From Desulfovirgula sp. (GTDB taxonomy: Bacteria; Bacillota; Desulfotomaculia; Desulfotomaculales; Desulfocucumaceae), in NCBI GenBank assembly GCA_020725625.1, contig DYET01000087.1:1-38901 (forward strand): a stretch of DNA of 38,901 bases. The letters are read 5' to 3'. Positions 1-38,901 of this stretch are shown in pieces (the first letter of the stretch is position 1; each line of letters begins with the position of its first letter). Below the pieces are notes generated by a model that was not told the origin of the DNA, searched no databases, and saw only the letters and a list, made by a program, of their open reading frames with translations. The translations under genes and the position numbers were made by a program.

Positions 1-309
1 CAGGCTTGTGTACAGTCCGAAGGATTGTATACAGGTCACAAGGGAGACTTATTGTTCGAACTAAGACCAAGATGGCTGCCGGAACACCTATGCAGGTTTG
101 GGTTACAGGCAGTCGAGAGATTGCCTGTAGCTCACAAGGTAGTTATCTTGGTCGAGCAAAGGTTATCACGGAAGTCGTAATGGTCTGCAGTGGTCGAAAG
201 ATCACTGCAGGCTGCGCAGAGATCCGTGATAGCCGGAGCGCAGGTCATTACGAGCTCCTAACATAGAAACCCATCTCTTCGGAGATGGGTTTCTGGTTTG
301 ATTCTTTTT
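1..309 (+). ncRNA. Structured non-coding RNA, 5' end probably outside the window
   Basis: Dense complementary pairing on the plus strand. Helices seen: 5-10/37-42 enclosing 11-18/22-29 (GAA loop); 65-73/145-153 (9 perfect pairs) enclosing 104-114/119-129 (11 pairs, GAGA loop); 185-195/200-210 (11 pairs, GAAA loop); 176-182/246-252; 212-217/238-243; and 161-172/223-234 (12 pairs including one G-U). The last helix crosses the previous two, forming a pseudoknot. The RNA ends in a UUCG-capped terminator hairpin. GNRA and UUCG loops occur only when the plus strand is read, which fixes the orientation. An 86-codon reading frame covers it but is better explained by pairing. I do not recognise the family. 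Other large structured RNAs of Firmicutes (for example the raiA RNA) are candidates, but I could not match a consensus. Structure is seen; function is unknown. Confidence 0.8.
265..309 (+). terminator. Intrinsic terminator of the structured RNA
   Basis: A 13-pair stem (265-277 with 282-294) is capped by a UUCG tetraloop at 278-281 closed by C-G. It is followed by a T-rich tail ending in five Ts at 305-309. On the minus strand the tail is not T-rich, so it serves the plus-strand RNA rather than spoIVA, which converges on it. Confidence 0.85.
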
Positions 310-319
310 GCAAAGTGCT

Positions 320-1798
320 TTAGATAATAATGCAGATCAGGCCGCCGCTGCCGTCGTTGACAATGCGCTGCAGGGTCTCCTGCAACTTGACCTGCGCGTT
401 TTCCGGCATGCGCTGGAGCTTGTTCTGGATGCCCTCCCTGACCAGGTCGTGCAGTGACTTTCCAAAAATCTCCGAGTTCCATATCTTTTGCGGATTTTCC
501 TCAAACTCGTTGAGCATGTAGCGCACCAGTTCCTCGCACTGCTTTTCGGTGCCGATGATGGGCGTTATTTCGGTGGTGATGTCGGCCCTGATGATATGCA
601 GCGACGGGGCGCTTGCCCTGAGCTTGACCCCGAAGCGGTTGCCCTGGCGGATGAGCTCCGGCTCTTCCAGGTTCATTTCGTCAAGCCTGGGGGTGACCAC
701 CCCGTATCCGGTTTCCCTGACCTCCTGCAGCGCCACCGCCACCTTGTCGTACTCGCGCTTTATCAGGGCAAGGTCTTTGACCAGCCTGAACAGTTCGTGG
801 TCGCCTGCGACCTTGAAGCCGCTTTCCTCGGAGAGGACCTGGAAGAACAGTTCGGGCTTGGCGCTTATGTCTATGGCGGCTACGCCGGTGCCCATGTCCA
901 TTTTGCTTAAGAACACCCTGGAAACAAAATCGTAGTCCCCGAGGTTTTCCACCGCGGTGTTGATGTCGCGCAGCCTCTTGACGTGCCGGACCGTCTCCTG
1001 GACGGACTCTTCGAACTGTTTCCGCAGCCAGTGCCTGCCGTCCAGTTCTTCCACCCAGAGGGGAAGTGAAATGTTGACTTCGTTGACCGGGAATTCGTAA
1101 AGCACCTTCTCCAGGATGGCAAGGATGTCTTTCTGGGTCAATTCGGCACAGTTGACCGGAATGACGGGGACGTCGTATTTTTCGCTGAGTTCCTCACAAA
1201 GTTCGGCCACTTCCGGGGACTGCGGGCTGGTGGTGTTCATGATGACCAGGAAGGGCCTGTTTATGTCCTTAAACTCCTCGATTACCCTTTCCTCGGCCTC
1301 CACGTAATTTGCCCTGGGAATGTCGGTAATGCTGCCGTCCGTGGTTATTACCACGCCCATGGTGGAGTGCTCTGAAATGACCTTTCTGGTGCCCAGTTCG
1401 GCGGCCTCCTGGAAGGGGATCGGCTCCTCGTACCAGGGAGTCAGCACCATCCGGGGGCCTTCCTCCTCTTCGTAACCCAAGGCTCCATCCACCTTGTAGC
1501 CCACGCAGTCCACAAGGCGGATCTTCACTTTAAGGCCGCTTGCAACGCTGACCTCAACAGCCTCGTTGGGAACGAATTTGGGTTCAGTAGTCATTATAGT
1601 CCTGCCCGCCCCGCTCTGGGGCAGTTCGTCCCTTGCCCTTTCCCTCTCGTGGGGGTTTTTGATATTCGGAATAACCAGCAGTTCCATGAATTTTTTGATG
1701 AAGGTGGACTTTCCGGTTCTTACCCCGCCGCTGACACCGAGATAAAGGTCGCCGCCGGTTCTTTCAGCTATATCCCTGAAGATATCGACTTTTTCCAT
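320..1798 (-). CDS. spoIVA: SpoIVA, spore coat morphogenetic ATPase
   Basis: SpoIVA coats the outer forespore membrane in the mother cell. It polymerises with ATP hydrolysis to build the basement layer for coat assembly and cortex formation. The 492-residue product has the same length as the Bacillus subtilis protein. Its Walker A motif GGVRTGKS lies at residues 24-31, with the lysine at position 30, followed by the family-typical FIKKFMEL stretch. The C-terminus ends in hydrophobic residues (ICIII), as expected for the membrane-anchoring tail. The ATG start is preceded by AAGGAGGG. The gene is monocistronic in appearance and converges with the structured RNA at 1-309. In Bacillus it is transcribed by sigma-E; I could not see a convincing sigma-E promoter in the upstream gap. 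Confidence 0.97.
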   Translation of the reverse strand: MEKVDIFRDIAERTGGDLYLGVSGGVRTGKSTFIKKFMELLVIPNIKNPHERERARDELPQSGAGRTIMTTEPKFVPNEAVEVSVASGLKVKIRLVDCVGYKVDGALGYEEEEGPRMVLTPWYEEPIPFQEAAELGTRKVISEHSTMGVVITTDGSITDIPRANYVEAEERVIEEFKDINRPFLVIMNTTSPQSPEVAELCEELSEKYDVPVIPVNCAELTQKDILAILEKVLYEFPVNEVNISLPLWVEELDGRHWLRKQFEESVQETVRHVKRLRDINTAVENLGDYDFVSRVFLSKMDMGTGVAAIDISAKPELFFQVLSEESGFKVAGDHELFRLVKDLALIKREYDKVAVALQEVRETGYGVVTPRLDEMNLEEPELIRQGNRFGVKLRASAPSLHIIRADITTEITPIIGTEKQCEELVRYMLNEFEENPQKIWNSEIFGKSLHDLVREGIQNKLQRMPENAQVKLQETLQRIVNDGSGGLICIII

Positions 1799-2009
1799 TA
1801 CACTCCCTCCTTGGTAAGATAAAAAGATATTTATATTAAACCTGATTTGATCAGCATCCCCCCCAACCCTGTCACAGAGTGTCGCTGTGGCGGGTGTGTG
1901 AAGATTGGAAGCAAGTGTAGTTTTTTTCCAGTGGCATACATTAACAATATATATATATGAGGGGAAGACCGGAATATTACAAAAGGTAAAATATAGTATG
2001 GGACAGGTT

Positions 2010-2032
2010 AAAAAAGCCGCCCTCCGGGCGGC
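2010..2032 (-). terminator. Intrinsic terminator after the carbonic-anhydrase-like gene
   Basis: A perfect 7-pair GC stem (2016-2022 with 2026-2032) has a three-base loop and, on the minus strand, six Us directly after it (2010-2015). It ends transcription from the gene at 2068-2613 and separates it from spoIVA. Confidence 0.88.
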
Positions 2033-2067
2033 ACAGGCTGCTGAAAGATTCCAGGACGGTGCGGGCT

Positions 2068-2613
2068 TTAATCAGTGCCCCCGTCCGGGTCCTGTTTGTC
2101 AAGTCCCTGATCGAGATATGTCCCGGCCAGGTGCGAGTAGGCTTTCGAACTGGCGGTTACCCAGTTCAGGGCCTCTCCGGAAATCTCCTTTTTCGGCGAC
2201 GCCGGGGATCCGGCGGCAAGGTGCCTGGCCGGAATATTCGACCCCGAGGAAACGACGCTGCCGGCTGCGATCATGCTCTGCTCGCCGATCACGCAGTTGT
2301 CCAGCAAAACGGCGTTCATTCCCACCACGCACCCGTTGCCGACCTTTGCCGTATGCAGCACCGCCCCGTGGGCGATGGTGCAGTTATCGCCGATGCTGGT
2401 TTCGCCGCCGGGAGTCATGTGGATTACCACGTTGTCCTGAATGCTGGTGTTTCTGCCGATTGTTATTTTGCCGAAGTCCGCCCTCAAAACGGCCCCGTAC
2501 CAGATGCTCGATCCCTCCCCCACGGTCACGTCTCCAATCAGCACCGCGCTGGGGGCGATAAAAACCCCTTCGGCGATCTTGGGTTTCTTGCCCTGGTACT
2601 CGATGATTCTCAT
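2068..2613 (-). CDS. Gamma-carbonic-anhydrase-like hexapeptide-repeat protein
   Basis: The 181-residue product consists mainly of hexapeptide repeats of the left-handed beta-helix fold (IAPSAVLIGDVTVGEGSSIWYGAVLRADFG and onward). Its histidines (VVIHM, IAHGAVLH) lie where gamma-class carbonic anhydrases and the YrdA/PaaY group bind metal. These proteins are trimeric and cytosolic. Some are carbonic anhydrases, others have acyl-CoA thioesterase or unknown activity, so the substrate cannot be read from sequence alone. The ATG start has AAAGGGG upstream. The gene sits between gpsA and spoIVA and has its own terminator. The last 20 residues are polar and look disordered. Confidence 0.9.
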   Translation of the reverse strand: MRIIEYQGKKPKIAEGVFIAPSAVLIGDVTVGEGSSIWYGAVLRADFGKITIGRNTSIQDNVVIHMTPGGETSIGDNCTIAHGAVLHTAKVGNGCVVGMNAVLLDNCVIGEQSMIAAGSVVSSGSNIPARHLAAGSPASPKKEISGEALNWVTASSKAYSHLAGTYLDQGLDKQDPDGGTD

Positions 2614-2718
2614 GTTATATCCCCTTTCTTTAAATTAACCACGGGCCTGGGTTCAAGGAGCATACGTCTGTCCAACGGGTGGTGCAAGGCATGCTGCTGT
2701 CCCGGTGATCCCTGTGGT

Positions 2719-3747
2719 TCAAATCTTTAAGCTGGGCCAGATACTCTCTATCTCGTTTTTTTTGCCCCGGCCCATCAGGTCGGCCACGGCCTCGACGGGG
2801 TTTTTACCCTCGAAGAGAACCTGGTACATCTGGTCGGTAATGGGCATTTCAACACCGTGCCGTAAAGACAGTTTCTTTGCCGCCCGGGTTGTCCTGACTC
2901 CCTCCACCACCATCCGCACCGACGCCAGGGCCTCCCCGAGGGTCTTTCCCCTGCCGATTTCGATTCCCGCCCTCCTGTTCCTGCTGTGCATGCTGGTGCA
3001 GGTGACGATCAAGTCGCCCACCCCGGCCAGTCCGGCAAAGGTCATCGGGTTGGACCCCATCGCCACCCCGAGGCGTGCGATTTCGGCCAGTCCTCTGGTG
3101 ATCAGGGCGGCTTTGGTGTTGTCACCGTACCCCAGGCCGTCGGCTATTCCGGTTCCCAGGGCGATTATGTTTTTCAGGGAGCCGCCCAGTTCCACGCCGA
3201 TCACGTCCGGGTTCGTGTAGACCCTGAAATCCCGAGACATCAGCACGTTTTGGGCGAGGGCGGCGCAGCCGCCGTCGTCGGAGGCCACCACCACCGCGGT
3301 GGGCATACCCAGGCACACCTCCTCGGCGTGACTGGGTCCCGACAGGACGACGTAACTTCCGGTTTGACCGAAAATGTCCCTGTAGATTTCCGAGATGCGC
3401 TGGAGGGTGTTTTCGTCGATTCCCTTGGCTCCGTTGATAACGACGGTGTCCGGCCTCATGTAGCTTCGGGCCTTTAGCATGACCTCCCGGAAGGCGTGGG
3501 AAGGAACGGCCAGCAGCAGCACCCCGGCGCCCCGGACCACTTCTTCCAGGTCGGCGCTGGGGGTTACCGTTTCCGGTATTGCCGCTGCGGGCAGGTACCT
3601 GGTGTTCCTTCCGGTGGAAAGAATTTCTTCCGCCAGGTCTGCGCGGTGGGACCAGAGATAAGGGCTGCGGCCATTTTTTGCCAGGTGGACCGCCAGGGCC
3701 GTTCCCCAGCTCCCCGCCCCCAGGACGGCTATTTTTTCCTTTTCCAA
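2719..3747 (-). CDS. gpsA: NAD(P)-dependent glycerol-3-phosphate dehydrogenase GpsA
   Basis: GpsA reduces dihydroxyacetone phosphate to sn-glycerol-3-phosphate for phospholipid synthesis. The N-terminal dinucleotide-binding motif GAGSWGTA is seen, then SGPSHAEEV, then the catalytic-domain segment [29 protein letters not shown] place the start at TTG 3747 (342 residues). It has GGAGG at 3757-3761 with nine bases between, and puts the Rossmann motif near residue 10 as usual. A longer frame from GTG 3813 overlaps the plsY stop by four bases but adds 22 residues unlike the family and lacks a good ribosome site. It follows plsY, the acyltransferase that uses its product. Confidence 0.96.
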
Positions 3748-3809
3748 AAATCCGTACCTCCGATGTTCAAGGCCACGGAAAACAACCGGGGACTCTTTGT
3801 GGCCTGAAA

Positions 3810-4388
3810 TCACCTGAACTTAATCCTGGACTCTGTTCCGGCCAAAAGCCTCCTGATGTTGGGAATGTGCTTAATTACCGCGAAAAGGCAGACCAAGATC
3901 CCGAAAAGAATGTACAGGCGGTTGTAGTGAAACAGGGCCAGCAGCACCGGAACCGATACGGCCCCCAGGATTGAACCGAGAGATACGTAGCGTGAGGCCA
4001 GGACCACCGCGGCGAAAATCACCAGGGCGATCAGTGCCACCGGGGGTGCCAGGGTGGTCATCACCCCGAGCCCGGTGGCCATGATTTTCCCGCCCTTGAA
4101 GCCCAGGAAAACCGGGAAGGCGTGGCCTGCCAGCGCGGCCAGCCCGGTCAGGAGTTCGGCACCCTCGATGCCGGCCAGTTTTCCCAGGATTACTCCCGCG
4201 GCCCCCTTAAGGGCGTCCAGGACTAGGGCCAGGATCCCGAAGCCCGGGCCTATGGTGCGCCAGACGTTGGTGGCGCCGATGTTGCCGCTCCCGTGCTGCC
4301 TTATGTCAATCCCCTTCGTTTTACCAATTATATAGCCAAAGGGTATCGAACCAGCCAGGTAGCTGGTAACCAGTGAAATTAGCAGCAT
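3810..4388 (-). CDS. plsY: Glycerol-3-phosphate acyltransferase PlsY
   Basis: PlsY is an integral membrane enzyme that transfers an acyl group from acyl-phosphate to glycerol-3-phosphate, the first step of phospholipid synthesis in most Firmicutes. The 192-residue product has the conserved loops [11 protein letters not shown] near residue 13, [12 protein letters not shown], and [14 protein letters not shown], embedded in several hydrophobic helices. The usual KGGKGVAT reads KGGKIMATG here, a mild variant. AGGTGA precedes the ATG start. It lies just before gpsA, which supplies glycerol-3-phosphate, and 74 bases after der, so the three are probably cotranscribed. Confidence 0.96.
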
Positions 4389-4462
4389 TTTAAGCTCACC
4401 TGCTTTCCTATTACCCCTAATCTCAAACCCTTAATCCCGTCTCTCAGAGTTTTCTTTTTCTT

Positions 4463-4502
4463 CTAACTCCTGTTTTCTGTCTCCTGTCTTTTGCCTCCTG
4501 CC
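4463..4502. repeat. Dispersed CTCCTGT-type repeat, copy 1, overlapping the der 3' end
   Basis: A pyrimidine-rich stretch built from CTCCTGT/TTCTGT units. Related copies lie at 11435-11467 (opposite orientation), 33636-33672 and 38566-38587. Here it includes the der stop codon and encodes the last residues of Der. Confidence 0.6.
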
Positions 4503-5809
4503 TTCTTCCTCAGCAGGAACCTCAGGGGGGTCCCCTCGAACCCGTAGGCCGAGCGGATTTGGTTTTCCAGGTAGCGCAGGTAGGAGAAGTGGGCCAGGTC
4601 CGGGTCATTGACAAAAAAGGTGAATTTTGGCGGCCTGACCCCGGTCTGGGTGGCGTAGTATATTTTCAGCCGCCGGGTCTTGTAGGCCGGAGGCGGATTT
4701 TGCAGGACCGATTCCCTGATCAGGCTGTTCAGCCCCGGCGTGGCCACCCTCAGGCTGTGGTTTCCGGCAGCGCCGTCAACCTCGCGGATAATCCCGGCCA
4801 CCCTCCGCCCGGTCAGGGCGGACACGAAAACCACCGGGGCGTACCTGGCAAAAACCAGATCCTCCCTTATCTGCTTTAAATACCTGTCCTGGGTCCGGTC
4901 GTCTTTTTTGATCAGGTCCCACTTGTTGACCGCGATCACCAGGGCCCTGCCCTGATCATGGGCGTATCCCGCAATTTTCTTGTCCTGGTCTGTGATCCCG
5001 TCCACCGCGTCGATGACCAGGAGCACCACGTCGCTGCGGTCCACCGCCCTGAGCGCCCTGATCACGCCGTACCTTTCGGTGGAAAGGTCAATGCGGCTCT
5101 TTCTCCTGATTCCCGCCGTATCGATGAGCAGGTAACGCCGGCCGTCCTGCTCGAAGAAGGTGTCTATGGCGTCCCTGGTGGTGCCGGGCAGATCGCTAAC
5201 AATCACACGTTCCTCGCCGAGTATTTTGTTTACCAGGGAGGATTTGCCCACGTTGGGCCGGCCTATGACGGCAATCCTGACCAGGTCCCGGCCTTCCGGA
5301 TCTTCTCCGACCGGGGGCAGGCTTTTCACCACCGCGTCCAGCATGTCGCCGGTGTTTAGGCCCTGGGCGGCCGAGACGGGAATCGGATCACCGAGTCCGA
5401 GGCCGTAAAACTCGAAGTAATCCTTTTGAGACTGGAAGTCGTCTACCTTGTTGGCCACCAGGATTACCGGCTTGTCGGCCTTTCGCAAGACGGCGGCGAT
5501 CTCCCGGTCGCCGGGGGTAAGGCCGGATTTGGCATCCACCAGGAAAACGACCACGTCGGCCTCGTTTATGGCAATTTCAGCCTGTCTCCTGACATTACTG
5601 GCAATCTCGTCCTGATCGGCGAAGTCCAGTCCTCCGGTGTCCACCAGGGTGAAGGGCCGGCCCGCCCACTCGGCGGCCTGGTACAGCCTGTCCCTGGTCA
5701 CTCCGGGCACTTCCTCCACGATGGCCAGCCTCTCCCCCACGATGCGGTTGAACAGCGTGGATTTGCCCACATTGGGCCTGCCCACGATGGCAACGATCGG
5801 CTTTGGCAT
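4463..5809 (-). CDS. der: Ribosome biogenesis GTPase Der (EngA)
   Basis: Der carries two tandem GTPase domains and acts in maturation of the 50S subunit. P-loops GRPNVGKST at residues 10-18 and GRPNVGKSS around 183-191 are seen, with DTGG and DTAG switch motifs, NKVD and NKWD specificity motifs, and a C-terminal KH-like domain (KFTFFVNDPDLAHFSYLRYLENQIR). The 448-residue length is slightly above the usual 435-440. The extra tail GGKRQETENRS is encoded inside a dispersed intergenic repeat. The start ATG directly follows the stop of the DUF512 gene (TAAATG), so translation is probably coupled. Confidence 0.98.
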   Translation of the reverse strand: MPKPIVAIVGRPNVGKSTLFNRIVGERLAIVEEVPGVTRDRLYQAAEWAGRPFTLVDTGGLDFADQDEIASNVRRQAEIAINEADVVVFLVDAKSGLTPGDREIAAVLRKADKPVILVANKVDDFQSQKDYFEFYGLGLGDPIPVSAAQGLNTGDMLDAVVKSLPPVGEDPEGRDLVRIAVIGRPNVGKSSLVNKILGEERVIVSDLPGTTRDAIDTFFEQDGRRYLLIDTAGIRRKSRIDLSTERYGVIRALRAVDRSDVVLLVIDAVDGITDQDKKIAGYAHDQGRALVIAVNKWDLIKKDDRTQDRYLKQIREDLVFARYAPVVFVSALTGRRVAGIIREVDGAAGNHSLRVATPGLNSLIRESVLQNPPPAYKTRRLKIYYATQTGVRPPKFTFFVNDPDLAHFSYLRYLENQIRSAYGFEGTPLRFLLRKKAGGKRQETENRS

Positions 5810-7126
5810 TTAATCACCCGCTGCAATTTTAATCAACCTGACCAGGTCGGCCGGGCCCGAGGCAGTTCTGACCTCCGTCCCGATGGCTGTTCCGAGGCTT
5901 TCCAGGGACATTCCGTCCAGGGTCAGGCAGTCCCGGCGTACCATGGACTCCGGCAGGATCACCAGGTCGCTTTTTTTTAAAACCTCCCTGTGCCTGATCA
6001 GGTCGCTCCCGGTGAGCAGCCCGGCCACTGTTACCGCGTGGCCGAAGAAGCTGTTTTTTATGGCCACCACCCCGGCCCGCAGGTTTTCAATCCGGTTCAG
6101 GCGGCCGGCAACCGGTTCCAGTATGGGCCGGGCCAGCGTACCGGTGACTATTGAAACCGAAAGGCGGTTTTTTATGCCTGCAGGGAGCCTTTTCCCGACC
6201 CTTGCCCACTGATCCAGGAAAATCCTGGTCAGACCGACTCCGTTCTCGGTTTGAGGGAAGTCGGCGTACCGGCGGCGGGGCGGGATTTTTTGCCCGGCCA
6301 GGAGGTAAAACTCATCGCCGGCAAAAACAAAGGGGTAGTCGAGGGATTTAAGGAAGGCGTCCTGCCAGCCGCGGACCTTTTTGGTTATCCCGGCCGCCTC
6401 CGCGGGGCTGAACTGCCTCAAGGGGAAAAGCCCCTCCCTGAAACCGGTGATCCCCACCGGGACCACCGCCAGGGACCTTACCCGGGGCCAGAGGCCCGCA
6501 AGGTCGGCCAAGGTCCTGTCCAGTTCCACGCCGTCGTTGATTCCGGGGCAGATTACCGCCTGGGTGTGGATTTCGATTCCGCGGCCGGCCAAATACTCAA
6601 GCTGTCTCACAATCTCCCCGGCCACGGGGTTGCCCAGCATTTTTACCCGCAGGGCGGGGTTGGTGGTGTGTACCGAAACGTAGAGGGGGCTAAGCCTCAG
6701 CCTGGCGATCCTGTGGAAATCCCTTTCCGACAGGTTGGTCAGGGTGATGAAGCTTCCCTGCATGAATGACAGCCTGTAGTCGTCATCCTTTATGTAAAGG
6801 GTGTTACGCAAGCCCCCGGGCATCTGGTCGACAAAGCAGAACAGGCACTTGTTGGCACAGCGGGCGATTTTTTCAAGCCCGGTGGTTTTAAACTCGATCC
6901 CCAGATCCTGGCCGGGGTCCTTCTCGATTTCTATTTCCCAGCGATTCCCGTCCCCTTTTTCAATCTCGATGCTGACCAGGCGGTCCCCTGCGAAAAAGTT
7001 ATAGTCCAGCACATCCGAGAGGGCTTGGCTGTTCACCGAAAGAACCACGTCCCCGGGGGCCACCCCCAGTTCCTCGGCAATGCTTCCCGCGGCCACGCGG
7101 CCCACCTCTAGGCCCGGCTTTTCCAC
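5810..7126 (-). CDS. DUF512 family protein: PDZ-like domain plus radical-SAM-like cysteines
   Basis: The N-terminus is PDZ-like (GSIAEELGVAPGDVVLSVNSQALSDVLDYNFF). It is followed by CANKCLFCFVDQMPGGLR, a C-x3-C-x2-C motif typical of the radical SAM [4Fe-4S] site, and then the DUF512 domain. The family is widespread in clostridia next to der, and its reaction is unknown. I prefer GTG 7126 as start (438 residues): AAGAGG lies nine bases upstream and it begins just before the conserved PDZ segment. An open frame continues to TTG 7207 with no ribosome site, and would overlap the upstream DUF3189 gene. Confidence 0.88.
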   Translation of the reverse strand: MEKPGLEVGRVAAGSIAEELGVAPGDVVLSVNSQALSDVLDYNFFAGDRLVSIEIEKGDGNRWEIEIEKDPGQDLGIEFKTTGLEKIARCANKCLFCFVDQMPGGLRNTLYIKDDDYRLSFMQGSFITLTNLSERDFHRIARLRLSPLYVSVHTTNPALRVKMLGNPVAGEIVRQLEYLAGRGIEIHTQAVICPGINDGVELDRTLADLAGLWPRVRSLAVVPVGITGFREGLFPLRQFSPAEAAGITKKVRGWQDAFLKSLDYPFVFAGDEFYLLAGQKIPPRRRYADFPQTENGVGLTRIFLDQWARVGKRLPAGIKNRLSVSIVTGTLARPILEPVAGRLNRIENLRAGVVAIKNSFFGHAVTVAGLLTGSDLIRHREVLKKSDLVILPESMVRRDCLTLDGMSLESLGTAIGTEVRTASGPADLVRLIKIAAGD

Positions 7127-7175
7127 GTCAAGAATCCTCTTTTCATTTAAATCCGGCCCCGGTCTTAATTCTCGT

Positions 7176-7637
7176 TTAATTATGCGATATTTGCCAGTCC
7201 CAGTCAAGTTTGACCGAGGCGGCCAGGTAAGGGTAAATCTTTTCGATGTACTTTTCCATCATTATTTTGCCGGTCCTGCCGGCCAGGGGGATCTCCAGGG
7301 CAAGACGCCACAGGAAAAGGCGCAGGCCCGCGGGCGGGTTGATCTCGACGATGCGGCAGCAATTTTTGTCTATGTTGTTGATTTCCAGGAAGGAGTTGAC
7401 CAGGTTGACCAAAATTCCCCGGCCGGACCGGGCGGTGAAGGCCGCCACCCTGGTTCCGTCCGGGGCGGTGCCTATCCAGCACATCCTGCCCTCGGAATAT
7501 CGGTTTTTTTCGCAGGCAAAAATGATTTCCCGGATTTTACCCGGGCAGTGCCGGTCCGGCAGTTCTCCGGTCAGGATCGATCCGGCCACGGCCGACAGTG
7601 GAAAGCTGCAGCTGCTGATCAGGATCAGGGTGTTCAA
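7176..7637 (-). CDS. DUF3189-like protein, second tandem paralogue
   Basis: The 153-residue product starts at TTG 7637, overlapping the stop of the preceding gene (TTGA), with GGAGG upstream. By eye it aligns end to end with the product of 7634-8161: LISSCSFPLSAVAGSILTGELP here corresponds to IYHCFGGTHSSVTAACIHLGLLP there, followed in both by a lysine/arginine-rich segment, a G..G.G..V core and NLVNSFLEINNID against NVAEGLSVLFGIK. The GGTHSS segment with its histidine is replaced by SFPLSA. It therefore looks like a diverged duplicate. The function of the family is unknown. Confidence 0.7.
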   Translation of the reverse strand: MNTLILISSCSFPLSAVAGSILTGELPDRHCPGKIREIIFACEKNRYSEGRMCWIGTAPDGTRVAAFTARSGRGILVNLVNSFLEINNIDKNCCRIVEINPPAGLRLFLWRLALEIPLAGRTGKIMMEKYIEKIYPYLAASVKLDWDWQISHN

Positions 7638-8161
7638 CAGGCGGCCTCCGGGGTTATGCTGGCTGCCGCATTTCCTTCCTTTTTCCCCGGTGCTTTCTCG
7701 CGGGTCCGGGTTATCTCCGACAAGACCTTTTCCACTGCCGCCGCCAGCCGCCTGTAGTTCCTGATGGTCCCCCAGGTCACCAGGGGCCTGCCGATCGCCA
7801 CCAGGCCCATTCTTCGGGACATGAAGCCGCCGGCCCTCATCGAGGGGCTGACGTAGGACGACACGTCCACCAGCATCAGGTTTTCGTGCTTGATACCGAA
7901 CAGCACCGAAAGCCCTTCGGCCACATTGCAAAGCAATTTGGGGCGATTGCGCCGCCCCACCACGTACACTTCATTTCCCAGGCCGTCGCGGCCCACGAAG
8001 GTTATTTTCCCTATGTCGGACATTTCCCGGCGGTCAAAAAGCTTTTGATCCAGCAACTCCCGGCACCCCGGCACCCTGTCCCGGGGCAGCAGCCCCAGGT
8101 GGATGCAGGCGGCCGTTACCGAGGAATGTGTACCGCCGAAACAGTGATAGATTATTTTCAA
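7634..8161 (-). CDS. DUF3189 family protein
   Basis: The 175-residue product begins MKIIYHCFGGTHSSVTAACIHLGLLP, a segment I associate with the DUF3189 family of Firmicutes. The family has no established biochemical role that I know of. The GGTHSS loop after a beta-strand resembles a ligand- or nucleotide-binding turn, but that is inference. The TTG start at 8161 has a strong AAGGAGG seven bases upstream. The C-terminus is lysine- and alanine-rich and poorly conserved in appearance. It lies in the operon with spoIIP and the YIEGIA gene, suggesting expression with sporulation or cell-envelope genes. Confidence 0.82.
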   Translation of the reverse strand: MKIIYHCFGGTHSSVTAACIHLGLLPRDRVPGCRELLDQKLFDRREMSDIGKITFVGRDGLGNEVYVVGRRNRPKLLCNVAEGLSVLFGIKHENLMLVDVSSYVSPSMRAGGFMSRRMGLVAIGRPLVTWGTIRNYRRLAAAVEKVLSEITRTREKAPGKKEGNAAASITPEAAC

Positions 8162-8202
8162 GCGGGTTCCTCCTTAAAGGGTCAGGCGCCCAATGTCCGG
8201 GA

Positions 8203-8394
8203 TTACTGCGAGACTATTATATAAGTTCCGTTTTCCAGGGAATGGGCCATGGAGTCGAGGACGCGGGACAGGGAGGCGGCTATTTGCTCGCATTCCCCCT
8301 CGTCGCGCCCCAAAAAGATGGGGGCGCCTCCCCCCACAAGGCGCATGTCCCCGGTGACTACTGCCAGTATTTTTTTTGCCTCAGGTCCGGTCAT
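8203..8394 (-). CDS. Small YIEGIA-associated protein (capping-complex subunit type)
   Basis: A 63-residue protein, MTGPEAKKILAVVTGDMRL followed by GGGAPIFLGRDEGE and a C-terminal helix plus strand. Its ATG lies inside the end of the YIEGIA gene (14-base overlap), so translation is likely coupled. Small proteins of this kind next to YIEGIA genes are annotated as capping-complex subunits for YIEGIA. I assign it by context and general resemblance. The exact role is unknown. The nearest GGAGG lies about 15 bases upstream, too far to act alone. Confidence 0.72.
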   Translation of the reverse strand: MTGPEAKKILAVVTGDMRLVGGGAPIFLGRDEGECEQIAASLSRVLDSMAHSLENGTYIIVSQ

Positions 8395-9295
8395 TTTTTA
8401 ATGCCGCAATCCTCCCCGCTTCGGTACTCAGCGGCTTGCTCCGGGCGGACTCAAGGACCGGGGTTCTTTTCACCGCCAGCATCAAGGCCTCCATGTCCTT
8501 GATCACCGGCAGGATGCACATGCCCAGTTCCCCGGTGTCCAGGTTTTTTCGCAGCAGGGGGGTAAGCTCCGGAGTGTCGATGTCCTTCTTAATGCCCAGT
8601 ATGGTAGCCGCGGTGTGTGCTATGGCCATGCGCTGGCCGACATCGTTGATGACGGACCGGGCGTTGGCGCCCTTGGGCCTGATCCTGACGGCCAGGGCCT
8701 CTTTCAGTATCTTATCACGCATTTCTCTCAGGCCCACGTTCATGATCACTATTTCATCCACTTTCAGCTGGCTGCCCTGAAAGCTTATTCCGGCCGGCAG
8801 CACCTCGCAGATGTCGCCGATGGTCTCACCGGCTTTTAAGGTAAGGCTGAAAGCGAGAAACAGAACTGTCATCACTGCGGCGGCGGGTAGTTTGCCGAAA
8901 TAGTAGGCCACGCTTACCGACATCGAAGTGGCCATAACCAGGTAATTCCTGGCCTCGAATGTACGTGCGATTCCCTCGATGTAATCGCTGCCTCTTTTTA
9001 CCAGCTCGTATTTTTCCAGGTTTTCAAGGGTTTTTCTTTCCATACCCCTGATTTCCCTGAATTGCTGGGCTGCCAGGGCCAGGAAGGTCACCGCGGTAAA
9101 ATCAGGCTTCAGGATGGCCGGAACTGCCACCGATCCCAGGGCCGAGGCGATGAACCCCAGTGAGATGTGGGCCACCGTGCCATGGGGATAACCGGGGTAT
9201 TGCCGGTAGTCCACCTTCAGCAGCACCAGCCTGGCCAGGATGCCGGAGACCGTTCCGGCAATAATCATCCCAAGGTAGTCGTCCACGGGTGTCAC
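8381..9295 (-). CDS. YIEGIA family membrane protein
   Basis: The 304-residue product contains the family-naming motif YIEGIA at residues 105-110 (RGSDYIEGIARTFEARNYLV). Hydrophobic segments lie near residues 8-26, 42-62, 116-132 and 136-152, so it is an integral membrane protein with a larger soluble C-terminal half. The family is found in spore-forming Firmicutes; its role is not firmly established. GTG 9295 overlaps the spoIIP stop (GTGA). A second GTG two codons later has AGGTGA at better spacing and may be the true start. It sits between spoIIP and the small partner gene. Confidence 0.87.
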   Translation of the reverse strand: MTPVDDYLGMIIAGTVSGILARLVLLKVDYRQYPGYPHGTVAHISLGFIASALGSVAVPAILKPDFTAVTFLALAAQQFREIRGMERKTLENLEKYELVKRGSDYIEGIARTFEARNYLVMATSMSVSVAYYFGKLPAAAVMTVLFLAFSLTLKAGETIGDICEVLPAGISFQGSQLKVDEIVIMNVGLREMRDKILKEALAVRIRPKGANARSVINDVGQRMAIAHTAATILGIKKDIDTPELTPLLRKNLDTGELGMCILPVIKDMEALMLAVKRTPVLESARSKPLSTEAGRIAALKNDRT

Positions 9296-10554
9296 CTGAT
9301 CTTTTTGCGGTTTTCGCCGTCAATCTCGTTCGCGTCGGGATTGTATTCGCCTTCCCCATGATCAGGCGTTGTTCTCCGCCTGGCGGTGATCCTCTGTCTC
9401 AGCCCCCTGACCGGACCAAGAAAGCCTGTGAATTCGCGGCCGACGTATGAGGAAAGCCTGTTTGCGGCCTGCTTCAGACCGCCGGAACTGATTACCAGAA
9501 AGGCTCCACCCCCCAGCAGGGTAATTCCCAGGATCCAGGCCAACGCCCTCCAGGCGCCGCCAGTCCCTGCCGCACCGGTTACCCCCCCCGGCGCCCCGGC
9601 TACTCCAAGCACCGTGGGAATGGCGTCGGCAAAAAGGGCGACCCCGTTCGCCGCTTCCTGCCCGCTGTTGGTGTGGGTTCCGGCCTCAATGAGCAGGGCC
9701 GTGGGCATCAGGTCCTGGTTGTAGTTGCCCCTGGCCAGGAAAATTTCCTTTACTATGGTGGGGTGGGTCTTGTTGGCGAAGGCCATCATTCTCCTGGCGA
9801 AGTCAAGGTTGGCCCTCATGTTCGGGTTTTGCCGGCCGATGACCAGCCTGAGCTGTGTAACCGGGGTGTTGGAAATGTTTCTCTTGTAATAGTCGGCATC
9901 CGGAATTCCGTCCCGGTGAACGTCCAGCAGGGCCACAGGGTTGTCTTTTAAAAGCCTGGTAGCCGTCCTCCTGGAGCGGTAGTAGGCGTTATTGTCTTGC
10001 GGGTCATGGGGTGTCCGGTCGTAAGAAACGTTCACGTTCTGCTTTTGCAGCCTGTTGGCCAGGGACTGGCCCACCCGGTATATGCCGCCCCTGAAGGGTA
10101 TGGTCTCTGATCCGTCGGTGGGTACGTACGACTCGGCGCTGTGGGTGTGGTATATACCAACCAGGTTGCGGCCGTCCCGGGCGACGGTCGTTACGGGAAC
10201 GGCCATCTTTGCATAGTATTCGCAGTAAGCCAGATACTGCCGGTCGGTTCCCTCAAGTTTGGCCCTGGCGTAATTTCCCCCCACTTTGGTGACCCGGTAG
10301 TGCTTACCGTCCGACTGGATAATTTCGTCCCCCGCTGCTACTCCCCTGGCCACCTTGGAGATTATGTTTCCGTCGTCGTCCATGATGTTTACCAGGTAGC
10401 CGGCCGTATGGTCGCAGCTTTCTGTAAAATCCAGGAAGTCTAAGGGCTTTAAGGCGGGCATCCAGCCGCTTTTATAGTTGAGGGCCGCGGCCGAGGCTAT
10501 GGCCGCCAGTATTAAACCGGCCGCCAGGTAAATCTTCAGGCGGGTTTTATTCAT
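9292..10554 (-). CDS. spoIIP: Stage II sporulation protein P (SpoIIP)
   Basis: SpoIIP is the peptidoglycan amidase/endopeptidase of the SpoIIDMP complex that thins septal peptidoglycan and drives membrane migration during engulfment. An N-terminal membrane anchor (residues 8-26) is followed by the catalytic domain with GIYHTHSAES (H136, H138, E141), LLDVHRDG and LLIEAGTHTN, all typical metal and catalytic residues. Oddly, a second hydrophobic segment (WILGITLLGGGAFLVIS) and a basic tail of about 60 residues follow the domain. The ATG overlaps the DUF1614 stop (ATGA), indicating coupled translation. Confidence 0.95.
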   Translation of the reverse strand: MNKTRLKIYLAAGLILAAIASAAALNYKSGWMPALKPLDFLDFTESCDHTAGYLVNIMDDDGNIISKVARGVAAGDEIIQSDGKHYRVTKVGGNYARAKLEGTDRQYLAYCEYYAKMAVPVTTVARDGRNLVGIYHTHSAESYVPTDGSETIPFRGGIYRVGQSLANRLQKQNVNVSYDRTPHDPQDNNAYYRSRRTATRLLKDNPVALLDVHRDGIPDADYYKRNISNTPVTQLRLVIGRQNPNMRANLDFARRMMAFANKTHPTIVKEIFLARGNYNQDLMPTALLIEAGTHTNSGQEAANGVALFADAIPTVLGVAGAPGGVTGAAGTGGAWRALAWILGITLLGGGAFLVISSGGLKQAANRLSSYVGREFTGFLGPVRGLRQRITARRRTTPDHGEGEYNPDANEIDGENRKKIR

Positions 10555-11351
10555 TCCTGTACACCCCCTTTGCTTTCTCTTTCCCTCTTTCCCCTTTTCC
10601 AGAAGCCCAACTTTCTGCCGGACCCTTCCTCTTTTTCCCGGGCGGCATCGGCTTCCCCGTCAAGGTCGGGTTTGCGCAGAGCGCTGATTAGGCTTCGTGC
10701 CTTGCCCTTTTCGGAGGGCCCGCCGGCCATTCTTTCCCTTACCTCGCCCACCGTCTCGGCCAGCAGGACGGCGAATATGCCCGCGATGACTACAGCATCG
10801 AAGGCACCGGCGCCTCCGATGTCGGCCCTGCCTGCCGGGGCGCCCCTGCTTACCAGCCAGGCGTAATGGCCGACGTCAAAAATCAAAAGTCCCATCACTG
10901 CGGAGACAAAGGCGCCCCTGCGGGACCTTCCGGCCAGGTATCCGACGACTCCGGCCGCCAGCGGAAACAGCCACAGGGCGTCTATAACCCCGAACCTTCC
11001 GGACGGCTCGGGCAGCCCCGTCATAACCATGGTGCCCAGCCCGAAAATGACCAGGGCGGTAATCACCGATCCAGCCAAGGATCTGATTTTTTCCCTGGAC
11101 GTTCCGGCCGTGGCCACCAGGTAGACGGCCAGCCCCAGGGGTATTAGGGCCCCGCCGACGTTGACCGTTACCGGATACCTGCCGCCCCAGACCGGTATGT
11201 CAATGAAGCTCCCGATAATCAGGCCTGCAATTACGGCCAGGGCCCCCTTGTCCGAAAGCTTCATCCTGTCCAGCGCCCTCTGGGCCAGCCCAAAAAATAT
11301 AAGCGCGGCAACTATAAGCAGAATAATCATTCCTACGGGGAGTCTGGTCAT
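10551..11351 (-). CDS. DUF1614 family membrane protein
   Basis: The 266-residue product has about six hydrophobic segments, a conserved GSFIDIPVWGG loop and an FDVGHYAWL loop. This matches DUF1614 proteins of clostridia, whose function is unknown. The tail (from about residue 210) is highly charged and cytoplasmic in appearance. I place the start at ATG 11351, seven bases after AGGAGG; a TTG six bases further upstream is too close to that site. It is the first gene of the set DUF1614-spoIIP-YIEGIA, which is linked by four-base overlaps and probably co-expressed in sporulation. Confidence 0.85.
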   Translation of the reverse strand: MTRLPVGMIILLIVAALIFFGLAQRALDRMKLSDKGALAVIAGLIIGSFIDIPVWGGRYPVTVNVGGALIPLGLAVYLVATAGTSREKIRSLAGSVITALVIFGLGTMVMTGLPEPSGRFGVIDALWLFPLAAGVVGYLAGRSRRGAFVSAVMGLLIFDVGHYAWLVSRGAPAGRADIGGAGAFDAVVIAGIFAVLLAETVGEVRERMAGGPSEKGKARSLISALRKPDLDGEADAAREKEEGSGRKLGFWKRGKRERESKGGVQE

Positions 11352-11434
11352 TGTCAACCCTCCTGTTTTTTAAATATTATCCTGCCCTGACAGCATTTTA
11401 ATATACAAAGAAAGTAAGCCCTACTTTGAGGTAA

Positions 11435-11467
11435 GGGAGACAGGTGACAGAATACAGGAGGCGGGAG
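11435..11467. repeat. Dispersed CTCCTGT-type repeat, copy 2, inverted
   Basis: Read on the minus strand, this copy shares the core CCTGTATTCTGTC with the copy at 33636-33672. It is the only one of the four lying in the reverse orientation. Confidence 0.65.
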
Positions 11468-11490
11468 AATGCTTGGTTGTTTTAGAAGAC

Positions 11491-11516
11491 AAAAAAATAC
11501 CCCTTTTTAAGGGGTA
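11491..11516 (-). terminator. Intrinsic terminator downstream of ispH-rpsA
   Basis: An 8-pair stem (11498-11505 with 11509-11516) with a three-base loop is followed on the minus strand by seven Us (11491-11497). It lies about 165 bases after the fusion gene, beyond the palindromic element, and separates that operon from the DUF1614 set. Confidence 0.85.
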
Positions 11517-11560
11517 GCTTTGGTCAACAATTTCAGGGTCTGTCGATATTATCAAGAGGT

Positions 11561-11679
11561 AGTCTGAAAAGCTTTTAGATGAAAGGCGCGGCAAGGCTTC
11601 GAGCGGAGGCGTACCTGGTGGTGCGTCTGAGCGAAGAAGCCGCAGCCGGAACGCAGCGGATGGACTTTTTGGGCGGACT
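11561..11679. repeat. Imperfect palindromic intergenic element (REP-like)
   Basis: The ends are inverted (AGTCTGAAAAG at the left, CTTTTTGGGCGGACT at the right). An inner stem pairs GGCTTCG near 11596 with CGAAGAAGCC near 11633, and the centre (GGCGTAC / GTGCGTC) is also roughly self-complementary. The pattern resembles non-coding palindromic elements scattered between genes in many GC-rich anaerobes. Only one copy is in this window, so its mobility is inferred. Confidence 0.6.
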
Positions 11680-11681
11680 CT

Positions 11682-13832
11682 TTACTTCTGATCGAAGATG
11701 TCTCCCACCAGGTCTCCGATGGTAACGTTGCCGCCTTCTCCGGCCTCGTGGATCTTTGGCTCCTCTGCGGCCTTCGTCGGGCGCGGGCCCTTTTCCCTTT
11801 CCGCCTCCCTGATGGACAGCCTGATCCTCTTTTCCTTGGAATCCATGCTCAACACCTTGACGGCCACTTCCTGGCCTTCCTTTACCACATCGTCAGGCTT
11901 CTCCACGTGCCGGTCGGCCAGGTGGGAAATGTGTACCAGGCCCTCCACACCCGGCTCAAGCTGAACAAAGGCGCCGAAGGGGGCCAGCCGGACAATTCTG
12001 GCCTGGATCACTTTGCCAACCGGGTATTTTTCAGCCACGTTGTCCCAGGGGTTTTGCAGCACCTGCTTGAGGCCCAGGGAGATTTTTTCGTTCTCCCGGT
12101 CGATGCGAAGGATCATCACGTCCACTTCGTCACCTACCCTGACCACTTCAGACGGGTGGCTGACCCTGTGCCAGGCCATTTCCGATATGTGCAGCAGCCC
12201 GTCGATTCCTCCGATGTCCACAAAGGCGCCGAAGCTGGTCAGCCGCCTGACGGTGCCCCTGACCACCTGTCTTTCTTTAAGGTTGTTGAACATTTCCTCG
12301 CGGTGCCTTAGATACTCCTCCTCCAGGACGGCCTTCCTGGACAGGATGACTTTTTTCCTGGCGCGGTTCAGCTCGATTACTTTGGCGCTTATCTTTTGGT
12401 CAAGAAACTTGGACAGATCCTCCACGTATCCGCGCTCAACCAGTGACGCGGGCAAAAAGGCGCGAACGCCGATGTCCACCAGGAGCCCACCCTTGACCAC
12501 TTCCCTGACCGTCCCCTCTACGGGGTCCCCGCTCTCCAGGTTTTCTTCCAGGAAGGCCCAGGTTTTTTCGGCGTCGGCCCTCTCTTTTGAAAGGATCAGC
12601 CTTCCTTCATTGTCTTCGGACTTCACCACGTAAACATCTATTTTATCCCCCACCTTGACGACATCGTGGGGCGAGGAAACCTCGAAGCTGGAAAGTTCCC
12701 TTAGGGGAATTACCCCCTCCGACTTTGCCCCGACATCAACCAGGACCTCGTCGGGGTTCACCTGCACCACCACGCCGGTGACGATATCACCGGGGCGGAC
12801 GGACTTAATGTCCACCGCGTCCCGCATGCCTCCCTCTTTTGCCGGCTCATCCAGGTCGGCAACGGCGGTACTTTCGGTTGCGGCCTCGACCGGTTCTTCC
12901 GGCGCCGCCGCGGCGGCATGTTTTTCAGCTTCCACCTCGTGTCCGTGCTCAATAATCTCTCCATCGTTTTCCTTGACCGCCATCTCACCCAACTCCTTCA
13001 TCCGTCTTTCAACCTCCTCGATAATCCACTGCGGCGTTGAAGCTCCCGCGGCTATACCGGCGGTTCCCCTGCCTATGAACCACTGGGCCTCGAGATCACC
13101 GGCCGTTTCCACCTGGTAAGTGGTCGTTCCCTGGGCGGCGCTGAGGGCCGCCAGCTTGGCCGTGTTGGAGCTGTTCCTGCCTCCCACCACAACCATTACA
13201 TCCACTTTCCGGGCCAGTTCCGCAGTGGATTTTTGCCTTTCCCCGGTGGCGTTACATATGGTATCGTATACTTCTACCTCCGGGCATTTTTCTTTTATTG
13301 TGCCTACCACGGCGTCAAAATTTTCCCGGGTCTGGGTGGTCTGCGCCAGAACTCCCACCTTGGCGGGGAAGTTCTGCTTCCGGGCTTCTTCAGGCCCGCC
13401 CAGGACCAGGGCCCGGCCGCCGGTCCACCCAACGATGCCTTTGACCTCGGGATGATCGGCATCACCCACCACTACCGCCTGGATTCCGGCTGCGGTAACC
13501 TTGCCGGCTATCCTCTGGGCCCTGGCGACAAAGGGGCAGGTGGCGTCCACGGTCTTTATGCCTAGTTTCTCGGCCTCGGCCAGCACTTCGGGGCCAACGC
13601 CGTGGGATCGTATGATTACTTTGCTTCCGGGTTCGGCCTGGCCGAGTCTGTCTATCACTCTGACGCCTTCCCGGACAAGTTCTTCAACAACCTGCCGGTT
13701 GTGGATCAGGGGGCCCAGCGAGTATACCGGCCCATCCTTTTCCCCGGCGCACTTTTTGGCCAGTTCGACCGCCCTTTTCACCCCGTAACAGAAACCCGAT
13801 TCCGGGGCAATTATCACATCCAATAATACCAC
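11682..13832 (-). CDS. ispH: IspH-S1 fusion: HMBPP reductase joined to ribosomal protein S1 domains
   Basis: The N-terminal half (about 1-285) is IspH, the [4Fe-4S] enzyme that makes IPP and DMAPP in the last step of the non-mevalonate isoprenoid pathway. Cluster cysteines C15, C99 and C193 and substrate histidines H44, H77 and H127 are present. An alanine/glutamate-rich linker (about 286-340) leads to four S1 RNA-binding domains, near 345-412, 430-500, 518-590 and 603-672. The fusion is known in several clostridia; total length is 716 residues. The start at GTG 13832 has only a weak GGTGG upstream, and a TTG three codons later is an alternative. It follows plsC by three bases. Confidence 0.96.
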   Translation of the reverse strand: MVLLDVIIAPESGFCYGVKRAVELAKKCAGEKDGPVYSLGPLIHNRQVVEELVREGVRVIDRLGQAEPGSKVIIRSHGVGPEVLAEAEKLGIKTVDATCPFVARAQRIAGKVTAAGIQAVVVGDADHPEVKGIVGWTGGRALVLGGPEEARKQNFPAKVGVLAQTTQTRENFDAVVGTIKEKCPEVEVYDTICNATGERQKSTAELARKVDVMVVVGGRNSSNTAKLAALSAAQGTTTYQVETAGDLEAQWFIGRGTAGIAAGASTPQWIIEEVERRMKELGEMAVKENDGEIIEHGHEVEAEKHAAAAAPEEPVEAATESTAVADLDEPAKEGGMRDAVDIKSVRPGDIVTGVVVQVNPDEVLVDVGAKSEGVIPLRELSSFEVSSPHDVVKVGDKIDVYVVKSEDNEGRLILSKERADAEKTWAFLEENLESGDPVEGTVREVVKGGLLVDIGVRAFLPASLVERGYVEDLSKFLDQKISAKVIELNRARKKVILSRKAVLEEEYLRHREEMFNNLKERQVVRGTVRRLTSFGAFVDIGGIDGLLHISEMAWHRVSHPSEVVRVGDEVDVMILRIDRENEKISLGLKQVLQNPWDNVAEKYPVGKVIQARIVRLAPFGAFVQLEPGVEGLVHISHLADRHVEKPDDVVKEGQEVAVKVLSMDSKEKRIRLSIREAEREKGPRPTKAAEEPKIHEAGEGGNVTIGDLVGDIFDQK

Positions 13833-13835
13833 CGC

Positions 13836-14441
13836 TTAACGTTCGCTTATCATGAGTTCGGCCACCCTATCCATAATCACCGAGCTGAACCCGGCAAGGT
13901 CGCTCCGGCCGGCCTTTCCGGCCTTTGTACCGGTTTCGCCCCCACCAAACACTACGGGCGGTCCGATGATTACTTTTACTTTGCCGAAAAGCCCCCTGGA
14001 CCCGATCAGCGCCACCGGCAGCACCGGCACGCCGGCCCGGGTGGCCAGCATGGCCGCTCCCAGGTGGGGCTCCAGCATGCCTTCGGCTTTGTGTCTGGTC
14101 CCTTCCGGGAAAATACCCACTATCTCCCCGCCGGCCAGGTAATTGAGGGCAGTCCTGATGGCTGACCGGTCTGCGCCGCCCCTTTTGACCGGGAAGGCTC
14201 CAAGCTTGTCTATGATCGTCCCCAGCAGGGGGATTTTGAACAAATCGGCCTTGGCCATAAAGAATACCTGCCGTGATTTGGGGAGGGCGCAACCTACGAT
14301 GACGGGATCCCAGTAGCTTTTGTGGTTGCTTACCAGCACCAGCCCGCCCTGTCCGGGGACGTTTTCCAGCCCCCGCACTTCCATCCGGCGTATAGTAATC
14401 AGAACGGCCCTGCACAGCGTCCAGGCGAACCTGTAAAACAT
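13836..14441 (-). CDS. plsC: 1-acyl-sn-glycerol-3-phosphate acyltransferase PlsC
   Basis: PlsC acylates lysophosphatidic acid to phosphatidic acid at the membrane. The 201-residue product shows the NHKSYWD motif (H40, D45; H-x4-D catalytic pair) and FPEGTRHK, the substrate-binding motif, in the expected order. A hydrophobic N-terminus is consistent with membrane association. Its ATG shares one base with the cmk stop (TGATG), so it is translationally coupled to cmk. The order cmk-plsC-ispH-rpsA is common in clostridia and links lipid, nucleotide and ribosome functions in one transcript. Confidence 0.95.
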   Translation of the reverse strand: MFYRFAWTLCRAVLITIRRMEVRGLENVPGQGGLVLVSNHKSYWDPVIVGCALPKSRQVFFMAKADLFKIPLLGTIIDKLGAFPVKRGGADRSAIRTALNYLAGGEIVGIFPEGTRHKAEGMLEPHLGAAMLATRAGVPVLPVALIGSRGLFGKVKVIIGPPVVFGGGETGTKAGKAGRSDLAGFSSVIMDRVAELMISER

Positions 14442-15118
14442 CAGGTGCGGCCCTCCGTAACCCTCTTCACAATCAAATCGATTACCTCTCCGGCGGTCAT
14501 CCCGGTGCAGTCGATTATTTCGGCATCTTCCGCGGGCCTGAGCGGGTTTATTTCCCTGCTGCTGTCCAGGTAATCCCTGGATTCAATCTCTTCGGTCAGT
14601 TTTTCCAGGTCCACCGGGTAACCCATTTTCTCTAAATCCCTGGACCTCCTGGCGGCCCGTTCCCGTGCCGAGGCCACGATAAAAAACTTAAAATCGGCGT
14701 CGGGTATTACCACCGTGCCGATGTCCCTGCCCTCCATGACCACTCCACCGCCTTCGGCCATGGCACTCTGGGCGGCTACCAGCACCTTTCTGACCCCCGG
14801 TACGCTGGCCACCCTGGAAACGTTTTTGGTTACCAGCGGGTCCCTGATTTTTTCGGTAACGTCGGCACCGTTTAGGAGTACGATTATATTTTTCTCCCTG
14901 CCCTCTATTATATCAATTTTTGCATTGTTTGCCAGTTCGGTCAGCGCCTCGCCCTCGGTCAGATCGACGTTTCTTTCCAGTGCCAGTAAGGTTACCGCCC
15001 GGTACATCGATCCGGTGTCCACATACCTGTATCCAAGGGCCAGAGCCACTCCCCTGGCCACGGTGCTTTTTCCCGCCCCCGCCGGACCGTCGATGGCGAC
15101 AGTATATTTTCCGGGCAT
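14441..15118 (-). CDS. cmk: Cytidylate kinase
   Basis: Cmk phosphorylates CMP and dCMP to the diphosphates using ATP. The P-loop GPAGAGKST lies at residues 11-19, followed by YRYVDTGSMYRAVTLLA and later GRDIGTVVIPDADFKFFIVASARERAARR, all hallmarks of the family. I place the start at ATG 15118 (225 residues). An open frame extends to TTG 15130, but those four codons contain the GGAGG ribosome site itself. It lies upstream of plsC and downstream of aroA with about 220 bases between, in which I see no gene. Confidence 0.96.
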   Translation of the reverse strand: MPGKYTVAIDGPAGAGKSTVARGVALALGYRYVDTGSMYRAVTLLALERNVDLTEGEALTELANNAKIDIIEGREKNIIVLLNGADVTEKIRDPLVTKNVSRVASVPGVRKVLVAAQSAMAEGGGVVMEGRDIGTVVIPDADFKFFIVASARERAARRSRDLEKMGYPVDLEKLTEEIESRDYLDSSREINPLRPAEDAEIIDCTGMTAGEVIDLIVKRVTEGRT

Positions 15119-15338
15119 TTTACCTCCCAAATTTCATCGCTTCATGGCAGTGCCAAAATTTACGCGAACAGAAATACCTTCGACATATCAGGGAGATTTC
15201 CTTTTTTTTAGCACAAAAAGTGAACGAAGCTTCACGATGCCGACAAGCCCGGACCGCCTGCTTTCACGGGTCCGGAGAAGTTCGGGCGGGGGCGTTGCAC
15301 AAAAAACCCCGGGACAGAAAAAAACCATCCAGGGTGTA

Positions 15339-16646
15339 TTATTCTTTCTCTATTGATTTTAATACGTCAAAAAAACCGGGAAATGAAACGTCGGCGCATT
15401 CCGCGCCCCGGATGACGGTTTTCCCTTCGGACACCAGGCCGGCTACCGCCATGGCCATGGCTATGCGATGGTCACCGCCGGGGTCCACTTCCGTTCCCCT
15501 TAATCTGTTGCCCGGCCTGACCAGGAACCCGTCCTCCAGTTCGCGTATGTCCACCCCGAATTTCCGCAGGCAGCCTACCACGGAGGCAATCCGGTCGGAC
15601 TCCTTGACCTTCAGTTCCGACGCCTCCCTGACCACCGTTTCTCCCGCGGCCATTGATGCGGCAACGGCCAATACCGGTATCTCGTCAATCAGCCTCGGGA
15701 TCAGGTCGCCCATGATTACTGTCCCGCGCAGTTCCGAAGATCTCACCCGGATGTCTGAAACGGGCTCGCCGCCGGCCTCCCGGGTGTTAAAGACCCGGAT
15801 GTCTGCCCCCATTCTCAGGAGCGCCTCGATTATCCCGTCCCGGGTGGGGTTGGTGCCCACTCTCCGGATGGTCAGGTCGGAGTCCGGCGTCACGGCGGCG
15901 GCCACCAGCAGAAAAGCCGCGGAAGATATATCGCCGGGCACGGCAATCCTGCTTCCCCTGAGAACACTGCTGCCGCTCACCCCGACCCGGTTCCCCCGCA
16001 CCTCGACCTCTGCTCCCAAGTGTCTGAGCATCCTCTCGGTATGGTCCCGGGATTTACAAGGTTCGGTAACGAAGGTCCATCCCCCGGCAAACAGGCCAGC
16101 CAGCAGTACGGCCGACTTGACCTGGGCGCTGGCCACCGGTGACGAATAGTCGATGGCTTTCAGGTTTCCGCCCTTCACAGCCAGGGGTGCCAGGGTGTTG
16201 TTGCGGCGGCCCAGAATTAAGGCGCCCATCCGGGTCAGCGGGTCCACCACCCGGCCCATGGGCCGGGACCGCAGCGAATCGTCGCCGGTGATTACGCTAA
16301 AAAAGTCCTGCCCGGCCAGTATGCCGGCCATCAGGCGGATGGTGGTGCCGGAGTTTTGGGCGTCCAGCACTCTGCGGGGTTCCCTCAGACCCCTTAGGCC
16401 CCGTCCGGAGATGACCAGCCTTCCCCGGTCGGGGCCGCGGAATTCGACGCCCATTTCCATGAAGCATTTCATGGTAGCCAGGCAGTCTTCACCGGTAAGG
16501 AAATTTTCCACTACGGTCTCTCCCTCGGCGATGGCTCCCAGCATCACCGCCCGGTGGGAGACGGACTTGTCACCGGGTACGCAGACGGTGCCCAAAAGTC
16601 CCTTTGAGGGAGTGATTAACCTTTCTATCTTGACACATCCTTTCAT
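15339..16646 (-). CDS. aroA: 3-phosphoshikimate 1-carboxyvinyltransferase (EPSP synthase)
   Basis: AroA joins PEP to shikimate-3-phosphate to give EPSP, the step before chorismate synthase. The 435-residue product begins with TPSKGLLGTVCVPGDKSVSHRAVMLGA (conserved lysine and SHR). It carries NSGTTIRLMAGILAG, EVDPGGDHRIAMAMAVAG near the C-terminus, and the acidic and lysine-rich LKVKESDRI motif, in family order. The start at ATG 16646 has little Shine-Dalgarno signal. It follows tyrA after 92 bases, and the gene set aroF-tyrA-aroA is one direction-consistent cluster. Confidence 0.97.
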   Translation of the reverse strand: MKGCVKIERLITPSKGLLGTVCVPGDKSVSHRAVMLGAIAEGETVVENFLTGEDCLATMKCFMEMGVEFRGPDRGRLVISGRGLRGLREPRRVLDAQNSGTTIRLMAGILAGQDFFSVITGDDSLRSRPMGRVVDPLTRMGALILGRRNNTLAPLAVKGGNLKAIDYSSPVASAQVKSAVLLAGLFAGGWTFVTEPCKSRDHTERMLRHLGAEVEVRGNRVGVSGSSVLRGSRIAVPGDISSAAFLLVAAAVTPDSDLTIRRVGTNPTRDGIIEALLRMGADIRVFNTREAGGEPVSDIRVRSSELRGTVIMGDLIPRLIDEIPVLAVAASMAAGETVVREASELKVKESDRIASVVGCLRKFGVDIRELEDGFLVRPGNRLRGTEVDPGGDHRIAMAMAVAGLVSEGKTVIRGAECADVSFPGFFDVLKSIEKE

Positions 16647-16738
16647 TAGTTAAAGTTAAAACCCGGGAAAATACGGGGCGGGCAGGTTTTTCGCCGTTTT
16701 TAGCGGGATTTTGCGAAAAATGCGGCGGGCTTTTCGAA

Positions 16739-17848
16739 TTACGGCCGCTTTTTGGCCGGGATACCCGCTTCCCTAATCAGGGCCACGGCCCTGTCCTGGT
16801 CCTCCCCGCTGGCGAAGGCCAGCCTGATGGTTCCCCCCTCGCCTTCCCGGACCCGCAGGATTTCAATGTCGCTGATGTTGATCCCGGCGTCCCCCAGAAT
16901 CCCTGCAATCCGGCCGATTATCCCTGGCCGGTCGGGGACGGTGACCACAATTTCCCACAGGGCCGGCAGGTAGCCCTTGGTCCGGGCCGGCATCCCGGCC
17001 TTGAGGGTTCTGGCCCTGTCCAGAAACCGGTATATCTTCACGGGGTCACCGACTTCTACGGCCTCCCGGAACTCGTCCAGCCTCCTCGTGAAGGCCGAGA
17101 GGGCCTCCAGGATGAATTCGCGGTTGGTCAGGAATATGTCCCGCCACATTTCGGCGTTGCCGGCGGCTATCCTGGTGGTGTCCCGGAAACCTCCGGCCGC
17201 CAGGAGGGACATCTTTTCACTGCCCGGAAGGTCGAACAGGCAGTTTACCAGGGCGGCCGCCGCCAGGTGCGGAAGGTGGCTGACGGCCGCCACCGACAGG
17301 TCGTGTTCAACCGGGTCCATCAGTACGGGACGCGATCCGATCCCCTCCACCAGGCGGACCAGCTTTAGAAGGTCGTCCTCCGGCGTGCCGTCCCGGGGGG
17401 TGAGGACGTAAAAGGCGTTTTCGAACAGGTAAGGATCGGCCCCGGCTATTCCCTCCTTTTCGGATCCGGCCATGGGGTGGCCGCCGATGAAAACCACGCC
17501 TTCCGGCAAAACGCTTGCAGATTTCTCAATAATTTGTACCTTTGTGCTGCCGACGTCGGTGACCAGGACGCCCGGGGCCAGGCAGGGCGATATTTCCGAC
17601 AGGACGCCGATGGTGGATCCCACGGGGGTGGCTACTACGACCAGGTCGCAGCCTTCCAGGGCGTCGTAGCTGAGTGACGCCCGGTGCACGGCTCCGCACT
17701 CCAGGGCGGTTTCCAGGGCCTTTTGGCTGCGCCCGATGCCGAGTACTTCACCGGCCATGGATTTCCGGTTGATGGCGAGCCCAAGGGAGCCCCCGATGAG
17801 TCCCACTCCCACTATGGCCACCTTCTTGAAAAGGGGTTTACCGGACAT
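16739..17848 (-). CDS. tyrA: Prephenate dehydrogenase with C-terminal ACT domain
   Basis: TyrA oxidatively decarboxylates prephenate to 4-hydroxyphenylpyruvate for tyrosine synthesis. The Rossmann motif [10 protein letters not shown] starts near residue 14, with TDVGSTK and [13 protein letters not shown] for the catalytic core and a histidine in AAVSHLPHL. From about residue 295 an ACT domain ([32 protein letters not shown]) suggests allosteric control by an aromatic amino acid, usually tyrosine. The ATG lies inside the end of aroF (11-base overlap), so the two are translationally coupled. Confidence 0.97.
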
Positions 17849-18863
17849 CGGGCATGGTCCTGTTCATTATCTTGCTGACCTGGCGCACCTCTTCCATGAG
17901 AATCCTGAAATTTTCCGGAGTCAAGGACTGCGGCCCGTCGCAGAGGGCCTCCGACGGGTTGGGGTGAACCTCCACCAGCAGGCCGTCGGCGCCGGCGGCT
18001 ACGGCCGCCCTGGCCATGGGCGGAACAAAGCGCCACTTGCCGATGGCGTGGCTGGGGTCCACGATTACCGGCAGGTGCGTTAGGTATTTCAGGACCGGCA
18101 CTGCGGTAAGGTCAAGAGTGTTTCTGGTGTATGGATCGAAACTCCTGATGCCCCTCTCGCAGAGGATAACCTGCTGGTTTCCGCCGGATATGATGTATTC
18201 GGCCGCCATCAGCCACTCTTCGATGGTGGCCGAGGGGCCCCTTTTCAGGAGCACCGGTTTTCCCGTCGTGGCTGCGTCCCTGAGCAGGAAAAAGTTCTGC
18301 ATGTTCCGGGCGCCTATCTGCAGGATGTCGGCGTACTGGGTCACCAGGGACAGGGTTTTGGAGTCCATGACCTCTGTGACTATGTAGAGGCCGGTGGCCT
18401 CTCTGGCCTCCGCCAGCATTTCCAGCCCTTTTTCTTCCAGGCCCTGAAAGGAATAGGGGGACGTCCGGGGTTTGAAGGCGCCCCCCCTGAGGACTGTGGC
18501 GCCGGCCTCCTTTACCCGGAAGGCGGCTTCCATGAGCTGTTCCCTACTTTCCACGGCACAGGGGCCGGCCATCACATGGACGGCCTGACCGCCGATTTGA
18601 ATGTCGCCGACCGTGACAACGGTGTCCTGTTCCTTGAAGTTTCTGCTTGCCAGCTTAAACGGGGCCAGGATGGGCACCACTTTTTCCACGCCGGGCATGG
18701 CCTCCAGGGCCAGGCTCCCCAGCCTTGTCTTGTCCCCGATGGCGCCGATTATGGTTCTTTCCACCCCGCGGGAGAGGTGGATTTGAAACCCGGACTTCTC
18801 GAGCTTCCTAATCACTGACTCTATATCCTTTTCATTGGCATCGTGATTCATTACCACAATCAA
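17838..18863 (-). CDS. aroF: 3-deoxy-7-phosphoheptulonate synthase (DAHP synthase)
   Basis: This enzyme condenses PEP and erythrose-4-phosphate, the committed step into the shikimate pathway. The 341-residue product has an N-terminal ferredoxin-like domain ([21 protein letters not shown], to about 70) followed by a KDO8P/DAHP-type barrel with [39 protein letters not shown] and [10 protein letters not shown]. This is the regulated type I-beta layout, where the N-terminal domain can mediate feedback inhibition. TTG 18863 is supported by GGAGG eight bases upstream. A terminator-like hairpin lies in the leader (18908-18950). Confidence 0.97.
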
Positions 18864-18907
18864 ACCAGACTCCTCCTCGACTGTCTTGTTCAGCCAGTTA
18901 TTTTCTT

Positions 18908-18950
18908 AAAAAAGCGCAGGAATAAAGCCTTGGCTTTATATTTTTCCTGC
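18908..18950 (-). terminator. Terminator-like hairpin in the aroF leader, possible attenuator
   Basis: A long stem (18916-18929 with 18932-18950, with a four-base bulge) is followed on the minus strand by six Us (18908-18913). It lies only 44 bases before the aroF start. It could be a second stop for trp transcripts or an attenuator for aroF; I see no T-box or antiterminator that would decide this. Confidence 0.7.
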
Positions 18951-19002
18951 TGCCGGCGAAACAATTCCGCCGTCGCTCCCTTAGTGACCGGATTTATAGT
19001 TT

Positions 19003-19030
19003 AAAAAGACATAGCACCCCTAAGGGGTGC
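19003..19030 (-). terminator. Intrinsic terminator of the trp operon
   Basis: A 7-pair GC-rich stem (19014-19020 with 19024-19030, loop of three) is followed a few bases later on the minus strand by five Us (19003-19007). It lies about 145 bases after the trpA stop. Confidence 0.75.
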
Positions 19031-19176
19031 CATACAGCCTCATAGACACGCCTATCCCCCCCTGCCGTTCTGCCGTGCTTCCCGTTTAAAGGCACCTTGT
19101 ATGCTTTTTAGCCATCCTACGGGATTAATATTACCACAAAGGTGGTATGCCAACAATACATTTTATGACAAGCCTT

Positions 19177-20079
19177 TTAAATTGTTGCCGTTCCCCGCCG
19201 TTCCCCGGCTTCCCGCCGGCCTTGAGGGGGGCCCGTTCTCTCTTCCGGTACGGTCGCCCCGGCCCCTTTCCGCTGCCTCAGCGTGTCTTTGATTTCCCGG
19301 GCCAGCCTGCCCACCCTGCTGGTAATCCCCGTCAGGCCTCCACCGCCGTCCACGGCACTGACGATGGCGCTGCCCACTACCACCGCGTCGCAGTGGGCGG
19401 CCGCCTTTAAGGCCGAGTCCGGTCCGGAGATGCCGAAGCCCACCACCAGCGGGCTGTCCGTGTAGCTTCTCAGCCTGTTTGTAAAGGACTTCAGGTCCGT
19501 GTTTATTTCCGCCCTTGGGCCGGTGACCCCGGTGACCGACACGCAGTATATGAACCCGTCGGCCCTGGAGGCGATTTTTTTCAGCCTCCTGTCCGTCGAG
19601 GTGGGGGCCGCCAGGGGAACAAGGGACAGCCCCGCCTCCGCTGTTTCGTACCGGAGCGGGCTATCTTCCTCCACCGGCAGGTCTGGTACGATCAGCCCGT
19701 CAATTCCGCAATCCCGCGCCCGGTTGACGAAGGCGACCGTTCCCGACCTGAACACGGGATTGTAATAGGTCATTAACAGGACGGGGATGTCAGCGTACTT
19801 CCTGAAGGCATGGGCGATATCAAAAACGTCGGCCAGCCTGGTTCCCCTCGCCAGGGCCAGGTTGGAAGCCCTCTGGATTACCGGGCCGTCGGCTATCGGG
19901 TCGGAAAAGGGGAGGCCTATTTCGACCAGGTCTGAACCGGCGTCCGCCAGGGCCTTGAGAATTTCCAGGGTGTGCCCGGGCTCGGGATAGCCGGCCGTGA
20001 TGTAGGTGATCAACCCTTTTTCGCCGGTTTCCCGCAGGCGGGAAAATGCACCGGCGATTCTTGATTTTCCGGTAATCAA
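19177..20079 (-). CDS. trpA: Tryptophan synthase alpha subunit
   Basis: TrpA cleaves indole-3-glycerol phosphate and passes indole to TrpB through a tunnel in the alpha2-beta2 complex. The catalytic glutamate is in [23 protein letters not shown], together with the second acidic residue (D in SDP). The phosphate-binding region [27 protein letters not shown] is intact. The 300-residue product is longer than the usual 265-270 because of a basic, low-complexity C-terminal tail ([20 protein letters not shown]). TTG 20079 overlaps the trpB stop (TTGA). It is the last gene of trpEGDCFBA. Confidence 0.97.
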
Positions 20080-21269
20080 CCTTCCACCCCCAGTACCCTG
20101 GCCGCGGTTTCAACGTCCTTGTCACCGCGGCCGGAAAGGCAGACCACGATGACCGCGTCCCGGCCCATGACCGGTGCCGTCCTGATGGCCTCGGCCAGGG
20201 CGTGGGAGCTTTCCAGGGCGGGGACCACACCCTCGGTCCGGCAGAGGATTTTAAAGGCCTCAAGGGCCTCCAGGTCGGTGACCGAGGTGTATTTAACCCT
20301 CCCGGACTCTTTCAGGAAGCTGTGTTCCGGTCCCACGCCGGGATAGTCCAGGCCAGCGGATATCGAGTGGGCCAGCATGATCTGGCCTTCGGTGTCCTGC
20401 AGAACGTAACTCAGGGAGCCGTGCAGCACTCCCGGGCTTCCGGCGGCCAGGGCGGCCGCGTGCCTTCCGGTTTCCAGTCCGCGGCCCGCCGCTTCTACGC
20501 CCGCCAGGGCGGAGCCAGTCTCTAGGAACGGGTGGAAAATGCCCATGGCGTTGCTGCCCCCGCCCACGCAGGCGACGACGAGATCCGGAAGCCTGCCCTC
20601 GGCGGCCAGAATCTGATCCTTTGTTTCCTCGCCGATGACCTTCTGGAAGTCCCTGACCATCACCGGGTACGGATGGGGGCCGGCCACCGATCCAACAAGG
20701 TAGTGGGTGTTTTCCACGTTGGCCACCCAGTCCCTCATGGCTTCGTTCATGGCGTCCTTGAGGGTCCGGCTTCCCGAGGAGACGGGAACCACTTCGGCGC
20801 CCAGCAGCCTGATCCTGAACACGTTCAGGGACTGCCGGGCCATGTCCTCCTCGCCCATGTAGACGGTGCACTCCATGTCAAAAAGGGCGGCGGCGGTGGC
20901 GGCGGCTACGCCGTGCTGTCCGGCGCCGGTTTCGGCCACGACCCTTTTTTTCTTCATTCTCCGGGCCAGCAGGATTTGGCCCAGGGTGTTGTTTATCTTG
21001 TGCGCCCCGGTGTGGTTGAGGTCCTCCCTCTTGAGGTAAATCTTGGCCCCTCCGCAGTACTCTGTGAGCCGCCCGGCGAAGTACAGGGGGGACGGCCTGC
21101 CGACGTATTTTTTGAGCAGGCCGCGGTACTGGTCCTGGAAGATCGGGTCCTCCTTGGCCTCCCTGTAGCAGGACTCCAGTTCTTCCAGGGCGGGCATCAG
21201 CGTCTCGGGGACGAACCTGCCCCCGAAGGGCCCGAAATAACCCATGCTGTCGGGCATCATGTAAGTCAA
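20076..21269 (-). CDS. trpB: Tryptophan synthase beta subunit
   Basis: TrpB condenses indole with serine on pyridoxal phosphate. The PLP lysine lies in [15 protein letters not shown], and the phosphate-binding glycines in [34 protein letters not shown] and the C-terminal [11 protein letters not shown] complete the family pattern, which is that of classic TrpB1 rather than the stand-alone TrpB2. The open frame starts at TTG 21269, overlapping the trpF stop. ATG 21260, three codons in and nine bases after AAGGG, is an equally good start. Confidence 0.98.
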
Positions 21270-21877
21270 CCCTTGACCCTCCTGACGAATTCCCTTATTT
21301 TTACCGGATCTTTTTGGCCGTCGGTTTCCACCCCGCTGCTGACGTCAACCGCGTAAGGGCCTGCGATGTTTATGGCCTCCCTGACGTTCTCCGGGGTCAG
21401 GCCCCCCGCCAGGATCAGGGGGCCTGCCCGGAAGTTCGCGGCCAGCCGCCAGTCAAAGGTCCTGCCGGTTCCGCCCCGGCGGCCTGGGACCCGGGCGTCC
21501 AGCAGGTAGGCGTCAACCCTGTAGCTGCCCGCCGGAGCGAGGTCAGCCTCCCGGGACACGGCGAAAGATTTGATCACCTTAAGCCCCAGGGCCCTGCAGA
21601 ACTCCGGGGTCTCGTCGCCGTGCAGCTGGACCGTGTCAATCCTGGCGCGGTCCACTGCGTCCGCCACTTCTTCCAGCGTCGGGTTGACGAATACCCCGAC
21701 CCGGGAGACGAAGGGGGGAAGCCTGCTGGTGATTTCCCCCGCCCGGCCCGGGCTGATCCTCCTCCTGCCCGGAGCGAAGACGAAGCCCAGGGCGTCGGCC
21801 CCGGCCTCCACTGCCACAAGGGCTGATTCCAGATCGCAGATGCCGCATATTTTTACCCGAACGCACCTTTTTTCCAT
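21266..21877 (-). CDS. trpF: Phosphoribosylanthranilate isomerase
   Basis: TrpF performs the Amadori rearrangement of phosphoribosylanthranilate in tryptophan synthesis. The catalytic cysteine is in [13 protein letters not shown] near the N-terminus, and the catalytic aspartate in [17 protein letters not shown] near the C-terminus. [13 protein letters not shown] and [10 protein letters not shown] are typical barrel loops. The 203-residue length is normal. ATG 21877 lies 33 bases after the trpC stop, the largest gap within the operon apart from trpG-trpD, and its ribosome site (AGGGG) is 11 bases away. Confidence 0.96.
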
Positions 21878-21910
21878 AAAGCGGACAACCCCTGACCTTT
21901 TTAACCATCG

Positions 21911-22693
21911 TCACTGCCCGTGCAGCAGCTCCATCACCTTGGCCGCTACGTTCCCGGCCGCCATCAGGGCCTCCCCCACCAGGGCCGCATGGACTCCGGC
22001 CTCTTTCAACGCCCTCATGTCGGCCGCGGATTTTATCCCGCTTTCACTGACCACCACCGCCGGACTGCCCCTCAAATGCCGGCAGAGGCGGAAAGTGGTG
22101 CTGATGTCCGTCCGAAATGTTTTCAGGTCCCGGTTGTTGATCCCGATCAGGCCGGCCCCGGCCTCCAGGGCCGAATCCAGGTCGGACTCGTCGTGGACTT
22201 CCACCAGGGCTTCCAGTCCCGCGTCCCGGGCCGTCCCCATCAGGGCGCGGAGTGCGCCGGGCGGCAGGGCCGCGCAGATCAGCAGGACTGCGTCCGCGCC
22301 GATGAGCCTGGCCTGGTACACCTGGACAGGGTCGATAATGAAATCTTTCCTGAGCAGGGGGAGGGTTGTAATTCTTCTCACCCTTTTCAGGTGCCCGGGA
22401 CAGCCGCCGAAAAACATCCGGTCGGTCAGTACCGAAATGGCGTCGGCCCCGCTGTCATGATAGATCCGGGCGATCTGACAAGGGTCGAATTGTTTCCGGA
22501 TGACCCCCCTGGACGGGGAGGCGCCTTTTATTTCGGCCAGCAGTGCCACCCTGCCCGGCCTGTTCAGCGCCTGGGACAGGGATCGGGCCGGCGGCAGCCG
22601 TTCGACCGCCCTGATCACCGACTTTGCGTCCATGTGACGCTTCAGCAGGTTTACTTCCCGGCGCTTGTTTGCCAGGATGCTGTCCAGGATCAC
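21911..22693 (-). CDS. trpC: Indole-3-glycerol phosphate synthase
   Basis: TrpC closes the indole ring with decarboxylation. The barrel has LLAEIKGASPSRGVI (first catalytic lysine), LLRKDFIIDPVQVYQARLIGADAVLLI (second lysine), EALVEVHDESDLDSAL and GINNRDLKTF, all in the family order. The 260-residue length is usual. GTG 22693 overlaps the trpD stop (GTGA), so translation is coupled. TrpC and TrpF are separate proteins here, unlike the Escherichia coli fusion. Confidence 0.97.
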   Translation of the reverse strand: MILDSILANKRREVNLLKRHMDAKSVIRAVERLPPARSLSQALNRPGRVALLAEIKGASPSRGVIRKQFDPCQIARIYHDSGADAISVLTDRMFFGGCPGHLKRVRRITTLPLLRKDFIIDPVQVYQARLIGADAVLLICAALPPGALRALMGTARDAGLEALVEVHDESDLDSALEAGAGLIGINNRDLKTFRTDISTTFRLCRHLRGSPAVVVSESGIKSAADMRALKEAGVHAALVGEALMAAGNVAAKVMELLHGQ

Positions 22694-23739
22694 GGCAGGG
22701 CCGCCTTTGCGGCCGGCCTGGCCGTGAACTCCACCAGCTGCCTGAGTTTTTTGGCGGCCTCGCCGGTGTCAATGGCTGCTCTGGCTTTTTCCAAGCCCCG
22801 GGCCAGGTCCGGGGCAAGTCCCGCCGCCACCAGCGCCAGGGCCGAGTTGAGGATGACCGCGTCCCGGCGGGGCCCTCCCTCACCCTCCAGGATCCTCTTT
22901 ACGATGGCCGCATTTTCGGCCGGGGTCCCGCCCCTCAGGCTGTCCAGGCGGCATCTTTTGATGCCGTATGCCATGGGGTCTATTTCATAGCTGCGGATCT
23001 TCCCCCCGGCCACCTCGCAGACATATGCCGGGCCGGCCGGGGTAATCTCGTCGGTTCCGCCCGCCCCGTGCAGCACAAAGGCCCTCCTGACGCCCAGCCT
23101 GGCCAGAACCTCGGCCAGCCTGGGAACCAGGTCCCTGCTGAACACGCCCAGCACCTGTGCATTGGCCCCGGCCGGGTTGGTCAGGGGGCCCAGCAGGTTG
23201 AACACCGTCCTGACCCCGATTTCCCGGCGCGGCCCGGCGGCGTGCCTCATGGCGCCGTGCAGGACCGGGGCAAAGAGGAAGGCCATGCCCACTTCGTCAA
23301 GGCAGCTTCCGGCCTCCTCGGCCGAAAGGTCGATGTTCACTCCCAGCGCCTCAAGGAGGTCGGCGGACCCGCACCGGCTGGAAACCGACCGGTTGCCGTG
23401 TTTGGCCACCGCTGCTCCGCATCCGGCGGCCACCAGCGCGGCCGCGGTAGATATGTTAAAGGTGTTTGCCCCGTCCCCGCCGGTGCCGCAGGTGTCCACG
23501 AGGACCCGGTGCCTGGTCCGGACGGGGGCGGCCCTGCTTTTCATCACCCGCGCGAAGCCCGTTATCTCGCCCACGGTTTCCCCTTTCAGCCGCATGGCGA
23601 TCAGCAGGGCCCCGATCTGGGCCGGGCTGGCTTCGCCGTCCATGATTGACGCCATCACTTTACCGGCCTCTTCTTCTTCCAGGCTCCCTCCCGCAACCAC
23701 CTTCCGGATTGCTTCCCTGATCAGTTCCGTCCCGTCCAT
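22690..23739 (-). CDS. trpD: Anthranilate phosphoribosyltransferase
   Basis: TrpD transfers phosphoribose from PRPP to anthranilate. The PRPP-binding motif DTCGTGGDGANTFNIST is present, as are AAVAKHGNRSVSSRCGSADLLEALG and the acidic metal-binding region HGAGGTDEITP. The 349-residue length is normal. The ATG start has GGGAGGG nine bases upstream. It is separated from trpG by 28 bases, whereas the genes downstream of it overlap. Confidence 0.98.
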   Translation of the reverse strand: MDGTELIREAIRKVVAGGSLEEEEAGKVMASIMDGEASPAQIGALLIAMRLKGETVGEITGFARVMKSRAAPVRTRHRVLVDTCGTGGDGANTFNISTAAALVAAGCGAAVAKHGNRSVSSRCGSADLLEALGVNIDLSAEEAGSCLDEVGMAFLFAPVLHGAMRHAAGPRREIGVRTVFNLLGPLTNPAGANAQVLGVFSRDLVPRLAEVLARLGVRRAFVLHGAGGTDEITPAGPAYVCEVAGGKIRSYEIDPMAYGIKRCRLDSLRGGTPAENAAIVKRILEGEGGPRRDAVILNSALALVAAGLAPDLARGLEKARAAIDTGEAAKKLRQLVEFTARPAAKAALP

Positions 23740-23767
23740 GCCGCGCTTCCCTCCCGGTTAAACCCGA

Positions 23768-24340
23768 TTATAATCCGTTGTTGACCAGAAAATTCCTCAA
23801 TATCTCCCGGCCGTGGTCGGTAAGAACGGACTCGGGGTGAAACTGAACTCCTTCCACGCTGTAAGTCCTGTGCCTCAAGCCCATGATCTCGCCGTCAGCG
23901 GTCCAGGCGCTGATTTCCAGACAAGGAGGCAGCCCCCGGCGGTCAACCACCAGGGAGTGGTACCTGACGGCGGAAAACGGTGAAGGAATGCCCCTGAACA
24001 GTCCCTTCCCGTCGTGGAAAATCATGGAGGACTTGCCGTGCATGATCTCTCTGGCCCTGACCACCTCCCCGCCGTACACCCTGCCGATGGCCTGGTGCCC
24101 CAGGCAAACTCCCAGGACCGGGATCCGTCCCGCCTGCCCGGCGATGGCGGCCATGGTAATCCCGGCCCCGTCGGGGCGGCCCGGCCCCGGTGAGATGACC
24201 AGTCCCGAGGGCGCCAATTTTTCTATGTCCTCTTCCCGCAGGCAGTCGTTCCTGACCACCGAAACCGCCGCCCCCAGATCCGAAAAGTACTGGAATAGGT
24301 TGTAGGTGAAGGAGTCGTAATTGTCAATAATCAGCAGCAA
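23768..24340 (-). CDS. trpG: Anthranilate synthase glutamine amidotransferase subunit
   Basis: TrpG hydrolyses glutamine and delivers ammonia to TrpE. The class I amidotransferase triad is visible: the cysteine in LGVCLGHQAIG, and the histidine and glutamate in VQFHPES. SPGPGRPD and the N-terminal IIDNYDSFTYNL are typical of the TrpG/PabA group. The 190-residue length is normal. TTG 24340 overlaps the end of trpE by ten bases. The same subunit could also serve 4-amino-4-deoxychorismate synthase if no separate pabA exists; that cannot be told from this window. Confidence 0.97.
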   Translation of the reverse strand: MLLIIDNYDSFTYNLFQYFSDLGAAVSVVRNDCLREEDIEKLAPSGLVISPGPGRPDGAGITMAAIAGQAGRIPVLGVCLGHQAIGRVYGGEVVRAREIMHGKSSMIFHDGKGLFRGIPSPFSAVRYHSLVVDRRGLPPCLEISAWTADGEIMGLRHRTYSVEGVQFHPESVLTDHGREILRNFLVNNGL

Positions 24341-25809
24341 TTTCCCACGTCCTCCCCGGCCAGGGCCTTAAGGAGAGCCTCAGCCTTGTTTTCAGTCTCG
24401 GTGAATTCCCGGCCGGGGTCGGAATCGGCGACAATACCGGCCCCCACCTGCACCGAGGCCTTACCGCCATGGAAAACCACCGTCCGGATAGCGATGGCCG
24501 TATCCACATTGCCGTTGAACCCGATGTATCCCACCGCTCCGGCGTAGGGGCCCCGCCGGGAAGGCTCAAGTTCCTCGATGATTTCCATGGCTCTCACCTT
24601 GGGGGCCCCGGATACCGTTCCGGCCGGAAAACAGGCCTTCAGGGCGTCCAAGCCGCTGAGGCCGGCGGCCAGTTCCCCCTTCACCGACGAGACCAGGTGC
24701 ATGACGTGGGAGTACCTTTCAACTTCCATAAACTGGGACACCTTCACCGTGCCCGGCCTGCTCACCCGGCCCAGGTCGTTCCTGCCCAAATCCACAAGCA
24801 TTATGTGTTCGGCCCTTTCCTTGGGGTCGGAGATCAGATCGTCGGCCAGCATCCTGTCTTCCCGTTCGCCGGCGCCCCGCGGCCTGGTTCCCGCGATGGG
24901 TCTTGTTTCTACGCTTCCGTCCTCCACCCGGACCAGCATCTCGGGGGACGAACCGGCCATCACGACGCCCCCCATGTCCAGGTAAAAGAGGTAGGGTGAG
25001 GGGTTGCTTCTTCTCAGCCTCCTGTAGACCGTGAAGGGGTCCCCCCTGAAATCCAGGTCGATCCTCCTTGAAAGCACCACCTGAAGGATTTCTCCCGCCC
25101 TGATGTACTCCTTGGCCTTCTCGACCCTCTCCATGAATTCGGCCCTGGACAGGTTTGTTTTTGCCGCCGCGGCCCCGCATTTGTCCGGGGGCCCCAGGGG
25201 AGGAGGGGGTGGGCCGGCGGATATGCGGGCGAGGATTTCCTCGATCTGCCCCAGGGCCCTTCTGTACTCCGCTGCGGCGTTACCGGCGGGGCGAGTGCTG
25301 ACGACCACTCTCATGGTGTGCCTGACATGGTCGATGACCACCGTTGCCCGGGGGACCATCAGCATGCAGTCTGGAACCCCTGTTTCCTCCCGGTTTAAAT
25401 CGGGCAGCCTTTCCAGGTGCCTGGCCAGGTCGTAGCCCAGATAGCCCACCAGGCCGCCGTAAAACCGGGGCATATCCTTTAATTCCGGGGAGTTGAATCC
25501 GGCCAGGATTTCTTCGATGGCCGCGAAGGGGTCCCCGGAGGCGGCTTTTCTTACGCCTTCCCCGTCCTCCAGCGTTACGTCGCCGCAATGGCAGGTAAGC
25601 AGGGCCAGCGGGTCCAGCCCAATAAAGGAATACCTGCCCAGCCTTTCGCCCCCTTCAACGCTTTCCAGCAAAAACGAGGGCTTCCGGCCGGCGGTCTTGG
25701 CGAAAACCGTAATCGGCGTCTCGGTGTCGGAGGGCCATTCCAGGCTGACGGGCACCGATTTGTAGTCCCTGCAGAGTTCCAGGTATTCTTTTTCCCCGGG
25801 ATAATACAT
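24331..25809 (-). CDS. trpE: Anthranilate synthase component I
   Basis: TrpE converts chorismate to anthranilate using ammonia from TrpG. The N-terminal SFLLESVEGGERLGRYSFIG holds the LLES feedback site for tryptophan. The chorismate-binding half has SSPEMLVRVEDGSVETRPIAGTRPRG, DLGRNDLGRVSRPGTV and AGTVSGAPKVRAMEII. I place the start at ATG 25809 (492 residues), eight bases after GGGAGG. The longer frame from 25848 begins inside the leader terminator. It is the first gene of trpEGDCFBA and is controlled by the leader at 25824-25941. Confidence 0.98.
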   Translation of the reverse strand: MYYPGEKEYLELCRDYKSVPVSLEWPSDTETPITVFAKTAGRKPSFLLESVEGGERLGRYSFIGLDPLALLTCHCGDVTLEDGEGVRKAASGDPFAAIEEILAGFNSPELKDMPRFYGGLVGYLGYDLARHLERLPDLNREETGVPDCMLMVPRATVVIDHVRHTMRVVVSTRPAGNAAAEYRRALGQIEEILARISAGPPPPPLGPPDKCGAAAAKTNLSRAEFMERVEKAKEYIRAGEILQVVLSRRIDLDFRGDPFTVYRRLRRSNPSPYLFYLDMGGVVMAGSSPEMLVRVEDGSVETRPIAGTRPRGAGEREDRMLADDLISDPKERAEHIMLVDLGRNDLGRVSRPGTVKVSQFMEVERYSHVMHLVSSVKGELAAGLSGLDALKACFPAGTVSGAPKVRAMEIIEELEPSRRGPYAGAVGYIGFNGNVDTAIAIRTVVFHGGKASVQVGAGIVADSDPGREFTETENKAEALLKALAGEDVGNCC

Positions 25810-25823
25810 GCAGCCGGCCTCCC

Positions 25824-25860
25824 GAAAAAATAAAATACCGGCGCTCAAATGAGCACCGGT
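25824..25860 (-). terminator. trp leader attenuator terminator
   Basis: A 10-pair stem (25837-25846 with 25851-25860, one G-U pair) with a four-base loop is followed by a U-rich tract (25824-25836) just before the trpE ribosome site. Bases 25851-25860 are also the 3' arm of an alternative antiterminator, so only one of the two structures can form. Confidence 0.88.
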
Positions 25861-25891
25861 TGTTGAAGCGCTTAAGTATTACAACCCGCTC
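25851..25891 (-). promoter_or_regulatory. trp leader antiterminator
   Basis: Minus-strand bases 25891-25881 pair with 25863-25851: four outer pairs (GAGC/GCTC), one G-U pair, a two-base bulge and six inner pairs (GGTTGT/ACAACC). This uses the 5' half of the terminator. The last (G/U)AG triplet (25889-25891) lies in its 5' arm, so a protein bound to the triplets would block it and favour termination. Confidence 0.75.
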
Positions 25892-25941
25892 ATCTCAGCT
25901 CATGCTCAGCTCGGTATGGTCTTCTCGTCTCTGCTCTTCTA
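25889..25941 (-). promoter_or_regulatory. TRAP-type array of eleven (G/U)AG triplets in the trp leader
   Basis: Reading the minus strand, triplets lie at 25941-39 (UAG), 25936-34, 25931-29 and 25926-24 (GAG), 25921-19 (GAC), 25916-14 (UAC), then 25912-10, 25907-05, 25901-899, 25896-94 and 25891-89 (all GAG). Gaps are 2,2,2,2,2,1,2,3,2,2 bases. Nine of eleven are exact. In Bacillus subtilis, the 11-subunit TRAP protein binds eleven (G/U)AG triplets spaced by 2-3 bases and induces trp termination in high tryptophan. The arrangement is seen; the binding protein is inferred. The first triplet may coincide with the transcription start. Confidence 0.82.
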
Positions 25942-25946
25942 AAAAG

Positions 25947-25975
25947 AATATATCAGATCCGGCCCGGGGTGTCAA
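25947..25975 (-). promoter_or_regulatory. trp operon promoter, sigma-A type
   Basis: TTGACA (25970-25975 on the minus strand) and TATATT (25947-25952) are separated by 17 bases. Predicted transcription start is around 25940, at the first triplet of the TRAP-type array. Confidence 0.9.
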
Positions 25976-25986
25976 TAAAAAACGAG

Positions 25987-26364
25987 TTACTGGGGCAGCA
26001 GGTCCTGCCTGAGCACGGTGGCCCCCCGGAGGTAGACATGGCGAAGCTCCTGCTGGGATTTTTCGGTGTTCACCAGGACCATCACCCGGATGCACTTTCC
26101 CAGGCGGCCGGGGACGTTGATTTCATTCCCGCACAGCATAGGCACGTAGGTCCAGCCCAGGAACTCCCTGGCCGCCGTAGCCGGAAACTCGGCATCCAGG
26201 TCCGCGGTGACGGTGAAAAAGGCGGCCGCGATGTCGCCCGTATCGATTTCGTTCTCCCTTACAATCTCGCCCAAAAGCTCCTTGGTGGCCTCCAGGATGT
26301 CCCGGGAGTCGTTCCTTTCGACTGTTATCGCCCCCCGTATTCCCCTGACCGCCCGCTTTTCCAT
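25987..26364 (-). CDS. aroH: Chorismate mutase, AroH type
   Basis: AroH rearranges chorismate to prephenate, feeding phenylalanine and tyrosine synthesis. The 125-residue product matches the trimeric monofunctional AroH class: VRGIRGAITVERND at the N-terminus (active-site arginine), FTVTADLDAEFPA, PMLCGNEINVPG (cysteine and glutamate), and CIRVMVLVNT with the second arginine, followed by the tyrosine in HVYLRGA. GGAG lies eight bases before the ATG. It follows the HutP-family gene by about 30 bases and precedes the trp promoter, so it competes with TrpE for chorismate from a separate transcript. Confidence 0.96.
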   Translation of the reverse strand: MEKRAVRGIRGAITVERNDSRDILEATKELLGEIVRENEIDTGDIAAAFFTVTADLDAEFPATAAREFLGWTYVPMLCGNEINVPGRLGKCIRVMVLVNTEKSQQELRHVYLRGATVLRQDLLPQ

Positions 26365-26394
26365 TCTTCCATCTCCTTTTTTGCCGCGCCGACG

Positions 26395-26817
26395 CTAGTC
26401 AGATGTCACCGCCCTGTGCCCGAGCCCGACGGCCACCTCGTCCAGGTGAAGCAGGCCTACGCCGAAAAACACGGCCACGGTGATGTGGTCCTTGTGGCGG
26501 GCGATGCCTATTTTGCCGCCGATGTTCAGGCCCAGGGCCTTGTGCATAATCTGGGACATGGCCTCCCTGGCTGCGCCTGCCACGGCCCCCTCCTCGGCGT
26601 GGATTTCCCTGATCACTCCCTCCCGTTTGGCGGCCACCACGGCCCTTTCGATGATCTTGTTGAATGACGATATGAAGTCGCCTCCATAGTCCACCGCAGC
26701 CGTCCTTATACCTTCCCGGGCAAAGGAGGCCTTGTATTCCCTCTCCTGTTCCCGGTCGTCGGTAAGGGCCATCTCCAGGGCCACCTTGGCCACCTTCCTG
26801 CTTCCGTGGAGGACCAA
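26395..26817 (-). CDS. HutP family protein
   Basis: The 140-residue product resembles HutP: KVAKVALEMALTDDREQE, then GIRTAAVDYGGDFISSFNKIIERAVVAAKREGVIREIHAEEGAVAGAAREAM and the terminal LHLDEVAVGLGHRAV. Histidines in REIHAEEG and GLGHRA correspond by position to metal/histidine-binding residues of Bacillus HutP, although HutP's second RESHALYH histidine is glycine here. Bacillus HutP binds NAG-triplet RNA with histidine and Mg2+ to antiterminate hut. I place the start at TTG 26817, because a good promoter lies at 26900-26928, inside the longer open frame to 26994. The G10 run at 26827-26836 may serve as ribosome site. No hut gene is nearby; its neighbours are aroH and trp. Confidence 0.83.
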   Translation of the reverse strand: MVLHGSRKVAKVALEMALTDDREQEREYKASFAREGIRTAAVDYGGDFISSFNKIIERAVVAAKREGVIREIHAEEGAVAGAAREAMSQIMHKALGLNIGGKIGIARHKDHITVAVFFGVGLLHLDEVAVGLGHRAVTSD

Positions 26818-26850
26818 TGCCGCGCACCCCCCCCCCGCAATAAAACTGCA

Positions 26851-26871
26851 GCACTCCGCCGGCCGGAGTGC
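26851..26871 (-). promoter_or_regulatory. Hairpin in the leader of the HutP-family gene
   Basis: A perfect 8-pair stem (26851-26858 with 26864-26871) with a five-base loop lies about 25 bases after the predicted -10 box. A short run of four Us follows after four bases. It may be a weak terminator or an autoregulatory site. No binding protein is known. Confidence 0.55.
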
Positions 26872-26899
26872 GTAGTCCTTCTTTCTTTTGGCAATATTT

Positions 26900-26928
26900 A
26901 TTATATTCCAGCGGCTTTTAAAAGACAA
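26900..26928 (-). promoter_or_regulatory. Promoter of the HutP-family gene and aroH
   Basis: TTGTCT (26923-26928) and a perfect TATAAT (26900-26905) on the minus strand are 17 bases apart, a good sigma-A match in an AT-rich patch. It argues that the open frame upstream of 26893 is not part of the HutP-family gene. Confidence 0.8.
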
Positions 26929-26953
26929 TACCACCTCCCGCCCCGTCTTTTGC

Positions 26954-27376
26954 TCAGGGTGGGCCCTCTGTTTCGACCCGGCCAAGGGAAACAAGGTTGC
27001 CGTTTAAGTTTATCACGTCGCCCTTCCTGGGAAACCTCACCGCCCCCGACACATCCAGGACTTCAATGCTGACCGGCCTGTTGTAAAAGGTGCCGTCGAT
27101 AACCAGGCTGTCCCCGTCGTGGACGGCCACAGTAACGTACCTGTTCTTGAAATTTCCCCTGACCTCGTTGTTGACCACCACCCTGACGTATGGGAGCAGG
27201 GAATAATCCCGCAGGTAGAAGGTTACCGCCTGGCCGCCTTCCGCCCAGCCGGCCCCGTTTCCGAACGGACTCCTTCCGTCCACGGCGGCCTGGTCCCGGT
27301 AGCCGGACGCCAGCTGAAGGGAAAGAAAGAGGGCCGCGGCCGCGAAAAGCATCCTGGACAAAAGTTTCTCGGCCAA
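26954..27376 (-). CDS. Exported or membrane-anchored protein of unknown function
   Basis: I do not recognise this 140-residue protein. Residues 10-25 (MLFAAAALFLSLQLAS) form a hydrophobic helix that could be a signal peptide or anchor. The remainder is a small beta-rich domain (YVRVVVNNEVRGNF, VTVAVHDGDSLVIDGTFYNRPVSIEVLDVSG) with no cysteine. TTG 27376 is preceded by AAGGGG with seven bases between; the GTG 27385 above it would touch that site. It ends 26 bases before the HutP-gene promoter. A neighbouring small unknown gene upstream (27464-27928) may be cotranscribed. Confidence 0.72.
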   Translation of the reverse strand: MAEKLLSRMLFAAAALFLSLQLASGYRDQAAVDGRSPFGNGAGWAEGGQAVTFYLRDYSLLPYVRVVVNNEVRGNFKNRYVTVAVHDGDSLVIDGTFYNRPVSIEVLDVSGAVRFPRKGDVINLNGNLVSLGRVETEGPP

Positions 27377-27463
27377 AAAAAACACCCCTTTGATTGCCTT
27401 CCTGTAACAAGATATGCTTTTACAGGAATTTTTATCCGGGGTATTGACATCAGGCCGGTTTTT

Positions 27464-27928
27464 TTATCTCAGGTTGTATTTTCTTTCAAGCATGCTCCGG
27501 TACTGTTTCATTTCCTCGGCCACCCTGAAGAGCATCCTCTCCGTATCTATCCGGCTTAAAGTGACGGGCCCCGGGGACAGCACCTCGATTTTCCTGAAAT
27601 CCTCGCGGGCCACGAGCTTTATCAGGTCTTCCAGGGAGTCCGCGGAGACGTCGATAACCACCGGCGCGTAGGCGGTGTCCGTGTTGGTGACGTCGTCGTA
27701 AACAATGTACACCTCGGATCCTATGTCAATGTCAAGGATATTTATTCCCTGCAGCGGAATGTTCCGGAAGGCCGACACATTCTGTTCCCTGATTTCCTCG
27801 GCCACTCTTTCAATGGACTTTCCCCTGAAGAACAGCTTGCCGGGCTTGGCCGTCCCCTTGAAATCCAGTCTGATTTTTGCCCTGATAGTCCGGTTCTCCG
27901 TGCAATCCGGAAGCTGACCGTCCGCCAC
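27464..27928 (-). CDS. Soluble protein of unknown function, 154 residues
   Basis: I do not recognise this protein. It has no signal peptide or membrane segment. It is mixed in charge, with LKGTAK-like basic patches at the N-terminus, a central IDIGSEVYIVYDDVTNTDTAYAPVVIDVSADSLEDLIKLVARED segment of alternating strands and a helix, and a C-terminal helix rich in E, R and M (MLFRVAEEMKQYRSMLERKY). GTG 27928 is preceded by GGGGGG at short spacing. Its conserved-looking, non-repetitive composition and good ribosome site support a real gene. Confidence 0.72.
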   Translation of the reverse strand: MADGQLPDCTENRTIRAKIRLDFKGTAKPGKLFFRGKSIERVAEEIREQNVSAFRNIPLQGINILDIDIGSEVYIVYDDVTNTDTAYAPVVIDVSADSLEDLIKLVAREDFRKIEVLSPGPVTLSRIDTERMLFRVAEEMKQYRSMLERKYNLR

Positions 27929-27989
27929 AAGGCCACCCCCCGTCCGTGTTATGGTTATCTATTTCTCCCTATTTATCGAAAATTCCTGC

Positions 27990-28235
27990 TTAATTTTGCC
28001 ATTTTATGTTGTCTGATCCGCATACCGCGCAGGTGTTGAAATATGCCGGCGGGTCTTCAAAGGCGGCCTGGGCTTCGTCCAGGGTGGATCCCTGGCACTC
28101 CATGGTGACGATCCGCCCTTCGGAGTCAAAGTTGGCCAGCAGGCCGTACGGAGGCGGGTTGGCGGTCTCGGCCTCCCTGGACGTCAGGCTGCTGGCGAGA
28201 ACCCTGCTGTTGCCGCAGGAGGCGCAGCTGGGCAC
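27990..28235 (-). CDS. Small zinc-ribbon-like protein
   Basis: An 81-residue protein with two CxxC knuckles, CASC near the N-terminus and CAVC near the C-terminus, which would bind one zinc ion in a zinc-ribbon fold. The segment between them (PPPYGLLANFDSEGRIVTMECQGS) is short and has no membrane helix. GTG 28235 has GAGGGGGGG upstream with six bases between. The family is unknown to me. It lies between rluB and two other unknown genes, without evident functional link. Confidence 0.75.
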   Translation of the reverse strand: MPSCASCGNSRVLASSLTSREAETANPPPYGLLANFDSEGRIVTMECQGSTLDEAQAAFEDPPAYFNTCAVCGSDNIKWQN

Positions 28236-28269
28236 GGCAATCCCCCCCTCTCGAACCTGAGTCTTAAAA

Positions 28270-29016
28270 TTATCCCCTGCGGGCCGAAGGCCTTATTCCG
28301 GCCGCAGCCGATTTTTTCAGCCGGCGGACCTCGGTTTCCCCCAGATGCCTGTACTGGCCGGCCTTCAATTCCCCCAGGGCCAGGGGCCCGATCCGGACCC
28401 TTTTCAGCCTGATCACACGGTGTCCGATTTTTTCAAACATCCTCCGGATCTGCCTGTTTCGCCCCTGCCGGATGGTCACCTCCAGTAGGGCGTTGCCGTT
28501 CCTCTCCCCGATTGGATTTATCCGGGCCGGGGCGGTGATGCCGTCGGACAGCATTATTCCTTCGGAAAGCCGCTTCAGGTCGCTTGTCTCCGGGATGCCC
28601 CGGACCCTCACCAGATAGGTCTTGGGGATGTTGTGGGCCGGGTGGGTGAGCAGGTAGGCGAGATCGCCGTCGTTGGTGAGGATCAGGAGGCCTTCGCTGT
28701 CGTAATCCAGTCTTCCCACCGGGAACAGCCTTTCCTCCACGTCCCGGACCAGGTCGGTGACCTTTTTCCTTCCCCTGGGGTCGCTAACGGTGGAAAGGTA
28801 TCCCCTGGGTTTGTAAAGCATGATGTAAACGGGTTTTTCCGGCCGTCCCAAAACCCGCCCGTCCACCTCGACCTTGTCCCGGCCGGGTTCCACCGATGTT
28901 CCGGGGGCCGTTACCGTTTTCCCATTCACCCTGACCCTTCCCGAGGCGATTATTTCCTCGCATGCCCGGCGCGAGGCAACGCCGTGCCTGGCCATGAACT
29001 TGTGCAGCCTTTCCAC
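28270..29016 (-). CDS. rluB: Pseudouridine synthase RluB type
   Basis: The enzyme isomerises a uridine of 23S rRNA to pseudouridine. An S4 RNA-binding domain (RLHKFMARHGVASRRACEEIIASGRVRVNGK) is followed by the RsuA/RluB catalytic domain with VGRLDYDSEGLLILTNDGDLAYLLTHP (catalytic aspartate) and IRQGRNRQIRRMFEKIGHRVIRLKRVRIGP. The 248-residue length is normal; RluB is more likely than RsuA in Firmicutes. GTG 29016 has a weak ribosome site. The last 15 residues are basic and disordered in appearance. Confidence 0.93.
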   Translation of the reverse strand: MERLHKFMARHGVASRRACEEIIASGRVRVNGKTVTAPGTSVEPGRDKVEVDGRVLGRPEKPVYIMLYKPRGYLSTVSDPRGRKKVTDLVRDVEERLFPVGRLDYDSEGLLILTNDGDLAYLLTHPAHNIPKTYLVRVRGIPETSDLKRLSEGIMLSDGITAPARINPIGERNGNALLEVTIRQGRNRQIRRMFEKIGHRVIRLKRVRIGPLALGELKAGQYRHLGETEVRRLKKSAAAGIRPSARRG

Positions 29017-29363
29017 TGTGCCATCCGTCCCGCCAAACGTTTACAAAAGCATTTTACCACAAAAACCCCGGCTTAAACAAAATCCCGGCCCTTTTTTCCG
29101 GCAATTGCCTTGAGAATAGCTGCTGGCCGCTGGCTATTAACTGTCCGGCAGTCCGGAATTCATCTGCTGTTGTCAGGTTTTGAAGGGGAATTAAACGAAT
29201 TGCCGGCGAGGCGGCAGAACGCAGACAAAGCCCGGATCCACGCGGGGGCGCGCGTGCGGGGGGGATAAAGCCAGCCGCAGGGGACTGCCTGGGGCGGAAG
29301 CGGGAGGAGTTTGGAAGAGGCGGGGGTTCGGGTTCTTGATTTAAGCCGGAGGGAGGGATCCTG
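29017..29363. other. 347-base gap without a gene, G-rich on the plus strand
   Basis: No gene or known RNA is seen. From 29245 to 29350 the plus strand has many G-runs (four to seven Gs), interrupted by loops of 7-16 bases, so it might form non-canonical quadruplexes. The promoter for rluB is not evident. Confidence 0.5.
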
Positions 29364-29897
29364 TTATTTATATAGCGCGTTGACTATGTAAACCGAGGCC
29401 AGCAGGGTGGTGAAGTCGGCGGCCAGGCCGGAGTATACGGCGTAACGGTAGCGGGTAATTCCCACCGACCCGAAGTAAAGGGTAAGCACGTAGAAGGTGG
29501 TGTCGCTGGTACCCTGCATGGTTGAGACCAGCCTGCCCAGAAAGGAGTCGGGCCCGTGGACGGCGATGACGTCGGTGGCAATGCCGAGGGCCGCGCCGCC
29601 AGACAGGGGCCGCATGACCGCGTGGGGGAGAAGCTCGGCCGGAAACCCCACCAGGCCCAGGGCCGGGGAAAGCGCGGAAACCAGGATTTCCATGGCCCCG
29701 GAGGCCCTGAATATGTTGATTGCGACCATCATGGCCACCAGGTAGGGGATGGTTTTAACAGCGGTGGAAAAGCCCTTTTCGGCCCCCTCCACGAAGGCCT
29801 CGAAGACCTTCACCCCCCGGACCATAGCAGCAAGGGGGACAACCAGCAGGATGAAGGGGATTGCCCAGCGGGAAATCTCGTTGATTACCGGGTACAT
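29364..29897 (-). CDS. spmB: Spore maturation protein B
   Basis: SpmB, with SpmA, is needed for full dehydration of the spore core in Bacillus. The 177-residue membrane protein belongs to the nucleoside-recognition (Gate) group. It shows WAIPFILLVVPLAAM, a central AVMRPLSGGAALGIATDVI motif with a long loop ending in the Q-rich segment STMQGTSDTTFYVLTLYFGSVGI, and a C-terminal helix. The ATG lies one base after the spmA stop (TGAAATG), so they are coupled. Confidence 0.95.
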   Translation of the reverse strand: MYPVINEISRWAIPFILLVVPLAAMVRGVKVFEAFVEGAEKGFSTAVKTIPYLVAMMVAINIFRASGAMEILVSALSPALGLVGFPAELLPHAVMRPLSGGAALGIATDVIAVHGPDSFLGRLVSTMQGTSDTTFYVLTLYFGSVGITRYRYAVYSGLAADFTTLLASVYIVNALYK

Positions 29898-29898
29898 T

Positions 29899-30501
29899 TC
29901 AAGGTTGATACCTCCCGGGCCTTGAATAAACCGTTCTCAGCACCCTGTCCACGGCTACGGCTACCGTCATCCCGCAGGCGGTGGCGAAGATGGTGGTGCC
30001 CACCACCTCGGTGGGGTCGGCCGATCCGTGCATTACCCGGATGCCGATGATGGTGCTGGGGATCAGGGTGATGCAGGATGTGTTCAGGGCCAGGAAGGTG
30101 CACATGGAGGCGGTGGCGGTTTTTTTGTCGCCCCGGTTGAGCTTCTGCATCTCCTGCATGGCAATCAGCCCCATGGGCGTTGCAGCGTTGCCCAGGCCAA
30201 GGATATTGGCGCTGATGTTCATGATGATTGCGCCCATGGCCGGGTGATCCCTGGGTATGTCGGGAAAAAGGAAGCGCATGACCGGGGCGATAAGCCCGGA
30301 GATCAGCGAAATCAGGCCGGCCTCTTCGGCAAGCTTCATGATTCCCAGCCAGAAGGTAATGATGGCGATCAGGCCCAGGGACGTCTTGACGGCGTTGTTC
30401 GCGCCGTCCAGGGCGGCCCGGGTGACAGCCTCGATGTTGCCGCCGGCGGCCGCCGCCAGGATGCCGAAAACCATCATTCCAAGCCACAGGGCGTTGACCA
30501 A
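29899..30501 (-). CDS. spmA: Spore maturation protein A
   Basis: SpmA is the partner of SpmB and a nucleoside-recognition membrane protein. I place the start at TTG 30501: translation from it gives MVNALWLGMMVFGI, matching the MVN..W start I recall for other SpmA proteins, with GAGGGG eight bases upstream. The GTG 30510 alternative touches that site. Helices alternate with loops including GLGNAATPMGLIAMQEMQKLN and ALNTSCITLIPSTIIGIR, both typical. The 200-residue length is normal. Confidence 0.94.
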   Translation of the reverse strand: MVNALWLGMMVFGILAAAAGGNIEAVTRAALDGANNAVKTSLGLIAIITFWLGIMKLAEEAGLISLISGLIAPVMRFLFPDIPRDHPAMGAIIMNISANILGLGNAATPMGLIAMQEMQKLNRGDKKTATASMCTFLALNTSCITLIPSTIIGIRVMHGSADPTEVVGTTIFATACGMTVAVAVDRVLRTVYSRPGRYQP

Positions 30502-30571
30502 TTCCCCCACCCCTCATAGTAAAGGGTCTTTTTTAAAAATTATGAGAGGCTGGTAAATATTAGAACTAAGG

Positions 30572-30594
30572 AGCCGTCCATAAAAGGGACGGCT
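30572..30594 (-). terminator. Hairpin after the FAD-dependent oxidoreductase, possible terminator
   Basis: An 8-pair stem (30572-30579 with 30587-30594) with a seven-base loop. The following minus-strand sequence has only a weak U-rich tail (CCTTAGTTCTAATATTT), so termination is uncertain. Confidence 0.45.
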
Positions 30595-30733
30595 GCCTCA
30601 CCGCGGGCCGGGCCGCAGAACCGGGGTTTTTCGGGCTGTCACATGATATAGAATTCGCTCGGCCCTTGGCCGAAACACTCAATTTTTTCGCGCATAGCGG
30701 TTCGTTTCCGCTGGGGGAAGGCGGACGCCGCCG

Positions 30734-32008
30734 TCAACTGCCGATGCCCCTGTATATTCCGGCCAGACCCGACTCCCGGATCCTTTTTCTAATTGTTTCC
30801 AGGTCGGTGGTGTACAGCCCCCTTTCCTTCATCCTGTCAAAGTAAATGGATCCCGAAAAGGTATATTTGTTTTTTAGTCCTTCCCCGGTTTTCATCCGGC
30901 CAAGCATGTATGAAATGATGTCTCCGGATGCAATAGTGTCCGGAAGCCTTAACGGATCTTTCCCCGCGGCCACCCTGGCGGCGTTGTGGCCCGCCAGCAT
31001 GCCGGTGACGATGGCCTCGGTGTGTCCCACCAGGAGCCCGGTCTTCTCACCGGCGCAGAAAAGGTTGGGGGTGTTCCCGACCCGGAGGTCTTCCGAGGCC
31101 GGGGCTATGGCCATGAACCTGACGGAATTGCCTCTGCCCCCCGAGTAGGGGTCGGCGTACCTGGCGCTGCTGAAGCCGCCGATGGTCCTCAGCACCTCCA
31201 GGGGAAAGTACGGGGTCATCAGCTTGGCGTGGCCGGTGTCCAGGAGGATCAGGTTGTCCGCGAACTCCTTCAGGTTGTATTGCTGGCAGGCCTTGCGGTC
31301 CAGCAGGCCTTCCTTCTTGATGCTTTCCGGCAGCGGAATGACGGCCACCCCGTCTCTTTCTATGTTGTTGACCAGCCAAGGGGCCAGGGACTTCTTGTCC
31401 AGCTTGCACGACCCGCTCATTGCCTCGAACCGCCAGAATTCCCGGCCGGCGGTAATTTCCTTGATGCCCGCCCTGGCGGTAAGGCTGACCCTGGGGCCGA
31501 AGCTGGGGCACCTCAGTATGCACATGGCGCACCCCGTGCCGTAACGGGAGCAGTTGTTTACCGGTCCCGCGGTGCCGGTGGTGTCTATGAATGCGTTCCC
31601 GTGGATGACCTCTCCCCGGGATGTCACCACACCGGTGAGCCGGCCGTCTTTTTTTAATACGTCGGTAATCCTGGTCTGCAGCCTTAGTTTCACTCCCTTT
31701 TCCAGGAGGAATCCGCGAACCTCGGGTTCGATCCGGGTTGTGTCGTACAGGGCGGCGTGCCGGTGGCCGGGAAAATTCACCCACCGGTGCCGGGCCGTTC
31801 CGTCGATGAGCTTTACCAGTTCGTCACCGCCCATGGCCGCCACTTCCTCGATGGCGGTATACCGGCCGTTATTGCGCATAATGCCTCCCACCAGCCCGGT
31901 GCCCAGCAGCATGTCGGTTTTTTCCGCCAGGATTACCTCGGACCCGGCCAGAGCTGCTGAATAGGCTGCGGCGCAGCCCGCCCATCCTCCTCCTACGACC
32001 ACGATCAT
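30734..32008 (-). CDS. FAD-dependent oxidoreductase, GidA/TrmFO-like, with cysteine cluster
   Basis: The 424-residue product begins with the FAD-binding VVVGGGWAGCAAAYSAALAGSEVILAEK (GxGxxG type) and carries TTGTAGP and the C-terminal FCAGEKTGLLVGHTEAIVTGMLAGHNAAR segment typical of GidA/TrmFO-like flavoproteins. Between them is C153-x6-C160-x2-C163-x3-C167, followed by a proline, a spacing that would suit an Fe-S cluster. I do not know of such a cluster in TrmFO. The substrate is unknown. It is monocistronic, between ytfJ and spmA, and lacks a clear ribosome site in front of the chosen ATG. Confidence 0.85.
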   Translation of the reverse strand: MIVVVGGGWAGCAAAYSAALAGSEVILAEKTDMLLGTGLVGGIMRNNGRYTAIEEVAAMGGDELVKLIDGTARHRWVNFPGHRHAALYDTTRIEPEVRGFLLEKGVKLRLQTRITDVLKKDGRLTGVVTSRGEVIHGNAFIDTTGTAGPVNNCSRYGTGCAMCILRCPSFGPRVSLTARAGIKEITAGREFWRFEAMSGSCKLDKKSLAPWLVNNIERDGVAVIPLPESIKKEGLLDRKACQQYNLKEFADNLILLDTGHAKLMTPYFPLEVLRTIGGFSSARYADPYSGGRGNSVRFMAIAPASEDLRVGNTPNLFCAGEKTGLLVGHTEAIVTGMLAGHNAARVAAGKDPLRLPDTIASGDIISYMLGRMKTGEGLKNKYTFSGSIYFDRMKERGLYTTDLETIRKRIRESGLAGIYRGIGS

Positions 32009-32130
32009 CCTGCAACCACCCCGGGATAGCAGAGGTTCTCACTGCATAATCTGGATGCCGCTGTCCTGTATCCCCTACATTATATTTGCCGGCAACCCAA
32101 AGGTGATTTTTTTGCCCGTGGTCCCTGACA

Positions 32131-32158
32131 AAAAGAAAAACCCTGCCCTGGAGCAGGG
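32131..32158 (-). terminator. Intrinsic terminator after ytfJ
   Basis: A 6-pair GC stem (32141-32146 with 32153-32158), loop of six, followed on the minus strand by TTTTTCTTTT (32131-32140). It ends the ytfI-ytfJ transcript before the FAD oxidoreductase gene. Confidence 0.88.
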
Positions 32159-32184
32159 GAAGCGGGAAGACTTGCTGCCCGGTT

Positions 32185-32625
32185 TCAAAGGCCGGCCCCG
32201 GTGGTGGCGGCGGCAGCGGCGGCGGGCTGGACGCGCGCGCCTTTCCTGTCCAGGTAGGACTGGACCTGGGAAATAAGCTGGGGGGCCATGTCAATCAACC
32301 TGTCCGCAATGGCGTTGCCGTCCACCGGCAATAGCCTCACCTGGCCGTTCCCCACCACCAGGAAGCCCACCGGTTTTACAGAAACCCCTCCGCCGCTGCC
32401 CCCGCCGAAGAAGGGGGACTGTTCCTGCCCGCCGGTCCCCTCCCGGGATGGGGCTTCGAACTCCCCGCCGCCGGCCGCGAACCCGCACGACACCCTGGAC
32501 ACGGGTATGATCACCGTTCCGTCGGGGGACTCCACCGGATCTCCCACCACGGTATTGACATTTACCATCTCCTTGATGTTTTCCATCGCCGTCTTCATCA
32601 GGGATTCAATAGACTGACCTGCCAA
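32185..32625 (-). CDS. ytfJ: GerW family sporulation protein YtfJ
   Basis: YtfJ/GerW proteins are made in the forespore; in Bacillus GerW affects L-alanine germination. The 146-residue product has the family pattern: an N-terminal helix (ESLMKTAMENIKEMVNVNTVVGDPV), VIIPVSRVSCGFAAGGGEF, a glycine-rich FFGGGSGGGVSVKPVGFLVV loop and a C-terminal helix, followed by an alanine-rich tail. TTG 32625 has AGGAGG nine bases upstream. It follows ytfI, as in Bacillus, and is followed by a terminator. Confidence 0.94.
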   Translation of the reverse strand: MAGQSIESLMKTAMENIKEMVNVNTVVGDPVESPDGTVIIPVSRVSCGFAAGGGEFEAPSREGTGGQEQSPFFGGGSGGGVSVKPVGFLVVGNGQVRLLPVDGNAIADRLIDMAPQLISQVQSYLDRKGARVQPAAAAAATTGAGL

Positions 32626-32715
32626 ATCCGGCTACCTCCTTAATAAAGAATGACCCGGGCGTCGATGAACACTTTGATCTTAATTTTTACCAAACAGGCC
32701 GGGAATATGCGGCAT

Positions 32716-33426
32716 TCAGGCGGGTTCACCGGTGTTGCTTTTGTTTCTGTTCAGTTCCGCCGCCACTTTAATCACCTGGCAGGCCAGTCCCCTTACCGCC
32801 AGAACCATCAGGATCCAGACGACGGTGATCAGAATGTGGCCGGTTCTGGCGGCGATTTTTAAATCGATCCGGGTGGCAAGGCAGGCCCGGTTGAAGTCGG
32901 GCACCACGGCCAGGGCCGGAATTTTTGCCGCACGGATCTGGCTGAACAGGAGGGATACCAGGAATCCCTTGAGGGACCAGATCATCCCGGTGGCCATGCC
33001 GGTGTGAAAAGGGTCGCCCAGTCCGATCCGGGTTCTCCAGTCAAGATCGGTTATCCTTACCTTGCCCTTGAAATAATTCAGCGACGGCCTGGCCCGGCTG
33101 TAGACTTCCCTCCAGAAAAAAAACCGCCCGGCTGCCCTGCCAATCCCGGACAGGAGGGTTTCTTTTCCGATTTCCCCGTCCGTTCCGCCGCCCCTTTTCA
33201 CCGCAGACGACCGCCGGCGGCGGAGGCCGGCCCCGGCCGGCTTTGCTTTCATAACAACCGTAAATATCCTGTACCGGCGCGCGGAAAAGGGCCCCACGTA
33301 CAGGTCCAGGCCAAGCAGGCCGTTTGACCCTTCCCTGCTGTATTTTAGACCGATCTCCAGGGGTGCGGCCAGGATCATAAGGGCTGCCGGTACCAGCACC
33401 GCCAGGAGGTATAAGGCAATTACCAC
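32716..33426 (-). CDS. ytfI: DUF2953 family protein (YtfI type)
   Basis: The 236-residue product has one N-terminal membrane helix (VVIALYLLAVLVPAALMILAAP). A soluble region with FKGKVRITDLDWRTRIGLGDPFHTGMATGMIWSLKG, characteristic of DUF2953, and a second hydrophobic stretch near the C-terminus follow. Function unknown. I place the start at GTG 33426, because an ATG frame to 33498 begins inside the terminator at 33481-33510. GGTGGGG precedes the GTG. The neighbour downstream is ytfJ, as in Bacillus. Confidence 0.86.
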   Translation of the reverse strand: MVIALYLLAVLVPAALMILAAPLEIGLKYSREGSNGLLGLDLYVGPFSARRYRIFTVVMKAKPAGAGLRRRRSSAVKRGGGTDGEIGKETLLSGIGRAAGRFFFWREVYSRARPSLNYFKGKVRITDLDWRTRIGLGDPFHTGMATGMIWSLKGFLVSLLFSQIRAAKIPALAVVPDFNRACLATRIDLKIAARTGHILITVVWILMVLAVRGLACQVIKVAAELNRNKSNTGEPA

Positions 33427-33480
33427 AGTTTCCCCACCCTGTGGTATTTTTCCACCGAAGTATTTCCATATACCTGCGGG

Positions 33481-33510
33481 CAAAAAAACAGCCGTCATGA
33501 CAACGGCTGT
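33481..33510 (-). terminator. Intrinsic terminator after the acyl-CoA ligase
   Basis: A perfect 8-pair stem (33488-33495 with 33503-33510), loop of seven, is followed on the minus strand by six Us (33482-33487). It separates the hydrolase-ligase pair from ytfI and argues for the ytfI start at 33426. Confidence 0.9.
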
Positions 33511-33635
33511 AAAGCGGGTGCAAATGACAAATTAGATCCCCGCAGCGTCTGGCGGTTAACCCGTTCTGTCCGGAAATAGCGGTCAGCTGTCAGCATTCAG
33601 AAGCCGGAATCCTGATGACATTCATATAAACGTTT

Positions 33636-33672
33636 TCTCTCCTGTCTCCTGTATTCTGTCTCCTGTCTCCTG
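33636..33672. repeat. Dispersed CTCCTGT-type repeat, copy 3
   Basis: The longest copy, consisting of CTCCTGT and GTATTCTGTC units. It abuts the stop codon of the acyl-CoA ligase gene (33673-33675). Confidence 0.65.
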
Positions 33673-35370
33673 CTACAATTTTTTTTCTTTCATCCAATAA
33701 TAGCCCTCCCGGGCCACCCTTTCCTTTTCCTGCTGCTGCAGCTCCTTCCACTGTATTTTGCCGGTGCCGCTCTTGGGAAGCTGGGTCACGAACTCAACGA
33801 TGCGCGGGTACCTGTAGGCCGCCATGTTTTCCCTGGCCCAGCTGATGATGTCCTCCTCGGTCACCTTGCCCCGGTACTCATCCCGCAGGATAATAAAGGC
33901 CTTGACATTTTCCACCCGGACCGGGTCGGGAGTCCCCACCACACAGACCTCGGATATGGCGGGGTGGCGGTAGAGGACGCTTTCCACTTCGGTGGGCCAC
34001 ACCTTGAACCCGGCGGCGTTGATCATCCGCTTGCTCCGGTCGACGATGTAGAAATAGCCCTCTTCGTCCATTTTGCAGATATCCCCGGTGCGCAGAAACC
34101 TCTTGCCGTCCTTGAAGATGAAGGATTCTTCGTTGTCCCTGGGCCGGTTCCAGTATCCCTTCATCACCTCGGGGCCGCTTACAATCAATTCTCCCTCCCT
34201 GCCCGGGGGAAGTTCCTGGCCGGTCTCCAGGTCGATTATCCTGGCGTCCACTCCGAAGTCGGGTATGCCGATGCACCGCAGCTTCGGCCTGTCCGGCGGG
34301 TTGAAGTGGGTCTGGGAAATGGTTTCGGTCATCCCGTAACCCTCCAGGTATTTCAGGCCGGTAACTTCGAACAGCTTCTGGGCCACCGCCTCGGGCATGG
34401 GCGCCCCGCCTCCCCCGATGATTGCCAGGGAGCTCAGGTCACGCCCGGCTATGTTCGGGTGGTTCAGCAGGTCCACCACCATGGTGGTGATGTTGGTCCA
34501 AACCGTGCAGCGGTATTTTTCAATGGCCGTGATGGCCGCCTCGCGGTCCCAGCGGGTAAGCAGCACAATGGTGCCCCCGGCGTAAACAGGGGCCAGGAAG
34601 CTGTGGATCAGGCCGGTGACGTGAAACAGCGGCAGGGTGGCCAGCACCATGCTGTTGGCCAGCAGGCTGTGCCAGACCGCCGAGCTCACCGTGTTGGAGA
34701 TGATGGTGGCGTGGGTGTGCATGCAGCCCTTGGGTATGCCGGTGGAACCCGAGGTGTAGGGGAGCATGGCCAGGTCGTCGGGGCCGGTTTCCACAGCGGG
34801 AGGGGCAGGGTCGTTATCCCTAAGCGTGTCCAGCCAGCGGCGGGGCGTGCCGGAAATCTCCCCCCGGGACATCATGGCTGTAGGGACGCTCATTTCCGGT
34901 TCCACCGGAAGGTAATCGTCGTACTCTCCTACGATTATCTCCCGCAGGCCGGTTTCCCCGCGAGCGCCCAGGGCCTTCCCGTACAGGTCCGAGGTGGTGA
35001 TCAGGACGGCGGTTCCGCTGTCTTCCAGCAATACCTTTAATTCCCCGCTGGTCAGCATTGGGTTGATGGGAACCACCACGGCGTTAGCCCTCATAATGCC
35101 GAAGTAGCCGATGATGAAGTGCGGAGTGTTTTGCAGGAAAAGGGCCACCCGGTCGCCTTTTTTCACCCCCATCCGGTGCAGGGCCGCAGACAGTCTCTCC
35201 ACCGAGTCCCACAGGTCCCGGTAGCTGATTCGTGTGCCGTAGTAAATCAAGGCCGGCTTGTCGGGGTAGCGGCGGGCCGACGTCTCCAGAAACTCGTACA
35301 GGGGCACCCGGGGGTAAACTAGTTCGCGGGGCAACCTGGGCGGCCAGAATTTGAAGTGAGCGGTGTTCAT
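33673..35370 (-). CDS. AMP-forming acyl-CoA synthetase
   Basis: The enzyme activates a carboxylic acid to its acyl-CoA with ATP, via an acyl-adenylate. The 565-residue product has the phosphate loop YTSGSTGIPKGCMHTH, EGYGMTETISQTHF, the RTGDICKMDEEGYFYIVDRSKRMINAAGFKVWPTEVE hinge region, and the C-terminal lysine in LPKSGTGKIQWKEL. It belongs to the long- or medium-chain fatty-acid ligase group; the acid is not fixed by sequence. The ATG has AGGAGG eight bases upstream. It follows a phosphotriesterase-family gene after 14 bases, suggesting linked catabolic use. Confidence 0.93.
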   Translation of the reverse strand: MNTAHFKFWPPRLPRELVYPRVPLYEFLETSARRYPDKPALIYYGTRISYRDLWDSVERLSAALHRMGVKKGDRVALFLQNTPHFIIGYFGIMRANAVVVPINPMLTSGELKVLLEDSGTAVLITTSDLYGKALGARGETGLREIIVGEYDDYLPVEPEMSVPTAMMSRGEISGTPRRWLDTLRDNDPAPPAVETGPDDLAMLPYTSGSTGIPKGCMHTHATIISNTVSSAVWHSLLANSMVLATLPLFHVTGLIHSFLAPVYAGGTIVLLTRWDREAAITAIEKYRCTVWTNITTMVVDLLNHPNIAGRDLSSLAIIGGGGAPMPEAVAQKLFEVTGLKYLEGYGMTETISQTHFNPPDRPKLRCIGIPDFGVDARIIDLETGQELPPGREGELIVSGPEVMKGYWNRPRDNEESFIFKDGKRFLRTGDICKMDEEGYFYIVDRSKRMINAAGFKVWPTEVESVLYRHPAISEVCVVGTPDPVRVENVKAFIILRDEYRGKVTEEDIISWARENMAAYRYPRIVEFVTQLPKSGTGKIQWKELQQQEKERVAREGYYWMKEKKL

Positions 35371-35384
35371 GTCAAGTTCCTCCT

Positions 35385-36341
35385 TTATTCCTCTCCCGCA
35401 AACAGGCGGCGCGGGTTGTCCACCAGGACGGTGTTGATCTGTTCACCGGTGATTCCGGCTTTCTTCAGGGCCGGGATTATGTTTTTGAAGATGTGGGTCA
35501 AATTCCAGTTGGCCGACGGCGGAAGGGACGATCCGGGCAAGGCGAAATCCCGTCCCAGCCAGTTCATGACGAAGTCGTGGGAGATCAGTATCTTATTTCC
35601 GTAGCCCAGCTTGAATAGAGCGGCAAAAGTTTCCGTGCGCTTTGCGTCCGGGAGTATGATGTCCAGCCCGAATCTGTCGAAGGCCAGGTACGGCCCCTTT
35701 TTCAAAACTTCTTTATGATACGGTATGCTGGCGCTGCCGCACATGTGGCCGATGACCAGCTTTCCGGCAGCGGCCCCTTTTCCGATCAGGAAATCGGCCT
35801 GCTGCGGCCCCATGGTGCCGGCCTCGGTGTGGGTGATGACGGGAACCCCGGTTTCTTTCTGGGCCATGGCGGCGGCTTCCAGGACGGTTTCTTCGCAGGG
35901 GGAAATCCGGTCCCTGCCCGTACCCACCTTGATAACCCCGGCCTTGATTCCGGATCCGCCTATTCCCAAGGTAATTTCCCTGACAAAGGCCTCGAAAGTC
36001 TCGTTCAGTCCAGGCTTGAGGCCGGCGGAATGACTGGTCTCCTTGAAGATCCCGGTGGCGCAGATGATGTTTAACCCGGTTTCTTCGGCCACCATTTTGT
36101 ACAAGTCGGGGTCTCTGCCGCAGTCGCCGGGGGTGGCGTCCACGATGGTCTTTAAACCGTATTCCCGGGCTTCCCGGATCATTTGAACGCATCTGCCGGC
36201 ATATTTTTCCCGGTCATAGAGAGGAGCAGCGGTGTGATGCTGCCAACCGGGATAGCCGAACACGAGGTGCTCGTGGATCAGGGTTATCCCCATTTCATCG
36301 GCTGAAATGGGGCCGGTTACCGAATTAATCGGCCGCTGCAT
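35385..36341 (-). CDS. Phosphotriesterase family hydrolase
   Basis: The 318-residue product shows the amidohydrolase/phosphotriesterase metal ligands: H23 and H25 (LIHEHLVF), the carboxylated-lysine candidate K138 (GVIKVGT), H171 (VITHTEAG), H199 (VIGHMCG) and D256 (ISHD). These enzymes hydrolyse phosphotriesters or lactones, or have unknown substrates; many natural members are lactonases. GGGGG lies eight bases before the ATG. It sits 14 bases before an acyl-CoA ligase gene, so a pathway in which an ester or lactone is opened and the acid activated is plausible but unproved. Confidence 0.9.
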   Translation of the reverse strand: MQRPINSVTGPISADEMGITLIHEHLVFGYPGWQHHTAAPLYDREKYAGRCVQMIREAREYGLKTIVDATPGDCGRDPDLYKMVAEETGLNIICATGIFKETSHSAGLKPGLNETFEAFVREITLGIGGSGIKAGVIKVGTGRDRISPCEETVLEAAAMAQKETGVPVITHTEAGTMGPQQADFLIGKGAAAGKLVIGHMCGSASIPYHKEVLKKGPYLAFDRFGLDIILPDAKRTETFAALFKLGYGNKILISHDFVMNWLGRDFALPGSSLPPSANWNLTHIFKNIIPALKKAGITGEQINTVLVDNPRRLFAGEE

Positions 36342-36675
36342 GAAGAAATGCCCCCTTTTTTACAGCCTGGAGAAAACTGCCCTCCCCAAAGGCCTATTTT
36401 TGCCTAAGAATCAACCTCCTATGAAAATATTTAGACTTTTTTGACAACGGACTGCTGCCTGGCTTTTGTGCATGTTATTGCAATTTCAGTACCCGCAGGG
36501 CCGGGCCTTAAGTCATGTTTTTCAGCAGCCCCGCAGGGAGTGCGATGTTTTTATTTTTAACATCAGGACCTTGGCGTGTTCCATTTTAAAATACCGGCCG
36601 GAGCGCCGGAAAGCAAAAAGGGCCGCGTCTTACCGCGGCCCGTGGCCCGCGGCCCTTGGACTGGGGCCTTTTCCT
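36342..36675. other. 334-base gap holding a terminator only
   Basis: No gene is seen. It contains the terminator of the lipoprotein gene (36616-36641) and, nearer the hydrolase, an AT-rich patch at 36411-36445 that may hold the promoter, although I could not place clear -35 and -10 boxes. Confidence 0.6.
36616..36641 (-). terminator. Intrinsic terminator after the lipoprotein gene
   Basis: A perfect 8-pair GC-only stem (36620-36627 with 36634-36641), loop of six, is followed on the minus strand by a run of U (36615-36619) and a further short T-tract. Confidence 0.88.
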
Positions 36676-37494
36676 CTATTTTATGACCACCGGAACCCGG
36701 GCCAGCACCCTTTCATCACCGCCGCCAGCGGAGATCAGGGATATTTCCCCGGGCACCGGCATTTCCGGGGGGCCGTAGGTTATTTCCAGGTTGAAGGCCC
36801 CGGTTTCCGGGGCCGGGTTGAGAATTGCCTCCCTGACAATCTGTCCTCCCGGGGTTGAAATGCGCACCCTCAGCTGTCCCTGGGCCCTGGCGGTTCCCCG
36901 GACCGTTACCGGGCTTGTAATTTCCTGACCGGGAGAAGGAAGTTCTATTTTGACCCCGGCCGGGGCGCCCTGTCCGGCCGGCGGGTTCACCGGAGGAGCC
37001 GCCGGGCGCTTTGCGGCCCCGGGTGCCTGACCGGCGGTCTCAAGCCCGGTGACGGTAAATCCGATCCCTTTCGGGATGCCGTTCACCTCGGCCCTGACCA
37101 CCGTTATGACGGGTTCGCCGCCGTCCCGGGGAGCCTTCCTTCCGGAGTAGGCCAGCGTCACGTCGATCCAGGTGAATCCCGGTTCCGGCAGCCGCTGCAA
37201 TACGTCGTCCACCTCCAGGTCGTAATTCCTGGTTCTGTCTCCCTGGCTGATGATCAGGTAGGTCTTGCCTCCCGAATGGGCCCAGGTGGCGGCGTCCCTG
37301 TTCTCCACCGTCTTGGCGATGTCCCTGACCACCTTTGGGGCGGCCTTCAGGTCGATCGTGTCAAAGGCCACCCTGCTCACCTCGGGCACGATAAACGTTC
37401 TTTCCCGGGGCTGTTCCGGCTTCCTGGCCGCCGGGCAGCCCAAAAGCCCGGCCGCCGCCAGTGCAACGATCATGACGGCGATAATTCTTGTCAA
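36676..37494 (-). CDS. Lipoprotein with PrcB-like and Gmad2-like domains
   Basis: The 272-residue product has a signal peptide with a lipobox (AAAGLLGC, cysteine 20), so it is probably anchored outside the membrane. The first domain (about 30-150; GGKTYLIISQGDRTRNYDLEVDDVLQRL and VTLAYSGRK) resembles the C-terminal domain of protease-complex protein PrcB. After a proline-rich linker, the second (about 185-272; LPSPGQEITSPVTVRGTARAQGQLRVRI) matches the Gmad2 immunoglobulin-like domain of spore-germination proteins. Domain calls are by eye. TTG 37494 has GGGGG eight bases upstream. A role in the spore or cell surface is inference. Confidence 0.8.
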   Translation of the reverse strand: MTRIIAVMIVALAAAGLLGCPAARKPEQPRERTFIVPEVSRVAFDTIDLKAAPKVVRDIAKTVENRDAATWAHSGGKTYLIISQGDRTRNYDLEVDDVLQRLPEPGFTWIDVTLAYSGRKAPRDGGEPVITVVRAEVNGIPKGIGFTVTGLETAGQAPGAAKRPAAPPVNPPAGQGAPAGVKIELPSPGQEITSPVTVRGTARAQGQLRVRISTPGGQIVREAILNPAPETGAFNLEITYGPPEMPVPGEISLISAGGGDERVLARVPVVIK

Positions 37495-37575
37495 GGTAAA
37501 AACCCCCGTTATCAGGCAGTAATTTGTATCTTATTCTGCCAAAAAAGGGGGCTGTTGATGCGCATTAAAAAACGG

Positions 37576-38559
37576 TTATATCTTCATGGCCTCCCGGACC
37601 ATCTTCATGGTCTCCGCGGCCTCCCGGCGGGCCCTTGCCGCTCCGTCGGCCAGGACTTCCCGGACGTACCCCCGGCGGGAGACGATTTCCCTTCTTCTTT
37701 CTCTAAGCGGCGAAAGCACCCTTTCCAGGCTGGCGGCCATGATCTTCTTGCAGGCCACGCAGCCGATCTCGCCCCGGCGGCACTGCTCTTCGATCCCCGC
37801 CAGTTCGTCCGGGCTGTAAAGCGAGTGGTACTTGTGGACCACGCAAACCTCCGGGTGGCCGGGGTCATTTTTCCTGATCCTGGCCGGGTCGGTGATCATG
37901 GCGTTAACCTTTTTTTTCAGTTCCTCCTGTTCGGCGAATATGCCGATGTCGTTGGCGTAGCTCTTGCTCATCTTCCGGTTGTCAACTCCCGGCAGAAGGC
38001 TGACCCTGGAGAGCAGGGCCCGGGGCTCCGGGAAGACCGGGGAGTACATGTGGTTGAAGCGGCGGGCCACCTCCCGGGTAAGCTCCAGGTGGGGCAGCTG
38101 GTCCTCGCCCACAGGCACCGCGTTGGCCCTGTATATCAGTATGTCTGCGGCCTGCAGCAGGGGATAGCCGAGAAATCCGTACATCATAATGTCCTTGCCC
38201 TGGTCCCGGAACTGCTGAACCTGATCCTTGTATGTGGGGACCCTCTCCAGCCAACTCAGGGGGGTAATCATGGAAAAGATCAGGTGCAGCTCGGCGTGCT
38301 CCTTTACGTCGGACTGGGTGAAGATGACGCTCTTTTCCGGGTCCAGTCCCACCGCCAGCCAGTCGGTGACCATTTCCACGGTATTTTCCTTTATTCCGGC
38401 GGTCTCCTCAAAGGACGTGGTCAGGGCGTGCCAGTCGGCCGAGAAAAAGAAGCAGCTGTATTCTTCCTGCAGACTTTTCCAGTTTTCCAGCACGCTCAGG
38501 TGTCCGATGTGGAGGCGGCCGGTGGGCCTCATTCCGCTGAGTATTCTGCCTTTGGTCAT
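37576..38559 (-). CDS. trpS: Tryptophanyl-tRNA synthetase
   Basis: TrpS charges tRNA-Trp with tryptophan. The class I signatures are seen as HIGH at residues 17-20 and KMSKS at 196-200; GEDQLPHLELTREVARRFN is typical. The 327-residue length is normal. CVAC (near 268) is a cysteine pair that some TrpS proteins carry. GGGAG precedes the ATG with six bases between. It follows an M50 protease gene after a copy of the CTCCTGT repeat, and there is no T-box in the 28-base gap, although many Firmicutes control trpS by one. If TRAP attenuation acts on trp, trpS may not be regulated in parallel. Confidence 0.98.
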   Translation of the reverse strand: MTKGRILSGMRPTGRLHIGHLSVLENWKSLQEEYSCFFFSADWHALTTSFEETAGIKENTVEMVTDWLAVGLDPEKSVIFTQSDVKEHAELHLIFSMITPLSWLERVPTYKDQVQQFRDQGKDIMMYGFLGYPLLQAADILIYRANAVPVGEDQLPHLELTREVARRFNHMYSPVFPEPRALLSRVSLLPGVDNRKMSKSYANDIGIFAEQEELKKKVNAMITDPARIRKNDPGHPEVCVVHKYHSLYSPDELAGIEEQCRRGEIGCVACKKIMAASLERVLSPLRERRREIVSRRGYVREVLADGAARARREAAETMKMVREAMKI

Positions 38560-38565
38560 GTTGTT

Positions 38566-38587
38566 CTCCCTTCTGTCTCCTGTATTC
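38566..38587. repeat. Dispersed CTCCTGT-type repeat, copy 4
   Basis: A short copy of the repeat, touching the stop codon of the M50 protease gene (38588-38590), with the same orientation as the copy at 33636-33672. Confidence 0.55.
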
Positions 38588-38901
38588 TTAAAATATCGCG
38601 TTCATGGTCCTGGCCACCCAGGTAAGGAATCCGTACAGGGGGACTATGAATATGCTCAGTATCCTGCCGATGATCCCGGTAAACAGGAGCAGTATCAGTA
38701 TAATGGTGCCGTACGCCTCAATCCTGTACAGCCACTCGCTGCTGCCGGGGAGTATGCCGGCCAGTATTTTGGAACCGTCCAGGGGGGGGACCGGCAGCAG
38801 GTTGAATACCGCCAGGATGACATTTATTCTGATTAATTCCTGGGTGACGGGGCCGGCGTAGGGCACGTTCCAGAGGAAGGCCCCCAGCAGGGCGGCGGCA
38901 G
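38588..38901 (-). CDS. Site-2 protease family protein (M50), partial
   Basis: Only the C-terminal 104 residues are in the window; the gene continues past the right edge. It includes AAALLGAFLWNVPYAGPVTQE, NVILAVFNLLPVPPLDGSKILAG with the third metal ligand (aspartate of LDG), and further membrane helices. This matches small intramembrane zinc proteases of the YwhC/FtsRIP-like type. A GTG inside at 38866 is not needed as a start because the frame is open to the edge. It probably forms a transcript with trpS. Confidence 0.92.
   Translation of the reverse strand, partial: AAALLGAFLWNVPYAGPVTQELIRINVILAVFNLLPVPPLDGSKILAGILPGSSEWLYRIEAYGTIILILLLFTGIIGRILSIFIVPLYGFLTWVARTMNAIF

Follow-up and report, generated by a model that had tools for sequence, protein, structure and literature searches.

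In Bacillus subtilis, which provides the closest described system, the trp leader carries about eleven (G/U)AG triplets with spacers of 2-3 nt, and mutually exclusive antiterminator and terminator structures lie before trpE. The first three repeats are located within +32 to +52, the antiterminator at +60 to +111 and the terminator at +108 to +133 (PMC4027176); a 5' stem-loop lies ahead of the array (PMC3913778). The triplets are contacted by residues Glu36, Lys37, Lys56 and Arg58 of TRAP, and stable binding of TRAP was seen with RNAs carrying at least 7 repeats (PMC4027176).

The trp operons of many Bacillota are governed by T-boxes, which also exert terminator/antiterminator control over trp genes but sense tRNA. 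TRAP beyond Bacillus has been discussed in the literature; in the openly available papers that we searched, we found no description of TRAP leaders in the lineage treated here.

We analysed a window of 38,901 nt (the whole stretch of DNA under study) from Desulfovirgula sp. of the order Desulfotomaculales. The leader of its trp operon is very probably a TRAP-controlled transcription attenuator. As in B. subtilis, (G/U)AG triplets numbering about eleven and spaced by 2-3 nt precede a terminator and a predicted, mutually exclusive antiterminator before trpE. A T-box was rejected as the control element: no Rfam match was obtained in the window at gathering thresholds, and the leader is also too short.

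The trp operon and its leader

The genes stand on one strand in the order aroH, trpE, trpG, trpD, trpC, trpF, trpB, trpA, DAHP synthase, prephenate dehydrogenase and aroA. The features of the locus, in the direction of transcription, are as follows.

26395-26994, minus strand: HutP-family gene, just upstream of aroH (Pfam)
25987-26364, minus strand: aroH-type chorismate mutase gene, directly upstream of the promoter (NCBIfam)
25947-25975, minus strand: near-consensus sigma-A-type promoter of the trp operon (TTGACA, 17 nt, TATATT)
25889-25941, minus strand: predicted TRAP-binding array of 11 slots (9 exact GAG/UAG, plus GAC and UAC)
25849-25893, minus strand: predicted antiterminator (AUGAGC/GCUCAU and GGUUGU/ACAACC), with weak statistics in this genome alone
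25824-25860, minus strand: intrinsic terminator (attenuator) with a 10-bp stem and a U-rich tract (sequence and folding)
25818-25823, minus strand: Shine-Dalgarno sequence GGGAGG of trpE (sequence)
24331-25809, minus strand: trpE, anthranilate synthase component I (TIGR00564, above cutoff; ATG at 25809)
19177-24340, minus strand: trpG, trpD, trpC, trpF, trpB and trpA (NCBIfam)
15339-18863, minus strand: genes for DAHP synthase and prephenate dehydrogenase (tyrA), and aroA, downstream on the same strand (NCBIfam)

In several relatives too (e.g. G001, G005, G007, G013, G014, G028 and G046), the coordinates place a HutP gene no more than a few kb from trpE, and no hut genes are visible nearby.

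The original prediction, made from this DNA alone, had placed a sigma-A promoter and eleven spaced triplets, nine exact and two variant, ahead of trpE; both were recovered. On the minus strand, TTGACA (25975-25970) is separated by 17 nt from TATATT (25952-25947). The first bases of the exact triplets are at 25941 (UAG), 25936, 25931, 25926, 25912, 25907, 25901, 25896 and 25891 (GAG), slots 5 and 6 being GAC (25921) and UAC (25916), respectively. Spacers between slots are 2-3 nt, with one exception of 1 nt. When the whole window was shuffled 60 times with dinucleotides preserved and both strands scanned, none of the shuffles reached the 9 exact triplets per 53 nt of the array (maximum 6). In a genome of the same genus (G001), the trpE array also comprises 11 slots with 9 exact triplets; there, slots 5 and 6 are GAG and UAG, and two other slots are AAG and GGG. 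Because this genome shares the eleven-slot register, the eleven slots look real in Desulfovirgula, though some of them are non-canonical.

Transcription is predicted to start at about 25940, so that the array would begin at about +1, much as originally proposed. The first UAG, 6 nt downstream of the -10 box, coincides with this start and may therefore fall partly outside the transcript, a correction to the earlier picture. Where a promoter could be recognised (45 leaders), the first triplet lay a median of 18 nt from the -10 box, compared to 6 nt here.

The terminator had been predicted as well, and it too was recovered. ACCGGUGCUC (25860-25851) and GAGCGCCGGU (25846-25837) form a perfect 10-bp stem around the loop AUUU, followed by AUUUUAUUUUUUC to 25824; folding of the whole leader (-36.2 kcal/mol, z -3.2) gave a structure with the terminator formed. 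When the leader was cut before the 3' arm of the terminator, the predicted antiterminator appeared, in which AUGAGC (25893-25888) pairs with GCUCAU (25854-25849) and GGUUGU (25886-25881) with ACAACC (25863-25858). As anticipated, the last triplet is the only one of the array inside this structure. The proposal that the antiterminator uses the 5' arm of the terminator thus stood in the fold of the cut leader and in relatives, but not against shuffles of the Desulfovirgula sequence alone, where 72% of spacer shuffles did as well. Support for the predicted antiterminator is comparative: in 23 of the 47 leaders of relatives, the last GAG and the terminator arm were fully paired (10.2 expected from spacer shuffles), and the mean antiterminator z over these 47 leaders was -0.71.

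We propose that, when tryptophan is plentiful, tryptophan-loaded TRAP would wrap the GAG/UAG slots of the nascent 5' end, including the last triplet. Because the bound protein would cover that triplet, the AUGAGC/GCUCAU antiterminator could not form; the terminator (25860-25837) would form and transcription would halt upstream of trpE. When tryptophan is scarce, TRAP would stay unbound and the last triplet and the spacer after it would pair with the 5' arm of the terminator. With the antiterminator formed, RNA polymerase would read through into trpEGDCFBA and probably also into the aro genes behind. As to the protein itself, we infer its ring size, its dependence on tryptophan, and binding and termination in the cell.

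TRAP might also bind the array and act mainly on paused polymerase, or additionally block translation of trpE, rather than work through the antiterminator. TRAP of B. subtilis is able to induce termination without attenuator RNA (PMC3913778), and a single triplet lies in the antiterminator predicted here; both observations are in line with an action on polymerase. We nevertheless regard this as unlikely, since pairing between the last GAG and the terminator arm recurs above shuffles in relatives and the terminator is strong by itself. Translational control is further disfavoured in that no structure masking the Shine-Dalgarno sequence of trpE was seen in the leader.

TRAP and triplet arrays in Desulfovirgula and its relatives

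Attenuation of the trp operon by a TRAP-like protein, as originally suggested, gained support from the presence of a TRAP gene and from the way arrays track TRAP among genomes. A search of the Desulfovirgula genome identified mtrB at G000:C2:18120-18317 (E 1.3e-40, 138.9 bits, over the Pfam cut-off), on a different contig from the trp operon and between dnaE-like and pfkA-like genes; the absence of a TRAP homologue, named beforehand as grounds for refutation, was thereby not borne out. Aligned to a solved TRAP (1c9s), the encoded protein keeps 'HHSEKLDKGE' and 'TSAIKIRG', and the RNA-contacting residues Glu36, Lys37, Lys56 and Arg58 are conserved. The array before trpE offers eight or nine exact repeats to such a protein. 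In a few other genomes mtrB is close to trpE, unlike in Desulfovirgula; examples are G151 (contig C14) and G124 (contig C85), where the two genes are about 1-2 kb apart or less.

TRAP is encoded in 57 of 60 relatives. Within the order, a significant triplet array was found in 42 of the 46 trpE upstream regions tested, with a mean of 8.6 triplets per 58 nt. For genomes from outside the order, the same test was applied to the 350 nt upstream of the best TrpE match: arrays were present in 11 of 17 TRAP-encoding genomes, the other 6 showing none in that interval, versus 0 of 7 genomes lacking TRAP. In about 50 genomes of the order, trpE is preceded by an array and, after it, a terminator that fits the pattern ACCGGYRCUC-loop-GAGYRCCGGU; arrays are kept among relatives while spacers vary. 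One 99% complete genome (G002) has an 11-triplet trpE array, yet no TRAP match was found in its draft assembly; the missing match is probably an assembly gap.

These distributions also bear on the product of the HutP-family gene, which could bind the triplets and control termination with histidine or another ligand. The protein is a HutP homologue by Pfam, encoded just upstream of aroH, and such genes recur near trpE in relatives. Against it, no HutP match was obtained in about 17 relatives with trpE arrays (e.g. G003, G023, G031, G033, G040 and G048), TRAP, unlike HutP, is nearly universal in the relatives, and in number and spacing the triplets correspond to a TRAP site. Based on its distribution across relatives, we rejected HutP as the array-binding protein and consider that role very improbable. 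There is hardly any chance that the array is a fortuitous GAG-rich stretch beside an ordinary constitutive terminator: purine-rich leaders do occur, but the shuffles, the conservation of arrays with varying spacers and their tracking of TRAP refute this in practice.

A second leader before pabA-pabB-pabC

In B. subtilis, TRAP controls trpG/pabA of the folate operon by translational repression. A pattern search of the Desulfovirgula genome turned up another array on contig C69, upstream of pabA-pabB-pabC, likewise placing TRAP-type triplets ahead of a pabA/trpG-type gene.

L142 1490-1620, and L235 (G000:C69, about 4780-4950): pab leader, with triplet array, element and terminator

The pabB gene passed the NCBIfam cutoff for pabB but not that for trpE; for pabA and pabC, the assignment came from context and from family matches that mostly fell short of equivalog cut-offs. 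The leader ends in a nearly invariant GACGACUCGGAG-N-GGGGUGAGRACC followed by a terminator. The consensus of the element was also written as GAGACGACUCGGAG-N4..8-GGGGUGAGRACC, with the terminator directly after. In contrast to the B. subtilis folate operon, control here looks transcriptional, since the pab leader combines a promoter of its own with a terminator and the nearly invariant GACGACUCGGAG...GGGGUGAGRACC element. Folding of the leader found no antiterminator.

The pab leader is also present in relatives. Each of the 41 distinct leaders is enriched in triplets upstream of the element (on average 4.9 in 47 nt, versus 2.2 after shuffling), and slots 9 and 11 vary among GAG, UAG and CAG only, with one exception. 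One double compensatory change was seen in a CUC/GAG helix, and there is covariation in the terminator as well. No Rfam family matched the element. With a covariance model, about 40 of the 113 genomes from the order gave strong matches to it. Across 398 genomes of the phylum, an exact pattern picked out the element in 14, each of them also encoding TRAP; these 14 include a group that does not belong to the order and in which the element is followed by a pabB gene.

By eye, part of the element resembles the start of a leader peptide (GGAG, 7-9 nt, GUG/AUG). This reading is not favoured, because two leaders have GUAG in place of GGAG, whereby the triplet is kept and the Shine-Dalgarno sequence lost. 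Tentatively, the TRAP regulon could be a small aromatic/folate set, in which the undescribed RNA element of the pab leader embeds TRAP slots 9-11 and either acts through a TRAP-gated switch unlike the Bacillus antiterminator or senses a second signal; we find this quite possible without leaning towards it. The element is the newest part of the analysis and could be new.

A third array (G000:C199:24750; L144 1480-1540), a weak run of triplets that overlaps the beginning of a membrane-like ORF of 70 aa, is not claimed and is probably due to chance, because it lies at the noise level of the pattern (one match in the reversed-pattern control). Two other observations were made near pab loci: CTAGCTGTTAGC/AGCTACT units form a short tandem-like run upstream of the pab locus (L142 730-810), and a selenocysteine tRNA (Rfam RF01852, just over threshold) is located at L188 1053-1143 on the minus strand, near the pab leader of G040.

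Comparison with Bacillus and implications

The Desulfovirgula system shares with B. subtilis the RNA-contacting residues of TRAP and the position of aroH upstream of trpE. It differs in several respects. The array is predicted to run from about +1 and therefore leaves no room for a 5' stem-loop, and only the last triplet lies in the predicted antiterminator. trpG is inside the trp operon, unlike in B. subtilis. An anti-TRAP gene, in contrast to B. subtilis, was not found: the Desulfovirgula genome gave no match. Among 113 genomes of the order, there was one clear case of an anti-TRAP-like protein (74 aa, 54 bits; G046:C1:1839768-1839935, L145). Of the weak matches elsewhere, most fell in frames some 380 aa long, which is what DnaJ zinc fingers would give.

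TRAP, studied mainly in Bacillus, is probably standard in this lineage too. Arrays and TRAP occur together across a whole order of anaerobes and in other families of the phylum, indicating that Bacillus is not alone in attenuating trp by means of TRAP. The pab leader reveals a second, more conserved TRAP-linked RNA that is absent from Rfam. With its array at the predicted +1 and an overlap of one triplet, the layout of the Desulfovirgula leader offers a natural test of which Bacillus features are essential, among them the 5' stem-loop, the broad overlap and anti-TRAP.
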